The notes beneath the pieces are model-generated. The model was not told the DNA's origin, made no database searches, and was given only the letters and a program-made list of their open reading frames with translations. Both the position numbers and the translations under genes were made by a program. From positions 51,611 through 115,610 of the forward strand of contig NZ_BCFK01000028.1 in NCBI RefSeq assembly GCF_001417815.1: a stretch of 64,000 bases of DNA. Direction: 5' to 3'. Below, piece after piece: positions 1 to 64,000 of this stretch (position 1 is the stretch's first letter; each line of letters starts with the position of its first letter). Source of the stretch: Bifidobacterium aesculapii. GTDB lineage: Bacteria; Actinomycetota; Actinomycetes; Actinomycetales; Bifidobacteriaceae.

Positions 1-103
1 GGCCGTTGTTGACGACGAGTGCGAGATCCTTCTTGCCGGCCACGGCGGAGATGCCCGCCTCGACGCCGGCTGCGGCGAATCCTTGTGCGAATGTGACGCT
101 CAC
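1..103 (-). CDS. argJ: Glutamate N-acetyltransferase / ornithine acetyltransferase, N-terminal part (runs off the left edge)
   Basis: Only the first 34 codons lie in the window. They start at a GTG (101-103) and read MSVTFAQGFAAAGVEAG..., the usual ArgJ amino end. ArgJ moves the acetyl group from N-acetylornithine to glutamate, closing the acetyl cycle of arginine synthesis; the full enzyme self-cleaves at an internal Thr that lies outside the window. The GTG overlaps the argC stop in a GTGA arrangement, so translation is probably coupled to argC. The identification rests on a short stretch plus position after argC, the standard argC-argJ-argB order of actinobacteria. Confidence 0.85.
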   Translation of the reverse strand, partial: MSVTFAQGFAAAGVEAGISAVAGKKDLALVVNNG

Positions 104-1194
104 GGGGCGACTCCGATCTTGGTCAGGCCCTGGTCTTCGGGAAGACCGAGGGCGATGTTCAGGGACTGCACCGCCTGCCCGGCGGTGCCGCGGTTGAGGT
201 TGTCGATGGCGGCGAACGCGATGAGCCGGCCGGCCTTGCGGTCGGTGACGACCTGCACGTGCGCGGCGTTCGATCCGATGACGTTGGCGGTGGCGGGCAA
301 CGTGCCGGCGGGCAGCACGGTGATGAAGTCCTGCCCCTCGTACGCCTTGGCCCAGATCGAGCGGATCTCGTCGTCCCCCATCGCGAGCGCCTTGTCGGTC
401 ATGCGCGCGCTGACGGTGGCGAGGATGCCGCGCGCCATCGGGGCGAGGACCGGCGTGAAACCGAGCGTGAAACCGTCGGCGGCAGCGGCGTCGAGCCCCG
501 CCGCGTGCGCGAGGTTCTGCAGGATCTCGGGAATGTGGCGGTGCGTGCCGCCCACGCCGTAGGGCACGGCCGAACCTAACGCCTCGGCGGCGAGCAGATT
601 GGTGCGCTTGAGGTTCTTGCCGGCGCCAGAATAGCCGACGACGAGGTCGGCGATGATGTCCTTGTGCTCGACGAGCCCTTCGGCCACTCCGGGCTGCAAT
701 GCCAGCGTGGTGGCGGTCACGTTGCAGCCGGGGCCTGCGATGCGCTTGGTTCCGGGCAGCGCGGCGCGCTGGCGCGTGTACGCGCCGTCCGCGCCATGGC
801 CGGTGATGAGCTCGGGCATGCCGTAGGTCCAATGCTTGTAGAAATCACCGCCGTAGAACTCGTCCCATGCGGACTTCTCCTCGAGACGGTGGTCGGCGCC
901 GAGGTCGACGACGACCGCGTCCGGGTCGAGCTCGGCGGCGAGTCTGCCGGAGGCGCCGTGGGGCAGCGCCAGGATGATCACGTCATGGCCGTTGAGCACC
1001 TCGGGGGTGGTGTCCTCCACGGTCAGGTCGGCCAATTGCGGAATGTGCGGCATGTGGGCGCCGAGCCTGTCCCCCACTGAGGAATGGCCCGCCACGCAGG
1101 TCACTTCGAATTCGGGGTGGGCGGCGAGAATGCGCAGCGCCTCGCCTCCCGCATAGCCCGTGGCACCCGCCACGGCCACCGTGTACTTCGCCAT
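100..1194 (-). CDS. argC: N-acetyl-gamma-glutamyl-phosphate reductase
   Basis: NADPH-dependent reduction of N-acetylglutamyl-5-phosphate to the semialdehyde, third step of arginine biosynthesis, cytoplasmic. The Rossmann motif GATGYAGGEALR lies close to the amino end and the catalytic-Cys region reads AGPGCNVTAT; 364 residues is normal for the family. The ATG at 1194 (MAKYTV) was chosen because an AAGGA site lies about 7 nt upstream; an upstream in-frame ATG at 1212 lacks a comparable site. It is the first gene of the arg operon running off the left edge, 4 bp overlapped with argJ, and sits directly downstream of the double ArgR-type operator. Confidence 0.96.
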   Translation of the reverse strand: MAKYTVAVAGATGYAGGEALRILAAHPEFEVTCVAGHSSVGDRLGAHMPHIPQLADLTVEDTTPEVLNGHDVIILALPHGASGRLAAELDPDAVVVDLGADHRLEEKSAWDEFYGGDFYKHWTYGMPELITGHGADGAYTRQRAALPGTKRIAGPGCNVTATTLALQPGVAEGLVEHKDIIADLVVGYSGAGKNLKRTNLLAAEALGSAVPYGVGGTHRHIPEILQNLAHAAGLDAAAADGFTLGFTPVLAPMARGILATVSARMTDKALAMGDDEIRSIWAKAYEGQDFITVLPAGTLPATANVIGSNAAHVQVVTDRKAGRLIAFAAIDNLNRGTAGQAVQSLNIALGLPEDQGLTKIGVAP

Positions 1195-1226
1195 ATCACG
1201 TCCTTCACTCATGGGCAATACCCACG

Positions 1227-1266
1227 AGCATACATACCTATGCAGACTATTGCATAATTATGTAAT
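1227..1266 (-). promoter_or_regulatory. Two tandem ARG boxes (probable ArgR operator) upstream of argC
   Basis: Two 18-bp dyads stand 22 bp apart centre to centre. The distal one, 1249-1266, is a near-perfect palindrome (ATTGCATAATTATGTAAT); the proximal one, 1227-1244, has GCATA/TATGC arms separated by 6 bp. Paired 18-bp boxes two helical turns apart are what hexameric ArgR binds in bacteria. Location 33-72 bp before argC fits arginine repression of the operon. The ArgR assignment is inferred from box shape; argR itself is outside the window. Confidence 0.7.
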
Positions 1267-1302
1267 CGCATGTCGGAACGGCGATGCGACGAAGAGCGGC
1301 GA

Positions 1303-2088
1303 TCAGGTGGTCATCGTGTCGCCGGAGCCGGAATCGCCTCCATACATGCCGAGCATCTGGTTGGTGAGGTCGGTGACGTCCATGCCGTTGACCCACATCC
1401 AGATCTGCACGATGGTGGTGAGCACGTTGATGACGATCGCGGCGATGGCGAGACCCCTGCCCTTCATGTGGAACATGCCAGTGCGCCATACGGAGATGCC
1501 TCCCATCACGGCCGGGAGCACCGGCACGGTGAAGACCAGCGCGAAGATGAACGCGATGACCGCGTAGGAGTCCCACCGCCCATACAGCGGATTCTGGTTG
1601 GGGTCGTTCACGTCGATGCCGTAGAAGTACCGGGGCGTGTGGCCGTCCGGAGCGGGACCGTTCCCACCGGCGGCGCCCATGTGGGCCTGAGGCCCGTTCT
1701 GGGGATTCGTGGGAGCGCCCGGCCGGCCGTACCCGTACGGCTGCCCCTGCGGCCCGGGGTACCCGCCCGGGTAGGCGGCGCCCGGAATGGTGCGTGGGCC
1801 GGTCACGGGGGCCTGCGTTCCCTGCCCGGCCCCTTCGTCCTGTTTTGGTTCGGGGTCGGGGGCGCCGTACAGGTAGGGATTGTAGTTCGGACCGAACTGG
1901 CTGAGCATCGCACCGTAGTCGGGTTGCGCGTACTGGCCGTACTGCGGCTGGGCCTGCGGCGTGACGTTGCCGCCGCCTTCGCCCGCGGCCCCTTCGGAAA
2001 CGGGGGAACCCGATGGGCCTGCCGTCACAGGAGCCGCACCTCCCCCCTGCATGTGGGGATCGGTCGGCTGCTGTTCGGGTGCGCTCAT
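1303..2088 (-). CDS. Pro/Gly/Gln-rich membrane protein, DUF4190-like
   Basis: 261 residues. The first ~165 are low-complexity Pro/Gly/Gln/Tyr-rich sequence with repeated PYG/PQ steps, probably disordered and cytoplasmic. Two hydrophobic segments follow: one around residues 180-200 (the AFIFALVFTVPVLPAV stretch), then a short charged loop, and one around 212-235 (LAIAAIVINVLTTIVQIWMW). This disordered tail plus two-helix hairpin is the DUF4190 layout of Gram-positive bacteria, whose function is unknown. Start supported by GAGGAGG 7 nt upstream. A second protein of the same plan lies at 31435-31935. Confidence 0.8.
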   Translation of the reverse strand: MSAPEQQPTDPHMQGGGAAPVTAGPSGSPVSEGAAGEGGGNVTPQAQPQYGQYAQPDYGAMLSQFGPNYNPYLYGAPDPEPKQDEGAGQGTQAPVTGPRTIPGAAYPGGYPGPQGQPYGYGRPGAPTNPQNGPQAHMGAAGGNGPAPDGHTPRYFYGIDVNDPNQNPLYGRWDSYAVIAFIFALVFTVPVLPAVMGGISVWRTGMFHMKGRGLAIAAIVINVLTTIVQIWMWVNGMDVTDLTNQMLGMYGGDSGSGDTMTT

Positions 2089-2181
2089 CGGGTTCCTCCT
2101 CGTAATTGCCCCTTATGGTAGCGTATCGTCGTTTCGCCGAGGGCTCACGGTCTCGCGGTGAACACCACGCGGGGCGTCGCG

Positions 2182-4791
2182 TCAGGCGCGCAGCTGCGCT
2201 CCCAGTTCGCCCGCCTTGTCGACGATCGCCTTGCGGATCGTCTCGCTGTCCTCGGCGGAGAGGGTCTTGTCCGGCGAACGGAAGACCACGGCGAAGGCGA
2301 GGGACTTCTTGCCTTCGCCGACCTGGTCGCCCGTGAACACGTCGAACAGCTCGATGGATTCGAGGTTCGCGCCGGCGGCGTCACGCACCACGGCTTCGAG
2401 CTGGGCGGCGGTCACCGTGTCGTCCACGGTGAATGCGAGGTCCTGCTTGACCGGCGGGAACGTGGAAATCGGCTTCGCCTGCACCGGCTTGCCGTCGAGC
2501 GTGGCGAACAGCGCGGTGAGGTTCAGTTCGAACGCGGCGGAGTGCTCGGGGAATCCGAGCGCCTCGTTGACGTGCGGGTGAAGCTCGCCGACGAATCCGA
2601 CGAACGTGCCGGAAGCGTTCACGCGTGCGAAGCGGCCCGGGTGCCATTGGGCGGGCACGTCCGCGGCGGCAGGCTGCTCCAGTTCGATCTTCGCGCCGAG
2701 ACGGTCGGCGATGCGGTGTACGGCCTCGACCGCGTCGGACCAGTCGACAGGGCGCTTGCCGCCCAGCCAACCGCTGTTCTCGGCGAGACCGGTCAGGATG
2801 CCGGCCACGTGGTCGGGCTGGTCCGGCAGGCCCGCATCGAGCGCGGCGAGCTGCTCGGGGCTCGGCTTGACGCCGCCGGGCAGCGCCGGAATGGCGGGCG
2901 CATCCGGGTTCCACAGGTACACGTGGCCGAGCTCGTAGAGCGAGATGTTCTCCAGTCCACGGCGGATGTTGCGCTGCACGGTGGCGGCGAGCGTGGGCAG
3001 GATGTGACGGCGCAGGTACGGGCGGTCGCCGTACAGCGGGTTGGCGATCTCGACGCTGACGCGCTTCGTGGCCTCGGCGTCGTAGCCGAACGCCTTGTAG
3101 TCGTTGTCGCCCACGAACGGGTAGCTGAGCGCCTCGACCATGCCGTATTCGGCGAGCTCGTCGGCGACGCGGCGGCGGCGCAGCTGGTCGGCGGTCAGAC
3201 CGACATGGCCTTCGACCGGCGCCGGCGGCACGGTGACGGGAATCTCGTCGTAGCCGACGAGACGCGCGACCTCCTCGACCAGGTCGCACGGCTCGTTGAG
3301 GTCCGGACGCCAGGTCGGCGGGGTGACGGAGAACTCGCCGTTGCCGCCGCCGGCCACGGTGCAGCCGATGTCGGTGAGGATGTCGCTGATGGCGTTCACC
3401 TCGGTGCTGAGACCGGCGACGCGCTTGACCTCGGACGCCTTGAAGTGGATGGCCTTGCGGCGATGCGTGTTGTTCACGTCGGTCGGGTGTTCGCTGGCCT
3501 CGCCGTCGCCGTACTTGACGAGCAGGTCGGCGGCCATCTGCGCGGCGGCGGGCTGCAGCTGGTAGTCGACGCCACGCTCGAAGCGGCGCGACGCCTCGGA
3601 GGGGATCTTGTGGCGGCGGGCGGAACGCGCGATCGACACCTGATCGAAGTGAGCGGCCTCCAGCAGGATGTTCTTCGTCTCGGCGGTCACTTCGCCGTAC
3701 AGGCCGCCCATCACGCCGGCGAGGCCGATGATGCGCGAGGCGCGCTGGCCGTTCGGGGAGTCGGTGATGAGCAGATCCTCATGGCTTAGCTCATGCTCCT
3801 TGCCGTCAAGGGTGACGAGCTTCTCGCCGTCCGCGGCGCGGCGCACCACGATCGGGCCTTCGAGCTTGTCCAGATCGTAGGCGTGCATCGGCTGCCCCAG
3901 GTCGAGCATCACATAGTTGGTGACGTCCACAGCCAGGGAGATGGAGCGCATGCCGGCGCGGATGAGACGGCGGCGCATCCAGTTCGGCGTGCGCGACGAC
4001 GGGTCGAAGCCGCGGATGGCACGCGCGTAGTAGCGGTCGCATCCGGGCACGCCGTGGATCGGGTTCGCGTCGTCGATCTCGACCTGGATGTCCGGCGCGG
4101 AGCCGGAGGCCTCGCCCGCGGCGACCGGGACATGCTCGTTGAGCGCCTTGACCGGATCGGTGTACGCGGCGCCGGTGGAGTGGTGGTATTCGCGCGCCAC
4201 ACCGCGGTAGGACAGCGTGTAGCCGCGGTCCGGCGTGATGTTGATCTCCAGCAGCGGCTGGTCGAGGTGCAGCAGGTGCATCGCGTCGTCGCCGGGCTTC
4301 AGGGCCTCGTACTCCTCTTCGGTGAAGCCGTAGTGGCGCAGCAGGATGATGCCGTCATGGGCGTCGCCCAGGCCGAGCTCGCGCTCGGAGGCGCACATGC
4401 CGTTGGAGATGTGGCCGTAGGTCTTGCGCGGCTCGATCTTGAAATCGCCCGGCAGCACGGCGCCCGGCAGCGTCACGACGACCTTCTCGCCGGCGGCCAT
4501 GTTCGGCGCGCCGCAGATGATGCCGCGCGGCACCTTATTGCCGTTCTCGTCGGTCTCGTTGTATTCGTCGCCGACGTCAACATGGCACCAGTTGATGATC
4601 TTGCCGTTCTTCTGCGGTTCCGACGTGGCGTCCACCACGTAGCCGACGACGATCGGTCCGGTCACCTGGGAGGAATGGATCTCCTCCTCCTCGAGACCGA
4701 CCTTGACGAGGTCCTTCGCGAGCTGCTCGTAGGTGAGCCCCTCCGGGACCTCGACGTGCTCCTTGAGCCAATCGATATCGATCATAGGCAT
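2182..4791 (-). CDS. pheT: Phenylalanyl-tRNA synthetase beta subunit
   Basis: Large subunit of the (alpha-beta)2 enzyme that charges tRNA-Phe. 869 residues, on the long side of the family. From the amino end it shows the tRNA-binding EMAP/OB domain (about residues 40-160), B3/B4 editing domain, B5 DNA-binding-like domain, inactive synthetase-like core, and the C-terminal anticodon-binding FDX-ACB domain (last ~95 residues, with PPVKQDLAF). ATG at 4791 gives MPMIDIDW; a GGGGGAG site precedes it. It starts 7 nt after the pheS stop, so the two are co-transcribed. Confidence 0.97.
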   Translation of the reverse strand: MPMIDIDWLKEHVEVPEGLTYEQLAKDLVKVGLEEEEIHSSQVTGPIVVGYVVDATSEPQKNGKIINWCHVDVGDEYNETDENGNKVPRGIICGAPNMAAGEKVVVTLPGAVLPGDFKIEPRKTYGHISNGMCASERELGLGDAHDGIILLRHYGFTEEEYEALKPGDDAMHLLHLDQPLLEINITPDRGYTLSYRGVAREYHHSTGAAYTDPVKALNEHVPVAAGEASGSAPDIQVEIDDANPIHGVPGCDRYYARAIRGFDPSSRTPNWMRRRLIRAGMRSISLAVDVTNYVMLDLGQPMHAYDLDKLEGPIVVRRAADGEKLVTLDGKEHELSHEDLLITDSPNGQRASRIIGLAGVMGGLYGEVTAETKNILLEAAHFDQVSIARSARRHKIPSEASRRFERGVDYQLQPAAAQMAADLLVKYGDGEASEHPTDVNNTHRRKAIHFKASEVKRVAGLSTEVNAISDILTDIGCTVAGGGNGEFSVTPPTWRPDLNEPCDLVEEVARLVGYDEIPVTVPPAPVEGHVGLTADQLRRRRVADELAEYGMVEALSYPFVGDNDYKAFGYDAEATKRVSVEIANPLYGDRPYLRRHILPTLAATVQRNIRRGLENISLYELGHVYLWNPDAPAIPALPGGVKPSPEQLAALDAGLPDQPDHVAGILTGLAENSGWLGGKRPVDWSDAVEAVHRIADRLGAKIELEQPAAADVPAQWHPGRFARVNASGTFVGFVGELHPHVNEALGFPEHSAAFELNLTALFATLDGKPVQAKPISTFPPVKQDLAFTVDDTVTAAQLEAVVRDAAGANLESIELFDVFTGDQVGEGKKSLAFAVVFRSPDKTLSAEDSETIRKAIVDKAGELGAQLRA

Positions 4792-4798
4792 GGCGTAA

Positions 4799-5863
4799 TC
4801 ACTCCCCCATCACAAACTGTTCGGCGAAACGCACGTCGCCCTCGACGAGGTCGTGCATGTCGTTGATGTCGGAACGCAGCAGCAGCGTGCGCTCCATGCC
4901 CACGCCGAACGCGAAGCCGGTGTATTCGTTCGGGTCGAGACCGGCGGACTTGAGCACGTTCGGGTTGACCATGCCGCAACCGCCCCATTCGAGCCAGCCC
5001 GGACCGCCCTTCTTGTCGGGGAACCACAGGTCGAGCTCGGCGCTCGGCTCGGTGAACGGGAAGTAGCTGGGGCGCAGGCGCGTCTTGGCCTCGGGGCCGA
5101 ACATGGCCACGGCGAGCTTGTCGAGCACGCCCTTCAGATCGGCCATGGTCAGGTGCTTGTCGACGGCGAGCGCCTCGCACTGGTGGAACACCGGGGTGTG
5201 CGTGGCGTCGAGCTCGTCGGTGCGGAACACGCGGCCCGGCGAGGCGATGTACAGCGGCACGCCGCGGCCGATGAGCGCACGCACCTGATCGGAGGAGGTC
5301 TGCGTGCGCACGACCATGTTGGAGCCCACGAAGCCGGCGGCGTCCTTGGCCTGGTTGCCCTTGACGTAGAAGGTGTCCTGCATCTGGCGGGCAGGGTGGT
5401 CGGGGCCGAAGTTGAGGGCGTCGAAGTTGTACCATTCGGCCTCCACTTCGGGGCCGGAGGAGATCTGCCATCCCATGGAGATGAAGAAGTCCTCGACGTC
5501 CTCCATGAGCTTGGCGAGCGGATGACGCGCACCGAGCGGCTTGCGTTCGACCGGCAGCGTCATGTCGACGGCCTCGGCGGCGAGCGCGGCGGCCTCGGCG
5601 GCCTCCTTGAGCTCCTTCTCCTTGGGACCGTAGGCGCGGCCGAAATCCGCACGCAGCTTGCCCATGAGCTTGCCGGCTTCCTTCTTCTCGTCCTTCGGCA
5701 GGGATCCGATGGCCTTGTTGGCCTGGGTCATCGCCGAATCGGCGCCGGCGTACATGGTCTTGATGGCTTTCAATTCCTCCAGCGTGGAGGCGTTCTGGAT
5801 CTTCGCGATGCCTTCGGCGACCGCATCGGTCACCGCTTGCGCATCGAATAGCGCTTCTGCCAC
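4799..5863 (-). CDS. pheS: Phenylalanyl-tRNA synthetase alpha subunit
   Basis: Catalytic subunit that adenylates Phe and transfers it to tRNA-Phe. An N-terminal coiled-coil domain (about residues 1-90, rich in Glu/Ala/Lys) precedes the class II synthetase core with motif 2 (FRTDELDATHTPVFHQ), the aromatic pocket region and motif 3 (GFAFGVGMERTLLLR). Open frame extends to 5929, but GTG at 5863 (AEALFDAQ) is preferred: AAAGGAAAGG precedes it at correct spacing and it gives 354 residues, the family length. First gene of pheST. Confidence 0.96.
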   Translation of the reverse strand: MAEALFDAQAVTDAVAEGIAKIQNASTLEELKAIKTMYAGADSAMTQANKAIGSLPKDEKKEAGKLMGKLRADFGRAYGPKEKELKEAAEAAALAAEAVDMTLPVERKPLGARHPLAKLMEDVEDFFISMGWQISSGPEVEAEWYNFDALNFGPDHPARQMQDTFYVKGNQAKDAAGFVGSNMVVRTQTSSDQVRALIGRGVPLYIASPGRVFRTDELDATHTPVFHQCEALAVDKHLTMADLKGVLDKLAVAMFGPEAKTRLRPSYFPFTEPSAELDLWFPDKKGGPGWLEWGGCGMVNPNVLKSAGLDPNEYTGFAFGVGMERTLLLRSDINDMHDLVEGDVRFAEQFVMGE

Positions 5864-6092
5864 GAGCACCCTTTCCTTTATATCTGCTTCAATGACGTGC
5901 TGAGCACGTGGGGAGACGCGCGAAAACACGCGTTTCCCAAGCGTTGTCCAACATCACATTGTCACGGTATGACTCGACATGGCCGCCGGGTTCCATCACG
6001 TGGTCGCCGGACGTTCACGCCCGGAGCAGGGCCACGCGTCCGACGGGCGTCGCGGACGGCCCGTCATGGGCGGCGGGCCGCGCGCACATGCC

Positions 6093-6992
6093 TTACTTCG
6101 CACTCATGGCGAGGCTCATGAGCATCACCGCGGCGGAGGTGCCGAGATTGAGCGATTCGGCCTTGCCGTACAGCGGGATGGACACGATGCGATCCACCCG
6201 TGCGAGGATTTCAGGCGGCAGTCCGCGCGCCTCGTTGCCGAACAGCACGGCGTCGCCGCGTGCGGCCGTCGCATCCGAGGCACCGTCTTCGGTCGCGGTC
6301 GCGACGGACCGCGCGCGTGCGGCGAGCACGTCGGGCAACGATTCGGGACGGCGGTCCGGCGTGCCGTACACGTCGGCGGCGATGACGTCCACGCCGTGCC
6401 CCCCCGCCCATGCGAGGAACCCGTCCACGTCCATGGAAAGGACCGGGATGTGGAACAGGGAACCCGCGGTGGAACGGATGACCTTGGGGTTGAGCGGGTC
6501 GACGCACTCGTCGACGAACACGACCGCGTCGCATCCGGCCGCATCCGCCGCACGGATGACGGTGCCCGCGTTGCCGGGATCGCGCACCTGCCAGAAGGCG
6601 GCGACGCGAGGGGTCGCGCCGAGCCTGACGTCGCCCGCGTCGGCGTGCATGGCGCGCATGTTGCCGACGGCGACGATGCCCTGCGCGTCCTTGCTCATTT
6701 TCTCCATCACCGTGCGCGTGACCTTGTGCACGTAGATGGTGGCGTCCTGCGACTGCTCGACGATCTTCGCGAGCGTGTCCGAGGCGTAGCGGGTCTCGCC
6801 GAGCACGTCGTCGACCGCGACGTAGAGATCCTGCACGACGTCCGGCCGCCACGTGACGGCCTCGCGCACGGACTGCGGCCCTTCGATGAGGAAGCGGCCG
6901 GAACGTTCGCGCGCCGCGGGCCGCGCGAGTCCGGCCACACGCTTGACACGGTCTGATTTCGGATTGTCGATCACTGCTTGGTTGATGGGCAT
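6093..6992 (-). CDS. SpoU/TrmH-family RNA 2'-O-ribose methyltransferase
   Basis: SAM-dependent 2'-O-methyltransferase with the knotted SPOUT fold; the exact tRNA or rRNA target cannot be told. An N-terminal substrate-binding part (about 1-105) leads to the SpoU core with motif 1 in QVRDPGNAGTVIRAADAAG, motif 2 in LFGNEARGLPPE, and motif 3 in VSIPLYGKAESLNLGTSAAVML. Start: ATG at 6992 (MPINQ); no ribosome site is visible, but a TACTCT -10 element lies 7 nt upstream, so the mRNA is probably leaderless. Its first codons are duplicated at 12204-12244 beyond the accessory island. Confidence 0.93.
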   Translation of the reverse strand: MPINQAVIDNPKSDRVKRVAGLARPAARERSGRFLIEGPQSVREAVTWRPDVVQDLYVAVDDVLGETRYASDTLAKIVEQSQDATIYVHKVTRTVMEKMSKDAQGIVAVGNMRAMHADAGDVRLGATPRVAAFWQVRDPGNAGTVIRAADAAGCDAVVFVDECVDPLNPKVIRSTAGSLFHIPVLSMDVDGFLAWAGGHGVDVIAADVYGTPDRRPESLPDVLAARARSVATATEDGASDATAARGDAVLFGNEARGLPPEILARVDRIVSIPLYGKAESLNLGTSAAVMLMSLAMSAK

Positions 6993-7002
6993 GCCCACCA
7001 GA
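6962..7002. repeat. Direct repeat copy A (5' end of the SpoU gene)
   Basis: These 41 bp are identical to 12204-12244, same orientation. The copy covers the start codon and first codons of the SpoU methyltransferase gene plus the -10 side of its promoter. Similarity continues, imperfectly, to about 7036, where the stop of the ABC-3C ATPase gene begins. Confidence 0.9.
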
Positions 7003-7034
7003 GTACCGTCACGCCTGCCGCGGCGCGTCCGCGG

Positions 7035-8717
7035 TCACGATTCCTCCTGTTCTTCGATTCTGTTCCATCTTCTGCCATAGAGCGCCCGCCCGTCGGCGTT
7101 CAGGGAGACGACCGTATGGTCATCGATGATCTGCCGTGTCTTCTCGGAATACGACCCACGCTTGTCGAAGGCGATGAACACCTGCTTGTCCGTCGCGTCC
7201 GTCTTCGCATACAGCTTCATAATGGACTCGATCGGCTCGTCTCCGATGTTCTTCAGCAGCGTCGAATCATGAATGAGCACCGGAAGATCGGTATGCTCCA
7301 GAACCGTCATATCAAGGAGAACCACATCCTTCGCACGGGTGCCGGCACCGGTGTCTCGTTCGGTGCCGAACGTATACGACTGCTTCCCGTTCCGGGTCTC
7401 CGATATGCGTAGCTCGGGAGGATTGTTCCCCGTATCGACGGCGTCATTCAGCTGTTTCAACGCAGCGTTGATTGTGCCGGTCATTCCGCCGATGAGTTTC
7501 GGCCGTTGTACCTGTAGTTCCGCGGATGCCTCTTGCATCACCGCTTTCAGCTCCTCGGTCTTGTCCCAGGAGCCGATTTGCGCCTGCAACCGTTGGATGT
7601 TGCCATTCAGCTCTCCCGCCTTGTTCCACTCCTCGGTGCTCAACGTTCCGGTCTGCCCCATATCGGCGAGTTCGGTTCTCAATCGGTTGATTTGACTGTC
7701 AATGGAACCGATCATCAGCCGGTACTGTTCCTTCTGCGCGGAGAGCTCGTCACTGAGGATTTCAGCCAGTTTGTGATGGAACGCCTCTATCTCCTCGATT
7801 CGGCCGATGTCCGCATTCGGGAAAAACCGCAGCAAAGCTTCGATCTGCCGGACGTCGACATCGTGTCGAGTGATTCTTCCCCTGTCGATGATGCCGATTT
7901 TGGCGGTCAGCAGATCCCGCTTCTGCAGCAGCTCGTTGATTTCCGCTTTGAGTTCATTATTGCGTTCCGAGGCAGCGATGCCTTCTTCGAACAGCTTCTG
8001 GTCGGCCGCCAGTTTAAGGTCGTTGAGTTCTCGTTCGGCCGTCTCCAGCTGTGCTTGTGCGCTTCTGCGATCCCGTTTGCTTCTCAATGAGATGTAATCG
8101 GAAAGACCCAGCTTTGCCGCTCCGTGCATCACCTCGTATCGCTTCCGGGCATCCGAGACCGCCGTCTCCAATTGCTTGATGGGCTGGAAGACGCCGAACA
8201 TCTTCTCAAGCGTTCCCACAGCTTGAGCATCCGGTGTACGCGGCGAGACGCTTAATGGCTTCGCATAGTCGATCTCATGCGATGCACTCACACGAGCGAA
8301 CGGTCCCGCCGCCTCTCTCCAGGTCAGGTCCGGATCCTGGAATCCGGATTCCTCCTTCAGCGTCCTACAGAAATCCTCAACAGTCATGGATCCGGTAAGC
8401 ACCGAATACATGCTGTCCAAGTATTCCTTGACCAGATTCGGCTGAGCGGTGTCTCTGGAGAAATACCGCGTTCCGGAGGCGAACTCGTGAGCGAAGAAGA
8501 TCTCATGGTCACCCACGGCGTAATCCTTCACGGCATCCGATTTACTGAACGCCTTACCGCCGAAGGCATAATCGACGATCATCAGCAACGTCGATTTTCC
8601 GATGGAGTTCTCTGCCTGCTCGCCGCCGAGCACCACGTTCAACCCACCGTGGAACCGGATGTGCCGATCAGCACCGACATGAGCGGCGAATCGGCTCGAA
8701 TAGATCTCCTTAAGCAC
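7035..8717 (-). CDS. ABC-3C system ATPase (DUF2326 family, SMC/RecN-like)
   Basis: 560 residues. An atypical P-loop reads NSIGKST at about 37-43, after an N-terminal strand-rich part. A long coiled coil runs about 210-430 (Glu/Leu/Lys/Arg-rich). The Walker B-like strand DVVLLDMTVL and the LPVLIHDSTLL segment near 485 are followed by a C-terminal lobe ending in EEQEES. This is the layout of DUF2326 ATPases, which form the ABC component of three-component conflict systems. The GTG start overlaps the preceding middle-component gene by 8 bp. Likely role: a DNA- or nucleoprotein-sensing motor that gates the associated effector; inferred from family context. Confidence 0.88.
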   Translation of the reverse strand: MLKEIYSSRFAAHVGADRHIRFHGGLNVVLGGEQAENSIGKSTLLMIVDYAFGGKAFSKSDAVKDYAVGDHEIFFAHEFASGTRYFSRDTAQPNLVKEYLDSMYSVLTGSMTVEDFCRTLKEESGFQDPDLTWREAAGPFARVSASHEIDYAKPLSVSPRTPDAQAVGTLEKMFGVFQPIKQLETAVSDARKRYEVMHGAAKLGLSDYISLRSKRDRRSAQAQLETAERELNDLKLAADQKLFEEGIAASERNNELKAEINELLQKRDLLTAKIGIIDRGRITRHDVDVRQIEALLRFFPNADIGRIEEIEAFHHKLAEILSDELSAQKEQYRLMIGSIDSQINRLRTELADMGQTGTLSTEEWNKAGELNGNIQRLQAQIGSWDKTEELKAVMQEASAELQVQRPKLIGGMTGTINAALKQLNDAVDTGNNPPELRISETRNGKQSYTFGTERDTGAGTRAKDVVLLDMTVLEHTDLPVLIHDSTLLKNIGDEPIESIMKLYAKTDATDKQVFIAFDKRGSYSEKTRQIIDDHTVVSLNADGRALYGRRWNRIEEQEES

Positions 8718-8946
8718 GATGAATCACCTCTTTAGTTTCGTCAAGCTTCACTGCTCCGATTGCGAACAAGACCGTCAACGCGTCGATGACGGCTTCTGGA
8801 CTCTTTATTCCGGAAAGACACCGCAGATATAAATCGACGACGCCGATCCCCTCTTCCGGTATCAGCGAAAGAACCGGCACGAGATCAGCCAACGTCGACT
8901 CGGCGAAGGGTACAAGCTTACTGGGCAGGAGCACGAAACACCTCAC
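8710..8946 (-). CDS. ABC-3C middle component (probably MC6 type)
   Basis: 78 residues, GTG start. The N-terminal LLPSKLVPFAESTLA matches the LLP(S/T)K...ES pattern of small ABC-3C middle components; the rest is a small helical, winged-helix-like fold. Middle components are thought to bridge the ATPase and the CTD effector. The gene overlaps the CTD gene upstream by 29 bp and the ATPase gene downstream by 8 bp, tight coupling expected of a stoichiometric complex. A GTG at 8934 (VLLPSK) with GAGGTG upstream is an alternative start. Confidence 0.8.
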   Translation of the reverse strand: MRCFVLLPSKLVPFAESTLADLVPVLSLIPEEGIGVVDLYLRCLSGIKSPEAVIDALTVLFAIGAVKLDETKEVIHRA

Positions 8947-10066
8947 ATATCTGGACGAAATACGAGACGAGAATCGAAGCGGTACGCGACCGCGAATGAG
9001 TGCGATCAGCTATCCAATCGGAAAGATGGTCGAAAATCTCGGCTTGACTCAATCCCTGACCCTCATACTTCAGATATTTGGCATGCATCTGTGACAGCAG
9101 ATCATTAAACGACAATCGCTGGGTTTCCTCCAGCATTTTCATTCGCGCGGCGATGAACGGATAATACGAACTGACTGAATCGGTTATCTCACGGCAGAGT
9201 TCACCGTCTTCGGAGACCTTATCACGTATCGGTACGGGATTGCGCATCTGGATTTGCTGATGAGACGTGTCTTCAAAACCCAGTTCTCTGATATCATCCA
9301 GCAATTTCGCAAGTTCCTTTTCCAAGCTCAACGGAGTCAATAGACCTTCGAAATCCCGTTGCTTGGAAACAGCCTTCTTCTCGCTCCGCACTCGGTCGAT
9401 GTCACTCTTGCTTGGGTGGTGCTTGTATTTCGCCGCGCATGTCGGGCACATCACCACATAATCGTCAAGACCGTATGAGGATACGTCCGGATCAATGGGA
9501 AGAATCTCGTATACGGGTATACCATCCCCGCGCTTATCCGCTATCAGGGAAGCACTGCATTCCATGCAGAGCCCGGCACACTGCATGAGCAGAGCATCCT
9601 TGTTATCCGCGATGCCTCTCGCGTAGGCAATCTTGGCGGCTACGGATTCCGAGGTCAGTTTCTGACCGGCTTTTCGGGAAATCACAGTCAATGCGATTTT
9701 CACGCATCGCTCACCCAACTCGTCAAGATTCACCTTTGTCCCATATTCGGCAAGATTATCCACGATTCTCTGTTTGACCGGAATCGCCGCGGCATCGATC
9801 CGAATTATGAACTGGCCAAGATCCATGCATTCGTATATGGCATTGGCCAGCTTCTTTGTGAACGACCTATCATCTGAGGACATTTTGCGGAGGGTTTCCT
9901 GTGACGCCTGAGAAGGATCCGCAGCCGTGCCTATGCGATTCCCCGGAACTCTGGTGAGCATCGAAATGACCTCAGCCACCTGTTTGCCGGCAGATAGCTC
10001 TTTACCGATAAGAGGCCGAAGCGATTTCACCAAATCGCAGAATCTGGCATTCACCTCTCCGGTCAT
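8918..10066 (-). CDS. ABC-3C CTD protein with HNH-like zinc finger (putative effector)
   Basis: 382 residues from ATG 10066, which has AGGAG 6 nt upstream (a GTG two codons earlier is possible). Residues 1-160 are helical and unassigned. A CMEC pair at about 167-170 and a CPTC pair at about 207-210, followed by Lys/His residues, enclose a treble-clef of HNH-endonuclease spacing. The usual catalytic His/Asn positions seem to be replaced (EILPID and LDDYVVM). The last ~95 residues end in ILVSYFVQICEVF, the hallmark of ABC-3C C-terminal domains (probably CTD10) that dock on the middle component. First gene of the three-gene operon, divergent from the 10307 module. Confidence 0.82.
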   Translation of the reverse strand: MTGEVNARFCDLVKSLRPLIGKELSAGKQVAEVISMLTRVPGNRIGTAADPSQASQETLRKMSSDDRSFTKKLANAIYECMDLGQFIIRIDAAAIPVKQRIVDNLAEYGTKVNLDELGERCVKIALTVISRKAGQKLTSESVAAKIAYARGIADNKDALLMQCAGLCMECSASLIADKRGDGIPVYEILPIDPDVSSYGLDDYVVMCPTCAAKYKHHPSKSDIDRVRSEKKAVSKQRDFEGLLTPLSLEKELAKLLDDIRELGFEDTSHQQIQMRNPVPIRDKVSEDGELCREITDSVSSYYPFIAARMKMLEETQRLSFNDLLSQMHAKYLKYEGQGLSQAEIFDHLSDWIADRTHSRSRTASILVSYFVQICEVFRAPAQ

Positions 10067-10306
10067 CGTCACTCCTCATGCAGCACAGCACTGTCTTTAT
10101 GACATATAGCTCCATTGGCATCAGCCGCATAGACAGCAATCCAACATTTTTTAGTTTACTAGGCGCTGCAACGCTTTCCGCGGTTTTTCTCCCAGTTTCT
10201 CCCTTCTGGGTCTCCCATTTTCTCCCTGAATCCCGGTCGCCGTTTCATAGCGTGGCCCGTATCGCGCACAACGCACGAATCAGCGAACAGAAAGGAGAGG
10301 GACGCA
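10067..10306. promoter_or_regulatory. Divergent promoter region between the ABC-3C operon and the toxin-like module
   Basis: This 240-bp stretch is AT-rich for the genome (ATTTTTTAGTTTACTAGG near 10150) and probably carries both promoters. It contains four TCTCCC steps between about 10190 and 10228 and a short CCCAG/CTGGG dyad at 10192-10211. On the plus strand an AAAGGAGAGG ribosome site precedes 10307. No coding potential was seen. Confidence 0.5.
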
Positions 10307-10810
10307 ATGGGCAGTGGAGCCAAGGGGGCGTACAGCAACGGCGGATCGCAGCCGTACCAACCGACCTACCACGTCGTCAAGTCGATGCTGGAACTCGACA
10401 AAACAGCCGGAATCTATAACCCCAGCCGGGGATACTTCAAGAACCCGACCCGCACCGACCTCGAGAAAGCCATCAAAGGTGATTCCATCATTTTTGGCGG
10501 AAGAGCAGCCTCAGGTACCTTCATGTACGTACTGGACACGGACGGACACATCGTCTTCGGAGCACGGCGTAACCCATACCATTCAAATGGCCGCTCGCCG
10601 CACCCCACACTGATCGGTGGCAAGGACCCCGTAGTACAAGCCGCCGGCCTCATAAACATCAAGGACGGGAAAATCATGTCTTTTGATGATCGGAGCGGCC
10701 ATTTCAGACCCAGCTCCAAGTCCATGGACAAAGTGGAAGCCGCACTGCGCAAACTTTACAATATGAACCACAATCTCTTCGGCGACAAATTCACTTGGAG
10801 GAAGCAATGA
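10307..10810 (+). CDS. Polymorphic-toxin-like protein of the GSGAKGAY type
   Basis: 167 residues, basic, no signal peptide. The amino end GSGAKGAYSNGG and the region YHVVKSMLELDKTAG...GYFKNPT resemble the linker and start of effector domains found at the C-termini of phage-head and polymorphic toxins. The second half has HPTLIGG (99-105), QAAG (111-114) and SGHFRP (130-135); an HxTL...AG...SGHxxP pattern recurs in such toxin C-terminal domains. Activity is not known to me. First of three overlapping genes: its TGA overlaps the next ATG (ATGA at 10807). Strong AAAGGAGAGG upstream. Family assignment is from memory and uncertain; expression as a coding gene is well supported. Confidence 0.6.
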   Translation: MGSGAKGAYSNGGSQPYQPTYHVVKSMLELDKTAGIYNPSRGYFKNPTRTDLEKAIKGDSIIFGGRAASGTFMYVLDTDGHIVFGARRNPYHSNGRSPHPTLIGGKDPVVQAAGLINIKDGKIMSFDDRSGHFRPSSKSMDKVEAALRKLYNMNHNLFGDKFTWRKQ

Positions 10811-11352
10811 GCAACAACCACGACCTCGAAACTCCTATCAAAAACTACTTTGATGCCGATTCGGACTCAGTATCCTATGAGGAATTACGGGCACTCGAGA
10901 AACCGGTTGCACACCTTGTGGACGAGTATGGCTGGAATGCCGTCAGGCAAGCATTCTTCCGTTACGTGCGGAACGAGTGCAAAACCCCGGACGACATCGC
11001 ACGGGCAGCGTTCCGCTACGAAGGCCTTAACTGGAACAAGAAGCCGATCCCAGACCCGTACGAGTTCCTCGGCTACCTCTACTACAAAGCCGGATTCAAC
11101 AAAGCCCCATACGATGCCGCACGCGCCCTCGATGATCTGTGCATCACAATCCTGCCCGCATCCGGCTACCCCGAGGCGAACATCTATTATCACCCCTACT
11201 ACGCCGCGGAAGCCGACCCCAAGATGATCGCCGCCGTCGAACGCTGGCGACAGCGCGAAGCCAATGAAGCCGGTGAAGACAGCAACAACAACAGCACGAC
11301 AAACGACCCTCAGGAACCGCACGAAGACTCAAAAAAGCAGGAGAACCTATGA
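10807..11352 (+). CDS. Small acidic protein of the toxin-like module (possible immunity or accessory factor)
   Basis: 181 residues from ATG 10807 with GGAGG just upstream; an earlier in-frame ATG at 10795 is less likely. Strongly acidic, aromatic-rich helical body (about 1-145, e.g. LVDEYGWNAVRQAFFRYVRN) and a polar Asn/Ser/Glu-rich tail. The family is not recognised. Position directly behind a toxin-like gene, with a 4-bp overlap, and acidity against a basic partner suggest an immunity protein or chaperone; that is inference only. It overlaps the next gene by 4 bp. Confidence 0.6.
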   Translation: MSNNHDLETPIKNYFDADSDSVSYEELRALEKPVAHLVDEYGWNAVRQAFFRYVRNECKTPDDIARAAFRYEGLNWNKKPIPDPYEFLGYLYYKAGFNKAPYDAARALDDLCITILPASGYPEANIYYHPYYAAEADPKMIAAVERWRQREANEAGEDSNNNSTTNDPQEPHEDSKKQENL

Positions 11353-12110
11353 CCTCACGTGAACCGTATCAGGACGCGTTCGATGTCCCGGGATTACGTG
11401 GAGTTTCGGTAGATGGCGGCATTCAACCACCGACGCAACCGCCTCCACGCCGCAAAGCGACCATCGACGACGGCATGAACCCAGAACTCGTCGCCGGCGC
11501 CGACTTCGACGGCATCCTCGGCATTCCCATCATCAAACGCCCATCAGAATTCGTCATACCCTCGAGCATCATCCCGTTCAGCAAACGAAATCGTGACGCC
11601 GACCCAGACCTTGCCGTGGGATTCTACGAGATGGACGTCGAATTCGCCGACGTACTCATCAACCCGGACCGGTTCATCAATGAGTTCCGCCGGCGCCCAC
11701 TCATCAGCCCGGACTGCTCGCTCTACCGGGATGCGCCACTCGCGGTGCAAATCGCGAACACCTACAAAAGCCGCGCCATCGGCCACTACTACCAATCCCA
11801 CGGCGTATATGTGATTCCCCAGATCCGCTGGGGCAACCGCCTGACCTACACCACCGAGGAACTGCCGGAACGACTGGCTTTCCTCGGCGTGGAGAAGCAC
11901 AGCATCGTAGCCATCGGCACCTATGGGTGCATCCGGACCGCGGACGACAAACACGAATTCCAAGCTGGACTCTCCGCCATGATGGAAACCTTGGAACCCA
12001 AAGTCGTGCTCGTCTACGGCCCCATGCCTGAACAGGTCTTCGGACCATACGCGCATGACGCCACGTTCAAGCAGTACGACGACTGGACCAGCCGTATGAA
12101 AGACCGGTGA
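11349..12110 (+). CDS. DUF4417 domain protein
   Basis: 253 residues. About 60 leading residues are low-complexity and proline-rich; the DUF4417 domain spans about 66-240. It is recognised by the conserved run IIPFSKRN, the aromatic strand HFYE-like VGFYEMDVEF, the CSLYRDAPLAVQI motif, YKSRAIGHYYQ, IPQIRWGNRLTY and AIGTYGCIR. DUF4417 proteins occur in phages and mobile elements; their biochemistry is not known to me. Third gene of the overlapping toxin-like operon, so probably required with it. No terminator seen before the remnants that follow. Confidence 0.8.
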   Translation: MTSREPYQDAFDVPGLRGVSVDGGIQPPTQPPPRRKATIDDGMNPELVAGADFDGILGIPIIKRPSEFVIPSSIIPFSKRNRDADPDLAVGFYEMDVEFADVLINPDRFINEFRRRPLISPDCSLYRDAPLAVQIANTYKSRAIGHYYQSHGVYVIPQIRWGNRLTYTTEELPERLAFLGVEKHSIVAIGTYGCIRTADDKHEFQAGLSAMMETLEPKVVLVYGPMPEQVFGPYAHDATFKQYDDWTSRMKDR

Positions 12111-12140
12111 CCGGCAGCGCCATCGACTCGGATTCGTTGC

Positions 12141-12234
12141 ACATGGCGCTACATGGCGCGCATATTGCCGAATGCGACGTAGCGGGCCCGCAATCTGATT
12201 CCAGATTGTCGATCACTGCTTGGTTGATGGGCAT
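12141..12234 (-). pseudogene. Remnant of the SpoU methyltransferase gene
   Basis: From ATG 12234 the first codons (MPINQAVIDN, then ESD) equal those of the intact gene at 6992. After a large internal deletion, a second matching piece reads VAFGNMRAM in another frame (intact copy: VAVGNMRAM, about 6645-6675). A TAGTCT -10-like element is kept upstream. Not functional as a methyltransferase. Confidence 0.85.
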
Positions 12235-12244
12235 GCCCACCAGA
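12204..12244. repeat. Direct repeat copy B
   Basis: These 41 bp are identical to 6962-7002, same orientation, lying 5.2 kb to the right. Outside the exact block the two copies diverge, yet stay alignable on the right side up to the TCACGAT stop of the DUF2326 reading frame (7036 and 12282). Confidence 0.9.
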
Positions 12245-12276
12245 CTACAGTCACGCCTACCGCAAGGCGTCAGCGG

Positions 12277-12376
12277 TCACGATCGATCCCTCTCTTCGAG
12301 CTTGTTATGTCTCCCGTCGCCTATGTACTTCAGCAGCGTCGAATCGTGGATGAGCACAGGAAGAGCCCCATCTCTC
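12277..12376 (-). pseudogene. 3' remnant of a second DUF2326 ABC-3C ATPase gene
   Basis: Reads LRDGALPVLIHDSTLLKYIGD and then, after loss of about 55 codons, GRHNKLEERDRS and a TGA at the same relative place as in the intact gene (LPVLIHDSTLLKNIGD...EEQEES). The residues differ enough that this is a different allele, not a fresh copy. It adjoins the SpoU remnant in the same order as the intact pair. Confidence 0.8.
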
Positions 12377-12395
12377 AATCCCAGTAGGCCCGGCG

Positions 12396-12650
12396 TCACC
12401 GGTTCGCCCATGCGGCGGTCCAGTCCTCGGCGTCCGACAGGCGGTCGAAGCTCTGATGCAGGATCCCGTCCGCGCCGAACGGCTGAACCGTCATGTCCGC
12501 CGGAATCAGCCGGCGCGGCACCTTGACCGACGCGTCATACGGAAGATTCGGCGTGAGCTTCGCGATCCATGCGGTCACACCGTTCCTCGCTCCCGTCAGA
12601 TAAGCGGCGAACGTGAACGGACGAGACTCGTCGATGATGTAATTCAACAT
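12396..12650 (-). CDS. Small protein of unknown function (84 aa)
   Basis: ATG at 12650 has AAAGGGG 7 nt upstream, a good ribosome site. The product starts MLNYIIDESRPFTFAAYLTG and ends in DAEDWTAAWANR; it has no signal peptide or clear membrane helix. Not recognised. It lies between a decayed hsd locus and the DUF2326/SpoU remnants, so it may be a whole small accessory gene or the truncated amino end of a larger lost protein. Confidence 0.5.
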   Translation of the reverse strand: MLNYIIDESRPFTFAAYLTGARNGVTAWIAKLTPNLPYDASVKVPRRLIPADMTVQPFGADGILHQSFDRLSDAEDWTAAWANR

Positions 12651-12938
12651 GATGAAACCCCTTTCAAGAACAGGGTATGAAAGTCAGGCACAGCGGCAGA
12701 CATTTCGTAGGTGTCCTGCGGAAAAATGAGAACGTATTGTGACGGTAAGAACACCACGAATCCGCGCATATCAGTGAAATCATCCGCGCAAGCGGAACAC
12801 ACTGTACGTGTGTTTGCACCCCACCATAATCCGGGCCTGGGACGGCCGGCACGGAATCGCGAACAGACGCATACGAACGTACGCCGACCGCCATCATCAG
12901 GGCACCTGCATCGTCCCGACATCCGACTGCCCGAACCA
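12651..12938. other. Intergenic stretch without a supported gene
   Basis: 288 bp between the 84-aa gene and the hsdS remnant. Short frames on the minus strand (12664-12973) are Cys/Arg-rich, lack family resemblance and ribosome sites, and look non-coding. Probably the promoter region of the 84-aa gene plus eroded hsd sequence. Confidence 0.5.
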
Positions 12939-13092
12939 TCACCCATCCCACGAAAACAGCAGAGGCTTCTCATTAGAAGCCTTCACCAAATACTTACCCT
13001 GCTGTCCACATGGCAGCAAGCTCACCCAGCGCCTTGTACTCGGCCCCTTCCGGGCAGAGTCGCGTAATCATCTCATCGACTCTGCCCTGTCC
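12939..13092 (-). pseudogene. hsdS: hsdS remnant (type I restriction specificity subunit)
   Basis: The piece at 12994-13092 reads RVDEMITRLCPEGAEYKALGEL, the classic HsdS amino end, without a start codon. After a one-base frameshift the reading continues GKYLVKASNEKPLLFSWDG and stops at 12939. The second piece matches the edge of an HsdS target-recognition domain. Most of the gene is gone. Confidence 0.75.
12963..12982 (-). terminator. Short hairpin within the hsdS remnant
   Basis: Arms AGGCTTCT and AGAAGCCT, 8 bp, 4-nt loop. On the minus strand it is followed about 6 nt later by TTTT, so it may stop transcripts coming from mntA-hepT, although its sequence is also part of the decayed reading frame. 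Confidence 0.35.
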
Positions 13093-13119
13093 TCAGTCCC
13101 CTCTCATTACGTCTATCAT

Positions 13120-13545
13120 TCAGATGCTTCGCGCATTTCTCAACGCTTGTGTTCCTGCGTCACCGATTGAATCCTCAGGAACCCCAATCTCATCGATTGC
13201 CTTGGACACAAACTCCATGATTTCCCCGGCATCCTTCGTCACCGACTCGTAAATCTCATCAAAATCAAGATTCCCGTAATCGTGAACTATCCAATCACGG
13301 GTTCCCGCTATCGCCTTCCAAGCGATTTCCGGTTGGGCCATGACGAATCGCTTCGACAGCTTCTTCACATGTTCGCCCACCTGCGCTACCGCCATGCACA
13401 CCGCATGCTGCCGCAAATCGTCGTCTTCGAATTGTTCAAGGGTAACGCCGTCGAGAAAAGACAACGCCATCTCCAATTCATGCCGAATCTGCAACAAGTG
13501 AATCAAGTCACGCCGTGGATCATTCTCCGAAGCTTTTCCCACCAT
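13120..13545 (-). CDS. hepT: HEPN-family toxin HepT (DUF86-like RNase)
   Basis: 141 residues. The catalytic HEPN motif Rx4HxY is intact as RDWIVHDY (about 83-90), inside an all-helical fold of normal length. HepT RNases cleave cellular RNA and are silenced when the partner MntA adds AMP to the motif Tyr. ATG 13545 was chosen for GAGGGG 7 nt upstream; ATG 13560 is the alternative. The gene overlaps the mntA 3' end by 26 bp, the usual antitoxin-first order. The pair sits between hsdM and hsdS remnants. Confidence 0.9.
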   Translation of the reverse strand: MVGKASENDPRRDLIHLLQIRHELEMALSFLDGVTLEQFEDDDLRQHAVCMAVAQVGEHVKKLSKRFVMAQPEIAWKAIAGTRDWIVHDYGNLDFDEIYESVTKDAGEIMEFVSKAIDEIGVPEDSIGDAGTQALRNARSI

Positions 13546-13948
13546 CGGTTTTCCCCTCATCTGGAAGAATACGTAGAATCGGCTTGGCCAATACGTTGCG
13601 CACGAATAACGATCTAATCAGTTCGTCATACGCCTTCTTCTCCGGCTGGGTGATATAACTGGCTTTTACCAGATCGATGTCCCGACCGAACGCTTCACGT
13701 AGCGCTTCACGGAAGTTCGCGATTCTTCGAACACGCATATCGTCATCGGCGGTCTCGTAGATGAAATCGATATCGGAATCGGAGTCCGCACCACCGTCGG
13801 CCATTGAACCGAACAAGTACAATTCTGTGATGCCATATTGGCGCGCAAGAGGACGAGCCAGAGCAGCGATCTCGGACGGCGAGGGGACCGTCTCACGCCG
13901 CACGGAATGAGATAATGTCGCCGATGGCATTGCCACTGTCATACCCAT
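13520..13948 (-). CDS. mntA: MNT-type nucleotidyltransferase antitoxin MntA
   Basis: 142 residues. Minimal nucleotidyltransferase with GSx10DxD in GSMADGGADSDSDIDF (Gly about 47, Asp 59 and 61), the metal-binding motif needed to adenylylate HepT. The fold continues through FGRDIDLVKASYI, carrying the third Asp. Start taken as the ATG at 13948 with AAGGA close upstream; GTG 13951 and internal ATGs are possible. First gene of the TA pair; complete and probably active. Confidence 0.88.
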   Translation of the reverse strand: MGMTVAMPSATLSHSVRRETVPSPSEIAALARPLARQYGITELYLFGSMADGGADSDSDIDFIYETADDDMRVRRIANFREALREAFGRDIDLVKASYITQPEKKAYDELIRSLFVRNVLAKPILRILPDEGKTDGGKSFGE

Positions 13949-14098
13949 CACATCCTTATCGTTTTCCTCATGAGGAGTCTATGACGCCTCATACACGAAC
14001 ACAACGATAGGACTGTCCGCACATCGCACGAACAATCCAGCAACGTTTTCGCGTCCTTCCATTGAAGGTGTGCGCGCTACGCGTGCATATCTCACATG

Positions 14099-14263
14099 TT
14101 ACCGTTCCGAATCCGCGACAATGGCGTCGATCTGCTTACGTAGTTCGGTCTTCCTCCTGACGATGCCGGCGATGCGCACATTCAGCTCATCGATGTCTCT
14201 TCTCACGGTATCCTTCCTCTCCCCCCACGTGCCTACGGATAGATTCCAGCGATTTACGTCCGC
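14099..14263 (-). pseudogene. hsdM: hsdM 3' remnant (type I methyltransferase C-terminus)
   Basis: The frame reads WNLSVGTWGERKDT, then DIDELNVRIAGIV and LRKQIDAIVADSER before the stop. This is the characteristic helical C-terminus of HsdM (NLSVSSYVE...DT...LNAEI...LR..IDEIV). Only about 50 codons survive, joined directly to a rhuM fragment. Confidence 0.75.
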
Positions 14264-14282
14264 ACCGATATCGTCGCGCACC

Positions 14283-14402
14283 GGTCGTCCAACGGCGGAA
14301 CTGCACGCCACGATGGAGTTTCACCCGGTATCCGACCGATATGATGACGTCGAGGTTGTAGTATGCAACGGGCTTGTTCGAATCGGCAATGTGCTTTTGC
14401 AT
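14283..14402 (-). pseudogene. rhuM-family remnant
   Basis: About 40 codons from ATG 14402 contain YYNLDVIISVGYRV and RGVQFRRWTT, the signature of RhuM virulence/Fic-associated proteins. The frame then runs into hsdM sequence in a wrong frame, so a deletion fused the two genes. RhuM genes are commonly found inside hsd loci, which agrees with the neighbours here. Confidence 0.75.
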
Positions 14403-14454
14403 ATTGCCTTCCCTTTCCCAACGTGCTCACAGTACCGACGTCAAGCGCCCGACG

Positions 14455-15381
14455 TCACGCACCCTGGAAGGAGAAGTGCCAATAGCCGGTGCGCACGGCG
14501 ACGGCGAGCGCGATGACCGGAATCGCCAGACAGATCAGACAGAACACGGCGTCGATCGGGTGCAATCTCGAGACGCGCGCCGCCGAACGCGGCCCGGAAC
14601 CGCCGAATCCGCGCGCCTCCATCGCGGTGGCGAGCTTCGTGGCGCGTCGGATCGACAACACCAGCAGGCCGAACGCCTGCGAGAACGCTCGGCTCACCGC
14701 GTTGCCGTCGCCGAGACCGCGCGAACGGCGGGACAGCCCGAGCGCGCGCCAATCGTCCTGCAGCAGCGTGAACATGCGCATGCCCGCGAGCCCGCCATAG
14801 ACGAAGCGTGGCGAGAAATGAAGGATCTGCACGAGACCGTCGGCCAGATCGGTCGGGTCGAGGCCCAACGCGAGAATCACGCCGGGCATGGCGATGGCGC
14901 CCACTCGAAGGAACGTGGCCGCAGCCAGATAGGTGGAGCCCTGCGATACCACGATCCAGCCCGCGGAGAACCAGATCTCGCCGGAGGTGCGGCCGTAGAG
15001 GAACACGGAGACGAATCCGCCCACGGCCGCGATCCACACGGGCCATGTGCTGCGCAGCACGCGCCATGGGGCGATGCCGCCGATCCACAGCAGCACGAAC
15101 TCCAATCCCAGCGCCACGGAGGCGGAGACCACGTCAAGACTGACGAACATGGGGATGCACATGACGAGCGCTCCGATGATGCGCGCCACCGGATTCACCT
15201 TCGCGATGAACCATGAGGGCGAGGTGGCCCGCGCCGGTTCGCGCCGCGCGTCCGGAGGCGAAACGGTCACCGTGTCGCCCGTGGCCGCGACCGTTCCCAC
15301 AGCAGAAGCCTCCTCACCCGTCACGTCCAACGCGGTTGTCCCGTTCTTTTCGTCCATGTTCCCGTTCACCATTCCGTTCAA
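14455..15381 (-). CDS. ECF transporter transmembrane (T) component, thiamine-precursor system
   Basis: 308 residues. Variable, polar first ~60 residues, then CbiQ/EcfT-type membrane helices and the long cytoplasmic coupling region. The latter carries the two Ala-Arg-Gly type motifs (LGLSRRSRGLG and ATAMEARGFGG) that clamp the ATPases. TTG 15381 is likely the start: it lies 4 bp after the EcfA stop with GGGGGAG upstream; ATG 15372 is the alternative. Last gene of ykoE-ecfA-ecfT (ykoEDC order). Confidence 0.9.
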   Translation of the reverse strand: MNGMVNGNMDEKNGTTALDVTGEEASAVGTVAATGDTVTVSPPDARREPARATSPSWFIAKVNPVARIIGALVMCIPMFVSLDVVSASVALGLEFVLLWIGGIAPWRVLRSTWPVWIAAVGGFVSVFLYGRTSGEIWFSAGWIVVSQGSTYLAAATFLRVGAIAMPGVILALGLDPTDLADGLVQILHFSPRFVYGGLAGMRMFTLLQDDWRALGLSRRSRGLGDGNAVSRAFSQAFGLLVLSIRRATKLATAMEARGFGGSGPRSAARVSRLHPIDAVFCLICLAIPVIALAVAVRTGYWHFSFQGA

Positions 15382-15384
15382 ACG

Positions 15385-16875
15385 TCACTCCCCCGCGAAT
15401 CCGAACATGATGCGCCTGGCGTCCAGCGCCTCGACGAGCGGCTCGTCATGCGTGACGACGATGACGGCGCACCCTTGGTCGCGCACACCCGCGATGAGGT
15501 CGACCATCTCGGTCCATGTCGTGAAATCCTGGCCGAACGTCGGCTCGTCCATGACGAGAATCCTCGGCGCGGCGGCCAGCATCGAGGCGACGGACAGGCG
15601 GCGCTTCTCGCCGCCGGACAGTGTGTATGGATTGGCCTTGGCGAACCGCGAGAGGTTCATGCGCTCGAGCATCTCGTCGGCGATCGCGTACGCCTTCTTC
15701 TCGTCGGCACCCATCGACTTGGGCCCGATGGCGACTTCGTCGCGCACGAGCGGTGCCGCGAACTGGTGCTCCGGCTCCTGGAAGACCATGCCGATGCGCC
15801 CCAGCAGTTCGCGGCTTCTCCATAGATTCGGCTCGTCGCCGCGTGCGCCGGATGCGATGTCCGCGCGTACGCGCACATGGCCGGCCAACGGCTTGAGGAG
15901 GCCTGCGAGCGTCAGGGCGAGCGTGGACTTGCCGGCGCCGTTCGGCCCCATCAAGGCCGTCACCTCGCCGGAGCGGAACGCAAGATCGATGTGTTCGCCC
16001 AATGCCGTGCCGCGTCCGAAGCTCAGATCATCGGCGACAAGCGCCGGCTCGTCCGTTGCATCCGCGCGCACGGCCGCAACGGCTTGCGGCGCACGCTCGG
16101 CGATCGCACGGCCCGGCACCCATGCGCCGCCCGCGGCGAGCAGATCACCGTATTCGCCGAACACTTCGCGAGGCGTGCCGTCCGCGATGACGCCGCCCAC
16201 GTGCGAGTCCGGGTTGGGATGCCCGATGACGATCACGCGGTCGATGAGATCCAGCCACACGTCGATGTGATGCTCGACGACGACCATGGTCTGACCGGTG
16301 TTCGCAAGCACGTCGCGCACCGCGTCATGCACCTCCCGCACGCCTTCCGGGTCGAGGTTCGCGGTGGGCTCGTCGAGCAGCAGCAGTCCGGGTCGCATGG
16401 CGAGCACGCCGGCGAGCGCGAGCCGCTGCCGCTGCCCTCCGGAAAGATGCCGTGTGGAACGTTCGAGGCTGATGCCGTCCAATCCCACGAGGTCAAGCGA
16501 TTCGCGCACGCGACGCCAGATCTCGTCACGTGGCACGTTCAGGTTCTCGCAGCCGAAGGCCGCGTCGTCGCCCACGCGTTCGAGGATGATCTGCGAATCG
16601 GGATCCTGCAGGACGAGTCCGACCTTGCCTCGCGCGACGGACGGGTCGATGCCGTCGACGGTGAGGGTGCCCTCCTGGTCGCCTTCCTCGGGTCCGCCGA
16701 GCACGCCGGCGAGCGCGGCCATGAGCGTCGATTTGCCGGCGCCGGAAGCCCCGAGGAGCAGCACGTGCTCCCCGGGGCGGATGGTGAGGTCCACATCACG
16801 CAGCGCGAAGTCCTTGCGTGTGGTGTGGCGCCATCCCCATCCCTTCGCTTCGACGCCGGCGGGGGTGATGCGCAT
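15385..16875 (-). CDS. ECF transporter ATPase, two fused ABC domains (YkoD-like)
   Basis: 496 residues holding both EcfA subunits in one chain. Walker A motifs are GASGAGKST (domain 1) and GPNGAGKST (domain 2); signature motifs LSGGQRQRLA and LSGGEKRRLS; Walker B strands LLLLDEPTANLD and ILVMDEPTFGQD; each has its switch His. It powers uptake through the YkoE S component. The frame is open far upstream, but ATG 16875 is the start, sharing one base with the ykoE stop (TGATG). Confidence 0.95.
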   Translation of the reverse strand: MRITPAGVEAKGWGWRHTTRKDFALRDVDLTIRPGEHVLLLGASGAGKSTLMAALAGVLGGPEEGDQEGTLTVDGIDPSVARGKVGLVLQDPDSQIILERVGDDAAFGCENLNVPRDEIWRRVRESLDLVGLDGISLERSTRHLSGGQRQRLALAGVLAMRPGLLLLDEPTANLDPEGVREVHDAVRDVLANTGQTMVVVEHHIDVWLDLIDRVIVIGHPNPDSHVGGVIADGTPREVFGEYGDLLAAGGAWVPGRAIAERAPQAVAAVRADATDEPALVADDLSFGRGTALGEHIDLAFRSGEVTALMGPNGAGKSTLALTLAGLLKPLAGHVRVRADIASGARGDEPNLWRSRELLGRIGMVFQEPEHQFAAPLVRDEVAIGPKSMGADEKKAYAIADEMLERMNLSRFAKANPYTLSGGEKRRLSVASMLAAAPRILVMDEPTFGQDFTTWTEMVDLIAGVRDQGCAVIVVTHDEPLVEALDARRIMFGFAGE

Positions 16876-17471
16876 CAGACGCGGGCCTCGCTGCGGCCGG
16901 AGGCGAAACGGTCGAGCGCGCCGGTGGCGGCGAGCGCACGCTGCACGCCCAGCATGACCGCGCCGATGATGATGCCGGAGAGGATGGAGGTGATCAGGTA
17001 CACGACCACATAGCCGGCGCCCCAGGCCGGGTGGGTGGCCCAGTAGTACGCCCAGCAGCCCACGCCGGCGAGTGCGCCGGACAGCGCGATGGTGCCGATG
17101 TTCCACTTGCGCCACACGAAGATGGCGAACGCGATTTCGGCGCCCAGACCCTGCAGGATACCGACGAGGAGCGAGCCGCCCACGCCCCACTGGTTGCCGA
17201 GCGTGAGCTCGAGGAACGCGGCGAGCGTTTCGGCGAAGAGGGCGGCTCCGGGCTTGCGCACCACGATGGCGGCGAGCGGGCCGGCGAACAGCCAGAATCC
17301 GTTGAGCAGGCCTTCGAAGCCCGGCGTGACCGCTCCGAAGATCTCCAGCGGAACGGTGCAGACCACGTCCCAGCCCCAGAAGATGACGCCGGAGGCGACG
17401 GCGATGACGGCGGTGACGACGATGTCGACGACGCGCCACTTGTAGTTGGCTTTGGCGACGGTTTCGGCCAT
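16875..17471 (-). CDS. ykoE: ECF transporter S component, YkoE family (thiamine precursor uptake)
   Basis: 198 residues, six predicted membrane helices. The amino end WRVVDIVVTAVIAVASGVIFW and the GLLNGFWLFAGPLAA and LTLGNQWGVGGSLLVG segments are YkoE-like. The family binds hydroxymethylpyrimidine or thiamine; the exact substrate is not decided by sequence. ATG 17471 has AAAGG 9 nt upstream. A TPP-like riboswitch just upstream supports the vitamin B1 role and regulation by thiamine pyrophosphate. Confidence 0.93.
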   Translation of the reverse strand: MAETVAKANYKWRVVDIVVTAVIAVASGVIFWGWDVVCTVPLEIFGAVTPGFEGLLNGFWLFAGPLAAIVVRKPGAALFAETLAAFLELTLGNQWGVGGSLLVGILQGLGAEIAFAIFVWRKWNIGTIALSGALAGVGCWAYYWATHPAWGAGYVVVYLITSILSGIIIGAVMLGVQRALAATGALDRFASGRSEARV

Positions 17472-17503
17472 GATGTGTGCCTTTCTTCTCTACTTCATGA
17501 AGG

Positions 17504-17605
17504 CACGGGAGGAGCGACAATTCCGTGGGCGGCATTGCCCGCCCACGTTCCATCGGTCGAGACCCGTTGCGGTCTCCTCTCAGCCGCGCTCAGGCGGCTC
17601 CCGTG
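17504..17605 (-). ncRNA. TPP-like riboswitch (divergent)
   Basis: 102 nt upstream of ykoE. Closing stem P1 is a perfect 8 bp (CACGGGAG with CTCCCGTG). A P2-type stem GCCGC/GCGGC runs into the conserved CUGAGA, then a GAGACC/GGUCUC hairpin, GACCG and GAAC, and a GGGCGG-GCAAUGCC-GCCC stem corresponding to the usual GG-UAAUGCC part. The ACCUGAUC and GCGNAGGGA blocks of the consensus are altered, so ligand binding is less certain than the location suggests. Confidence 0.6.
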
Positions 17606-17752
17606 TCAGCTCCCACCATAAACGACGTAGCCGACGAGATGCCTTTCACGAAAGCGACACACTACCGCATCCGTGTATGGCGGACATGGAGCAACGACAC
17701 TATGTTTGACGGTATGTCATAGCTCATGATGACGATAGCAAAGGAGCATGAT

Positions 17753-17998
17753 ATGAATAAGAAGATACTGTCCGCATGCATTGTCGCATTGCTGACACTA
17801 GGAACGTGTTCCATTACGCAGACTTCCTATGCCGGAGAATCGACAATACGGACGCGCTGCGATTTCTATGATCACGGACAGTGCTACGACCACTGGATTC
17901 CGACCCGAGACTCCTGCTATCGAATTAGCGATAGAGGGGGCACACCTTGGCAGATCGCCGTGTGCGCAGCGAAATTCGGAATCGGCAGCCGAGGGTGA
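17753..17998 (+). CDS. Small secreted four-cysteine peptide
   Basis: 81 residues from ATG 17753, preceded by AAGGAG at 6-7 nt. Lys-rich start, hydrophobic core ILSACIVALLTLGTCSI and an SYA cleavage site around residue 31 make a signal peptide. The mature part (~50 residues) has four Cys in CDFYDHGQC, SCYR and AVCAAKFG contexts and is rich in aromatic, Asp and Arg residues. Unknown family. It could be a bacteriocin-like or signalling peptide; next to a small membrane protein, a second Cys peptide and a two-component system. Confidence 0.65.
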   Translation: MNKKILSACIVALLTLGTCSITQTSYAGESTIRTRCDFYDHGQCYDHWIPTRDSCYRISDRGGTPWQIAVCAAKFGIGSRG

Positions 17999-18002
17999 TT
18001 CC

Positions 18003-18203
18003 ATGAACGGTCTGGCCATCGCTTCAATCTCCACCTTGGTATTTACAGTCATCGCAATCGCATTCATCTCCATCCAACATCATCTGGATAAGAAGGCATC
18101 CAAACTGTCCAAGGGCACATCCGAAGATAGGATGCTGGCTGAAAACCTACACGATATCTCACACCAAATGGATAGCGGCAAATACCTTTATCGCCATCTA
18201 TGA
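18003..18203 (+). CDS. Small single-span membrane protein (66 aa)
   Basis: ATG 18003, four bases after the preceding stop, with GAGGG about 6 nt upstream. One membrane helix (LAIASISTLVFTVIAIAFI) followed by a charged cytoplasmic-type tail with Lys/Glu/Asp. Family not recognised. Immediate placement after the secreted peptide suggests a co-transcribed immunity or export helper; inference only. Confidence 0.6.
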   Translation: MNGLAIASISTLVFTVIAIAFISIQHHLDKKASKLSKGTSEDRMLAENLHDISHQMDSGKYLYRHL

Positions 18204-18273
18204 TGTCATTCATGACGATCATGTGACAAATGCCTGGTTCCTTTTCAAGTCTTTTAGCACAAGGAAAGGAACC
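18204..18273 (+). promoter_or_regulatory. Two dyad elements between the peptide genes
   Basis: 18204-18228 is a hyphenated dyad (TGTCA-tt-CATGA, 3-nt centre, TCATG-tg-ACA). 18236-18273 has 9-bp arms GGTTCCTTT and AAAGGAACC around a 20-nt loop. No T-run follows, so these look more like operator or mRNA structures than an intrinsic terminator. They lie 30-100 bp before the second peptide gene and the two-component genes. Confidence 0.4.
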
Positions 18274-18302
18274 TGGTATATTCAGGAAAGGGGATTGGAC
18301 TC

Positions 18303-18455
18303 ATGAAAATCACGGGCATGCTATTGGCGATGATTCTGGCGTTTCCCAGTTGCCCGGCAATTGTTTCCTTCACGGCGTCCAACGACGGAATACAACCATA
18401 TGCACAATGCATTCCCCTCCCATGGTGGCATTGTAGGCCAGTCCATAGGGGATGA
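18303..18455 (+). CDS. Small secreted two-cysteine peptide (50 aa)
   Basis: ATG 18303 with GGAAAGGGG about 9 nt upstream. Signal peptide MKITGMLLAMILAFPSCPAI and a likely cut near FTA, leaving about 25 residues, SNDGIQPYAQCIPLPWWHC and then RPVHRG. Two Cys flank IPLPWWH, a Pro/Trp hairpin typical of small bioactive peptides. Stop TGA overlaps an in-frame ATG of the response-regulator frame (ATGA, 18452-18455). Unknown family; plausible pheromone or bacteriocin for the adjoining sensor kinase. Confidence 0.55.
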   Translation: MKITGMLLAMILAFPSCPAIVSFTASNDGIQPYAQCIPLPWWHCRPVHRG

Positions 18456-18490
18456 CTAGGCGTGCAGCAAGATTAACGGATTCATACACG

Positions 18491-19129
18491 ATGTCATTTA
18501 ACACTGCGACGTCGATAGCCATCGTCGACAATGACACACGTTCTCTGGATTCCTTGTACCGGCTCTTAACCGAACGTCTACCGACAGCCCGTGTCATATG
18601 GATGGTCCAGTCAGCCAAAGAAGCGATGCCTCTGACCAAGTCGCACGCTCCGTCCTTATTGCTGCTGGACATGTCACTGGAAGGAGTCCAAGGGCCCAGC
18701 GCGTGCAGATTCATACGGAAACAGTCCCCCGACTTCCCCATTCTCGCGATGACGAGTTTCTCGCTGAACTTGTATGAAGCGAAAGCGAAAGCTGCCGGCG
18801 CACAGGGGCTGGCCAGTAAGAACACCGAAGACGGCATCATCACCGCCATCGACTCGGTGATTCGCAACGGCTCGATGGCGGGCTTCGAATCACGGCAACT
18901 CGCACACATCCGTCTAATGAACGAGACGGTTCACAATCAGCGGCTCACGTTGCGGGAGGAGGAAATCATCGACTTGTGCGCGGATGAAGGACTGCTCGAT
19001 ACCGAAATCGCCGGCAAACTCGGCATTTCAGAGGCGACCGTGCGTAAACACATGCAGCATATCATGCAGAAACTCGGAGCGCGAACGGCTCGTCAGGCGG
19101 TGGCGATATGGCTTTCACCACGTGGTTGA
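18491..19129 (+). CDS. NarL/LuxR-family response regulator
   Basis: About 212 residues. Receiver domain with acidic pair in IAIVDNDTRS, phospho-acceptor Asp in LLLLDMSLEG (about 60) and Lys in ASKNTEDG; C-terminal LuxR-type helix-turn-helix LTLREEEIIDLCADEGLLDT...ISEATVRKHM. ATG 18491 leaves the normal lead-in to the receiver; ATG 18452, overlapping the peptide stop, would allow translational coupling, and neither has a clear ribosome site. Its 3' end overlaps the kinase gene by 22 bp. Likely controls the peptide genes upstream. Confidence 0.88.
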   Translation: MSFNTATSIAIVDNDTRSLDSLYRLLTERLPTARVIWMVQSAKEAMPLTKSHAPSLLLLDMSLEGVQGPSACRFIRKQSPDFPILAMTSFSLNLYEAKAKAAGAQGLASKNTEDGIITAIDSVIRNGSMAGFESRQLAHIRLMNETVHNQRLTLREEEIIDLCADEGLLDTEIAGKLGISEATVRKHMQHIMQKLGARTARQAVAIWLSPRG

Positions 19130-20286
19130 ACCTCGGGAAGGCACCAACACCTTCGACTCCCCCGCTAAAAGTACGTATAGCCCTCTCATCCGCATTTTCG
19201 TCGTTGCTCATCATTCAATGGGCGTACAATCCCCCATCCGGCGGAATCGCATTGGCTCTCTCGCTCATGCAGGGGACTCTGCTAGCCAGTACCAGTATCC
19301 TGCCTCTGTCATCCTCCGTAGCGCTCATCGTCATCGACGGCCTGACGACGGTCTGTTCCAACGGCACGGGTCCCACGTCCACGTTCAGCGTGCTGTACGC
19401 GTTGGGATTGTTGTCATATATGACCTCGGACCGCATGGCGGCGATGCTGACCATCACGATGATCCTGCTGCAGGTGGTCTACACTGGACTCCCGAACGGT
19501 TGGAACGTCGACTTGTTCGTATTCGTATCCTTCATACCGTTCAGCGTCATGGCTTCGCTCGTCGGGCGATCGCTGCGTTGGCGAGAGGACGGATTCCTAC
19601 GACAGATGAAACTTGCCCAAGCGGAGGACAATCTACGTCAAGCGGAATTCACTGCGCATGCCGCCCAGCGCATGCATGACGCCGTCACCGGGGAATTGTC
19701 ACTCATCGCACGCATGGCCCAACATCATATCAGAGCAGGCAGCAACGATATCGACGATTGGCGTCAAATCAATGAGTCGGTGCTCAACGCGCTGGACAAT
19801 ACGCACAAGGTCGTCGATTCCCTCAATGAATGGGGCCAGGGCGTCCATGGCACGACATCCTCGGAGATGGAAACGTTTGCCAATCGCCTTCACCGAGTGT
19901 TGGACGACAACGACAGGCGCATAAACCGTCTCGGCTTCGAAGGGCGGAGCACCCTCAACATCGACGACGGTCCCGCCCCGATGAGCGAAGAGAGAATGAC
20001 CCTCTGCACTGGATTCATCGGCGAGCTCTACGCCAATATCATCAGACACGCAAAACGGGAGTCATATGAGGTTTCCGTCGTATGGAACGACAGCGGCATC
20101 GAAATCACCACGTCCAACGCATTGTCCGACGAGGAACTTCCACAACATGGACAGGGCATGAAGTATTACCGCCGTGAAATCGAGCGCATCAGCGGTACCT
20201 TCGTCACGGGGCAACTGAATGACGGTACATGGTATTCGTTCGCGGCCATTCCTCCGCAATCCCGTGGTCGGGACCAGCAAAGCTGA
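19108..20286 (+). CDS. Membrane sensor histidine kinase
   Basis: 392 residues. Five or six membrane helices (about 20-160, e.g. VALIVIDGLTTV, AAMLTITMILLQVV), a coiled linker, then a dimerisation helix with the likely phospho-acceptor His190 in RMHDAVTGELS. The ATPase half is short and shows an N-box GELYANIIRHAK and a G-box GQGMKYYR. It resembles the NarX/DesK class that partners LuxR-type regulators. Overlapped with the response regulator. The membrane part with little extracellular mass suits sensing of a small peptide or membrane stress. Confidence 0.87.
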   Translation: MAFTTWLNLGKAPTPSTPPLKVRIALSSAFSSLLIIQWAYNPPSGGIALALSLMQGTLLASTSILPLSSSVALIVIDGLTTVCSNGTGPTSTFSVLYALGLLSYMTSDRMAAMLTITMILLQVVYTGLPNGWNVDLFVFVSFIPFSVMASLVGRSLRWREDGFLRQMKLAQAEDNLRQAEFTAHAAQRMHDAVTGELSLIARMAQHHIRAGSNDIDDWRQINESVLNALDNTHKVVDSLNEWGQGVHGTTSSEMETFANRLHRVLDDNDRRINRLGFEGRSTLNIDDGPAPMSEERMTLCTGFIGELYANIIRHAKRESYEVSVVWNDSGIEITTSNALSDEELPQHGQGMKYYRREIERISGTFVTGQLNDGTWYSFAAIPPQSRGRDQQS

Positions 20287-20294
20287 TCCCGACC
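20266..20294. terminator. Hairpin between convergent kinase and dipeptidase genes
   Basis: Arms GGTCGGGACCAGC and GCTGATCCCGACC, 13 bp with one mismatch, AAA loop, overlapping the kinase stop. Lacks a long T-run; likely a bidirectional terminator for the convergent pair. Confidence 0.5.
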
Positions 20295-20315
20295 GATTCC
20301 CGGGGATGGGAAACG

Positions 20316-21683
20316 TCACTTGGCGAGCTTGGCGAGCAGGAGCGCCTCGGTGATGACGTTGTTCTTCAGGCCGCTCAGGGAGATCGACTCGTTGGGGCTG
20401 TGCGCGTTGGCCTTCGGATCCTCCGGGCCGGTGACGAGCACCTGCGCCTCGGGGAAGATGCGCTGCAGCTCGGGGATGAACGGGATGGAGCCTCCCTGCC
20501 CCTGGTTGATGGGGGCGACGCCGAACGCCTCCTCCATCGCCTCGAGCGCATCTCTGGTGGCGACGGCGTCCGGGTCCATGGCCCAGCCGCGGCCGTTCTC
20601 CAGCCTGGTCACCTCGACCTCGGCGCCGAACGGCGGGTGGGAGACGAGGAAGTCGGCGAGCGCCGCCTGCGCTTCGGCGGGATCCTGCCCGGGGGCGGTG
20701 CGCAGCGAGAGACGGAAGCGGCTCTCGGGGCTGATCACGTTGAACGAGCCGTCGACGGGGTGCGCGTCGAAGCCGATGACGGTCAGGCTCGGCTTGGTCC
20801 ACAGGCGCGAGGCGAGTGAGCCGGTGCCGGCGAGACGGTACGAGTCGACGATGCCCGCGTCGGCGCGCACGCCGGCCTCGTCCACGTCGCGCTGCAGGCC
20901 GCCGACGGGCTCCTCGGCGGCGATGCCAGGCACGGCGAGGTCGCCGTCGCCGTCGTACAGGGAGGCGATGAGCATCGCGGCGAGCGTGTTCGCGTCGAGG
21001 ATCGGCCCACCGTACTGGCCGGAGTGGACCGGATGCGTGAGGGCGCGCACGGTCACGTCCACGCACGTGTTGCCGCGCAGGGAGGTGGTCAGGGAGGGGA
21101 TGTCGGCGGCCCAGTTGCCGGAGTCGGCGACGACGATCACGTCGGCGGCGAAGTCGTCCCTGTGCTCTTCGACGAACGGGATGAAGCTGGCGGAGCCCAT
21201 CTCCTCCTCGCCTTCGATGAAGATCCTCACGTTCACCTTGAGGTCGTCGCCGAGGGCCTTGAGCGCACCGGAATGGATGGCGATGCCGCCGCCGTCGTCC
21301 GCCGAGCCGCGGCCGTAGAGGCGGTCGCCGATCTCGGTGCCGACGAACGGGTCGGTGTCCCATGCGGCCGGGTCCGGCACGGGCTGCACGTCGTGGTGCG
21401 CGTAGAGGAGCACGGTGGGCGCCGCCGGGTCGACGATGCGCGAGCCGATGACCTCCCATGCTCCGGGCGTGCCGTCCGGGTTCGTCGACTGGACGACCTT
21501 CGCGTCGACGCCGACCTCGCGCATTTGCTCGGCGACGAATTCGGCCGAACGCCTCATGTGTTCGCCGGTGATGCCTTCCGCGGAGACGGATTTCAACGCG
21601 ATCTTGCGGTTGAGGACGTCGACGATGCGGGTCCAATCGGATTCCACGCGCGCGCGGATGTCGTCCGGGGTGAGTCGGGGCAT
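20316..21683 (-). CDS. M20-family metallopeptidase (dipeptidase)
   Basis: 455 residues. Di-zinc M20 signatures are present: YAHHDVQP with the metal His and following Asp, DDGGG around the bridging Asp, and EGEEEMGS with the catalytic and ligand Glu. A lid/dimerisation domain lies between (about 200-320). Probably cleaves dipeptides in the cytoplasm for amino-acid recovery. The open frame begins at 21851, but ATG 21683 (MPRLTPDD) has AAAGGAG 9 nt upstream. Convergent with the kinase gene. Confidence 0.92.
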   Translation of the reverse strand: MPRLTPDDIRARVESDWTRIVDVLNRKIALKSVSAEGITGEHMRRSAEFVAEQMREVGVDAKVVQSTNPDGTPGAWEVIGSRIVDPAAPTVLLYAHHDVQPVPDPAAWDTDPFVGTEIGDRLYGRGSADDGGGIAIHSGALKALGDDLKVNVRIFIEGEEEMGSASFIPFVEEHRDDFAADVIVVADSGNWAADIPSLTTSLRGNTCVDVTVRALTHPVHSGQYGGPILDANTLAAMLIASLYDGDGDLAVPGIAAEEPVGGLQRDVDEAGVRADAGIVDSYRLAGTGSLASRLWTKPSLTVIGFDAHPVDGSFNVISPESRFRLSLRTAPGQDPAEAQAALADFLVSHPPFGAEVEVTRLENGRGWAMDPDAVATRDALEAMEEAFGVAPINQGQGGSIPFIPELQRIFPEAQVLVTGPEDPKANAHSPNESISLSGLKNNVITEALLLAKLAK

Positions 21684-21844
21684 GCGTTGCTTCTCCTTTG
21701 CTGCACCTGTATATACGGTTATGGCCGAGCCCTGTCCGGGCTTCGCGCAAGTGCGGCCGAGGAGGCGCCCAACACCTCCTATGGCCTTGTATGGTGCCGT
21801 TTCGGCGCATCCTGCGCGTCTAGACGTCACCGTAACCTGCAAGC

Positions 21845-22474
21845 ATGACATGGAACCCGTTGAAGAAGAAGGAATCCGCTCAGAAGCCTGTCGAGCAGGA
21901 AGCCGAGCAGCCGGCGGCGCCGGTCAGGAAGGACCGCACGAAGAGCGCGCCCACCCCCAAGATGAAGCAGGCCCAGGCGGCCGGCATCCGTCCGCTCGTG
22001 CCGACGGACCGCAAGGCCAGCGCCAAAGAGGCGAAGGCGCGCATGCGCGAGCGTGAGAACGCCGAATACGAGGCGATGCAGAAGGGCGACGTCGCGCACA
22101 TGCCGAAGGCGGAGCGTCTGCCGTGGCGCATCTACATCCGCGACTACGTGGACGCCCGTTTCAATGTCGGCGAGTTCTTCATCCCCGTCGCGTTCATCAT
22201 CCTCATCGCATCGATGGTCGTCACCTCCGTCGTCCAGGATCAGACCATCTCAATGGTCATGATGCTGCTCATGTACGTCTATCTGGCCGCGGTGGTGCTC
22301 GACGTGTGGCTCATGTGGCGCAAGCTCAAGAAGAAGCTCATCGCCAAGTACGGCGAACGCGCAGTGGCGAAGGGCTCGCGCTCCGCCTCCTACGCGTGGA
22401 GCCGTGCAATCCAGATCCGCCGCTGGAGACTGCCGAAGCCCCGCTACCCGAAGCGCGGTCATTTCCCGGAGTGA
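21845..22474 (+). CDS. DUF3043 membrane protein
   Basis: 209 residues. A charged Lys/Glu/Pro-rich amino half (about 1-90), the conserved PWRIYIRDYVDARFNVGEFF stretch, two membrane helices (about 115-135 and 138-155) and a basic C-terminal tail. DUF3043 is an actinobacterial family of unknown role. No ribosome site precedes ATG 21845; a GTAACCT -10-like element 6-7 nt upstream suggests a leaderless mRNA. Confidence 0.9.
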   Translation: MTWNPLKKKESAQKPVEQEAEQPAAPVRKDRTKSAPTPKMKQAQAAGIRPLVPTDRKASAKEAKARMRERENAEYEAMQKGDVAHMPKAERLPWRIYIRDYVDARFNVGEFFIPVAFIILIASMVVTSVVQDQTISMVMMLLMYVYLAAVVLDVWLMWRKLKKKLIAKYGERAVAKGSRSASYAWSRAIQIRRWRLPKPRYPKRGHFPE

Positions 22475-22512
22475 TCCGCCTCGCCTCGGCTGTCGGCGCA
22501 ATCGTCATCGAC

Positions 22513-22548
22513 GGGCCTGGCCCCCTATGATGGGGGCCAGGCCCTTTT
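22513..22548 (+). terminator. Intrinsic terminator after the DUF3043 gene
   Basis: Perfect 13-bp stem, arms GGGCCTGGCCCCC and GGGGGCCAGGCCC, 6-nt loop, followed by TTTT. Confidence 0.9.
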
Positions 22549-22625
22549 CATATGGTCATTGGAATACGCGGTGCGGCCCATGCCGCATCCGGCCAGGACC
22601 CCACCCATCGGACTGGAGGCATACC

Positions 22626-24152
22626 ATGGCGGAATTCTTCGACCTCGCGATCATCGGAGCGGGTCCCGGCGGCTATTCCGCCGCATTGCGCGCGGCGCAG
22701 CTCGGGCTGTCGGTGGCACTCATCGAACGCGATGCCACGTTGGGCGGCACCTGCCTGAACCGCGGGTGCATCCCGTCCAAGGCGCTCATCACCGCCACGC
22801 ACACCATCGACACGGTCCATCGCGCCGCGGAACTCGGCGTGCAGGCGCGCGTGGACGGCATCGACTACGGCCGTCTGCGCGACTACCGCAGGCACATCGT
22901 CGACACGATGACGGGCGGATTGGCCGCACTGCTCGCGCACCGGGGCGTCACCGTGTTCCACGGCGCGGCCACGGACCTGCGTCCGGCCACCGGCACGAGC
23001 GATGCGGACCGGTCGCATGATGGCGCCGGCGCGCGCACGGCGAACCTCGCCGTGACCGTCGTCGGAGACCCGGTCGAACGTTTCCGCAAGGCGGATGTGC
23101 CCGAGCCGATGGATTCCGAGATCGTCATCGAAGCGTCCGACGTGGTGCTCGCCACCGGCGCCTCCCCCAGGCCGCTGCCGTGCCATCCGTTCGCCGGAGC
23201 GCTCATCGATTCGACGCAGGCGTTGGAACTCGACGAGTTCCCCGCCTCCGCGGTGATCGTCGGCGCCGGCGCGGTCGCCATCGAATTCGCCTCCATGTGG
23301 AACGCGGCCGGCGTGGACGTCACGCTGCTGATCCGTAAGGACCGTGTGCTCTCCGGCTGGAACCGACGCACCGCTGCGACCCTGACGCGCGAACTGTCGA
23401 GGCAGGGCGTGACCGTCGTCAAGCACACGGCGGTCACGCGCGTGGACACGGGGGTCAATCTCGGCGCGACCGTCCACTACACGCAGGGCGGGGACGACAC
23501 CGACCACGAGGTCTACGGCGAGATCGTGCTCGCCGCCATCGGACGCGACCCGGCAACCGGATTCGATTGGATGACGCGTGCCGGCGTGACGCTCGACGGC
23601 CACGGCTACGTCGAAACGGACCCGATGGGACGCACCCGGGCTCCGCACGTGTGGGCGGTGGGCGACATCACCGCCGGGCACGCGCTCGCGCACCGCGCCT
23701 TCGAGCAGGGCATGACCGTCGCCGAGACCGTCGCGGGACTCGACCCGAAGCCCGTGGACGAGACCACCGTGCCGCAGGTGGTCTTCTCCCACCCGGAAGC
23801 CGCCTGCGTGGGGCTCACCGGCCGCGAGGCCGAGGCCGAGCCGCAGCTCACGAACGTCACCGAGACCACGTATCCGATGCTCGGCAACGCGCGCATGCTG
23901 ATGAGCGGCGTCGGCGGCGCGATGACGATCATCAGCGCCGAACGCGCGGACCGCCCCGGCGTCCCGGTGGTGGTGGGCGTACACATCGTCGCCCCAGTCG
24001 CCTCCGACTTGATCGCCGAGGCGGAGCAGCTCGTCGGCAACCGCGTGCCGCTGAGCGAGGCGGCACGGCTCATCCATCCGCATCCGACGTTCAGCGAGAC
24101 GCTCGGCGAGGCGCTCCTCAAGGCGGACGGCCGCCCGCTGCACACGCGCTGA
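22626..24152 (+). CDS. lpdA: Dihydrolipoamide dehydrogenase-like flavoprotein
   Basis: 508 residues. FAD Rossmann GAGPGGYSAA at the start, redox disulfide in GGTCLNRGCIPSK, NAD-binding VIVGAGAVAIEFAS, FAD-site WAVGDITAG, and the C-terminal His-Glu pair in HPHPTFSETLGE. All catalytic parts of the dihydrolipoamide dehydrogenase family are intact. No lipoyl-domain, E1 or E2 gene is near, and bifidobacteria are generally held to lack pyruvate dehydrogenase, so the physiological disulfide substrate is unclear. ATG 22626 (MAEFFD); the longer frame upstream is ignored. Confidence 0.9.
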   Translation: MAEFFDLAIIGAGPGGYSAALRAAQLGLSVALIERDATLGGTCLNRGCIPSKALITATHTIDTVHRAAELGVQARVDGIDYGRLRDYRRHIVDTMTGGLAALLAHRGVTVFHGAATDLRPATGTSDADRSHDGAGARTANLAVTVVGDPVERFRKADVPEPMDSEIVIEASDVVLATGASPRPLPCHPFAGALIDSTQALELDEFPASAVIVGAGAVAIEFASMWNAAGVDVTLLIRKDRVLSGWNRRTAATLTRELSRQGVTVVKHTAVTRVDTGVNLGATVHYTQGGDDTDHEVYGEIVLAAIGRDPATGFDWMTRAGVTLDGHGYVETDPMGRTRAPHVWAVGDITAGHALAHRAFEQGMTVAETVAGLDPKPVDETTVPQVVFSHPEAACVGLTGREAEAEPQLTNVTETTYPMLGNARMLMSGVGGAMTIISAERADRPGVPVVVGVHIVAPVASDLIAEAEQLVGNRVPLSEAARLIHPHPTFSETLGEALLKADGRPLHTR

Positions 24153-24269
24153 ACGCGCCCGGCGGGCACAAGGCAACACGGTTCCGGGCGGCTCCCGCGT
24201 GCCCGGGGCACGTGTGCTGGTAAAATCAGCGGCCAGTATGCGTAAAACCGACTCCAAGTGAGGCAAGCA

Positions 24270-25058
24270 ATGGCAGACAAGGACGAGAAGAAGCCCAAAA
24301 AGAACAGCACCATCAAGCAGATCATCCAGATCTTCCAGTTCACCTACAAGGACGACAAGCAGCTGCCTTGGCTGTGCGGCGGCGCGTTCATCGCCCCGGT
24401 CGTGCTGGTCGTGGTGCTCGGTCTCGTCTTCCATTGGACCTGGCTCACGTGGATCTTCACCGTCATCGCCGGCATCATGCTCGGCGTGCTGTTCGCCACG
24501 ATGACGCTCACCAACCGCGCGGACCGCGTCGGCTACAAGCAGCTGGAGGGCCGCCCCGGCGCCGCCGTCAGCGTGCTGAGCAACATGAGCAAGGCCGGGT
24601 TCACCTTCTCCGAACAGCCCGTGTGGGTCGACCCCCGCACCAAGGACGCGATCTGGCGCGGCACCGGCTACAACGGCATCTACCTGCTCGGCGAGGGCGG
24701 CCACGAGCGCGTCAAGCGCCAGATGGACCGTCAGGAGCACGAGATCAAGGGCGTGACCGCCGGATCGTCCATCCCCGTGTACCGCATCGTCATGGGCGAC
24801 GGCTCCAACGGCACCACCCGACTGCAGGATCTGCGCAAGACCGTGACCCGCAAGAAGAGCTACGTGCCGTCCAACCACTCCAACAAGCTGCTGGCCCGCA
24901 TCCACCCGCGCCGCCGCTTCATCCTCACCAAGGAGGAGCTCGGCATCCTCAACGACCGCCTGCGCACCCTGCAGTCGAAGCGCGGCTACGGCATCCCGAA
25001 GGGCATCGACCCGAACCGCATGCATAAGGTCAGCCGCCGCGCCATGCGCGGACGCTGA
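24270..25058 (+). CDS. DUF4191 membrane protein
   Basis: 262 residues. A lysine-rich amino end, the conserved IKQIIQIFQFTYKDDKQLPW stretch, two closely spaced membrane helices (about 38-80), then a soluble basic domain ending in GIPKGIDPNRMHKVSRRAMRGR. Matches DUF4191 of actinobacteria, often found next to glnA and of unknown function; here it directly precedes glnA as well. ATG 24270 follows a weak AGGCAAG site; a TAAAAT -10 lies near 24223. Confidence 0.9.
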   Translation: MADKDEKKPKKNSTIKQIIQIFQFTYKDDKQLPWLCGGAFIAPVVLVVVLGLVFHWTWLTWIFTVIAGIMLGVLFATMTLTNRADRVGYKQLEGRPGAAVSVLSNMSKAGFTFSEQPVWVDPRTKDAIWRGTGYNGIYLLGEGGHERVKRQMDRQEHEIKGVTAGSSIPVYRIVMGDGSNGTTRLQDLRKTVTRKKSYVPSNHSNKLLARIHPRRRFILTKEELGILNDRLRTLQSKRGYGIPKGIDPNRMHKVSRRAMRGR

Positions 25059-25195
25059 CGTGGGGTCAACCCCATGCCGTATGGGCACGTCACGTCACTG
25101 TCCAGTATCCGTCCGCGTTCCGGACATGCATGACGACCGACCGTCATGCCGTCGAACGCGGCGAACCCGCCGCCACGCAACGCATGCGATCGAGC

Positions 25196-25223
25196 GTTAC
25201 CGGTCACGAAACATTCTCGTAAC
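25196..25223 (+). promoter_or_regulatory. Possible GlnR-type box upstream of glnA
   Basis: GTTAC, 7 nt, GAAAC, 6 nt, GTAAC resembles the first three-quarters of the actinobacterial GlnR operator; the expected fourth element is not matched. It lies about 75 bp before glnA. A related GTTAG-n6-GTTAC dyad occurs upstream of the second glutamine synthetase (56591-56606). Confidence 0.35.
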
Positions 25224-25296
25224 CGAAGTTACGAGCGGGCGAAACGAGCGTTCCTATGCTTTTACCCTGTAAGTCATCTCGATAAAAGGAGCGATC

Positions 25297-26745
25297 GTGG
25301 CTGAGAACAAGATCTTCGCCCATACGCCGGAAGAGGCCGAGGCCCTCATCAACAAGGAAGGCGTCGAGTACGTCTCCGTCCGTTTCACCGACCTGATCGG
25401 CGTGCAGCAGCACTTCACCGTCCCGGTCAGCGAGTTCCTGGACAACGCGTTCACCGACGGCATGCCGTTCGACGGATCGTCCGTGCAGGGCTTCCAGGCC
25501 ATCAACGAGTCCGATATGAAGCTGGTTCCGGACGTGACCACCGCCTTCATCGATCCGTTCCGCAAGCACAAGACCCTCGACGTGGCTTTCTCCATCGTCG
25601 ACCCGCTGACCGATGAGCCGTACTCCCGCGACCCGCGTCAGGTCGCCGGCAAGGCCGAGGCCTACCTGAAGTCCACCGGCATCGCCGACACCGCCTCCTT
25701 CGCCCCCGAGGCGGAGTTCTTCATCTTCGACAAGGTCCGCTACGAGAACTCCATGCAGCGCTCCTTCTACGAGGTCGACTCCATCGAGGCCCCGTGGAAC
25801 ACCGGCGTCGACACCGAAGAGGACGGCACCCCGAACATCGGCTTCAAGAACCGCGTCAAGCGCGGCTACTTCCCGGTGCCGCCGATCGACCACAACCAGG
25901 ATCTGCGCGACGACATGGTCGCCAACCTGCAGAAGGTCGGCCTGCAGCTCGAGCGTTCCCACCACGAGGTGGCGGGCGCCGGCCAGCAGGAGATCAACTA
26001 CCGCTTCAACACGCTGCAGCACGCCGGCGACGACCTGATGAAGTACAAGTACGTCGTCCACGAGACCGCCGCCCTCGCCGGCAAGTCCGTGACCTTCATG
26101 CCGAAGCCGATCGCCGGCGACAACGGCACCGGCATGCACTGCCACCAGTCCCTGTGGAAGGACGGCAAGCCGCTGTTCTACGACGAGCAGGGCTACGGCG
26201 GCCTGTCCGACATCGCCCGCTGGTACATCGGCGGCCTGATCAAGCACTCCTCCGCCGTGGTCGCGTTCACGAACCCGTCGCTGAACTCCTTCCACCGTCT
26301 GGTCCCGGGCTTCGAGGCCCCGGTCTCGCTGGTCTACTCGGCCCGCAACCGTTCCGCCGCCATCCGCATCCCGCTGGCCGGCACCTCCCCCGCCTCCAAG
26401 CGCATCGAGTTCCGCGCGCCGGATCCGTCCTGCAACCCGTTCCTGGCCTTCTCCGCCCAGATGATGGCCGGCCTCGACGGCATCCTCAACCACATCGAGC
26501 CGCCGGCTCCGGTCGACAAGGATCTCTACGAGCTGCCGCCGGAAGAGCACGCCAACATCAAGCAGGTGCCGAGCTCCCTCGGCGAGGCGCTCAACGCCCT
26601 CGAGGAGGACAACGACTTCCTCACCGCCGGCGACGTGTTCACCCCCGACCTCATCGAGACCTGGATCGAGCTCAAGCGCGACGAAATCGATCAGGCCCGT
26701 CTGGCCCCGACCCCGCTCGAGTACGAGCTCTACTACCACATCTGA
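25297..26745 (+). CDS. glnA: Glutamine synthetase type I
   Basis: Makes glutamine from glutamate and ammonia with ATP, dodecameric. 482 residues. Beta-grasp domain with [11 protein letters not shown], the catalytic (GSI) core with EAEFFIFD, metal-ligand helix [19 protein letters not shown]-site KSVTFMPKP and the Asn-loop [10 protein letters not shown]. The adenylylation Tyr is present in [10 protein letters not shown], so GlnE control is possible. GTG 25297 with AAAAGGAG 6 nt upstream. Confidence 0.97.
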
Positions 26746-26775
26746 TAGGTTCGCGAAGGCGAACCGTGATGTTCC

Positions 26776-26812
26776 GAACCCCCGTGGATGCCGACCGCAT
26801 CCACGGGGGTTC
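26776..26812 (+). terminator. Hairpin after glnA
   Basis: Long inverted repeat, arms GAACCCCCGTGGATGC and GCATCCACGGGGGTTC, 16 bp perfect, small loop; no clear T-run. Confidence 0.65.
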
Positions 26813-26965
26813 CCGCGCATCGGACCACAGTCGTCGATCCGCGCGTATTCCACGCATGGCGCAACCGTCATGGCTGCGCGCGAAATCCGTAGAATAGATT
26901 TTGGAAGGCGATGGCCGGTCGGCGGCCGTAGCCACGGATCATCAGCCACATCAAGGAGGGCGCTC

Positions 26966-27793
26966 ATGGCGATCCAATCGACGATCACTCTGAACAACGG
27001 CACGGTCATCCCGCAGGTGGGTCTGGGCGTGTTCCAGACGCCGGACGGCGCGACCACGGTCGACGCGGTCACCGTGGCGTTGGAGGCCGGATACCGCCAC
27101 ATCGACACTGCCATGATCTACGGCAACGAGACGTCCGTGGGCGAGGGGCTGCGCCGTTCCGGCGTGCCGCGCGGCGACGTGTTCGTCACCACGAAGCTGT
27201 GGAACGACGACATCCGCGCCCATCGCGGTCAGGCCGCGTTCGAGGAGAGCCTCGAGCGTCTCGGCCTCGACTATGTGGATCTGTATCTGATCCACTGGCC
27301 GGCCGACGGCTGGCAGCAGGCGTGGGACGACCTGCAGGCGATCTACGCCGCCGGCCGCGCGAAGGCGATCGGCGTGAGCAACTTCCAGCGTCACCACTTG
27401 GAGGAGCTGCTGGCGAACTCGGATGTGAGGCCAGCGGTCGACCAGATCGAATCCTCCCCGCAGTTCGCCAACCAGGAGCTCATCGACTTCGCGCACGCGC
27501 AGGGCATCGACGTGGAGGCGTGGAGCCCGCTCGGCGGCACCGGCGGCAACCTGCTGTCCGATCCGCGTCTGGCCGCGATTGGCGCGAAATACGGCAAGTC
27601 GCCCGCGCAGGTCGTAATCCGCTGGCACATCCAGCGCGGCGTCATCGTCCTGCCGAAGTCCACGCACGCAGAGCGCATCCGCCAGAACTTCGACGTCTTC
27701 GACTTCAACCTGACCGGCGAGGACATGGCCGCCGTCAATGCGATCAACACGGGCCGCCGCAACGGCGCCGACCCGGACACGTTCGATTTCTGA
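26966..27793 (+). CDS. Aldo/keto reductase (2,5-diketogluconate reductase-like)
   Basis: 275 residues, (beta/alpha)8 barrel. The catalytic tetrad is intact: Asp and Tyr in HIDTAMIYGNE, Lys in VTTKLWND, His in LYLIHWP. The NADPH-site end reads VLPKSTHAERIRQNFDVF. Reduces carbonyls of small sugars or aldehydes; the true substrate is unknown. ATG 26966 has AAGGAGGG upstream; TAGAAT near 26892 is a likely -10 box. Ends before a strong terminator shared with the convergent surface-protein gene. Confidence 0.93.
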   Translation: MAIQSTITLNNGTVIPQVGLGVFQTPDGATTVDAVTVALEAGYRHIDTAMIYGNETSVGEGLRRSGVPRGDVFVTTKLWNDDIRAHRGQAAFEESLERLGLDYVDLYLIHWPADGWQQAWDDLQAIYAAGRAKAIGVSNFQRHHLEELLANSDVRPAVDQIESSPQFANQELIDFAHAQGIDVEAWSPLGGTGGNLLSDPRLAAIGAKYGKSPAQVVIRWHIQRGVIVLPKSTHAERIRQNFDVFDFNLTGEDMAAVNAINTGRRNGADPDTFDF

Positions 27794-27851
27794 CGGATGG
27801 GCTCATCGCCCATCCTGTTCCCGGCGGCGGAAGGCGATGAAGCGACGAAAA

Positions 27852-27886
27852 CGGTGGGGCTCCTCCTGTATGGAGGAGCCCCACCG
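27852..27886. terminator. Strong bidirectional terminator
   Basis: Perfect 15-bp stem, arms CGGTGGGGCTCCTCC and GGAGGAGCCCCACCG, 5-nt loop, between the aldo/keto reductase and the oppositely oriented surface-protein gene. Confidence 0.8.
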
Positions 27887-28005
27887 TCGTATAGGTCGGA
27901 ATGCCGCGCGGTCCGCGTGATCAAGAATCCGGATCGGCGGAATCACTGCGATTGCGCCGATTCTGATTTTTGATCACGGTGCGGCCGTCGCCGGCAGCGT
28001 CACCG

Positions 28006-29085
28006 TCACTCGGCGCGCTTGCGGCCGAGCACGATGCCGGCTCCGGCGAGCGCCAGTGCGAAGATGGCGATGGAGGCGATGGAGGAGCCGGTCTTGGACA
28101 GCTTCTTCGCACTCTTCTTAGCGGTCGTCTTCTTGGCCGCACTCTTCTTGGCGGCGGGCTTCTTCGCAGCGGGCTTCGTGAAAGGCTTGGTCTCGGGCTT
28201 GGTCTGGTTCTGGCCGCCGGGCTGCTGCGGCTTGGTCTCGTTCTTCGTCCACTTGGCGTATACGGTGGTGTCAGCGGACAGCTTCAGAGTGGTCAGGTCG
28301 ACGGGCTTGGCGAGCTCCTTGTCCGCGAACCAGCCGGCGAACGTGTAGCCGTCGCGCGTGGTGACGGCGTCACCGGCATAGCTCTCGCCGGACTTCACCT
28401 GCTGCGGGGCGATGGCGCTGCCGCCGTTGGTCTCGAAGGTGAGCGTGAACGTCTTCTCGGCCTTGACCCACTTGGCGTAGAACGCGGCCCAGCCCTTGTC
28501 CACGATGGTGGTGTTCGGGTCGATCGGGCTGCCGCTCAAATCCTTGGAGGCATACCAGCCGGCGAACTGGTAGCCCGGCTTAGAGATGGTGAGGTACGGG
28601 AATCCGGGGCATTGCGCGATGGTCTTGCCCGTCGTGCAGGCGATCGACTGGTCGGACGCCTCGGAATCCGGATCCGTGTAGAAGTGGTAGTACACGGTCG
28701 GTTCGTCCGCGGCGGCGGCCGGAGCCGCCGTCTTGGCGGGAGCGGACTGCGCCGGAGCCGCGGCGGCGGGCTTCGCGGCCGACGCAACCGGCGCCGATGT
28801 CTTCGCGGCCGCAGCGGTCTTCTGGTCCTCAGAGGCCTTCGGAGCGGTCGCCGGAGATGCCGGCTTGGCCTGCGCGGCCGGCTTCTTGGCCGCACCGGGC
28901 TGCGCCTTGGCCGCACCGGGCTGCGCCGCAACCGATGAGGTCTGCGCCGCAACCGGCGCGGACTCGGCGGCACCGGCGGTCTGCACGAGACCGACCGACG
29001 GGACGATCATGCCGATGGTGAGCAGCGCGGCGATCAGCGGGCGCTTGAGCGCGGCGCCACGGCGCGTGTTCTTGAACTGTGTCAT
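28006..29085 (-). CDS. InlB-repeat surface protein with LSKTG sortase signal
   Basis: 359 residues. Signal peptide (about 1-38, hydrophobic PLIAALLTIGMIVPSVG, cut after AGA). An Ala/Pro/Lys-rich stalk follows (about 40-145). Two InlB B-type (Flg_new/Listeria-Bacteroides) repeats sit at about 150-210 and 218-280, each with the Y(Q/T)FAGW...YAKW pattern. A second Lys/Pro/Ala-rich stretch leads to the anchor LSKTG, a hydrophobic helix and RKRAE at the end. The anchor deviates from LPxTG. Probably a cell-wall-linked adhesin or wall-spanning protein. Preceded by two nested hairpins. Confidence 0.88.
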   Translation of the reverse strand: MTQFKNTRRGAALKRPLIAALLTIGMIVPSVGLVQTAGAAESAPVAAQTSSVAAQPGAAKAQPGAAKKPAAQAKPASPATAPKASEDQKTAAAAKTSAPVASAAKPAAAAPAQSAPAKTAAPAAAADEPTVYYHFYTDPDSEASDQSIACTTGKTIAQCPGFPYLTISKPGYQFAGWYASKDLSGSPIDPNTTIVDKGWAAFYAKWVKAEKTFTLTFETNGGSAIAPQQVKSGESYAGDAVTTRDGYTFAGWFADKELAKPVDLTTLKLSADTTVYAKWTKNETKPQQPGGQNQTKPETKPFTKPAAKKPAAKKSAAKKTTAKKSAKKLSKTGSSIASIAIFALALAGAGIVLGRKRAE

Positions 29086-29092
29086 TGTTTCC

Positions 29093-29161
29093 TCCTCTAG
29101 GGAGGATGGGGACGGCGCCGTAACACGTCAGGTCGAGCCGACGTGTTACGGCGCCGTCCCC
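29093..29161 (-). promoter_or_regulatory. Perfect 22-bp stem-loop plus SD-sequestering hairpin before the surface-protein gene
   Basis: 29108-29161 forms two perfect 22-bp arms (29108-29129 and 29140-29161) with a 10-nt loop. Immediately downstream on the minus strand, CCTCC-CTAG-AGGAGG (about 29092-29105) folds the Shine-Dalgarno sequence itself into a small hairpin, 6 nt before the start codon. No U-run follows the large stem. It may end oleate hydratase transcripts, protect the surface-protein mRNA, or control its translation. Confidence 0.6.
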
Positions 29162-29258
29162 TCCCCTCTCATCATCCATCATCGTCCGTTCCCGCCGTGA
29201 CGGATGCCCGCAGGTGAACGCGCGGATGAACTCTGGGGGAATACCGAGACACGGCCGC

Positions 29259-31136
29259 TCAGATCACGTGGTATTCCTTGAGCAGCGCGGCGATGTCGGT
29301 GCCGTCGAGCTTCTTCAAGATCTTGCCGAGCACGGCACGTTCCACGAAGTTGAGCTTCATGTCAGTCACCGGCTTGCCGTCACGCAGCTTGACCGTGGCG
29401 TTGAGCAGGTTGCGCACGTCGTACACACTGCCCCACACCTCGGGTACGCCGCGGTCTACGTCGAGAAGTGTGTACACCGCTTCCATGCCTGTGCGCATCG
29501 AGTATTCGGTGGTGAAGATCGTGTCGCGCGGGGTTTCGGCGAACTGGCCGAGGAACGCGAAGTTGACGGCGCCGTCGGGCACCACGTCCGGCCGGTCGCC
29601 GGCCGCGCGCGGCATGAAGAACGCGGTGATGTACGGCATCATCACCGGCACCGTGTTGGCATGGGATTTGGCGAGCGCCTCGATCCTCCCCGCCGGGACA
29701 CCCATGTGGTAGAGCCACTCTTCGCAGATCTCCTCGCCGGTGCATTCGGTCATCGGCTTCTTCACATAATCGCCGGGCTTGTCCGGGAAGAGGCCGTAGA
29801 CCCACACGCATAACTGGTCCTTGGGCTGGTCGCGGAACTGCTGCTGGCGGTTGAGGGTCCAGCTCATGAGCCAGTTGGAGTCGGTGACGGTGACGATGCC
29901 GCCGGTGACGACCTTGCCGGTAAACGGGTCGCGCTTGCAGATGCGTTTGATGTACGGCGGTATCTCGCCATCCAGCGTGGTGACGGTGGCGCTCATCCAC
30001 TTGGTGGCCTGCGGATCGGAGCAGAACGTGTCCGGATGGCCGAAACTCGGGTCCTGTTTGGCGATGCGGCGCCACATGTCCCAGCCGCCGCCAGGCTTCA
30101 GGTCCGGATTCCACGGTGCGGGCGAATGCTGCGAGCCCATGGTGGAGTTCTCGACGCATCCGCCGTTGGTGATGAACACGTAGTCGTCAGCGGTCAGGTC
30201 GATGGACGATTTGTCGCCTTCGTGGTCGATGTCGATGCGCACGGCGAGCTTCCTGGTGTCGGAGCTGAACGGGTTGCGCTTGAAGACGCCGGAGGTCGCC
30301 TGGATCTTGAGGATCGTGTCCTGGCCCACGCCGGTGCGCTCGCGCCTGGGACCGTCCCCGCCGCCGATGGCGAACTCCACGTTCTCGACCTTGGTGTTGT
30401 AGTGGAACTGCACACCGTGCGATTCCAAGTACTTGACCATCGGCAGGATCATCGACTCGTACTGGTTGTAGCGCGTGAAGCGCAACGCCGAGAAATCCGG
30501 CAGGCCGCCGATGTGATGGATGTAGCGCTTGATATACAGCTTCATCTCAAGCGCGGAATGCCAGTTCTCGAAGGCGAACATGGTGCGCCAGTACATCCAG
30601 AAGTTGGAGTCCAGCACTTCGTCGTCAAAGAAATCGGTGATCGGCCTGTCATAGAGCTCCTCATCGGGCGTGAAGAAAAGCTTCATGATCTCCTGCGCGG
30701 CCTTGTCGGACAAGCCGAACCTGCCGTTGGTCCCGGCGTCGTGGCCGCGGTCCTTGGTGGCGCGGCACAGCGAGTAGTTCGGGTCCTCCTTGTTGAGCCA
30801 ATAGTATTCGTCGAGCACGGAGACGTCGGGGGTCTCGATGGAGGGAATGGAACGGAACAGGTCCCACATCACCTCGAAGTGGTTGTCCATCTCGCGTCCG
30901 CCGCGCATCACGTAGCCGAGGCCGGGAATTTCGGCGCCGTCGCACGCGCCACCGGGGACCGCGTCCTTTTCGAGGATGTGGATGCGCTCGCCGGGCATCT
31001 GCGCGTCACGCACCAGGTAGCATGCGGCGGACAGTGCCGCGAGCCCAGTGCCGATGATGTAGGCCGATTTGCCGTCAACGCCTTCGGGCTTCTTCGGATG
31101 GGCGAACGCCTCGTAGTTGCCGTTGGAATAATACAT
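29259..31136 (-). CDS. ohyA: Oleate hydratase (MCRA family)
   Basis: FAD-dependent addition of water to the cis-9 double bond of oleic and linoleic acid, giving 10-hydroxy fatty acids; protects against free fatty acids. 625 residues, family length. FAD motif in IGTGLAALSAACYLV, the catalytic-Glu segment GGREMDNHFEVMWDLF, FAD-binding ITNGGCVENSTMGS, and the C-terminal FLGQFAETPRDTIFTTEYS. ATG 31136 has AAGGAGG 6 nt upstream. Overlapping inverted repeats lie 20-50 bp upstream. Confidence 0.97.
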   Translation of the reverse strand: MYYSNGNYEAFAHPKKPEGVDGKSAYIIGTGLAALSAACYLVRDAQMPGERIHILEKDAVPGGACDGAEIPGLGYVMRGGREMDNHFEVMWDLFRSIPSIETPDVSVLDEYYWLNKEDPNYSLCRATKDRGHDAGTNGRFGLSDKAAQEIMKLFFTPDEELYDRPITDFFDDEVLDSNFWMYWRTMFAFENWHSALEMKLYIKRYIHHIGGLPDFSALRFTRYNQYESMILPMVKYLESHGVQFHYNTKVENVEFAIGGGDGPRRERTGVGQDTILKIQATSGVFKRNPFSSDTRKLAVRIDIDHEGDKSSIDLTADDYVFITNGGCVENSTMGSQHSPAPWNPDLKPGGGWDMWRRIAKQDPSFGHPDTFCSDPQATKWMSATVTTLDGEIPPYIKRICKRDPFTGKVVTGGIVTVTDSNWLMSWTLNRQQQFRDQPKDQLCVWVYGLFPDKPGDYVKKPMTECTGEEICEEWLYHMGVPAGRIEALAKSHANTVPVMMPYITAFFMPRAAGDRPDVVPDGAVNFAFLGQFAETPRDTIFTTEYSMRTGMEAVYTLLDVDRGVPEVWGSVYDVRNLLNATVKLRDGKPVTDMKLNFVERAVLGKILKKLDGTDIAALLKEYHVI

Positions 31137-31157
31137 GCTCCGCCTCCTTGGGGATGA

Positions 31158-31185
31158 GTTGACATGACGTCAACTTCGTGTCATG
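31158..31185 (-). promoter_or_regulatory. Overlapping inverted repeats upstream of oleate hydratase
   Basis: GTTGAC-5-GTCAAC (31158-31174) overlaps CATGAC-11-GTCATG (31163-31185). Placed 22-49 bp before the start codon, they may be an operator for a fatty-acid-responsive or stress regulator; regulator unknown. Confidence 0.4.
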
Positions 31186-31434
31186 GACATACTGTCGCAT
31201 TTTCTTCCCTCTCGCCATAGACAGTACGCCGGGTTTCGACGAATATCCACCCGTCAAAGCCCGGCACACGGAATAATCGGAGGGAACGGCGTCATCGCGC
31301 ACGATTCCGGTGGCCCTATCGCTTTTCAGGGGCTACTATGGAATCGTGACCTAGTCCGCACTGCATCGAAGCGGTACGGCGGCACCGTCCGGAGCACGTC
31401 ATCACGTTCCGGGCATGAACAGAAGGGAATGATG

Positions 31435-31935
31435 ATGACCGACAACAACCAAGTGCCCCAGCCCCAACCCCCTTACGGCCAGCCGCCTGAATACGGCGCG
31501 CCGCAGGTGCCCGCCTACGGCCAGCCCTCCCCTGTCCCCGCGCCTGCGCAACCCGCATACGGCACACCCCAGCAGAACCCGTACGCCCAACCCCAAGCCC
31601 CGTATGGTGCGGCCCCGGCGCCCGGGTACCAGCCTCCCGCATACGGCCAGCAGCCCCAGTTCCCCTATGGTGCGGCTCCGGCGGCCCCCGGCTACAGTGC
31701 TCCGCAAGCCCAGCCGAACGATCAGGGTTCGTTCGGCTGGGCGATACTCGGCTTCTTCATCCCGCTTGTCGGCCTCATCCTGTTCCTCGTATGGAAGGAT
31801 TCCAAGCCCGGCGACGCGAAGAAGGCCGGCATGGGCGCGCTGGTCTCCGTGGTCGTCAGCGTGGTGCTGTGGCTGCTGATGATCATCATCGGCGTCGTGG
31901 CCGCGTCCTCCTCCGCATTCGCCGTGCTGCTGTGA
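31435..31935 (+). CDS. Pro/Gln/Tyr-rich membrane protein (DUF4190-like plan)
   Basis: 166 residues. The first ~95 are a disordered Pro/Gln/Tyr/Ala tail with repeated PQ, PYG and YGQP steps. A membrane helix at about 98-115 (FGWAILGFFIPLVGLILFLVW), a short Lys/Asp loop, and a second long helix at about 130-160 follow. Among three consecutive ATGs, 31435 has correct spacing to GAAGGGA. Function unknown; same architecture as the 1303-2088 protein. A terminator follows at 31987. Confidence 0.75.
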   Translation: MTDNNQVPQPQPPYGQPPEYGAPQVPAYGQPSPVPAPAQPAYGTPQQNPYAQPQAPYGAAPAPGYQPPAYGQQPQFPYGAAPAAPGYSAPQAQPNDQGSFGWAILGFFIPLVGLILFLVWKDSKPGDAKKAGMGALVSVVVSVVLWLLMIIIGVVAASSSAFAVLL

Positions 31936-31949
31936 GCCCGGACCGTTGA

Positions 31950-34874
<2,925 letters not shown>

Positions 34875-34965
34875 CCGTGACGGCGGCCGATTCGCCGCCG
34901 GCTCTGGCATGGCGTGCCGGCACACGCTAAGGTGGGAGCCGCCCGAACGAAGGAGGAAGCACCGC

Positions 34966-36114
34966 ATGAGCGACGCGCGCAGGATTGAAGCCGACATCTA
35001 CGAACGATTGAGCCGTGTCATCGACCCGGAACTCGGCCGTTCCGTGACCGATCTGGGCATGATCGCCGCCATCGAGGCGGCGCCGTCGAACACGGATGTG
35101 CGCGCTGGCGTCGACAACGACGGCGATGCCCGCGACGCCTACGATGTGACCGTGCACGTCGAACTCACCGTGCCCGGATGCCCGTTGAGCGAGACCATCA
35201 CCAACCAGATCAACGGCGCGGTCGCCTCCTACCCGGATGCGACGCTCACCCCGCACATCGAGGTCGGTTCCATGAGCCGTGACAAGCTTGACGACCTCGT
35301 CGCCGACCTCAAGGCCGAGCGCAAGCAGAATCCGTTCAACAAGCCCGGCATCACAACGCGCATTTTCGCGATCGCCTCCGGCAAGGGCGGCGTCGGCAAA
35401 TCGTCGGTCACCGCGAATCTGGCGGCCACGTTCGCCGCGCTCGGCTACGATACGGCCGCGATCGACGCGGATATCTACGGTTTCTCCCTGCCCCGCCTGT
35501 TCGGCGTGCACACGCAGCCCACGAATCTGAACGGCATGCTGATGCCCGTCACCGCATGGGGTGTCAAACTCATCTCCATCGGCATGTTCGCCGGCGCGGA
35601 CCGTGCGATCCTGTGGCGTGGTCCGAGGCTCCAGCGTTCGCTGGAACAGTTCCTCTCCGACGTGTGGTGGGGCGAGCCGGACGTGTTGCTGCTCGACCTC
35701 GCCCCCGGTACCGGCGACATGGCGATCTCCGTGGCGCAGGCGCTGCCTAATGCGGAACTCGTCGTCGTGACCACGCCGCAGCCGAGCGCCTCAGACGTGG
35801 CCGTGCGTTCCGGTCTCGTGGCGCTGCAGGTGCCGATGAAGGTGCGCGGCGTGGTGGAGAACATGAGCTGGTACGAGCACAAGGGCGAGAGGCTGGAGAT
35901 CTTCGGCCATGGCGGCGGCGAGCGCGTAGCCGAACAGCTCACCGAGGCGCTCGGCTACGAGGTGCCTCTGATGGCTCGGCTGCCGTTGGAGCCGGAGCTG
36001 CGCGAGACCGGTGAGGCCGGGCGTCCGGCCGTATTGGATGCCGAAGGCGCGCTGCGCCCCGACGGCATCGGCAACGAGTTCCGGGCGCTGGCGGAACGGC
36101 TCATGGCCGCCTGA
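34966..36114 (+). CDS. mrp: Mrp/NBP35-family iron-sulfur carrier ATPase
   Basis: 382 residues. N-terminal MIP18 (DUF59) domain (about 1-110, RVIDPELGRSVTDLGM) followed by the deviant Walker A GKGGVGKSS, switch I/II DADIYGFSLPRLFG and DLAPGTGDMAIS, and the MRP signature region VVTTPQPSASDVAVRSG. The C-terminal CxxC of many homologues is not seen (VVENMSWYEH replaces it), so cluster binding may be atypical. AAGGAGG upstream of ATG 34966. Likely loads Fe-S clusters in the cytoplasm. Confidence 0.93.
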   Translation: MSDARRIEADIYERLSRVIDPELGRSVTDLGMIAAIEAAPSNTDVRAGVDNDGDARDAYDVTVHVELTVPGCPLSETITNQINGAVASYPDATLTPHIEVGSMSRDKLDDLVADLKAERKQNPFNKPGITTRIFAIASGKGGVGKSSVTANLAATFAALGYDTAAIDADIYGFSLPRLFGVHTQPTNLNGMLMPVTAWGVKLISIGMFAGADRAILWRGPRLQRSLEQFLSDVWWGEPDVLLLDLAPGTGDMAISVAQALPNAELVVVTTPQPSASDVAVRSGLVALQVPMKVRGVVENMSWYEHKGERLEIFGHGGGERVAEQLTEALGYEVPLMARLPLEPELRETGEAGRPAVLDAEGALRPDGIGNEFRALAERLMAA

Positions 36115-36117
36115 CGC

Positions 36118-36158
36118 CTCCTTGAACGGGCGGTGACGGGCGTCACCCGTTCAAGGAG
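36118..36158. terminator. Hairpin between convergent mrp and the large unknown gene
   Basis: 13-bp arms CTCCTTGAACGGG and CCCGTTCAAGGAG with an inner TGACG/CGTCA dyad; overlaps the stop of the 36143 gene. Confidence 0.65.
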
Positions 36159-39100
36159 CGGATGAACTGCGCCTGGACCACATCAATGCCACTGCCGCCG
36201 TCGTCGTTCATGCGGGCGGCCGCGACGGACAATGTGCGAGCCGGCACGAACATGCCTTCGTCGACGGTGAGACGCGCCGCGTCACGCACGATGTCCGCGG
36301 CCTCGGTGTGCGGCCAGACGGGCAGATCGTGCGAGGCTAGGACGTGCGCCGCCTCGTCCACGTTCTCCGGAACGCGGATGCACTGGGAGTCGGCGCGGGC
36401 GACGAGCTCCTGCAGCTCGCTTTCCAACGAGTCGATCTGCCCGGCCGCGATGTGATCGCTCATCAGATAGGATGCCACCGCCGTGTCGAAGCGGTCCTGC
36501 ATCCATTCCGTGTACGCGAGACGGTAGTACGCGAAGGCGGCGTCGTCCCGGTCGAGTGCGACGCGCAGCGCGTTGAGGCATGCGGCGCGCGCCGAATCCC
36601 AGTCCTCGCTGCGTGCCAGCTGCACCGCGAGCTTGAGATGCGTGAGCGGATAGGCGGGCGCGTAGGCGACCATGGCGTTCAGATGGGGCAACGACGCCTT
36701 CGCCCCCTTGATCTGGGCGAGCACGTCGGCGAGTTCCATGTGCGCGTAGAACAGGTTGTCGGGGATGAGCACGGTGCGCTCCCCCTGCGTGGCGAACAGA
36801 CGGTTGTAGATCACGCGCTCCGCATACGAGTTGAAGTAGCGTGGGACGCCGTCGCCCCGTTTCCACATGGCGTCGAGGCGGCCGATCGCGGCCTCGGCCG
36901 CCTCGAACGCCTGATTCACTCGCCCGCCGAACAGCAGATCGCGGGCCTTGAGCCGCTCACGGTCGAGCTCGTCGGCCACGGTCATCGCGATGGACGGCGT
37001 ATCGCGTCCATCGATGAGCGCGCTCGTCACGTTCGACGCCTGGTCGGCGAGTTCCGGGTCGCCGATCATGTCGATGATCCGCATCGCCTCCTTCGCCTTG
37101 GTCACCGAGGGCATCGCGTCATCGCCGGCGATGCGGTGGAAGTCGGATTCGGCCCGTTGCAGCAGGTCGACGCGTTGGATGGACAATCCGACCGCGTCGC
37201 CGGTGCCGAGCACGCGCGCGGCCTCGGGCGCGAACACGTGGTCGGACATTTCGGGCTGCTCCTGGGCGCCGATGGGGGCGAACCGCTGGTCGCGCAGGTC
37301 GAAGCCGGCGCTGACCGGTTTGAGCGCCCCGTCGCCGTCGACGTCCATCACCGCGTCGAACATGTGGTAGGTCTCCATCGGATGGTCGAGGGCGTCCTCG
37401 TCGATGCGGGCGAGGAACGCCTCCCTCGGGAACGCCACGGTGGCGAGGTTGCGCACGGTGGGATTGCGCTTGAGCACGTTCATCGGATCGATGTCGTCGT
37501 CCTGTTCCCCGTCTCCGTCGTAGTCGCCGTCGTAATCGCCGTCCATGTCGGCGGATGAATCGATGCCGTACGGATCCGCAGCATGCCCGTCGCCGTCGCC
37601 GTCATCACCGGGCATGGCGAACGCGGCCTCATCGATGTCGACGCCCTGCATGAGGTCCTCGAAGCGGCGCTCGATGCTGTCGTCATGCTCCCCAGGCGCC
37701 GTCGCGGCACCGGATTCGGCATGCGTTCCGGCCTGCGCCGCGGACTGGGCGCCCGACCCATCGGCGTCCTGCTGGTCGCGGTCGGCCAACGGCTTGGTGG
37801 GCGTGTGCGTGGGGTCGCCATGATAGTCGCCGTCCTTGGGCTCCGATTTGCCGCGCACCGCGCCCATGCCGCCGGTGTGCATGCGTTCGAACGCGCTCAG
37901 CGCCTCGCTCATCATCTCCTCGATGGCGGAATCCTGCTCGGCGACGGCCTCCTCCAAACCCAATGAGTCTACATGCAGGGACACCTCGCGCACACGGTCA
38001 CTGGCGGCGAAGCTCATCGCCGCCATGATCAGGCCGACGCGCAGATTGTAGGCGGCGCTCATCTCGGCGCGCTCCCGGTCGCTCAACGCCACCCAACGAT
38101 GCTCCGACTCGTCATAGCGCGTCGCGGGCATCATCGACACGCCAGCGGTGGTGAATCCGATGGCGACGCGGCCGGAGGCGAGGTCGGAACGGATCTCCAC
38201 GTCGAACCGGTACGGCAGGCGCAGACGCCGCACCAGCAGCGCCATGCTCTGCCGGTACACCCATTCCGAACCGGTGTCGCCATGCTCGCCCGCCTGCTCG
38301 CCTATGCCTCGTGCGATGCGATGCGCCTGCGCGATGAGCGAGGCCATCGCATGATGGTCCGCCCCACGGTCCAGCCGCACATCATGCCCCGTGGCGGCGC
38401 CGTCGAGAGCATTGCGCTCGCCCGCCGCGGTCGCCGAGGAGCGGCCGGAGTCATCCGCGCCGAGCGCGAGCAGCGCGGGGTCGTCGAGCAGCTTCAGGTC
38501 GATGGTGGCGGCCTGCGCGCGCGTCACCGTCTCCTCGGTGGGTTCGAGACCGAGTCGCGCATTGCGTTCCAGCCATGCGCTCACCGCGGCGAACCGGTTG
38601 AGGTTGCCTTCGATGGCGAGCGCGCGCAGGGCCGGTGCCAACGACAGGGAGGAGTCCCATCCGAAGAAGTACGAGCCGGAGTAGCTGGACGTGTACAGGT
38701 GCAGCGGTTCGGCGCCGTGCACGGCTTCGAGGCCGGGCGCGTCGTCGAGCGCGCCGGCCTCGTGCATGAGTTCGGCGAAATGGTCCTCGAGCCCCGACAC
38801 GCGCATGCCATGCGCCCGCATCGCCATCATGTCGCGCACGGAACGGCGGATGGCGCCCATCGGGGCCTCGCGGTTGAGCCTGCGGAAGATGTTGCCCGCG
38901 CCGAATCCGACCAGCATGCCGCGCATCTGGGGCAGCATGTAGGCGGCGAAGAACGCGATGGCGACGGCGTCGCGGTATTCGAGTCCTTCACGCATGTCGC
39001 GGGACAGCGGGTAGCGCATCTGTTCGAGCGTGTAGCCGCCATGGGCGCGGTCACGGCGCCACGAGGCGAGCCAGACCATCCGCCCGCTGTCGTCGCGGCC

Positions 39101-39646
39101 CACGACGCCGCCGCCGACTCGGCCGTCGCCCGGTTCCTTGGTGAGCATGAACCTCGGTTCCATGCCCTGCACGTCCATGCCGATCCGCGTGCCGACGAAG
39201 ACGCGCCCCTTGCCGTCCGCGACCGCGATCTGCGAGAAGTGGTCACGGTCGGCGAACACGCCGAGCGAGAACCCCGTCCCCGCGGCGCCCTTGCCGCCGG
39301 GCAGCTGCGCCCATCCGAGGGTGAGACGGCCCGGCACGTCCTCGAAGTCGTATGTGCGGCGTTTGACAAGCGGGCCGAGCCGACGCGAATGGCTGGCAAG
39401 CTCCTGCGCCACGTCCATCTCCAGACGCGTGGGAGCGGTCGAGCCGCCGTCCGAGGCGTCCTTGACGAACCCGCCGGCGATCGCGGCCTGCGACGCCTTG
39501 TCGATGGTGGCCCCGAACGGGTCGACCGATTCGAACGCGCCCCGGCCGGAACGCGTCAGATGCATGGCAAGCCCACGTAGCCGCCCCATCGCGTCCTTCA
39601 GCGGATCGAACGGGCTTCCTTGGTGATGCAGCTTGCGTACTGACAT
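36143..39646 (-). CDS. Large protein of unknown function with a C-terminal TPR-like region
   Basis: 1167 residues, family not recognised. The first ~560 residues form mixed alpha/beta sequence with GTRIGMDVQGMEPRF and a glycine-rich VGFGAGNIF. The centre (about 600-735) is low-complexity with Asp/Gly runs (DGDYDGDYDGDGEQDDD), perhaps a linker or cation-binding tract. The C-terminal ~300 residues are helical with TPR-like spacing (ALRVALDRDDAAFAYYRLAY, FDTAVASYLMSD). No signal peptide or membrane helix. Probably a cytoplasmic scaffold; function unknown. Codon use is typical of the genome, so not recently acquired. Confidence 0.75.
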   Translation of the reverse strand: MSVRKLHHQGSPFDPLKDAMGRLRGLAMHLTRSGRGAFESVDPFGATIDKASQAAIAGGFVKDASDGGSTAPTRLEMDVAQELASHSRRLGPLVKRRTYDFEDVPGRLTLGWAQLPGGKGAAGTGFSLGVFADRDHFSQIAVADGKGRVFVGTRIGMDVQGMEPRFMLTKEPGDGRVGGGVVGRDDSGRMVWLASWRRDRAHGGYTLEQMRYPLSRDMREGLEYRDAVAIAFFAAYMLPQMRGMLVGFGAGNIFRRLNREAPMGAIRRSVRDMMAMRAHGMRVSGLEDHFAELMHEAGALDDAPGLEAVHGAEPLHLYTSSYSGSYFFGWDSSLSLAPALRALAIEGNLNRFAAVSAWLERNARLGLEPTEETVTRAQAATIDLKLLDDPALLALGADDSGRSSATAAGERNALDGAATGHDVRLDRGADHHAMASLIAQAHRIARGIGEQAGEHGDTGSEWVYRQSMALLVRRLRLPYRFDVEIRSDLASGRVAIGFTTAGVSMMPATRYDESEHRWVALSDRERAEMSAAYNLRVGLIMAAMSFAASDRVREVSLHVDSLGLEEAVAEQDSAIEEMMSEALSAFERMHTGGMGAVRGKSEPKDGDYHGDPTHTPTKPLADRDQQDADGSGAQSAAQAGTHAESGAATAPGEHDDSIERRFEDLMQGVDIDEAAFAMPGDDGDGDGHAADPYGIDSSADMDGDYDGDYDGDGEQDDDIDPMNVLKRNPTVRNLATVAFPREAFLARIDEDALDHPMETYHMFDAVMDVDGDGALKPVSAGFDLRDQRFAPIGAQEQPEMSDHVFAPEAARVLGTGDAVGLSIQRVDLLQRAESDFHRIAGDDAMPSVTKAKEAMRIIDMIGDPELADQASNVTSALIDGRDTPSIAMTVADELDRERLKARDLLFGGRVNQAFEAAEAAIGRLDAMWKRGDGVPRYFNSYAERVIYNRLFATQGERTVLIPDNLFYAHMELADVLAQIKGAKASLPHLNAMVAYAPAYPLTHLKLAVQLARSEDWDSARAACLNALRVALDRDDAAFAYYRLAYTEWMQDRFDTAVASYLMSDHIAAGQIDSLESELQELVARADSQCIRVPENVDEAAHVLASHDLPVWPHTEAADIVRDAARLTVDEGMFVPARTLSVAAARMNDDGGSGIDVVQAQFIRSLNG

Positions 39647-39724
39647 GCCTCACATTGTTCCAACGCAACCCGACATGGCCCCTCGCGATGAAGCCCTGAG
39701 AATAACTGACTATAGAATGGTCGG

Positions 39725-41899
39725 GTGATTCGTCTCCCCCGTCGCCCGTCCCATGCGCCGCGCCCCGGCACGGTGCTCGCCGCGCTCGCATGCGTGCTCG
39801 TCGTATTGCTCATCGAATGCGTGGGGTTCAACCTGCCGTTCTGGCGTACATTGGGCGCGAGCACGGACTCCGCCTCGGCGGACAACGCCATGGGCCCCGG
39901 TCTCGTGCGCACCGATGCGGGCGCGCTGCGCGTCGCCGACCCGACGTCCGCATGGCTCGAAGTGCCGGCGGACGGGACGTCCGACTACGCGCGCGTGGAC
40001 GTGCGTGCCGCGAGGCAGGACGCGCTGCGCGTCTTCCATCTGCGTGTGACGTTCGCCGACGGCGACGGCACTGGCATCGTACGCTCGGTATCGACGTCGT
40101 CGTCTCGCTCCCTGTTCCTCAGGGCGCCCGGTTCCGGCACGATGCGCGTGTGGGTGGAGGAGGCGAAGGGCGCCGTCGTCCCCATCGAGGCGGTGAGGGC
40201 GAACGTGCGCGTGCCGTTCTCGTTCAGCCCGATGCGCGTGGCGCTCATGGCCGGCGTCCTGATCGCCGCGGCGGCGTGGCGGCCGCGCTCGCGGCTGTGG
40301 CGCATCCCCGTCGACCCGTCCAGCCGCGGCCAGCGTCTGGCGTTCGCCGCGCTGACGGCGCCGTTCGCCGTCGCGACCGTCGCGAACGTCGCGTGGCAGA
40401 TGCGCTACGCCGTACCGCTGTCGTTCCATATGACGGGCGGGTACACGTATGACATCGACCAGTACGGCCATCTCGCCGACGCGTTGCTGCACGGCCGTGT
40501 CTCGCTCGACCTGCCGGTGCCCCCGGAGCTCGCATCCGCCGCCGACCCGTATGATGTGGCGACGCGCCGCCGCCTGCTGGATGCCGGCGTGAGCCCCATC
40601 TACTGGGACTACGCCTTCCATGACGGCCGCTGGTACTCGTATTTCGGCGTGGTGCCCGCGGTGCTGCTGTTCGCCCCCTACCGTGCGTTGACGGGGCGCA
40701 TGCTCTCCAGCGCGGCGGCCGTGCACCTGCTCATGTTCCTGGCATTGGTGTTCCTATGGCTGCTCGCCATCCGTCTGGTGGTGCGTCTGGCGCCGCGCAC
40801 GTCGGTCGCGGCCGTGTCCATCCTGCTGGCGTTCATGCCGCTGGCGTCGAATGCCGTGTACCTGGCGTACCGCACGAATTTCTATTCGGTGCCGTTCGCC
40901 GCCTCCCTCGCCCTCACGACGCTGGGATTGTGGCTGTGGTTGGGCGCGCAGACCACGAAACGCCCGCTCAACCCGGCGGACCGGTGGCGCGTCGAGGGCG
41001 CGCCGGAGCTGTCCCTGCCCCGATTGGGTCTGGGCGCAGTGTGCATCGCCCTGAATTTCGGCTGCCGGCCCACGTTCTGTCTGGCGGCGTTGCTGGGAAT
41101 CCCGCTGTTCTGGCCGCAAATCCGCGCCATGGCGGGCGATCTGCGCGCCCGCCGCATCCATGTCGCGCACGCGTTGCGCGCCCCGGGCGTCGTGCTCGGC
41201 GCCGCGCTCGTCCCAGTGGTCCCGCTCGCGCTCTACAACCACGTGCGGTTCGGCTCATTCCTCACGTTCGGCAACGAGTACCAGTTCACGGTGACGGATA
41301 TGACGGCGTTCAGCCAGCCCCTGCGGGACGTCCCCCTGATGGTCGGCTACTATCTGCTGCTGCCGGTGCGGCTCGTCGACGCATTCCCGTTCGTCGCATT
41401 GTCGCCGACGCCGCTGCCGCAGTGGGCGTTCGCGGAACCGATGGTGGGCGGTCTGGTCGTGATGTGCCCGATGCTGCTGGCGGCGCTGGCGCTGCCGTGG
41501 GCATCGCGCCGCGGCCGTCGCCCCGCGTTGATGGCGCTGCCCGCGGCCGCGTTGGCGATCGGCATGCTGGTCGTCGTGTTCGATGCGGCGAGCGCTGGCC
41601 TCGGATGGCGCTACATGGGTGATTTCGGCTGGCTGTTCGCGCTGGCTGCGCTGCCCGGCCTCCTGTGGGCGTTGAACGGTGCGCGCATCGGCGACGATGC
41701 GGTGGATGCGGACGTCGTACGGACGACGGGCGCGACAACGACGTGGCCGGTTCGGATCATGCGGTTCGTGGTTCCGCTGGCGCTGTTCCTCTCGCTGCTG
41801 ATCAATATCCTGTGCCTGTTCACGCCGGGCCGTCAGGATCAGATGATCGGCACGAACCCGGGTCTGTTCCACGACGTGGCGTCCTGGTTCGTCCTGTAG
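39725..41899 (+). CDS. Multi-span membrane protein, GT-C glycosyltransferase-like
   Basis: 724 residues, about 11-13 membrane helices. Amino-terminal anchor (about 15-40), a large extracytoplasmic part, then helices from about 165 on. GGYTYDIDQYGHLADALL resembles the acidic first-loop of PMT/GT-39 enzymes, and YFGVVPAVLLFAPYRALTG is typical of that superfamily, but no family is certain. GTG 39725 has no ribosome site; TATAGA (39711-39716) ends 8 nt before it, so the mRNA is probably leaderless. The arylsulfotransferase gene follows in the same direction; a joint role in surface-polymer modification is speculative. Confidence 0.7.
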   Translation: MIRLPRRPSHAPRPGTVLAALACVLVVLLIECVGFNLPFWRTLGASTDSASADNAMGPGLVRTDAGALRVADPTSAWLEVPADGTSDYARVDVRAARQDALRVFHLRVTFADGDGTGIVRSVSTSSSRSLFLRAPGSGTMRVWVEEAKGAVVPIEAVRANVRVPFSFSPMRVALMAGVLIAAAAWRPRSRLWRIPVDPSSRGQRLAFAALTAPFAVATVANVAWQMRYAVPLSFHMTGGYTYDIDQYGHLADALLHGRVSLDLPVPPELASAADPYDVATRRRLLDAGVSPIYWDYAFHDGRWYSYFGVVPAVLLFAPYRALTGRMLSSAAAVHLLMFLALVFLWLLAIRLVVRLAPRTSVAAVSILLAFMPLASNAVYLAYRTNFYSVPFAASLALTTLGLWLWLGAQTTKRPLNPADRWRVEGAPELSLPRLGLGAVCIALNFGCRPTFCLAALLGIPLFWPQIRAMAGDLRARRIHVAHALRAPGVVLGAALVPVVPLALYNHVRFGSFLTFGNEYQFTVTDMTAFSQPLRDVPLMVGYYLLLPVRLVDAFPFVALSPTPLPQWAFAEPMVGGLVVMCPMLLAALALPWASRRGRRPALMALPAAALAIGMLVVVFDAASAGLGWRYMGDFGWLFALAALPGLLWALNGARIGDDAVDADVVRTTGATTTWPVRIMRFVVPLALFLSLLINILCLFTPGRQDQMIGTNPGLFHDVASWFVL

Positions 41900-42067
41900 C
41901 GTCCGGCTCCCCGCCTCGCGGCGAAGCCCGTGGACTTCCAGCGCAATACGGTGTCCCCTTCAGGCAATCCCCAGCCGAATCCTATGATTTCCAAGGGACG
42001 AAGCATAATACTGGGCAGGTCAACATGTGAGACCGCACACCATTCGTGAAAGCCGAAACCCAGCACA

Positions 42068-43735
42068 ATGAAGCGTACAGCATCCAAGAACCTCGTCGTG
42101 AAGATCGCGGCGGCCGTCGTCACCATGGCCGTCGCATTCGGATTGTGCCTGCTCACGCAGGACAATGTCGATGCCGCCATCCGTGAGCGCCGCGTCGAAC
42201 GGCTCAACGCCCGCATCGAGAACGTATACACCACGGACTTCCATGCCATGGCCGACGAGACGCTCGCCTCCGAGCGCGACAGCGCCGCCGCCACCTTCGA
42301 CGACCCGTACGTCAAGGAGAACCCGTACGGTACGAACACCACGTCGCTGTACGTCTACTTCACCACGGACGAGGCCTCCAGCGTCTCCTACACGGTAAGC
42401 GCCGACGGCTACCCCGACTTCTCCGCCACGGCCGAGTAGGGCGACGATTATGCCACGACCCACGAGTTCCTCGTGCTCGGCCTCATCCCCGGCGCGAAGA
42501 ACACGATCACGTTCACATTGAAGGACGCCTCCGGCGCGACGGTCGGCACGAAGACGCTCACGCGCACCGGCGCGAAGCTCCTCGGCGCGGAAGAGGTCCG
42601 TCTCGAACGGGCGGTCGAGCCTTCCTCCGACGCCGTCGAGGCGGTCGGCAACGGCCTGTACGCGATTCTCGGCAACGATTCCAACGAGCAGGACTTCATG
42701 TACTACTACGACGTCAACGGCGTGCTGCGCGGCGAGGTGCCGGTGCTCTACTACCGTTCGCACCGTCTGCTGTTCGACGACGACGGACTCATGTGGTTCT
42801 CCGCCTCCACGAAGACGTTCGTCGGCATGAACCGTCTGGGCAAACTGGAAAAGATCATCGACCTGGGCGACCGGTTCATCCTCCACCACGACTACGCGCT
42901 CGACGGCGACGGGAACATCGTCTCCCTGGCCACCGACCTCACACGCTCCGACCACGCCGTGCAGGACCAGGTCATCAAGGTGGACACCACGACCGGCGAG
43001 GTCACGCAGCTCGTCGACTTCGGCGAGGTGTTCCCCGACTACAAGCAGTCCACCGACCATTCGGGCATCGACGAATCCGATCCGACCGCCACCAACCGCT
43101 GGGATTGGATTCACTTCAACACGATCCAGCTGCTGGACGACGGCTCCGCGCTGCTTTCCGCGCGCGAGACCTCGACGATCATCAAGGTGGACGACATCGA
43201 GACCGATCCGAAGGTCGCGTACATGATCGGCGAACCGAGCGTGTGGGACGGCACCTCCTACAAGGATTCGTTCCTGAGCAAGCTCGGCGACTTCGGCGAC
43301 ACGGGCGGCCAGCACTCGATCACCTACCAGGCCGACGACTCCCTGCCGGACGGCCAATACTACATTTATATGTTCGACAACAACTTCGGCTACGCGATGA
43401 CCCGCCCCGACTACGACTGGACGACGATCAAGGGCATCTCCACCGCACAGAGCGCCAAGGACGAGAACTCGAACTCCCAGTTCCGCAAGTACCTGGTCGA
43501 CGAGAACGCCGGCACATACACCGAAGTACAGTCGTTCGACGTGCCGTATTCGCCGTACGTGAGCTCTGCGCAGGAGATCGACGACGACGTCAACCTCGTC
43601 GACACCGGCATGCAGGGCGTGTTCGGCCTGTACGATGACGACGGCGATCTCGAAGCCCAATACCGGATGGCGCTGTCCACCTCGTACATCTACCGCGTGT
43701 ACGACTACGACTTCAAGGGCTTCTACTTCGCCTGA
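42068..43735 (+). pseudogene. Arylsulfotransferase (ASST) family protein, interrupted by an in-frame TAG
   Basis: Two pieces share one frame: 42068-42439 (signal-anchor MKRTASKNLVVKIAAAVVTM and a beta-domain) and 42473-43735 (six-bladed propeller-like body with LHHDYALDGDGNIVSLATD and DWIHFNTIQLLDDGSALLS). The His of the HHDYALD motif and the WIHFNTI segment match the ASST active-site region. The single TAG at 42437-42439 (after FSATAE) separates them; sequence resumes without gap as GDDYATTHEF. A CAG or GAG to TAG change would explain it. Unless TAG is read through, only an anchor fragment and an unsecreted body would be made. Confidence 0.82.
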
Positions 43736-43818
43736 CGGACAGGGTCGAAGCCCGCCCCGTCCGAAGCCATCCGAGACCATCCGCGACCCGGCCCATGACC
43801 CCCACTACACTGGAGGCC

Positions 43819-44610
43819 ATGGGCTTCTTCTTCGCACGCAAAGACACGCCTCGACCGGCGTCGCTCACGTTCACGCTCGCCGCGGCGGGCCACACCTATG
43901 ACGATGGCCATGTCGGCCTGTCCCCCACGGATCTGACCATCACCGAACGCCGCACCGCGATCATCGGACTCAACGGCGCCGGCAAATCCACGCTGCTGGG
44001 TCTGCTGGACGGCTCGCTCACGCCGTCCGCCGGCACGGTGACGGTCGCCGGCGGCGGCACGTCGCTCGACACCTCGTCGAAGCGTGACCGCAGGACCGTC
44101 GACGAATGGGTCGGCAAGGTGCGCCGCGAGGAAATCCCGAACGTCTTCTACCGTGCGGAGAACATCGCCAAGGCCGTCGACGACTCCCTCAAGAAGCACA
44201 AGATCGCGGACGCGGAACGCAGCGCGCGCATCGGCAACCTGTTCGCGCACTTCGGTCTGCAGCGGATGCGCGGGGCGAAGGCCGCCGAACTCGATTCGGA
44301 GAAACGCCACCTGCTCGCAATCGCCGCCGCACTCGCGTTCGACCCGGCGGCGATCGTCGCGGACGAGCCGTCGAAGGGACTCGACGAAGTCGGTACGCGG
44401 CACGTGGCCGAAGCGTTGTTCACCTACGACAAGCAGGTCGTCGTCGCCACGCATGACACCGACATGATCGTCCGCCCCGAATACGCCATCGACCGCACGC
44501 TGGTGCTCGACGGCGGCCATGTCGCGTTCGACGGCACCCCGCAGGAGGCCGTCGCCTTCTACATGGAGCTCATCCGCCGCCGCTACGAGGAGGCGCGCTC
44601 GGCCGCCTAG
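43819..44610 (+). CDS. Stand-alone ABC ATPase with degenerate signature motif
   Basis: 263 residues. Walker A LNGAGKSTLLGLL, Walker B AAIVADEPSKGLD and switch His in VVVATHD are intact, but the LSGGQ signature is replaced by AAELDSEKRHLLAIA. Overall closest to ECF/CbiO-type ATPases. No membrane partner is adjacent; EcfT-type proteins occur elsewhere in the window. ATG 43819 lies only 2 nt after GGAGG and 8 nt after TACACT, so it could be leaderless; ATG 43795 upstream has no support. Convergent with the aminotransferase. Confidence 0.82.
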   Translation: MGFFFARKDTPRPASLTFTLAAAGHTYDDGHVGLSPTDLTITERRTAIIGLNGAGKSTLLGLLDGSLTPSAGTVTVAGGGTSLDTSSKRDRRTVDEWVGKVRREEIPNVFYRAENIAKAVDDSLKKHKIADAERSARIGNLFAHFGLQRMRGAKAAELDSEKRHLLAIAAALAFDPAAIVADEPSKGLDEVGTRHVAEALFTYDKQVVVATHDTDMIVRPEYAIDRTLVLDGGHVAFDGTPQEAVAFYMELIRRRYEEARSAA

Positions 44611-44616
44611 CCGCTT

Positions 44617-44650
44617 GACACGGTCAGCCGAGCATTCCGCTGACCGTGTC
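44617..44650. terminator. Hairpin at the convergent gene ends
   Basis: Perfect 12-bp stem, arms GACACGGTCAGC and GCTGACCGTGTC, 10-nt loop, covering the stop of the aminotransferase gene and following the ABC ATPase stop. Confidence 0.75.
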
Positions 44651-45799
44651 GAGCACGGCGCGCACGTTGCGCCGGAACACGTCGGGTTCCGGCAGCAGCG
44701 ACAGCGCCAGATACCCGTTCGACGTCATGTCGAAGAAATACCCCGGCTGCCCGGTGAGCCCGCACCTGTCGATGAGGCGCAGGACGAGATCGTTCTCGTC
44801 GATGACGGCCGGCACGCGCAGCAGCACGTTCCAGCCTCCCTCCGCCCGCAGCACGTCGGTCAGACCGTGCTCGTCACGCGCGAGCATGCCATGCAGGACG
44901 GCGAGGTTGCCGCGCACCCGTTCGCGCACGCGCGTCGTCTGCCGCGGCGCCGCGTCGAGCAGATCCGGCAGCCGTTCGGCGATGATGTCGCTCATCGGCA
45001 GATAGTCGTCGGCGATGACGTCGAGCCGGCGCTGCGCCTCGCGTACATCCTGTTCGGGCCCGGAGACGCGGATCCACCCGACCTTCGCATGCGGCGCGGC
45101 GAGCATCTTCGAGAATCCGTCAAGCGCGAACGTGAGCACGCCGCGCTCCCCCGCGAGCCGTGCATTGCCGTTGAACGGTTCGAGCGCATAGTCGTAGAAC
45201 ACCTCGTCGGCGATGATGGCCACGCCGCGTTCGCGGCACAGGCGCACCAGCGCGGCGCGTTCCCCGGGCTTCACGTACGAGCCGGTGGGATTGTTCGGGT
45301 TGATGATCACAAGCGCGCGGATGCGCTCGCCTTCCTCGGAGTAGAGGATGTCCTCGATTTCGGCGGTGTCGATGGTCCATGAGCCGTCGAAACGCAACTG
45401 GTATTCGATGGAGTCCACGCATTCGAGACGGGCTATGGATTCGATGAGCGGATAGCCGGGTTTCGGCGCGAGGACCGCGTCGCCCGCATCGCACAGCAGT
45501 TTGATGAGCCACGAATACGCTTCGGACGTCGAACTCAGCAGGTAGAGGGAGTCGGGGTCGACGTCGCCCTCCCCTTCTTGACGGGCCAGGAAGCCGGCAA
45601 GTGCCTCGCGTGCCGTGCGGGGGCCGCGCGGTTCGGCCGTGTACACGCCGGGCACCTCGGCGGGGGCGAGTCCGTGCCGGGTGGGGTTGGAGTCGTTGAG
45701 TCTGTCGAGCATCACGCCCCGGGCCCGGGCCGCGGCCTCGGCGGCCGCGATCGGGTTCGGGGCGGAGACGTCGACTCGCGAGGAGAACCGGACCGTCAT
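44624..45799 (-). CDS. Class I/II pyridoxal-phosphate aminotransferase
   Basis: 391 residues. Fold-type I enzyme: PLP-phosphate contacts in LLSSTSEAYSW, NPNNPTGSY for the cofactor Asn, DEVFYDYAL with the Asp and Tyr, and the Schiff-base Lys in TFALDGFSKMLAAPHAKVGW. A C-terminal small domain completes it. Substrate not decided; aspartate- or alanine-type transaminase of the AspC/YbdL group. ATG 45799 overlaps the ppgK stop (ATGA), so translation is coupled. Confidence 0.9.
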   Translation of the reverse strand: MTVRFSSRVDVSAPNPIAAAEAAARARGVMLDRLNDSNPTRHGLAPAEVPGVYTAEPRGPRTAREALAGFLARQEGEGDVDPDSLYLLSSTSEAYSWLIKLLCDAGDAVLAPKPGYPLIESIARLECVDSIEYQLRFDGSWTIDTAEIEDILYSEEGERIRALVIINPNNPTGSYVKPGERAALVRLCRERGVAIIADEVFYDYALEPFNGNARLAGERGVLTFALDGFSKMLAAPHAKVGWIRVSGPEQDVREAQRRLDVIADDYLPMSDIIAERLPDLLDAAPRQTTRVRERVRGNLAVLHGMLARDEHGLTDVLRAEGGWNVLLRVPAVIDENDLVLRLIDRCGLTGQPGYFFDMTSNGYLALSLLPEPDVFRRNVRAVLDTVSGMLG

Positions 45800-46563
45800 G
45801 CCTGCCTGGTGCTGGCGTAGTAGGCGGCGCCGACGATGCCGGCCTCGTTGCGCAGCTCGGCCGGCACGATCGGCGTCTTCACGTCGATGAACGGGATGAA
45901 CTTGTCCGACTTGCGGCTCACGCCGCCGCCGATGACGAACAGGTCCGGGTTGAAGTACTTCTCCAGCAGGCCGTAGTACTTGGTGAGGCGCTTCGCCCAC
46001 TTCTTGTAGCTCAGATCCTCCTGTTCCTTGATGGAGCTGGCCGCGTACTTCTCCGCGTCGAGGTGCTTGGTGTTGAGGATGAGATGGCCGAGCTCGGTGT
46101 TGGGCACGAGCACGCCGTCGATGATGAGCGCGGTGCCGATGCCGGTGCCGAGCGTCGTGGCGATGACGAGGCCTTCCTTGCCCTTGGCCGCGCCGAACTG
46201 CTGCTCGGCGAGGCCGGCCGCGTCGGCGTCGTTGACGACGGTGACGGGGCGTCCCGCGGCCTCGGAGAAGACCTCGGTCACGTCGACGCCCACCCAGGAC
46301 TGGTCGAGGTTCGCCATGAAGTCGAGCGGCTGGCCCGGCTTGATGGGGGCGGGGAACGCGATGCCCACGGGGGCGGATTCGGGCACTTCGAAGTGGTCGA
46401 GCTGCTGGCGCACGATTTTGGCGACCGCGTCCGGCGTGGAGACCTCGGGGGTCAGGATCTTGAGACGCGGTTCGGCGAACTCGCCCTTCTCCAGGTTGAC
46501 GGGCGCGGCCTTGATGCCGGAGCCGCCGATGTCGATGCCGAAGGCCTGTGCGGTTTCAATCAT
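45796..46563 (-). CDS. ppgK: Polyphosphate glucokinase (ROK family)
   Basis: Phosphorylates glucose using polyphosphate (and ATP). 255 residues. ROK/actin-like fold with phosphate-1 [12 protein letters not shown], catalytic Asp in [11 protein letters not shown], phosphate-2 [11 protein letters not shown], the PPGK signature [19 protein letters not shown] and [16 protein letters not shown] 46563 with GAGGA upstream. First gene of a pair with the aminotransferase. Confidence 0.95.
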
Positions 46564-46755
46564 CGTCGATCCTCCTCTTGTATCGGGATGTGCTTTCGCT
46601 TACCTGCATCGTACCGCCCCTGCATCCCAAAACGGGCGTTCATGCCTCAGCGTATGGACGCGGCGGCATGAACGCCCGGTAACGGATGACGATATCGGAA
46701 CGTGCCCGCAGATCAGAGCGTCGGACCGACGGCGAACGATGCCATAATGGGAGCC

Positions 46756-47541
46756 ATGGCAGAACATACGCAACTCATCGACGCGGTGGACATCCGCACC
46801 GCCATCCGCTCCTACGACCCCGAGCCGATCGACGACGACACGGCCCGTCAGATCGACATGCTGCTCGCGCCGCTCAACCTTCTCGGCGACCTGCACATCC
46901 AGCTGGTATGCGACCGTCCCAAGGTGTTCGCCGAGGCGAACACCTCAGGGCATCTGACCAACGCCGCGAACTATCTGGCCATCGTCGGCCCGAAAGACGA
47001 CGACGAAGCGAAGGAACGCGCCGGATTCTACGGCGAACGCGCCGTGCTCGCCGCCACGCTGCGCGGACTCGGCACATTGTGGGTCGCCGGCAGCTGGGAC
47101 CGCGCCGAGGCGGCGCGCCACTGCCACATCCGCAACGGCGAGGAACTGTATCTGGGCGTGGTGATCGGCCACCCCGAGCATCACGTGGAACGTCTCGCGA
47201 AACCGTTCGAGGAGCTTGCCGAATTCCAACGCACGCACCGTGAGACCAAGACCTACGAGCAGTTCACGGCCGGCATGTCCGCCGCGGAGCGGGAGACGGC
47301 TCCGGCATGGTTCAGGGCGGGCGTCGAGGCGGCGATGAAGGCCCCGAGCGCGATGAACCGCCAGCCGGTCGTCTTCTCGTATGACGCCGCGTCGGGCACC
47401 GCCTCGGCGCACATCGACCCGTCGGCGGGCGACGAACACTGGGCGTTCAACGACCTCGGCATCGCCAAACTCCACTTCCAGATCGGCGCCGGCCAAGGCC
47501 AGTGGACATGGGGGGACAACGGGATCTTCACCCGCCGGTAG
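46756..47541 (+). CDS. Nitroreductase-family flavoprotein
   Basis: 261 residues, two nitroreductase half-domains of the TM1586-like kind. The FMN/NAD(P) region DIRTAIRSYDPEPI lies near the start, YGERAVLAATLRGLGTLWVAG in the centre, and APSAMNRQPVVFSY binds the flavin phosphate. Reduces nitro compounds, quinones or flavins with NAD(P)H; substrate unknown. ATG 46756 has no ribosome site, while CATAAT ends about 8 nt upstream, again suggesting a leaderless mRNA. It precedes the FMN riboswitch. Confidence 0.85.
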   Translation: MAEHTQLIDAVDIRTAIRSYDPEPIDDDTARQIDMLLAPLNLLGDLHIQLVCDRPKVFAEANTSGHLTNAANYLAIVGPKDDDEAKERAGFYGERAVLAATLRGLGTLWVAGSWDRAEAARHCHIRNGEELYLGVVIGHPEHHVERLAKPFEELAEFQRTHRETKTYEQFTAGMSAAERETAPAWFRAGVEAAMKAPSAMNRQPVVFSYDAASGTASAHIDPSAGDEHWAFNDLGIAKLHFQIGAGQGQWTWGDNGIFTRR

Positions 47542-47612
47542 TCCGGCGGGCTCCCGCACAGCGAAACATAGGTTGCGCTCATCGCGGGGTTCGCGTATAC
47601 AGGTGGCTGTCA

Positions 47613-47756
47613 GTTTCAGGGAAGGTGAAACTCCTTACTGGCGGTAACCCGGCGCCCGGGATTCATAACGGGAGCGCGCGGGAAGCCCGCGAGCCGCCAC
47701 GGCGGCCGATCCGGTGGGAATCCGGAGCCAACGGTCATAGTCCGGATGGAAGAAAC
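47613..47756 (+). ncRNA. FMN riboswitch (RFN element)
   Basis: Closing stem GTTTC/GAAAC; conserved AGGGAAGGTGAAACTCCTTACTGGCGGT-type left half (47618-47645), then AGCCCGCGAGCC, GATCCGGTGGGAATCCGG, AGCCAACGGTCATAGTCC and GGATGGAAGAAAC on the right. All five arms of the RFN fold can be drawn. It ends 13 nt before ribU and would repress it when FMN is plentiful. Confidence 0.95.
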
Positions 47757-47768
47757 GGAGAGCTCAGC

Positions 47769-48371
47769 ATGAGCGTATCTTCTGATGGCCATATCCAGCA
47801 GCAGCCGGTCGATCACGCCACCGGCACGCACTCCACCGGCGTCGCCGACTCCGGACGCTGGTCCACCCGCCGCATCGCCGTGTACGCGCTGTTCGTCGCC
47901 CTGGCGATCGTCACCAGCTTCATCGAACTGCCGATCTTCCCGGCCGCGCCGTACCTCAAATACGATCCTTCAGGCATCGTGAGTCTCATCGCCGGTTTCG
48001 CGTTCGGTCCGGCCGCCGCCGCCATCGTCTCCGTGCTCGGATTCCTGCCGCACGCGTTCACCGATCCGTGGGGCGCGCTGATGGCGATTCTCGTCGCGCT
48101 CGCCCTGTCGCTGCCGGCGTCCGTCATCTACCGGCGCGACCGCACCCGCAAGGGCGCCCTCATCGGCATCATCGTCGGCGCAGTGGTCGCCCTCGCCGTG
48201 GCCATCTGCGGCAACCTCGTCATCACGCCGATCTACGCGCACATGACCGTCGCCCAGGTCGCGGCGATGATCGTGCCGGTCCTGCTGCCGTTCAACGTGC
48301 TCAAGTTCGCCATCCACGCGGTCGTCACGTTCCTCATCTACAAGCCGATCACCAAGCTGCTCGACAAGTAG
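47769..48371 (+). CDS. ribU: Riboflavin ECF transporter S component
   Basis: 200 residues, six membrane helices after a ~35-residue polar start. VYALFVALAIVTSFIELPIFP, LKYDPSGIVSLIAGFAFGP and the closing FAIHAVVTFLIYKPITKLL are RibU-like. Binds riboflavin outside and works with an EcfA-A'-T module, presumably the fused protein encoded next. GGAGAG precedes ATG 47769, right after the FMN riboswitch. Confidence 0.94.
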   Translation: MSVSSDGHIQQQPVDHATGTHSTGVADSGRWSTRRIAVYALFVALAIVTSFIELPIFPAAPYLKYDPSGIVSLIAGFAFGPAAAAIVSVLGFLPHAFTDPWGALMAILVALALSLPASVIYRRDRTRKGALIGIIVGAVVALAVAICGNLVITPIYAHMTVAQVAAMIVPVLLPFNVLKFAIHAVVTFLIYKPITKLLDK

Positions 48372-48444
48372 CCCCCGAGGGCGTTTTCCTCGTCCCGCAC
48401 CGCGTTCGCGGTGACCGTCGCCGACGCGACCCGAATCCCGGCAA

Positions 48445-48477
48445 GGCCGTGCCATGGGCAGCACCCATGGCACGGCC
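48445..48477 (+). terminator. Terminator after ribU
   Basis: Perfect 14-bp stem, arms GGCCGTGCCATGGG and CCCATGGCACGGCC, followed by GTCGCCGTTTT. Confidence 0.7.
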
Positions 48478-48555
48478 GTCGCCGTTTTCACGTGCGCGAC
48501 GATCGCCGCCGGAATCCCGCATCGTTCCCGCAAGCCCCATGGAAGGATCCTCGAC

Positions 48556-50907
48556 GTGACCCTCGCCGAACTCGACCACATCCGTTTCAGCTATGACGGC
48601 GGCGCCACATGGGCGCTCGACGACGTCACGCTGCACGTCGCCGCAGGCGAGTACGTGGCGCTCACCGGCGCGAACGGCTCCGGCAAGTCGACGCTCGCGC
48701 GTCTCGTCGCCGGTCTCGCCGCGCCCGACGCCGGCACCATCACGCTGCTCGGGCACACGGTCTTCGCCGATTCCCGGCCGGACGCCGACGCCTACCGTTT
48801 GGCGCGGCGCGGCATCGGCGCCGTGTTCCAGAATCCGGAGGACCAGCTCGTCACCACCGTGCTGGAGGACGACGTGGCCTTCGGACCGGAGAATCTCGGC
48901 GTGCCCCGTGACGGCGACGGCGGCGACGGACGGGGCGGCATCGGCGAGCGCATCACGGAATCGTTGCACGCGGTGCGTTTGGAGGAGATGCGGCGGGCGA
49001 ACCCGATCCGCATGAGCGGCGGTCAGCAGCAGCGCGCGGCGATCGCCGGCATGCTCGCCATGTGCCCGCGACTGCTGGTATTGGATGAGCCGACCGCGAT
49101 GCTTGACCCCGAAGCGCGCGCCGAGGTGATGGGCGTGCTCGACGAACTGCACGCCTCCGGCACGACCATCGTGCATGTGACGCATCATCCGGATGAGATC
49201 GCCCGCGCCACGCGCGTCGTCCGTCTCGATGCCGGGACCGCCGTCGAAGCGGCCACGGGCGGCGGGACCGGTGTGGACGCGGAGGGTGGCGACTCCCCCG
49301 ACATGCCGGTCCCGCAGGCGGCAGGTATGTGCGGAACCGGCGACGCACCGTCCGCCCCGGGCACCGGAGGCCAAGACGACGTGATGTTGTCGGTATCGCA
49401 CGTCTCGTATGCGTATGCAGGCGCCGCCCGTCCCGTGCTCGACGACGTGTCGCTCGACATACGCCGCGGCGAGACGGTGGCGTTGATGGGCGCGAACGGG
49501 TCGGGCAAGTCGACGCTGCTGCGTCTGATATGCGCGCTCGCCCGGCCGGACGCGGGTTCCGTCACGGTCGACGGCATCCGCGTCGACACGGCGAAGCGCC
49601 GGGATCTGGCACGGCTGCGGCGCACGGTCGGACTGGTCATGCAGCATCCGGAACGTCAGCTGTTCGCCGATACGGTGCGCGAGGATGTGGCGTACGGCCC
49701 CACGAACCAGGGGCTGCCGAGCGCCGAAGTCGAGGAGCGTGTGGCGGAGGCGCTGCATGTCGCCCGTCTGGATGGACTCGCCGACCGTTCGCCGTTCGAC
49801 CTGTCCGGCGGGCAGCAGCGTCTGGCCGCCATCGCCGGGGTCATCGCATGCCGACCGCAACTGCTCGTCATGGACGAGCCGACGGCGGGATTGGACAAGG
49901 ACGCGCGCGGGCGGGTCTACCGTCTGATCGACGATGCGAAGGCGCGGGGCGTGACCATGCTCATCGTCACGCATAGCCATGCGGAGGCACGCCGCGTGGC
50001 GGATCGCATCGTCGATATGACCCGGCTGCAGGGCGCGGAGGGTGACGGCACCGTGGCGGCAGCGGCGCAGCACCACGCGCATAACGTTTCACAACATGTT
50101 CCACGCAACGTTTCACATGATGTTTCACACGTGGCGAAAGCCTCCCCCGTCGCACGGCTCGACCCGCGCGTGAAGATGGTGACGTTCCTCGTCGCGATGT
50201 TCTCGGCGTTCGCCATCGGAACCGCGCCGCAGCTGGCGCTCGGCGCGGCGTTCACCTTCGGCGTGGCCGCCGCCGCACGCGCGCACGCCGCCCGTCTGCT
50301 CGGCTCGGTGAGGATGTTCCTCGGCCTGTTCGCGGTGATGGGATTGCTCAATGTGTTCTTCGTCAGGACCGGTTCGACGTTGTTCACGCTCGGCCCGGTG
50401 CCCATCACGGACGACGGCGTGGCCACGGCCGTGCTGTACACCTGCCGTTTCGCGTTGGTGATCATCCTGGGCGCCGTGTTCCTCGCGACCACCACGCCGA
50501 CGGCCGCCACCGACGCGTTCGCCGCATTGCTGCGCCCGCTGAACCGCCTGGGCGTGCATACGCAGGAGATCGCGCTCGTGCTGAGCCTCGCGTTGCGGTT
50601 CATCCCCACGTTGGCCGTCGAGATGCAGGCGGTGGCGGACGCCCAGGCCGCGCGCGGCGGCTCGATAGAGACGGGAAGCCTACCCCAGCGCGTGAAGGCC
50701 ATGACGGCGATCATCGTGCCGGTGTTCGCGGGTGCGTTGCGCCATGCGGACGTCCTGTCGCTCGCGCTCGACGCCCGCTGCTACGAGGAGGGCATCCGGC
50801 GCACGCACTGGCGTGTGATGCGCGTCGCCGCGCGCGACGTGGCGTTCATCGCGACGACCGTCATCTATCTGTCCGTTCTGCTTGCGTTGGGGTTCGCCGC
50901 GGCCTGA
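48556..50907 (+). CDS. Fused ECF module: EcfA-EcfA'-EcfT in one polypeptide
   Basis: 783 residues. Domain 1 (about 1-240): Walker A GANGSGKST, signature MSGGQQQRAAIAG, Walker B LLVLDEPTAMLD. Domain 2 (about 280-500): GANGSGKST, LSGGQQRLAAIAG, LLVMDEPTAGLD. A His-rich linker (HHAHNVSQHVPRNVSHDVSH) joins the C-terminal EcfT membrane part (about 540-783) with ADAQAARGGSIETG as a coupling motif. GTG 48556 has GGAAGGA upstream. Probably the shared energy module for RibU and perhaps other S components. A terminator lies between it and ribU, so it has its own promoter. Confidence 0.93.
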   Translation: MTLAELDHIRFSYDGGATWALDDVTLHVAAGEYVALTGANGSGKSTLARLVAGLAAPDAGTITLLGHTVFADSRPDADAYRLARRGIGAVFQNPEDQLVTTVLEDDVAFGPENLGVPRDGDGGDGRGGIGERITESLHAVRLEEMRRANPIRMSGGQQQRAAIAGMLAMCPRLLVLDEPTAMLDPEARAEVMGVLDELHASGTTIVHVTHHPDEIARATRVVRLDAGTAVEAATGGGTGVDAEGGDSPDMPVPQAAGMCGTGDAPSAPGTGGQDDVMLSVSHVSYAYAGAARPVLDDVSLDIRRGETVALMGANGSGKSTLLRLICALARPDAGSVTVDGIRVDTAKRRDLARLRRTVGLVMQHPERQLFADTVREDVAYGPTNQGLPSAEVEERVAEALHVARLDGLADRSPFDLSGGQQRLAAIAGVIACRPQLLVMDEPTAGLDKDARGRVYRLIDDAKARGVTMLIVTHSHAEARRVADRIVDMTRLQGAEGDGTVAAAAQHHAHNVSQHVPRNVSHDVSHVAKASPVARLDPRVKMVTFLVAMFSAFAIGTAPQLALGAAFTFGVAAAARAHAARLLGSVRMFLGLFAVMGLLNVFFVRTGSTLFTLGPVPITDDGVATAVLYTCRFALVIILGAVFLATTTPTAATDAFAALLRPLNRLGVHTQEIALVLSLALRFIPTLAVEMQAVADAQAARGGSIETGSLPQRVKAMTAIIVPVFAGALRHADVLSLALDARCYEEGIRRTHWRVMRVAARDVAFIATTVIYLSVLLALGFAAA

Positions 50908-50925
50908 CCGTCGCGCGATGGACGA

Positions 50926-52230
50926 TCACATCGCGAACGGCTCGTAGTAGATGTCGTCCGCCTTCACGCCGTGGCGCAGCAGGAACGCGCGCCACGAGCG
51001 GATCATGGCGTATGGGCCGGCGATGAGATACAACGCTCCGGGGCGCATCGCGTCGGCGACCTCCCGCTCGCCGAACCTGCCGCCGGCGCGCAACGTGACA
51101 TGCACGTTGGCGTGCGCGGCGTCCAGACGCCGCAGGTCGTCCGCGTGCACGAGGTCGCCTTCGGTGCGCGCGCCGTACAGGAGGGTGATGTCGCGCTCGC
51201 CCCGGTATGCGCCGATCAGCGACAGCAGCGGCGTCACGCCGATGCCGCCGCCGAGCATGACCAGCGGCGCGCCCGGCGCATGCTCGTCGATGAAGCGGCG
51301 GTAGCGGCCGTAACTCGGCTGCACGTGGGCCACGGTGCCGACGGGAAGCGTGCCGATGCGCCGCGTGAAATCGCCGTCGGCGCGGATGTCGAACCGCATG
51401 AGCGTATGGCCTTGGGCGTCCACGTCCCGCCCGTCCGCCGTGTTGATCATCGAGAACGGGTGGTATTCGCGCATGCCCTTCACCTCGGGGAAGCGGATGA
51501 AGGTGAAGTCGCCGGGCTCCCATGCGCCCGCCTTCGCGGGCAGGGCCAGCGTCAGTTCGGTCACGCCGTTCGCGACCGTCCGCACGTCGGCGACGCGCGC
51601 CTTGACGCGCCCAGCCTGCTGACGGATCTTCGAGACGACGTACCAGGCGAACACGGCGGCCGTGGTCGCGTCGAACAGGATGATGAACGGCAGGTCGTCG
51701 CGGATGAACGCGATCGACTGCACATGCAGGAAGATCAGTACCACGGCCACGAGGTTCAGACGGTGGATCCACACGCTCGCCTCGTGACGGAACACACGCT
51801 CCAGCACACGCTTGAGCGCGGCGACGAACGCCACGCGCTGGGAGAGCCAACCGGCCATGAACACCAGCGAGTAGACGGCGAGGAACATGAACAGGTAGAG
51901 CCCAGCCCCACCGAGCGTCTTCGTGAGGCCTTCGGCGGGCAGCAGGTTGGCATGCAGGTACGCGAGCGTGATGGCGAGCAGGCTCAGCACGCCGTGGATC
52001 ATCATCATATGCGGCAACCCCACCGTGCGGTCCACCCAACGGGGGCGGCCTGCGAGATAGACGGCGGTGAGCATCCACACGTACGCGATGACGCCGATGC
52101 CGATTCCCGGAGCCATGGCGGTGTAGAAGGAGGGCAGCCCCGTACGCAGGGCGATGAGGAACGGCAGGGGGATGATGAACAGCGCCACCACCCATGCCAG
52201 GGCGGTGGATGTGGTGATTCTACGCAGCAT
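50926..52230 (-). CDS. Ferric-reductase-like membrane flavoprotein
   Basis: 434 residues. Six membrane helices (about 1-215) of the ferric reductase-like domain with haem-type His residues in MMMIHGVLSLLAITLAYLH and WIHRLNLVAVVLIFLH. A FAD-binding barrel follows (EYHPFSMIN) and an NAD(P)H domain (VMLGGGIGVTPLLSLIG, YLIAGPYAMI). Moves electrons from NAD(P)H in the cytoplasm across the membrane. ATG 52230; overlaps the apbE-like gene by 11 bp, so part of one operon with it and the FMN-binding protein. Confidence 0.9.
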   Translation of the reverse strand: MLRRITTSTALAWVVALFIIPLPFLIALRTGLPSFYTAMAPGIGIGVIAYVWMLTAVYLAGRPRWVDRTVGLPHMMMIHGVLSLLAITLAYLHANLLPAEGLTKTLGGAGLYLFMFLAVYSLVFMAGWLSQRVAFVAALKRVLERVFRHEASVWIHRLNLVAVVLIFLHVQSIAFIRDDLPFIILFDATTAAVFAWYVVSKIRQQAGRVKARVADVRTVANGVTELTLALPAKAGAWEPGDFTFIRFPEVKGMREYHPFSMINTADGRDVDAQGHTLMRFDIRADGDFTRRIGTLPVGTVAHVQPSYGRYRRFIDEHAPGAPLVMLGGGIGVTPLLSLIGAYRGERDITLLYGARTEGDLVHADDLRRLDAAHANVHVTLRAGGRFGEREVADAMRPGALYLIAGPYAMIRSWRAFLLRHGVKADDIYYEPFAM

Positions 52231-53146
52231 GATGATCGTTCGTGTCCTTTTCGATTGCGGGTTCGGCCGTGGTTGCGTGGCCGATGATCGGTATGGCGGC
52301 GGGCCTGATCGTGTGCTTCGCGCCGTCGCGGGTGATGAGCAGCGCAGAGAACGAGGGATCGTCCTCATGCGCCGTGAGTTCGGCGAATCGTGCGTGGCCG
52401 GCGGCGACGGCGGTGGTGGCCCACATGTCCGCGTCGGTGAGCGTGGAGCCGATCACCGTCGCCTGAATGACGTCGTCCGAGGCGGGTGCGGGTCCGGTGC
52501 GCACGACCGGCTCCGACGCCCCGGCATCGCCCGGGTGGGTGCCGGGACCATACTCGATGTGCCGTCCCCGCTTCGACAGTCCGCTGGTGGCGACCGCCCC
52601 TTCCCGGATGCGGATGGTGCCGGCGAGCATGTCCGTACTGGCCGGATCCTCGATGCCGACGGACCATGTGAAGTCGCTGCCGGCGGCGACGCCTAGGCGC
52701 ATGTCCCCTCCCCCGCCGAGGACGGCGGCTTCGGCGCGTCCGCTGCCCAGCAGCGGGCGCAGGACCTGCGTGAAGGCACGTTCGATGCCCCACCCTTTGA
52801 CGAGGCCGACGGGATCGTATCTGCCGTGGCGCATGGCGCGGAAATACCCTCCCGTCAGATCGGCGGCCATGGCGTTGCGTGCGTAGACCTCATGAAAGTC
52901 GCGGTCGAGCAACAGCCCGCTCCAGTCGCCGCGGTTGGCGCGGGAGGTGAGGGAGTCAGCACGGAACGGCGAGAACCGGCGGTCCACGCCGACGAGCGAC
53001 CTGCGGATTCGGATCGCGGCGTCGCGCAGCGTGTGTTCGTCGGCACCGCGCAGACGCAGGGTGAACGGCATGGTCATCAGATGGAAGACCGCCGTGCGCA
53101 GTTCTCCATCAGCGGTGGCGTGGTACTCGATGGTCGTCCCGGTCAT
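52220..53146 (-). CDS. apbE: ApbE-like FAD:protein FMN transferase
   Basis: 308 residues. ApbE fold with HLMTMPFTLRLRG at the start, DPVGLVKGWGIERA (the conserved Lys-Gly region), GGGGDMRLG, and ATSGLSKRGRHIEYGPG where homologues have the TSG...HI.DP.TG motif; the usual DP is altered to YGP. The metal-binding Asp/Thr segment DADMWATTAV is present. Transfers FMN from FAD onto a Thr of partner proteins such as the next-upstream gene product. Start ATG 53146, directly behind that gene's stop. Confidence 0.88.
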   Translation of the reverse strand: MTGTTIEYHATADGELRTAVFHLMTMPFTLRLRGADEHTLRDAAIRIRRSLVGVDRRFSPFRADSLTSRANRGDWSGLLLDRDFHEVYARNAMAADLTGGYFRAMRHGRYDPVGLVKGWGIERAFTQVLRPLLGSGRAEAAVLGGGGDMRLGVAAGSDFTWSVGIEDPASTDMLAGTIRIREGAVATSGLSKRGRHIEYGPGTHPGDAGASEPVVRTGPAPASDDVIQATVIGSTLTDADMWATTAVAAGHARFAELTAHEDDPSFSALLITRDGAKHTIRPAAIPIIGHATTAEPAIEKDTNDHHAA

Positions 53147-53147
53147 G

Positions 53148-53723
53148 TCACTTCGCCTGGTCGAGTGCATCCTGCAATGATCCGATGAACCCGGTGGAGG
53201 TCTCGGTGGCGCCGGAGACCATCTGGATGTCGGCGCTTTGCGCCTTGACGGCCTCGTCGGACAGTTGCGGGATCGCCTGCTGGGCAATGCCTATCGAACG
53301 CGGATTGTCGCTCGGGTATTTGACGGCCGTGACCTGCGTGACCTTGCCTCCGGAGACCGTGACCTGCACCTGCACGTCGCCTTTGCCGGTGGCGACGACG
53401 GCACCGGTGTAGGTGCCGTCCTTGAACGCTCCTTCGGACGTCGCCGCATCGTCTCCGGTGGAGCCGCCGCTGGATTCGTCGGCATCGGCGGAACCGGCTC
53501 CGTCTGCGGCATCGGACCCGTCGCCCGAGGCGTCGCCGGAATCCGCTCCGGACGAGGCTCCCGAGTCGGACGAACCCGCCGACGAGCCCGAGCCAAGCGG
53601 GGCGCCTGCGGAGGAGACGGAACGGCTGGACGCCCCCGCGCCGACGAAGAGCAGCATCATGTCGGCCGCCGCGGCGCATATGCCCAAGACGGCGATGACC
53701 GCCGATATGACTTTTCTACGCAT
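53148..53723 (-). CDS. FMN-binding domain protein, membrane-anchored
   Basis: 191 residues. Amino-terminal signal anchor (about 3-30, VISAVIAVLGICAAAADMMLLF), a long Ser/Gly/Asp/Ala linker (about 35-100), and a C-terminal FMN-binding domain. The domain ends in MVSGATETSTGFIGSLQ, where the Thr in SGATET is the expected ApbE flavinylation site. ATG 53723 has AAGGGA 9 nt upstream. First gene of the trio: secreted flavoprotein, its flavinylating enzyme and the membrane reductase that would feed it electrons. Confidence 0.9.
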   Translation of the reverse strand: MRRKVISAVIAVLGICAAAADMMLLFVGAGASSRSVSSAGAPLGSGSSAGSSDSGASSGADSGDASGDGSDAADGAGSADADESSGGSTGDDAATSEGAFKDGTYTGAVVATGKGDVQVQVTVSGGKVTQVTAVKYPSDNPRSIGIAQQAIPQLSDEAVKAQSADIQMVSGATETSTGFIGSLQDALDQAK

Positions 53724-53852
53724 GATTGGGTTCCCTTCCATACACCACGATTCGTGGTATTACCCTACGTGTTCAGGATAAGGGGAACCTGCGGGGAACA
53801 GCCCTACAGCAAACTGGAAAAGCCCTGAAAACAGCTGGTTCTGTGAGACGGT

Positions 53853-55076
53853 TCACATTGTGGGCCGCTGAGGCAGATACCGGCGCAGCAGCGTCGTGAT
53901 GACGACGGCGCACACGGCGAAGAGCGCGCCGAACGGACCGAGCCAGGTGAGTCCCAGATGGTCGTTGACCAGCCCGCCGACCGCCGAGCCAAGTGCGATG
54001 CCGATGTTGAAGCTCATCGAGTTGAGCGAGGCGGCGAGGTTCATCGAACCGGGGTGCGACTGTGCGGCCACATCCATGTACAGCACCTGCGAGGCGGAGT
54101 TGAACAGATACATCATCATGCCGAGCGCGACGAGCAGGATCGCACCGTAGAGCGGAATGACCGAGGCCAACGCGAGCGAGGCGAGCAGCACCGCATGCAG
54201 ACAGAAAATCGGCCTCGTACGCGCCAGCGGTTCGACGCCCCGCCCCTTCTCGGCGAGCTTGCCGCCATACAGGTTGCTCCACAGGCAGGCGACGCCGTAG
54301 ACGATGAGCCCGATGCTCACGTAGCGTTCCGGCACGCCGATCTCGTCGCGCATGATCGGCGTGAGATACGTGTAGAAGACATAGCTGGAGCCGGCGCCGC
54401 ACACCACGGTGAGTACGCCGCCCCAGATGCGCTTGTCGAAAAACAGGCGGAACTGGCGCAGGAAGCCGATGGTTACGGGGTGCGAATTGCGTGGCAGGAC
54501 AAGGAACATGGACGTCATGAGCGCGGCGGTCGCCAAAGTGATGATGATGAAAGTGACGCGCCAGCCGAACGTGTTCGCCACCCATGTGCCGAACGGCACG
54601 CCCACGACGGAGGCGATGGAGAACCCGGAGAACACCCAGGCGATGAACTTCGTGCGGTACCGGTCTGTGGTGACGTCGGGCGCGTAGGTCATCGCGATGG
54701 CGACGAGCGTGCCGGAGACGAGCGCGATCAGGATTCGGGCGACGACGAGCACCGCGTAGTTCGGCGCGAGGGCGCACAACAGGTTGCCGGCCAGGAAGAC
54801 GCCCATGAGCGTCAGATAGGTCGCGAAGCGCGGGAAGCGCGCGGAGACAGCGGAGCCGAGCGGCGTTACCGGGGCGTAGACGAACGCGAACAGGGCGACG
54901 AGATTGCCGACGGTCACTTCGGAGACTCCGAGGCCCGCGGCGATGTCCGGCAGGATGCCGACGACGATGAACTCGCTCATGCCGAGCATGAAGCTCGCCA
55001 GAATGAGAATCAACACCGGCAGGTTGAAGAAACGATCCGACGAGGGTGCAATCGTTTGCAATCTATGCCCGGTCAT
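53853..55076 (-). CDS. Major facilitator superfamily exporter (DHA1 type)
   Basis: 407 residues, twelve membrane helices. MSEFIVVGILPDIAAGLGVS at the first helix, the motif A region SAVSARFPRFATYLTLMG and motif C-like SGFSIASVVGVPFGTWVA are those of AraJ/YdhP-type drug or sugar efflux carriers. Substrate unknown. ATG 55076 with AAAGGA 6 nt upstream; a longer start at 55091 is less likely. It follows a strong terminator after glnA2. Confidence 0.9.
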   Translation of the reverse strand: MTGHRLQTIAPSSDRFFNLPVLILILASFMLGMSEFIVVGILPDIAAGLGVSEVTVGNLVALFAFVYAPVTPLGSAVSARFPRFATYLTLMGVFLAGNLLCALAPNYAVLVVARILIALVSGTLVAIAMTYAPDVTTDRYRTKFIAWVFSGFSIASVVGVPFGTWVANTFGWRVTFIIITLATAALMTSMFLVLPRNSHPVTIGFLRQFRLFFDKRIWGGVLTVVCGAGSSYVFYTYLTPIMRDEIGVPERYVSIGLIVYGVACLWSNLYGGKLAEKGRGVEPLARTRPIFCLHAVLLASLALASVIPLYGAILLVALGMMMYLFNSASQVLYMDVAAQSHPGSMNLAASLNSMSFNIGIALGSAVGGLVNDHLGLTWLGPFGALFAVCAVVITTLLRRYLPQRPTM

Positions 55077-55148
55077 ACCGATCCTTTCCATCTCGCATCA
55101 GTGGACATGCTATTGGCCGAGCCCTACAAAAACCGGGGCGACACGCGA

Positions 55149-55181
55149 GGAGCCCATCGGCGGAACAAGCCGATGGGCTCC
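55149..55181 (-). terminator. Terminator after the second glutamine synthetase gene
   Basis: Perfect 13-bp stem, arms GGAGCCCATCGGC and GCCGATGGGCTCC, 7-nt loop; on the minus strand a TTTTT run lies about 15 nt further. Confidence 0.75.
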
Positions 55182-55228
55182 GGGATCACGACGGCCGACG
55201 GCATATGCCATGCCACGCCGGCACGCGG

Positions 55229-56566
55229 TCACAGCTTGGGCAGATACGTCTTGAGCTCGTATGCGGTGACCTGACGGTTGTACTCCTCCCACTCCCGACG
55301 CTTGTTGCGCAGGAAATAGTTGAACGCATGCTCGCCGAGCACGTCCGCCACGAAGTCGGACTTCTCCATGATCTTCAGAGCGGCGCCCAGCGAACGCGGC
55401 AACGGCTCGATGCCCATCGCCTGACGCTCCTCGTCCGTCAGCTCCCACACGTCGTCGCTCGTCGGCTCGGCCAGGGTCATCTGCTTCTCGATGCCGTCGA
55501 GACCCGCCGCCAACAGCACGGAGTACGCGAGATACGGGTTGGCGACCGGATCGAGGCCACGGAACTCCATACGCGCCGAGTTGCCCTTGCCGGGCTTGTA
55601 CTGCGGGATGCGCAGCAGGGCCGAACGGTTGTTGTGACCCCAGCAGATATAGCTCGGCGCCTCGTTGCCGCCCCACAGACGCTTGTACGAGTTCACGTAC
55701 TGGTCGGTGACCGCGCAGATCTCCGCAGCATGGTGGAGGATGCCGGCCGCGAACTGACGGGCCGTGAGCGACATGTTGAACTCCTGGCCCGCCTCGTAGA
55801 AGGCGTTGGCGTCGCCCTCGAACAGGCTCAGGTGCGTGTGCATGCCGGAACCGGGGGCATCCGCCAAGGGCTTGGGCATGAAGCTCGCATGGATGCCGCG
55901 CTCCAGCGAGATCTCCTTGACCACGGTGCGGAAGGTCATGATGTTGTCGGCCGTGGTGAGCGCATCCGCATACCGCAGGTCGATCTCGTTCTGGCCGGGG
56001 CCCGCCTCATGGTGCGAATACTCCACCGAGATGCCCATCTGCTCGAGCATGTTCACGGTGGCGCGGCGGAAGTCCATGCCGGGGCTGCGCGGCACGTGGT
56101 CGAAATAGCCGCCTTCGTCGATCGGGGTGGGTGCCTTGGACCAGTCGTCCTGCTGCTCGAACAGGTAGAACTCCATCTCGGGATGCACATAGAACGTGAA
56201 CCCCTTCTCCTTCGCCTTGGCGAGCGAACGCTTGAGCACATGGCGCGGATCGCCGAGGCTGGGTTCGCCGTCCGGGGTGAGCACGTCGCAGAACATGCGG
56301 GCGGTGCCCTGCGGACCTCCTCGCCATGGCAGGATCTGGAATGTGGAGGGATCCGGCTGGACGATCATGTCATCCTCGGACACGCGAGTCATGCCCTCGA
56401 TGGCCGAACCGTCGAACCCAAGCCCCTCCTCGAACGCCGCCTCCAGTTCCGCTGGGGCGATGGCCACGGATTTCAACGTGCCGAGCACGTCCGTGAACCA
56501 CAGGCGAATGAAGCGCACGTCACGTTCCTCGACCGTACGCAAGGCGAACTCTTGCTGCTTATCCAT
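55229..56566 (-). CDS. glnA2: Second glutamine synthetase (GlnA2-like)
   Basis: 445 residues. Full GSI fold: FTDVLGTLKSVAIAP, GLGFDGSAIEGM, metal ligands in HPEMEFYLFEQ and YSHHEAGPGQNEIDLRY, ATP site ASFMPKPL and the GSGMHTHLS loop. The adenylylation Tyr is replaced by Trp (DVWELTDEER), as in the short GlnA2 class, so regulation differs from glnA at 25297. ATG 56566 with GAGGA about 9 nt upstream. A GTTAG-n6-GTTAC dyad (56591-56606) lies 25 bp upstream. Confidence 0.93.
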   Translation of the reverse strand: MDKQQEFALRTVEERDVRFIRLWFTDVLGTLKSVAIAPAELEAAFEEGLGFDGSAIEGMTRVSEDDMIVQPDPSTFQILPWRGGPQGTARMFCDVLTPDGEPSLGDPRHVLKRSLAKAKEKGFTFYVHPEMEFYLFEQQDDWSKAPTPIDEGGYFDHVPRSPGMDFRRATVNMLEQMGISVEYSHHEAGPGQNEIDLRYADALTTADNIMTFRTVVKEISLERGIHASFMPKPLADAPGSGMHTHLSLFEGDANAFYEAGQEFNMSLTARQFAAGILHHAAEICAVTDQYVNSYKRLWGGNEAPSYICWGHNNRSALLRIPQYKPGKGNSARMEFRGLDPVANPYLAYSVLLAAGLDGIEKQMTLAEPTSDDVWELTDEERQAMGIEPLPRSLGAALKIMEKSDFVADVLGEHAFNYFLRNKRREWEEYNRQVTAYELKTYLPKL

Positions 56567-56670
56567 AGTGCCCAATCCTCACACCCGCGTGTTAGGGCTT
56601 TGTTACCTCACAAGCGTGCCCGCGGCGAAGCGTCCCGCGCCGGTCCCCGGTCACGCTAGAGTAGTGCCCT

Positions 56671-58119
56671 ATGAGCGAAGCAGCATCCGATCATCTCACC
56701 CCGTCCGAAAACCCTCCCGTCGACGTCGCATCATGGCGGCAGGCCGAGACCCCACGCGAACGTTCACGCGCCGGCATCGCCGCACGCTCGAAGGCCCCGC
56801 TCGAATCGCACGCCGTCTGGCAGGTGCGCTCCGGACGCCGTGAGGCGATCGCGCTGCTCGAGGAGCAGTCGGCCATCCGCGTGCCGGACCTGATTCCGCT
56901 GCGCTATAAGCGCATGAGCGTCAGCCCGTTCACCTTCTACCGCGGCACCGTGCTCATCATGACCAACGACCTGGCGACCACGCCGGTCACCGGCATCCCC
57001 GTGCAATGCGTCGGCGACGCGCATATCGGCAACTTCGGCATCTTCCGCTCCCCCTCCGCCCGTCTCGTCTTCGACATCAACGACTTCGACGAGACGGCGA
57101 CCGGCCCCTGGGAGTGGGACCTCAAGCGTCTCGCCGTCTCCGTGGAGATCTGCGGGCGCGCGAACGGCCTCAAGGAGAAGGACATCCGCGACGCCGTGCT
57201 CCAATGCACGCGCACGTACCGCGAATGCGTCAAGCAGTTCTCCGAAATGGACTATCTGGACGCGTGGTACGAGCACCTCGACGTCGAGGAGACGCTCGAC
57301 CGGTTCGAGACGATCGGAGGCGGCAAACGCAACGGCGTGCTGCGCGAAGCCGCGATGAAGGCGCTGCTCAAGGACAACGACGCTGCAGCCGCGAAACTGT
57401 GCCGTTTCAAGGACGGCAAACTCCGGTTCAAGTCGAACCCGCCGGAACTCGTGCCGATCAACGAGCTGACCTCCTACGCGGATCCGGAGGCGCTGCAGGC
57501 GCGCATCGACACGCTGTTCGACAACTACCGCCACTCCCTGTACGAAGACCGCCGCTGGGTGTTCGACCATTTCCGCTACCAGGACGGCGCGCGCAAGGTG
57601 GTGGGCGTCGGTTCGGTGGGCCAGCGCGCCTGGGCGACCGTCTGGACGGCCCGCGACGCCGACGACCCCATGATGATCCAGATGAAGGAGGCCACGTATT
57701 CGGTGCTCGAACACTACTGCGGCGCCTCCCCGTATACGACGCACGGCGAGCGCGTGGTCCAGGGCCAGAAGCTCATCCAGTCCACCGCGGACGTGCTGCT
57801 CGGCTGGACGAGCTTCCTCGCGGAGGACGGACGCCAGCGAGACTACTACGTACGCCAGTTGTGGAACGGCAAGGGGTCGATCGACATCGACAATCTCAAC
57901 GCGACCGCCCTGTCCGACCTGTCGCGCATGTGCGCATGGTGCCTGGCCCACGCGCACGCGCGCACCGGCGATTCCATCGCCATCGCGAACTATCTGGGCG
58001 GCTCCGACGAGTTCGACCAGGCCATCGCCTCGTTCGCCGCGAGCTACGCCGCGCAGAACGACGAGGACTACGCCGTTTTCATGAGCCTGATCAAGAAGGG
58101 CGAGCTGCCGACCATGTAG
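56671..58119 (+). CDS. DUF2252 domain protein
   Basis: 482 residues. DUF2252 signatures: YRGTVLIMTNDLA, CVGDAHIGNFG, VFDINDFDETATGPWEWDLKRL and VGSVGQRAWATVW. These look like a kinase-related fold (aminoglycoside phosphotransferase clan), with GDAHIGNFG and DINDFD as catalytic-loop and metal motifs; the substrate is unknown. ATG 56671 has no ribosome site, whereas TAGAGT (56657-56662) ends 8 nt before it, pointing to a leaderless mRNA. Convergent with the his operon. Confidence 0.9.
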   Translation: MSEAASDHLTPSENPPVDVASWRQAETPRERSRAGIAARSKAPLESHAVWQVRSGRREAIALLEEQSAIRVPDLIPLRYKRMSVSPFTFYRGTVLIMTNDLATTPVTGIPVQCVGDAHIGNFGIFRSPSARLVFDINDFDETATGPWEWDLKRLAVSVEICGRANGLKEKDIRDAVLQCTRTYRECVKQFSEMDYLDAWYEHLDVEETLDRFETIGGGKRNGVLREAAMKALLKDNDAAAAKLCRFKDGKLRFKSNPPELVPINELTSYADPEALQARIDTLFDNYRHSLYEDRRWVFDHFRYQDGARKVVGVGSVGQRAWATVWTARDADDPMMIQMKEATYSVLEHYCGASPYTTHGERVVQGQKLIQSTADVLLGWTSFLAEDGRQRDYYVRQLWNGKGSIDIDNLNATALSDLSRMCAWCLAHAHARTGDSIAIANYLGGSDEFDQAIASFAASYAAQNDEDYAVFMSLIKKGELPTM

Positions 58120-58165
58120 ACAGGTCGGCGTCGGACCAGTCGACGCGAACGGGCCGGCAACGCAA

Positions 58166-58200
58166 GTGGGGCTCTTACGCATGATGCGAAAGAGCACCAC
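58166..58200. terminator. Hairpin between DUF2252 and hisA
   Basis: Interrupted stem: GTGG/CCAC, CTCTT/AAGAG and CGCAT/ATGCG pair in order around a one-base loop. Likely terminates both convergent transcripts. Confidence 0.5.
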
Positions 58201-58237
58201 CGTCATAGCCGCATAGTGCACAGCGGCACCTTGTCCG

Positions 58238-58963
58238 TCACTTGGCGACGTCCAACGCCTCCTCGAGCGTGAACGCGCGAGCGTACAGCGACTTGCCGAG
58301 AATCGCCGAGTCGACGCCGATCGCGGCGAGCTGCTTGATCGCACGCAGATCGTCGAGCTTGGAAATGCCGCCGGACGCGGTCACCTTCGCGTCCGTGCGC
58401 TCGGCGACCTCCCTGAGCAGGTCCAGGTTCGGGCCGCTCATCATGCCGTCGCGCGCCACGTCGGTGACGACGTAGCGGGAGCATCCGGCGTCGTCGAGCA
58501 TTTTCATCGTCTCGAACAGGTCGCCGCCCTCGCGCGTCCAACCGCGCGCGGCGAGCGTGTGCCCGCGCACGTCGAGGCCGACGGCCACGCGATCGCCGTA
58601 CTCGGCGATGACCTTGCGGGTCCAATCCGGGTTCTCGAGCGCGGCGGTGCCGATGTTCACGCGCGCGGCACCCGCTTCGAGCGCGGCTTCGAGCGACGCA
58701 TCGTCACGCACGCCGCCGGACATCTCGATGTTGACGCGATCGCCGAGCTCATGCACGATCTCGCGCAGCTGCGCGCGGTTGTCGCCCGTGCCGAACGCGG
58801 CGTCCAGATCGACGAGATGAATCCATTCGGCGCCTGACTCGACCCACGTGCGCGCCGCCTCGAGCGGGGAGCCGTAGTCGGTCTCGGAACCGGATTCGCC
58901 CTGACGCAGGCGCACCGCCTTGCCGTCACGCACATCGACGGCGGGAAGCAGGGTAAGTGACAT
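58238..58963 (-). CDS. hisA: Phosphoribosyl isomerase (HisA, possibly bifunctional PriA)
   Basis: Isomerises ProFAR to PRFAR in histidine synthesis; actinobacterial PriA also does the TrpF step. 241 residues, TIM barrel with [15 protein letters not shown] carrying the catalytic Asp, the phosphate sites EMSGGVRDD and VNIGTAAL, the second catalytic Asp in [14 protein letters not shown], and [13 protein letters not shown] at 180s fits PriA rather than pure HisA. AAAGG before ATG 58963. Last gene of the his operon in the window. Confidence 0.94.
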
Positions 58964-59026
58964 GATGGAACCTTTCTACTGGAAGTCTGTGGAAGGTGCG
59001 GTCCGTGCACGCCGCCGGCGGAACGG

Positions 59027-59671
59027 TCAGAACGTGGCGATCCAGTTCTCCAACAGCTGGGCGCCGGCGTCGCCGGACTTCTCGGGGTGGAACTGCGTCG
59101 CGGACAGCGGTCCACGCTCGTAGGCGGCGACGAACCGGCTGCGTCCGTACTCGCACCAGGTGACATGCTGGTCGTCGCCGATCTCGATCTGAAGCGGCGA
59201 CAGATCCTTGAGGCCGGCCTCGTGCGCGGCGTACGAGTGGACGAAATAGAAACGCTCGTCCTCCACGCCGCGTAGCAGCGCGGAGCCTTCCGCCCCTTCG
59301 ACGGTGTCCCACCCCATGTGCGGGACGACGTCGGCGTCGAGCGGGTCGACGGTGCCCCCGATCAGTCCCACGCCGTCGGCGTTCTCACCATGCTCGTGGC
59401 CCGTCTCGAACATCACCTGTTCGCCGACGCACACACCGAGCACCGGCCGTCCGGCGCGCAGACGGTCGATGATCACCCGATCGCCCTGCGCACGGCGCAA
59501 TCCCTCCATGCACGCGGCGAACGCGCCGACGCCGGGCACGACGAGCCCGTCCGCCTCAAGGGCCTGCCGGTAGTCGGAGGTGAGTGTGGTGTCTACGCCG
59601 AGGCGCGCCAGCGCGCGCACCATGGAGCGCACGTTGCCGAACCCATAGTCGAACACGACTGCGGTGGTCAT
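59027..59671 (-). CDS. hisH: Imidazole glycerol phosphate synthase, glutaminase subunit
   Basis: Frees ammonia from glutamine for HisF. 214 residues, class I glutaminase. Nucleophile Cys in GVCVGEQVMF (GICLGMQ in most homologues), oxyanion region VPGVGAFAACMEGL, and His-Glu of the triad in ATQFHPEKSG. AAGGAG 7 nt before ATG 59671. Sits between the unknown gene and hisA in the operon; hisF is not in the window. Confidence 0.95.
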   Translation of the reverse strand: MTTAVVFDYGFGNVRSMVRALARLGVDTTLTSDYRQALEADGLVVPGVGAFAACMEGLRRAQGDRVIIDRLRAGRPVLGVCVGEQVMFETGHEHGENADGVGLIGGTVDPLDADVVPHMGWDTVEGAEGSALLRGVEDERFYFVHSYAAHEAGLKDLSPLQIEIGDDQHVTWCEYGRSRFVAAYERGPLSATQFHPEKSGDAGAQLLENWIATF

Positions 59672-59739
59672 ATTTCGTTCTCCTTGTCTGCCGGTGTTCG
59701 TTCGTTCTCTTCGACCCGCTGCGCGGATCCGCGGGCGCG

Positions 59740-60453
59740 TTATGCGACGCTGGAACCGCGAGTGGAGCCGCCGCGCCCCATGCGTGTGTGCTCGGCGATC
59801 ACCTGCATCGCCCGCTCACGGTCCATCGAGGCGGAATCGACCACTTCGAAGCCCTGCGTCTTCAACTGCGCGACAGTGGTGATGCCGAGCATGAGGTCCT
59901 CCACGAAACGAGGCGTGGAGTTGAACAGGATGGGCGGGGCGAGCGTGGAGCCCGCCTGCCCGCCCGCATACAGGGTGACTTCGAGCTTGTCCGCACGGTT
60001 CACGCCCAGTACGACGCTCATGCCGCCGACGACGGTCGTGATGTCACGGGCCGCGGCTTCGGGCGCGTCGCCGTCGAGATTGCGCAGCACCGCGATGGCG
60101 CCTTGGTTGGAACCGATGCAGTCGGCGGAGACGTCGGACAGCTGGCAGAACGCGGCGAGCAGCTGCGCGGACGCGATGCGCGTGACCAGCGCCGCCATCT
60201 TCGCCTTGTTGCCGAGCAGCCCCTGAAGCGCATCGTCGAAACCGACGGAGGGGTCGATGGCGGAGGCGTCGTCGGGAATGTCGATGCCGTCGAGGCCGGC
60301 GGCGTCATCCGCGTCGGATTCGTCGGAGGTCTCCTCGTCGGCGAATTCCTTTTCGAAGCCCTCCATCGCCTTGGCGAGCTCCTCGTCGGAGAAGTGCATA
60401 TCGTCGTCGGAGGAATCGCCGCCGTCGTTCCCCCGCTCGTTCCAGGCGGACAT
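59740..60453 (-). CDS. Conserved hypothetical protein of the his operon
   Basis: 237 residues, not recognised. Very acidic first ~70 residues (DGGDSSDDDMHFSDEELAKA, then FADEETSDESDADD), followed by an alpha/beta part with ALVTRIASAQLLAAFCQLSD and DKLEVTLYAGGQAG. No signal peptide. ATG 60453 shares a base with the hisB stop (TGATG) and has AAGGGA upstream, so it is translationally coupled. Possibly a regulatory or assembly factor for the pathway; unproven. Confidence 0.75.
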   Translation of the reverse strand: MSAWNERGNDGGDSSDDDMHFSDEELAKAMEGFEKEFADEETSDESDADDAAGLDGIDIPDDASAIDPSVGFDDALQGLLGNKAKMAALVTRIASAQLLAAFCQLSDVSADCIGSNQGAIAVLRNLDGDAPEAAARDITTVVGGMSVVLGVNRADKLEVTLYAGGQAGSTLAPPILFNSTPRFVEDLMLGITTVAQLKTQGFEVVDSASMDRERAMQVIAEHTRMGRGGSTRGSSVA

Positions 60454-61055
60454 CACAGCGATCCCTTCGTGCTCGGGATGAGCCCTTCGATGCGCGGATC
60501 GGGTTCGACCGCGAACCGCAGGGCGCGCGCGAACGCCTTGAACTCCGCTTCGGCGATATGGTGCGGGTCGCGGCCGGCGAGCACCTGCAGATGCAGGCAG
60601 ATGCCGGCGTGCAGCGCGATGGACTCCATGACGTGCCGCACGAGGGAACCGGTGAAGTGACCGCCCATCATGCAGTATTCGTAACCTTCCGGCTCGCCGG
60701 TGCACACCACGTAGGGGCGGCCGGAGATGTCGACGACGGCCTTGGCGAGCGCCTCGTCGAGCGGCACGGTGGCGTCGGCGAAGCGGCGGATGCCGCGCTT
60801 GTCGCCGAGCGCCTGCCTGAGCGCCTCGCCGAACACGATGGCGGTGTCCTCCACGGTGTGGTGCACGTCGATGTCGGTGTCGCCGTACGCGTGGATCTTC
60901 AGATCGATGAGCGAATGCTTGCCGAGCGCGTTCATCATATGGTTGTAGAACGGCACTGAGGTGTCGATATCGGTCTGGCCTGTGCCGTCGAGATTCAGCT
61001 CGAGGTCGATGTGCGACTCGCTGGTCTCACGGACGATGTGCGCTGTACGCGCCAT
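60453..61055 (-). CDS. hisB: Imidazoleglycerol-phosphate dehydratase
   Basis: Dehydrates IGP to imidazole acetol phosphate. 200 residues, monofunctional form. Metal-binding repeats [28 protein letters not shown] and [26 protein letters not shown] carry the HxxxH and HHxxE ligands. AAGGAG before ATG 61055. Confidence 0.97.
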
Positions 61056-61109
61056 GGTAACTCCTTGTCATGCGCGGCATGGAACCGCGTCACATGTGTT
61101 GTTTCGCTG

Positions 61110-62288
61110 CTATTCCGCTTCCACGATACGCAACGTCTCGGAGAGCGCCTCGCGGAAGCGCGTCATCTCCTCGTCGGTGCCCATGCACACGCGCAGCCAG
61201 CCGTCCGGGCCGACCACTCGGATGAGCACGCCGCGGTTGAGCAGTTCGTCGAAGATCGTGTCGCGCTTGTCGAAACGCCCGCCGAACAGCAGGAAGTTGG
61301 AACCGGATTCGGCGACCTGAAGCGGCTCGCCCTTGTAGGTCTGGTCCTTGAGCCATGCCGCGGTGGCCTCACGCGTCTCACGCAGGTGCTCGACGCGGCT
61401 CAGCTGCTCGTCGGTATGCTCGAACGCGGCGAGTGCGGCGGCCTGCGTCACGGCGGACAGATGATACGGCATGCGCACGATGCGCACGCAGTCGATGATG
61501 CCCTTGCTTGCCGCGAGGTAGCCGACGCGCGCGCCGGCGAACGCGAACGCCTTGCTCATCGTGCGGCTGACCGCGAGGTTCGGGTGCTGGTGAATCAGGC
61601 TCACGGCGCTCGGCGTGCCGTGCTTGCGGAACTCCACGTACGCCTCGTCGATGACGAGGATCGGGTGGACGCCCTCGCCGGCGTCTTCCACTTCGGCGGT
61701 CTCGCAGGCGGCGAGGATGCGCTCGATGTCCTTCATCGGCAGCGGCGTGCCGGTCGGATTGTTCGGGCTGGTGAGCAGCACCATGGACGGCTTGACCTCG
61801 TGGATCGCCTCGATGGTCTTCTCCACGTTGAGGGTGAAGTCCTCGTTGCGGTGGGCGAGTTTCCAGCCGGTGAACGTGTCGCGCGCGTACTCCGGGTACA
61901 TGGAGTACGTCGGGTCGGCGCCGAGCGCGGTGCGGCCCGGACCACCGAACGCCTGGAACAGCTGGAGCATGATCTCGTTGGAGCCGTTCGCGCCCCACAG
62001 TTCGTCCACGTCGAGACGCGTATCCGATTCACGTGCGAGATAATCGCTGAACGCCTGGCGCAGCGCGATGTGCTCACGGTCCGGATACCGGTTGAGCGTC
62101 GGTGCGATCTCACGCACGCGGCGTGCGATGGTATCGCAGACGGCCGGATCCGGCGCATACGGGTTCTCGTTGACGTTGAGGCAGACCGGCACGTCGAGCT
62201 GCGGGGCGCCGTACGGCTCCTCACCGATCAGGTCGTTCCTCAGCGGCAGGTTCGCGGGAATGGCGTTGCTTGCGTTCTCTCCGCTCAT
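61110..62288 (-). CDS. hisC: Histidinol-phosphate aminotransferase
   Basis: PLP enzyme turning imidazole acetol phosphate into histidinol phosphate. 392 residues. NVNENPYAP and RYPDREHIALR substrate region, SPNNPTGTPLP, IDEAYVEF, and the Schiff-base Lys in SRTMSKAFAFAGARVGYL. ATG 62288 overlaps the hisD stop (ATGA). Confidence 0.96.
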   Translation of the reverse strand: MSGENASNAIPANLPLRNDLIGEEPYGAPQLDVPVCLNVNENPYAPDPAVCDTIARRVREIAPTLNRYPDREHIALRQAFSDYLARESDTRLDVDELWGANGSNEIMLQLFQAFGGPGRTALGADPTYSMYPEYARDTFTGWKLAHRNEDFTLNVEKTIEAIHEVKPSMVLLTSPNNPTGTPLPMKDIERILAACETAEVEDAGEGVHPILVIDEAYVEFRKHGTPSAVSLIHQHPNLAVSRTMSKAFAFAGARVGYLAASKGIIDCVRIVRMPYHLSAVTQAAALAAFEHTDEQLSRVEHLRETREATAAWLKDQTYKGEPLQVAESGSNFLLFGGRFDKRDTIFDELLNRGVLIRVVGPDGWLRVCMGTDEEMTRFREALSETLRIVEAE

Positions 62289-63682
62289 CGCAGGCCCGCT
62301 TCCTTCTCCTGCTCGCGCAGCGTGGCCTTGTCGTACGGGTCCTTGACGAAACGGGACAGCACGCACTCGCCGTGGGCGGGCAGATCCTCGGACACGGCGA
62401 ACGCATTGATGCGCGCGGCAAGGGCCTTGAGGCCTTCCTCGTCGTATTCGATGACCTCGACGGGCTTCATGAACGTGTGCACGCCGAGACCGGCGGCGAA
62501 ACGTGCGGTGCCGCCGGTAGGCAGCACGTGGTTGGAGCCGGACATGTAGTCGCCCAGCGGAACCGGCGAGTAGGGGCCGCGGAAGATGGCGCCCGCGTTC
62601 TTGATGCGCTTGACGACCTCGTCCGCGTTGGCGGTCTGGATTTCGAGGTGTTCGGCGGCGTACGCGTTGGCCGCATCGATGGACTGGTCGAGTCCGTCGG
62701 TGAGCACAATCGCGGACTGCGTGCCGGACAGGGACGTGTGGACGCGCTCGGCGTGCTCGGTCTTCGGCACGCGGTAGGCGAGGTTCTCCTGCACCTTGCC
62801 GGCGAGTTCCGGCGAGTCGGTGAACAGTACGGAACCGGCGAGTTCGTCGTGCTCGGCCTGGCCGATGAGGTCGGCGGCGACGAGGGACGGGTTCGCGTCC
62901 TTATCGGCGATGATGCCGATCTCGGTGGGACCGGCGACGGCATCGATGCCGACGAACGCGGAGACGAGGGACTTGGCGGTGGCGACGAAGATATTGCCCG
63001 GTCCGGTGATCTTGTCGACCGGATCGCACAGGACGGCACCGTCCTGCGGTTCACTGCCTTTCGCACCATAGGCGAACATGGCGATGGCCTGGGCGCCGCC
63101 GACGGCGTACACCTCCTTGACGCCGAGGATGGCGCAGGTGGCGAGGATCGTCTTGTTCGGCAGTCCCTTGTCGTTGTCTCGCGCCGGCGGGGTGGCGATG
63201 GCGAGACTTTCGACGCCTGCTGCCTGCGCGGGCACGGCGTTCATGATGACGGAGCTCGGGTAGACGGCCTTGCCGCCGGGCACGTACAGTCCGACGCGCT
63301 GGATCGGAATCCAGCGCTCGGCGACCCGGGCGCCTGGCGCGAGGTCGGTGTGGAAGTCCTTCGGCACCTGGTTTTCGGCGACGGCACGTGCGCGGCGCAC
63401 GGATTCCTCGATGGCGGCACGCACCTCAGGGTCGAGCGTGGTGAGCGCGGCTTCTATCTCCGCTTCGGGCACGCGCAGGTGCTCGGGACGGACGTGATCG
63501 AACTTCTCCTCGAAATCGCGCAGGGCCGCAGCGCCGCGTTCCTTGACGTCGTCGAGGATGGGGCGCACCAGATCGGTGGCCTCGGAGGTTCCCATGGCGG
63601 CACGCGGCATTGCGGCCAGCAGCTCGGCACGGGAAAGGACTTGACCGCGAAGGTCGATGATTCGCATGATGTTCTCGCTCAT
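62285..63682 (-). CDS. hisD: Histidinol dehydrogenase
   Basis: Zn- and NAD-dependent oxidation of histidinol to histidine, the last two steps. 465 residues. YVPGGKAVYPSSVIMNAVPA, CDPVDKITGPGNIFVATAK, DAVAGPTEIGIIADKDANP and the active-site LGDYMSGSNHVLPTGGTARF with the catalytic and Zn-binding His. ATG 63682 (MSENIM) is preferred: no ribosome site, but TACGAT ends 8 nt upstream, so the operon mRNA is probably leaderless. First gene of hisDCB-orf-HA. Confidence 0.95.
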   Translation of the reverse strand: MSENIMRIIDLRGQVLSRAELLAAMPRAAMGTSEATDLVRPILDDVKERGAAALRDFEEKFDHVRPEHLRVPEAEIEAALTTLDPEVRAAIEESVRRARAVAENQVPKDFHTDLAPGARVAERWIPIQRVGLYVPGGKAVYPSSVIMNAVPAQAAGVESLAIATPPARDNDKGLPNKTILATCAILGVKEVYAVGGAQAIAMFAYGAKGSEPQDGAVLCDPVDKITGPGNIFVATAKSLVSAFVGIDAVAGPTEIGIIADKDANPSLVAADLIGQAEHDELAGSVLFTDSPELAGKVQENLAYRVPKTEHAERVHTSLSGTQSAIVLTDGLDQSIDAANAYAAEHLEIQTANADEVVKRIKNAGAIFRGPYSPVPLGDYMSGSNHVLPTGGTARFAAGLGVHTFMKPVEVIEYDEEGLKALAARINAFAVSEDLPAHGECVLSRFVKDPYDKATLREQEKEAGLR

Positions 63683-63913
63683 AACAGACCATCGTAACAA
63701 CGGCGAGGCCCGTAACAGCGGGGAATGTCCACATAGTTGGGCGTTTGGCTGGTTGATTCCGCGATTTGGTTGGTGTGGTGTCCTGGTTGTGTAGGGTATG
63801 CGGAGTCATCCCTTCGGTCCGGTGGCCTGCCAACCTGCGAAGGGGCCCGCAAGCTGGATGGAGTTGATGTTGGTTTGTCGGTGTGTGCTTGTTCTTCTCG
63901 CGTGGCCCGTGTG

Positions 63914-63955
63914 TTTTGTGCGGGGAATGCGGGGTTTTGTGCGGGGAATGCGGGG
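63914..63955. repeat. Perfect 21-bp tandem duplication
   Basis: Unit TTTTGTGCGGGGAATGCGGGG twice in a row without mismatch (63914-63934 and 63935-63955). Confidence 0.9.
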
Positions 63956-63964
63956 GAAAAGGAA

Positions 63965-63995
63965 AAGCCCGGGGGCGTGTGTGCTCTCCGGGCTT
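63965..63995 (-). terminator. Terminator of a gene beyond the right edge
   Basis: Arms AAGCCCGG and CCGGGCTT; on the minus strand followed by TTCCTTTTCC. It would stop leftward transcription from outside the window before the hisD promoter. Confidence 0.6.
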
Positions 63996-64000
63996 GGTTA

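What the first reader, a model, noticed from the sequence alone, without database searches (positions are those of the whole stretch)
17753..20286. Two secreted cysteine peptides, a small membrane protein and a two-component system in one locus
Seen: signal-peptide-bearing products of 81 and 50 aa with four and two Cys (the latter with an IPLPWWH segment between Cys), a 66-aa one-span protein, then overlapping response regulator and kinase genes. All same strand, lower GC than flanks, between vitamin transport and a housekeeping peptidase. Inference: a peptide pheromone or bacteriocin circuit sensed by the kinase. The peptides match no family I know.
Basis: partly seen in the sequence, partly recalled or inferred. 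Interest (0 to 1): 0.8.

Follow-up and report, generated by a model that had tools for sequence, protein, structure and literature searches.

The report
Bifidobacterial tryptophan-loop peptide pheromone system
This bifidobacterial locus carries a tiny peptide gene of a family that the protein-family databases do not name and that lies beside sensor-kinase genes in many bifidobacterial species, so the peptide is likely a secreted signal that the kinase senses, which would give these gut bacteria a peptide language of their own.

Summary
In detail: five + strand genes at 17753-20286, low in GC. They are two modules. (B) A 50-aa peptide gene, a LuxR-type regulator and a DesK-type kinase with six predicted membrane helices form a tight operon; peptide stop and regulator start share ATGA. 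The peptide belongs to an undescribed family: hydrophobic leader, spacer, C-terminal Cys loop, often C-P-x-x-L-x-W-L-C. Members adjoin homologous kinases: 33 of 92 non-redundant kinases (one looks spurious) have one within 1.2 kb, while 349 kb away from kinases held one chance hit. A profile search of 112 genomes gave 48 hits at E<=1e-3; 46 adjoin such a kinase or regulator, two of them fragments. Orthologues show purifying selection, strongest in the loop. A dedicated peptide-pheromone circuit is the best reading; secretion, disulfide and sensing are inferred. Six literature searches found no description. (A) The 81-aa four-Cys protein plus 66-aa one-span protein is a separate, patchy Bifidobacterium pair (6 of 112 genomes), plausibly bacteriocin plus immunity. 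Its control by the kinase is unproven: four of its five relatives looked at have no such kinase within the fetched 16 kb, and no shared operator was found.

The parts
17753..17998 (+). Module A: 81-aa precursor, hydrophobic leader plus mature part with four Cys
   Evidence: relatives in 5 further genomes and 20 proteins; mature Cys invariant or nearly so in 16 sequences
18003..18203 (+). Module A: 66-aa one-span membrane protein with charged tail, start 4 nt behind the 81-aa stop
   Evidence: frame found directly behind the 81-aa relative in all 5 other genomes
18230..18279 (.). Inverted repeat (arms 18230-18244 and 18265-18279, 87% complementary), candidate operator; found once in the genome
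   Evidence: function inferred
18254..18282 (+). Promoter-like site with extended -10 (TTAGCA, 17 nt, TATATT)
   Evidence: 3 sites found in the region against 2.0 in shuffles, so weak
18303..18455 (+). Module B: 50-aa loop-peptide precursor, candidate pheromone
18408..18434 (+). Cys-loop CIPLPWWHC (C-x7-C) of the peptide
18452..19129 (+). Module B: response regulator, receiver plus LuxR-type HTH; start shares ATGA with the peptide stop
19108..20286 (+). Module B: DesK-type histidine kinase, six predicted N-terminal membrane helices, H-box near residue 190

Best explanation
The 50-aa gene encodes a peptide with a C-x7-C tryptophan loop that is likely exported by Sec, closed by a disulfide and sensed by the DesK-type kinase encoded in the same predicted operon, which would then phosphorylate its regulator and switch on the peptide's own promoter and nearby genes. 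Shown: gene order with stop/start overlap, family-wide pairing of such peptides with such kinases, purifying selection on the frames, kinase and regulator identity, a VKOR (disulfide-forming family) gene in the genome. Inferred: export, cleavage, disulfide, binding, autoinduction through the inverted repeat at 18230-18279. The adjacent 81/66-aa pair is a separate cargo module, plausibly a secreted four-Cys bacteriocin with a one-span immunity protein; its control by this circuit is a guess.
Against: Pairing is no proof of binding. Peptide distance is no better explained by the sensor part than by the catalytic part (r 0.35 against 0.37; partial r 0.10, p 0.09, against 0.17, p 0.03). 59 of 92 kinases had no recognised peptide, including the syntenic orthologue in G016; a relaxed rule added only frames that I judged spurious; a few of the 59 gained one in the later profile search (such as G060). 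The inverted repeat occurs once in the genome, so no wider regulon was found. A cluster of natural variants lacks the second Cys (P0043). The promoter match is at chance level. No expression, secretion or peptide data.
Confidence: 0.72

Rival explanations
1. The loop peptides are antimicrobial peptides (short, Trp-rich, disulfide-closed) made for attack or self-defence, and the kinase senses the envelope damage or the peptide as a threat rather than as a pheromone, as LiaS/VraS-type kinases of the same broad family do (recalled).
For: Trp-rich Cys loops with basic tails in many members; DesK/VraS-like catalytic domain; variable exported-looking cargo at the syntenic site.
Against: No immunity gene recurs beside the peptides: clustering of neighbours found only flank genes and overlaps of shared loci; one peptide per kinase in tight coupling fits a ligand better; several loops are acidic or neutral.
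Confidence: 0.15
2. The small protein stays in the membrane and modulates its kinase there, as a one-span accessory subunit, and is not released as a signal.
For: Single hydrophobic segment near the N-terminus and tight gene coupling to the kinase or regulator.
Against: Selection is stronger on the C-terminal loop than on the leader and spacer, and the leader is variable between members; several members have plausible signal-peptidase sites such as AYA or APA (by eye).
Confidence: 0.08
3. All five genes form one bacteriocin locus: the 50-aa peptide and kinase switch on the 81-aa bacteriocin and 66-aa immunity protein.
For: Adjacency on the same strand; in B. tibiigranuli module A lies about 2-4 kb from another loop-peptide/kinase set; cargo of exported-looking proteins varies at the syntenic site.
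Against: In four other genomes no A1-type kinase or regulator lies in the fetched 16 kb around module A; the inverted repeat upstream of the peptide is absent upstream of module A and single in the genome.
Confidence: 0.35

Closest known systems
Agr (AgrD/AgrC) and Fsr cyclic-peptide systems of Firmicutes (recalled)
   Same: Short precursor, mature ring near the C-terminus, polytopic kinase receptor, gene next to kinase and regulator, variable pherotypes
   Different: No AgrB-like processing protein among the five genes; ring would be a Cys-Cys disulfide; leader looks like a Sec signal; kinase is DesK-type and regulator LuxR-type; no AgrD model matches
ComCDE / BlpCRH / plantaricin-type pheromones (recalled)
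   Same: Peptide-kinase-regulator cluster that often controls bacteriocins
   Different: Those use double-glycine leaders with a dedicated ABC exporter and LytTR regulators; here hydrophobic leader, no exporter among the five genes, LuxR-type regulator
DesK-DesR (solved structures)
   Same: Kinase catalytic core and fold, LuxR-type regulator partner
   Different: DesK is a membrane-fluidity thermosensor without a peptide partner (recalled); the sensor helices were not compared
Class II / Sec-dependent bacteriocin with immunity protein (for module A; recalled)
   Same: Small exported-looking Cys protein coupled to a small membrane protein
   Different: No sequence or fold match to any known bacteriocin; no activity data

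Membership tests
DesK-type histidine kinase | Sequence and fold of DHp/catalytic core | tested here: met
DesK-type histidine kinase | Pfam HisKA_3 model | tested here: inconclusive
   Window kinase 0 families; 5 of 15 relatives match, best E 0.00025
Peptide-pheromone two-component system (works like) | Peptide gene paired with kinase and regulator genes | tested here: met
Peptide-pheromone two-component system (works like) | Polytopic membrane sensor in the kinase | tested here: met
   Six N-terminal helices in the AlphaFold2 model, pLDDT 80.7; a prediction
Peptide-pheromone two-component system (works like) | Released peptide triggers the kinase | not testable with these tools
   Needs peptidomics and reporter assay
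Agr/Fsr thiolactone or lactone peptides | AgrD-family precursor | tested here: not met
   No such Pfam or NCBIfam match for 21 peptides
Agr/Fsr thiolactone or lactone peptides | AgrB-type processing protease next to the peptide gene | tested here: not met
   None among the five genes of the window locus; the rest of the genome was not searched
ComC/BlpC double-glycine peptides | ComC-type leader | tested here: not met
   No such Pfam match for 21 peptides; no conserved Gly-Gly in the alignment
Bacteriocin plus immunity pair (module A) | Two-gene unit of small exported-looking protein and membrane protein that travel together | tested here: met
   6 of 6 genomes with the 81-aa relative also have the one-span frame behind it
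Bacteriocin plus immunity pair (module A) | Growth inhibition and protection | not testable with these tools
   No assay available

The most novel reading that the evidence does not exclude
Bifidobacteriaceae own a private peptide language: a hypervariable family of Sec-exported, disulfide-closed tryptophan-loop pheromones, each paired with its own DesK-type six-helix kinase and often more than one per genome, that governs swappable islands of secreted weapons. It is a class of quorum sensing distinct from Agr, ComC/Blp and RRNPP systems.
Probability: 0.5. Interest if true: 0.88.

Novelty: new variant of a known kind. Interest (0 to 1): 0.76.

Why it matters
Bifidobacteria are dominant early-life gut symbionts (general knowledge), and my searches of the open PMC library (listings and abstract starts only) showed no described peptide pheromone for them. 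A kinase-paired, variable loop-peptide family, present among others in B. adolescentis and B. catenulatum subsp. kashiwanohense, would make cell-cell signalling in this group directly testable with short synthetic peptides and could supply an inducible-expression toolkit.

Tried and rejected
DNA pattern scan for C-x4-WW-x-C codons: matches in 111 of 112 genomes, many in the backwards-read control too; uninformative. Order-level search with the peptide profile: 5 of 297 genomes; the one outside the family (G387/L264) lies inside a frame antisense to a long gene that looks like pyruvate carboxylase (by eye), with no A1-type kinase in its 3.1 kb, so judged chance. Profile hits weaker than E 1e-3: seven were looked at; three adjoin a kinase (L250, L254, L258) and four do not (L248, L249, L251, L253). 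Relaxed peptide rule on 57 peptide-negative loci: six frames, judged spurious by eye. Foldseek with the 81-aa model: no PDB match (model pLDDT 75.3); profile against PDB: only C-type lectins and a RING protein at E 0.19-0.46, judged chance; the RING-finger Pfam hits (E 0.008-0.01, under cut-off) likewise. Viral contigs: no relative of the 81-aa protein. The genome-contig scan with the kinase alignment failed for lack of a conserved stretch. Shared operator between module A and the peptide gene: none convincing. Sensor-specific coevolution: not supported. Reading the 81-aa protein as the pheromone: dropped, because in four of five relatives no such kinase lies near. Nineteen weak matches (E 0.002-0.1) were not followed up. 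Rows dropped before counts: L139, L185 and L197 (by eye, as spurious frames) from the 40 positive kinases, leaving 37, then 30 after removing near-identical kinases; profile A5 was built from 21 peptides chosen by eye, mostly of the 7-residue-loop class, without the HALG class; P0001, P0013, P0017, P0018 and P0019 of the 20 proteins were left out of alignment A4 (near-identical, truncated, fused or frame-shifted).

Full report
What is there. Searches confirm five + strand genes between a divergent ABC_cobalt-type permease gene (PF09819; its leader gives a TPP-riboswitch match below the gathering score) and a convergent M20-type peptidase (named by eye). The 66-aa start lies 4 nt behind the 81-aa stop. 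The 50-aa frame follows after a 99-nt gap holding an inverted repeat (arms 18230-18244 and 18265-18279) and a promoter-like site (18254-18282; the scan found 3 sites against 2.0 expected by shuffling, so weak). The regulator start shares ATGA with the peptide stop, and the kinase start overlaps the regulator end by 22 nt.

Two modules. Module A (81+66 aa): a search of 112 genus genomes gave strong matches (E<1e-9) in 6 including the own one, and all 5 others carry the one-span frame directly behind. A genome-contig scan names four: B. tibiigranuli, B. myosotis, B. italicum, B. gallicum (contig lengths agree with G102, G052, G038, G032). Among 297 order-level genomes only 2, both in the genus, match. 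In alignment A4 (16 sequences) three of the four mature Cys are invariant and the fourth is nearly so; B. gallicum has Trp in place of the second. Only in B. tibiigranuli does a kinase/regulator/loop-peptide set lie nearby (L059: module A about 7.8-8.3 kb, regulator from 10.4 kb, kinase 11.1-12.3 kb, peptide CHAALWWWPWC at 12.3-12.4 kb). No A1-type kinase or related regulator was found in the 16 kb around the other four.

The peptide family. The loci of 30 kinases brought showed small frames with a hydrophobic leader and a C-terminal Cys loop beside about half of them. A uniform rule (38-100 aa, hydrophobic leader, C-x5-10-C with Trp inside, tail up to 12) applied to held loci gave 33 of 92 non-redundant kinases with a hit within 1.2 kb; 37 hits in 363 kb near kinases, 1 in 349 kb elsewhere. 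Some loci overlap, so the 37 counts a few peptides more than once, and one hit (L139) looks spurious. Because the rule was shaped on the first loci, the later ones matter most: 15 of the 62 kinases in loci L108-L167 (14 without L139). With family-level and further own-genome loci, 40 of 122 kinases were positive; three were judged spurious by eye, leaving 37, four of them in two other genera of the family (L186, L196; L195, L179). The own genome has a second such pair (L200, CPHSINWIC). Of the 37: 15 lie tail to tail with the kinase on the other strand, 9 are peptide>regulator>kinase as in the window, 9 peptide>kinase with the regulator elsewhere, 3 were classed regulator>peptide>kinase (L032 truly so; L113 and L148 because the mechanical regulator frame is overlong), and 1 had no regulator found. 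The loop has 7 residues in 22, 9 in 11, 6 in 3 and 8 in 1.

Independent test. A profile of 21 peptides (A5) run blind over the 112 genomes gave 48 places at E<=1e-3. 46 adjoin an A1-type kinase or a relative of the window regulator (and earlier loci L029 and L150; G068:C3, G072:C12, G041 and G030 by coordinates). In two of these (G021, G010) the partner is only a fragment. The two misses are a 3.7-kb contig (L241) and L247. 18 of the 48 were in the profile; of the other 30, 28 adjoin, and by eye about 10 of those are close orthologues of profile members. Of seven weaker hits looked at, three adjoin a kinase. The protein collection gives 25 relatives at E<1e-5 among 202 candidates, some of them profile members, with names such as B. 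adolescentis, B. catenulatum subsp. kashiwanohense, B. biavatii and B. tibiigranuli. Pairs such as YIECPVIIQWLCDRL and YVECPVFLQWFCDLL on nearly the same leader look like pherotypes. Pfam and NCBIfam give only isolated weak matches.

Selection and co-inheritance. Over seven orthologue groups pooled pN/pS is 0.48 before the loop and 0.25 from the first loop Cys on (pairwise comparisons, not independent; in the HALG group the tail differs more than the rest). Peptide distance correlates with kinase distance (r 0.35 for the sensor, 0.37 for the catalytic part, p 0.0002 each, 30 pairs), but not more with the sensor (partial r 0.10, p 0.09, against 0.17, p 0.03): the peptides travel with the kinases; specific sensor-peptide coevolution is not shown.

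One site, changing cargo. The same permease-to-peptidase site holds a related operon in G072, G016, G075 and G053. The peptide loop differs in each; G016 has no recognised peptide. The neighbouring genes also differ: module A here; small leader-bearing proteins in G072 and G016; an ABC transporter ATPase (PF00005) with exported-looking proteins in G075 and a similar set in G053 (the seven cargo proteins tested besides that ATPase have no Pfam family). This resembles a signalling core with swappable secreted cargo; the regulation itself is untested.

Mechanism and rivals. The likely chain (export, disulfide, kinase, regulator, own promoter) rests on gene pairing and on the known logic of peptide pheromones (recalled). 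The genome carries VKOR, so disulfide formation outside the cell is plausible. Rivals (antimicrobial peptide sensed as threat, membrane-bound kinase modulator, one joint bacteriocin locus) are set out in their field.

Literature. Six searches of the open PMC library were read only as listings and abstract starts; none shows a peptide pheromone of bifidobacteria. Subscription papers and preprints are not held, so absence is not proof.

Noticed in passing
window 17505-17614 (-): TPP-riboswitch match (37.4 bits, below the gathering score of 54.3) in the leader of the ABC_cobalt-type permease gene, which points to thiamine transport.
   Followed up: partly
protein cluster P0043: Natural variant of the B. 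adolescentis-type loop peptide in which the second loop Cys is Tyr (WLYGK), a cluster of 87 member sequences; a silent or altered pherotype would be one reading.
   Followed up: no
L064 (G016): Regulator and kinase at the syntenic site but no recognised peptide: possibly an eavesdropper or a lost signal.
   Followed up: partly
L063 10079-10624, 11525-12034; L064 6259-6768: Families of small leader-bearing proteins without Pfam match at the same site in relatives, candidate cargo.
   Followed up: partly
L237, L239: A TraX-like polytopic membrane protein (name recalled, by eye) within the 1.5-kb flank of the loop peptide in two species.
   Followed up: no
L046, L049, L050, L052, L054, L132: Subclass with loop C-x-x-W-x-H-A-L-G-x-C or close to it ending at or near the C-terminus, in peptide>kinase order with the regulator elsewhere.
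   Followed up: partly
L059 8558-9859: Amidase_6 protein (PF12671) between module A and the kinase set of B. tibiigranuli.
   Followed up: no
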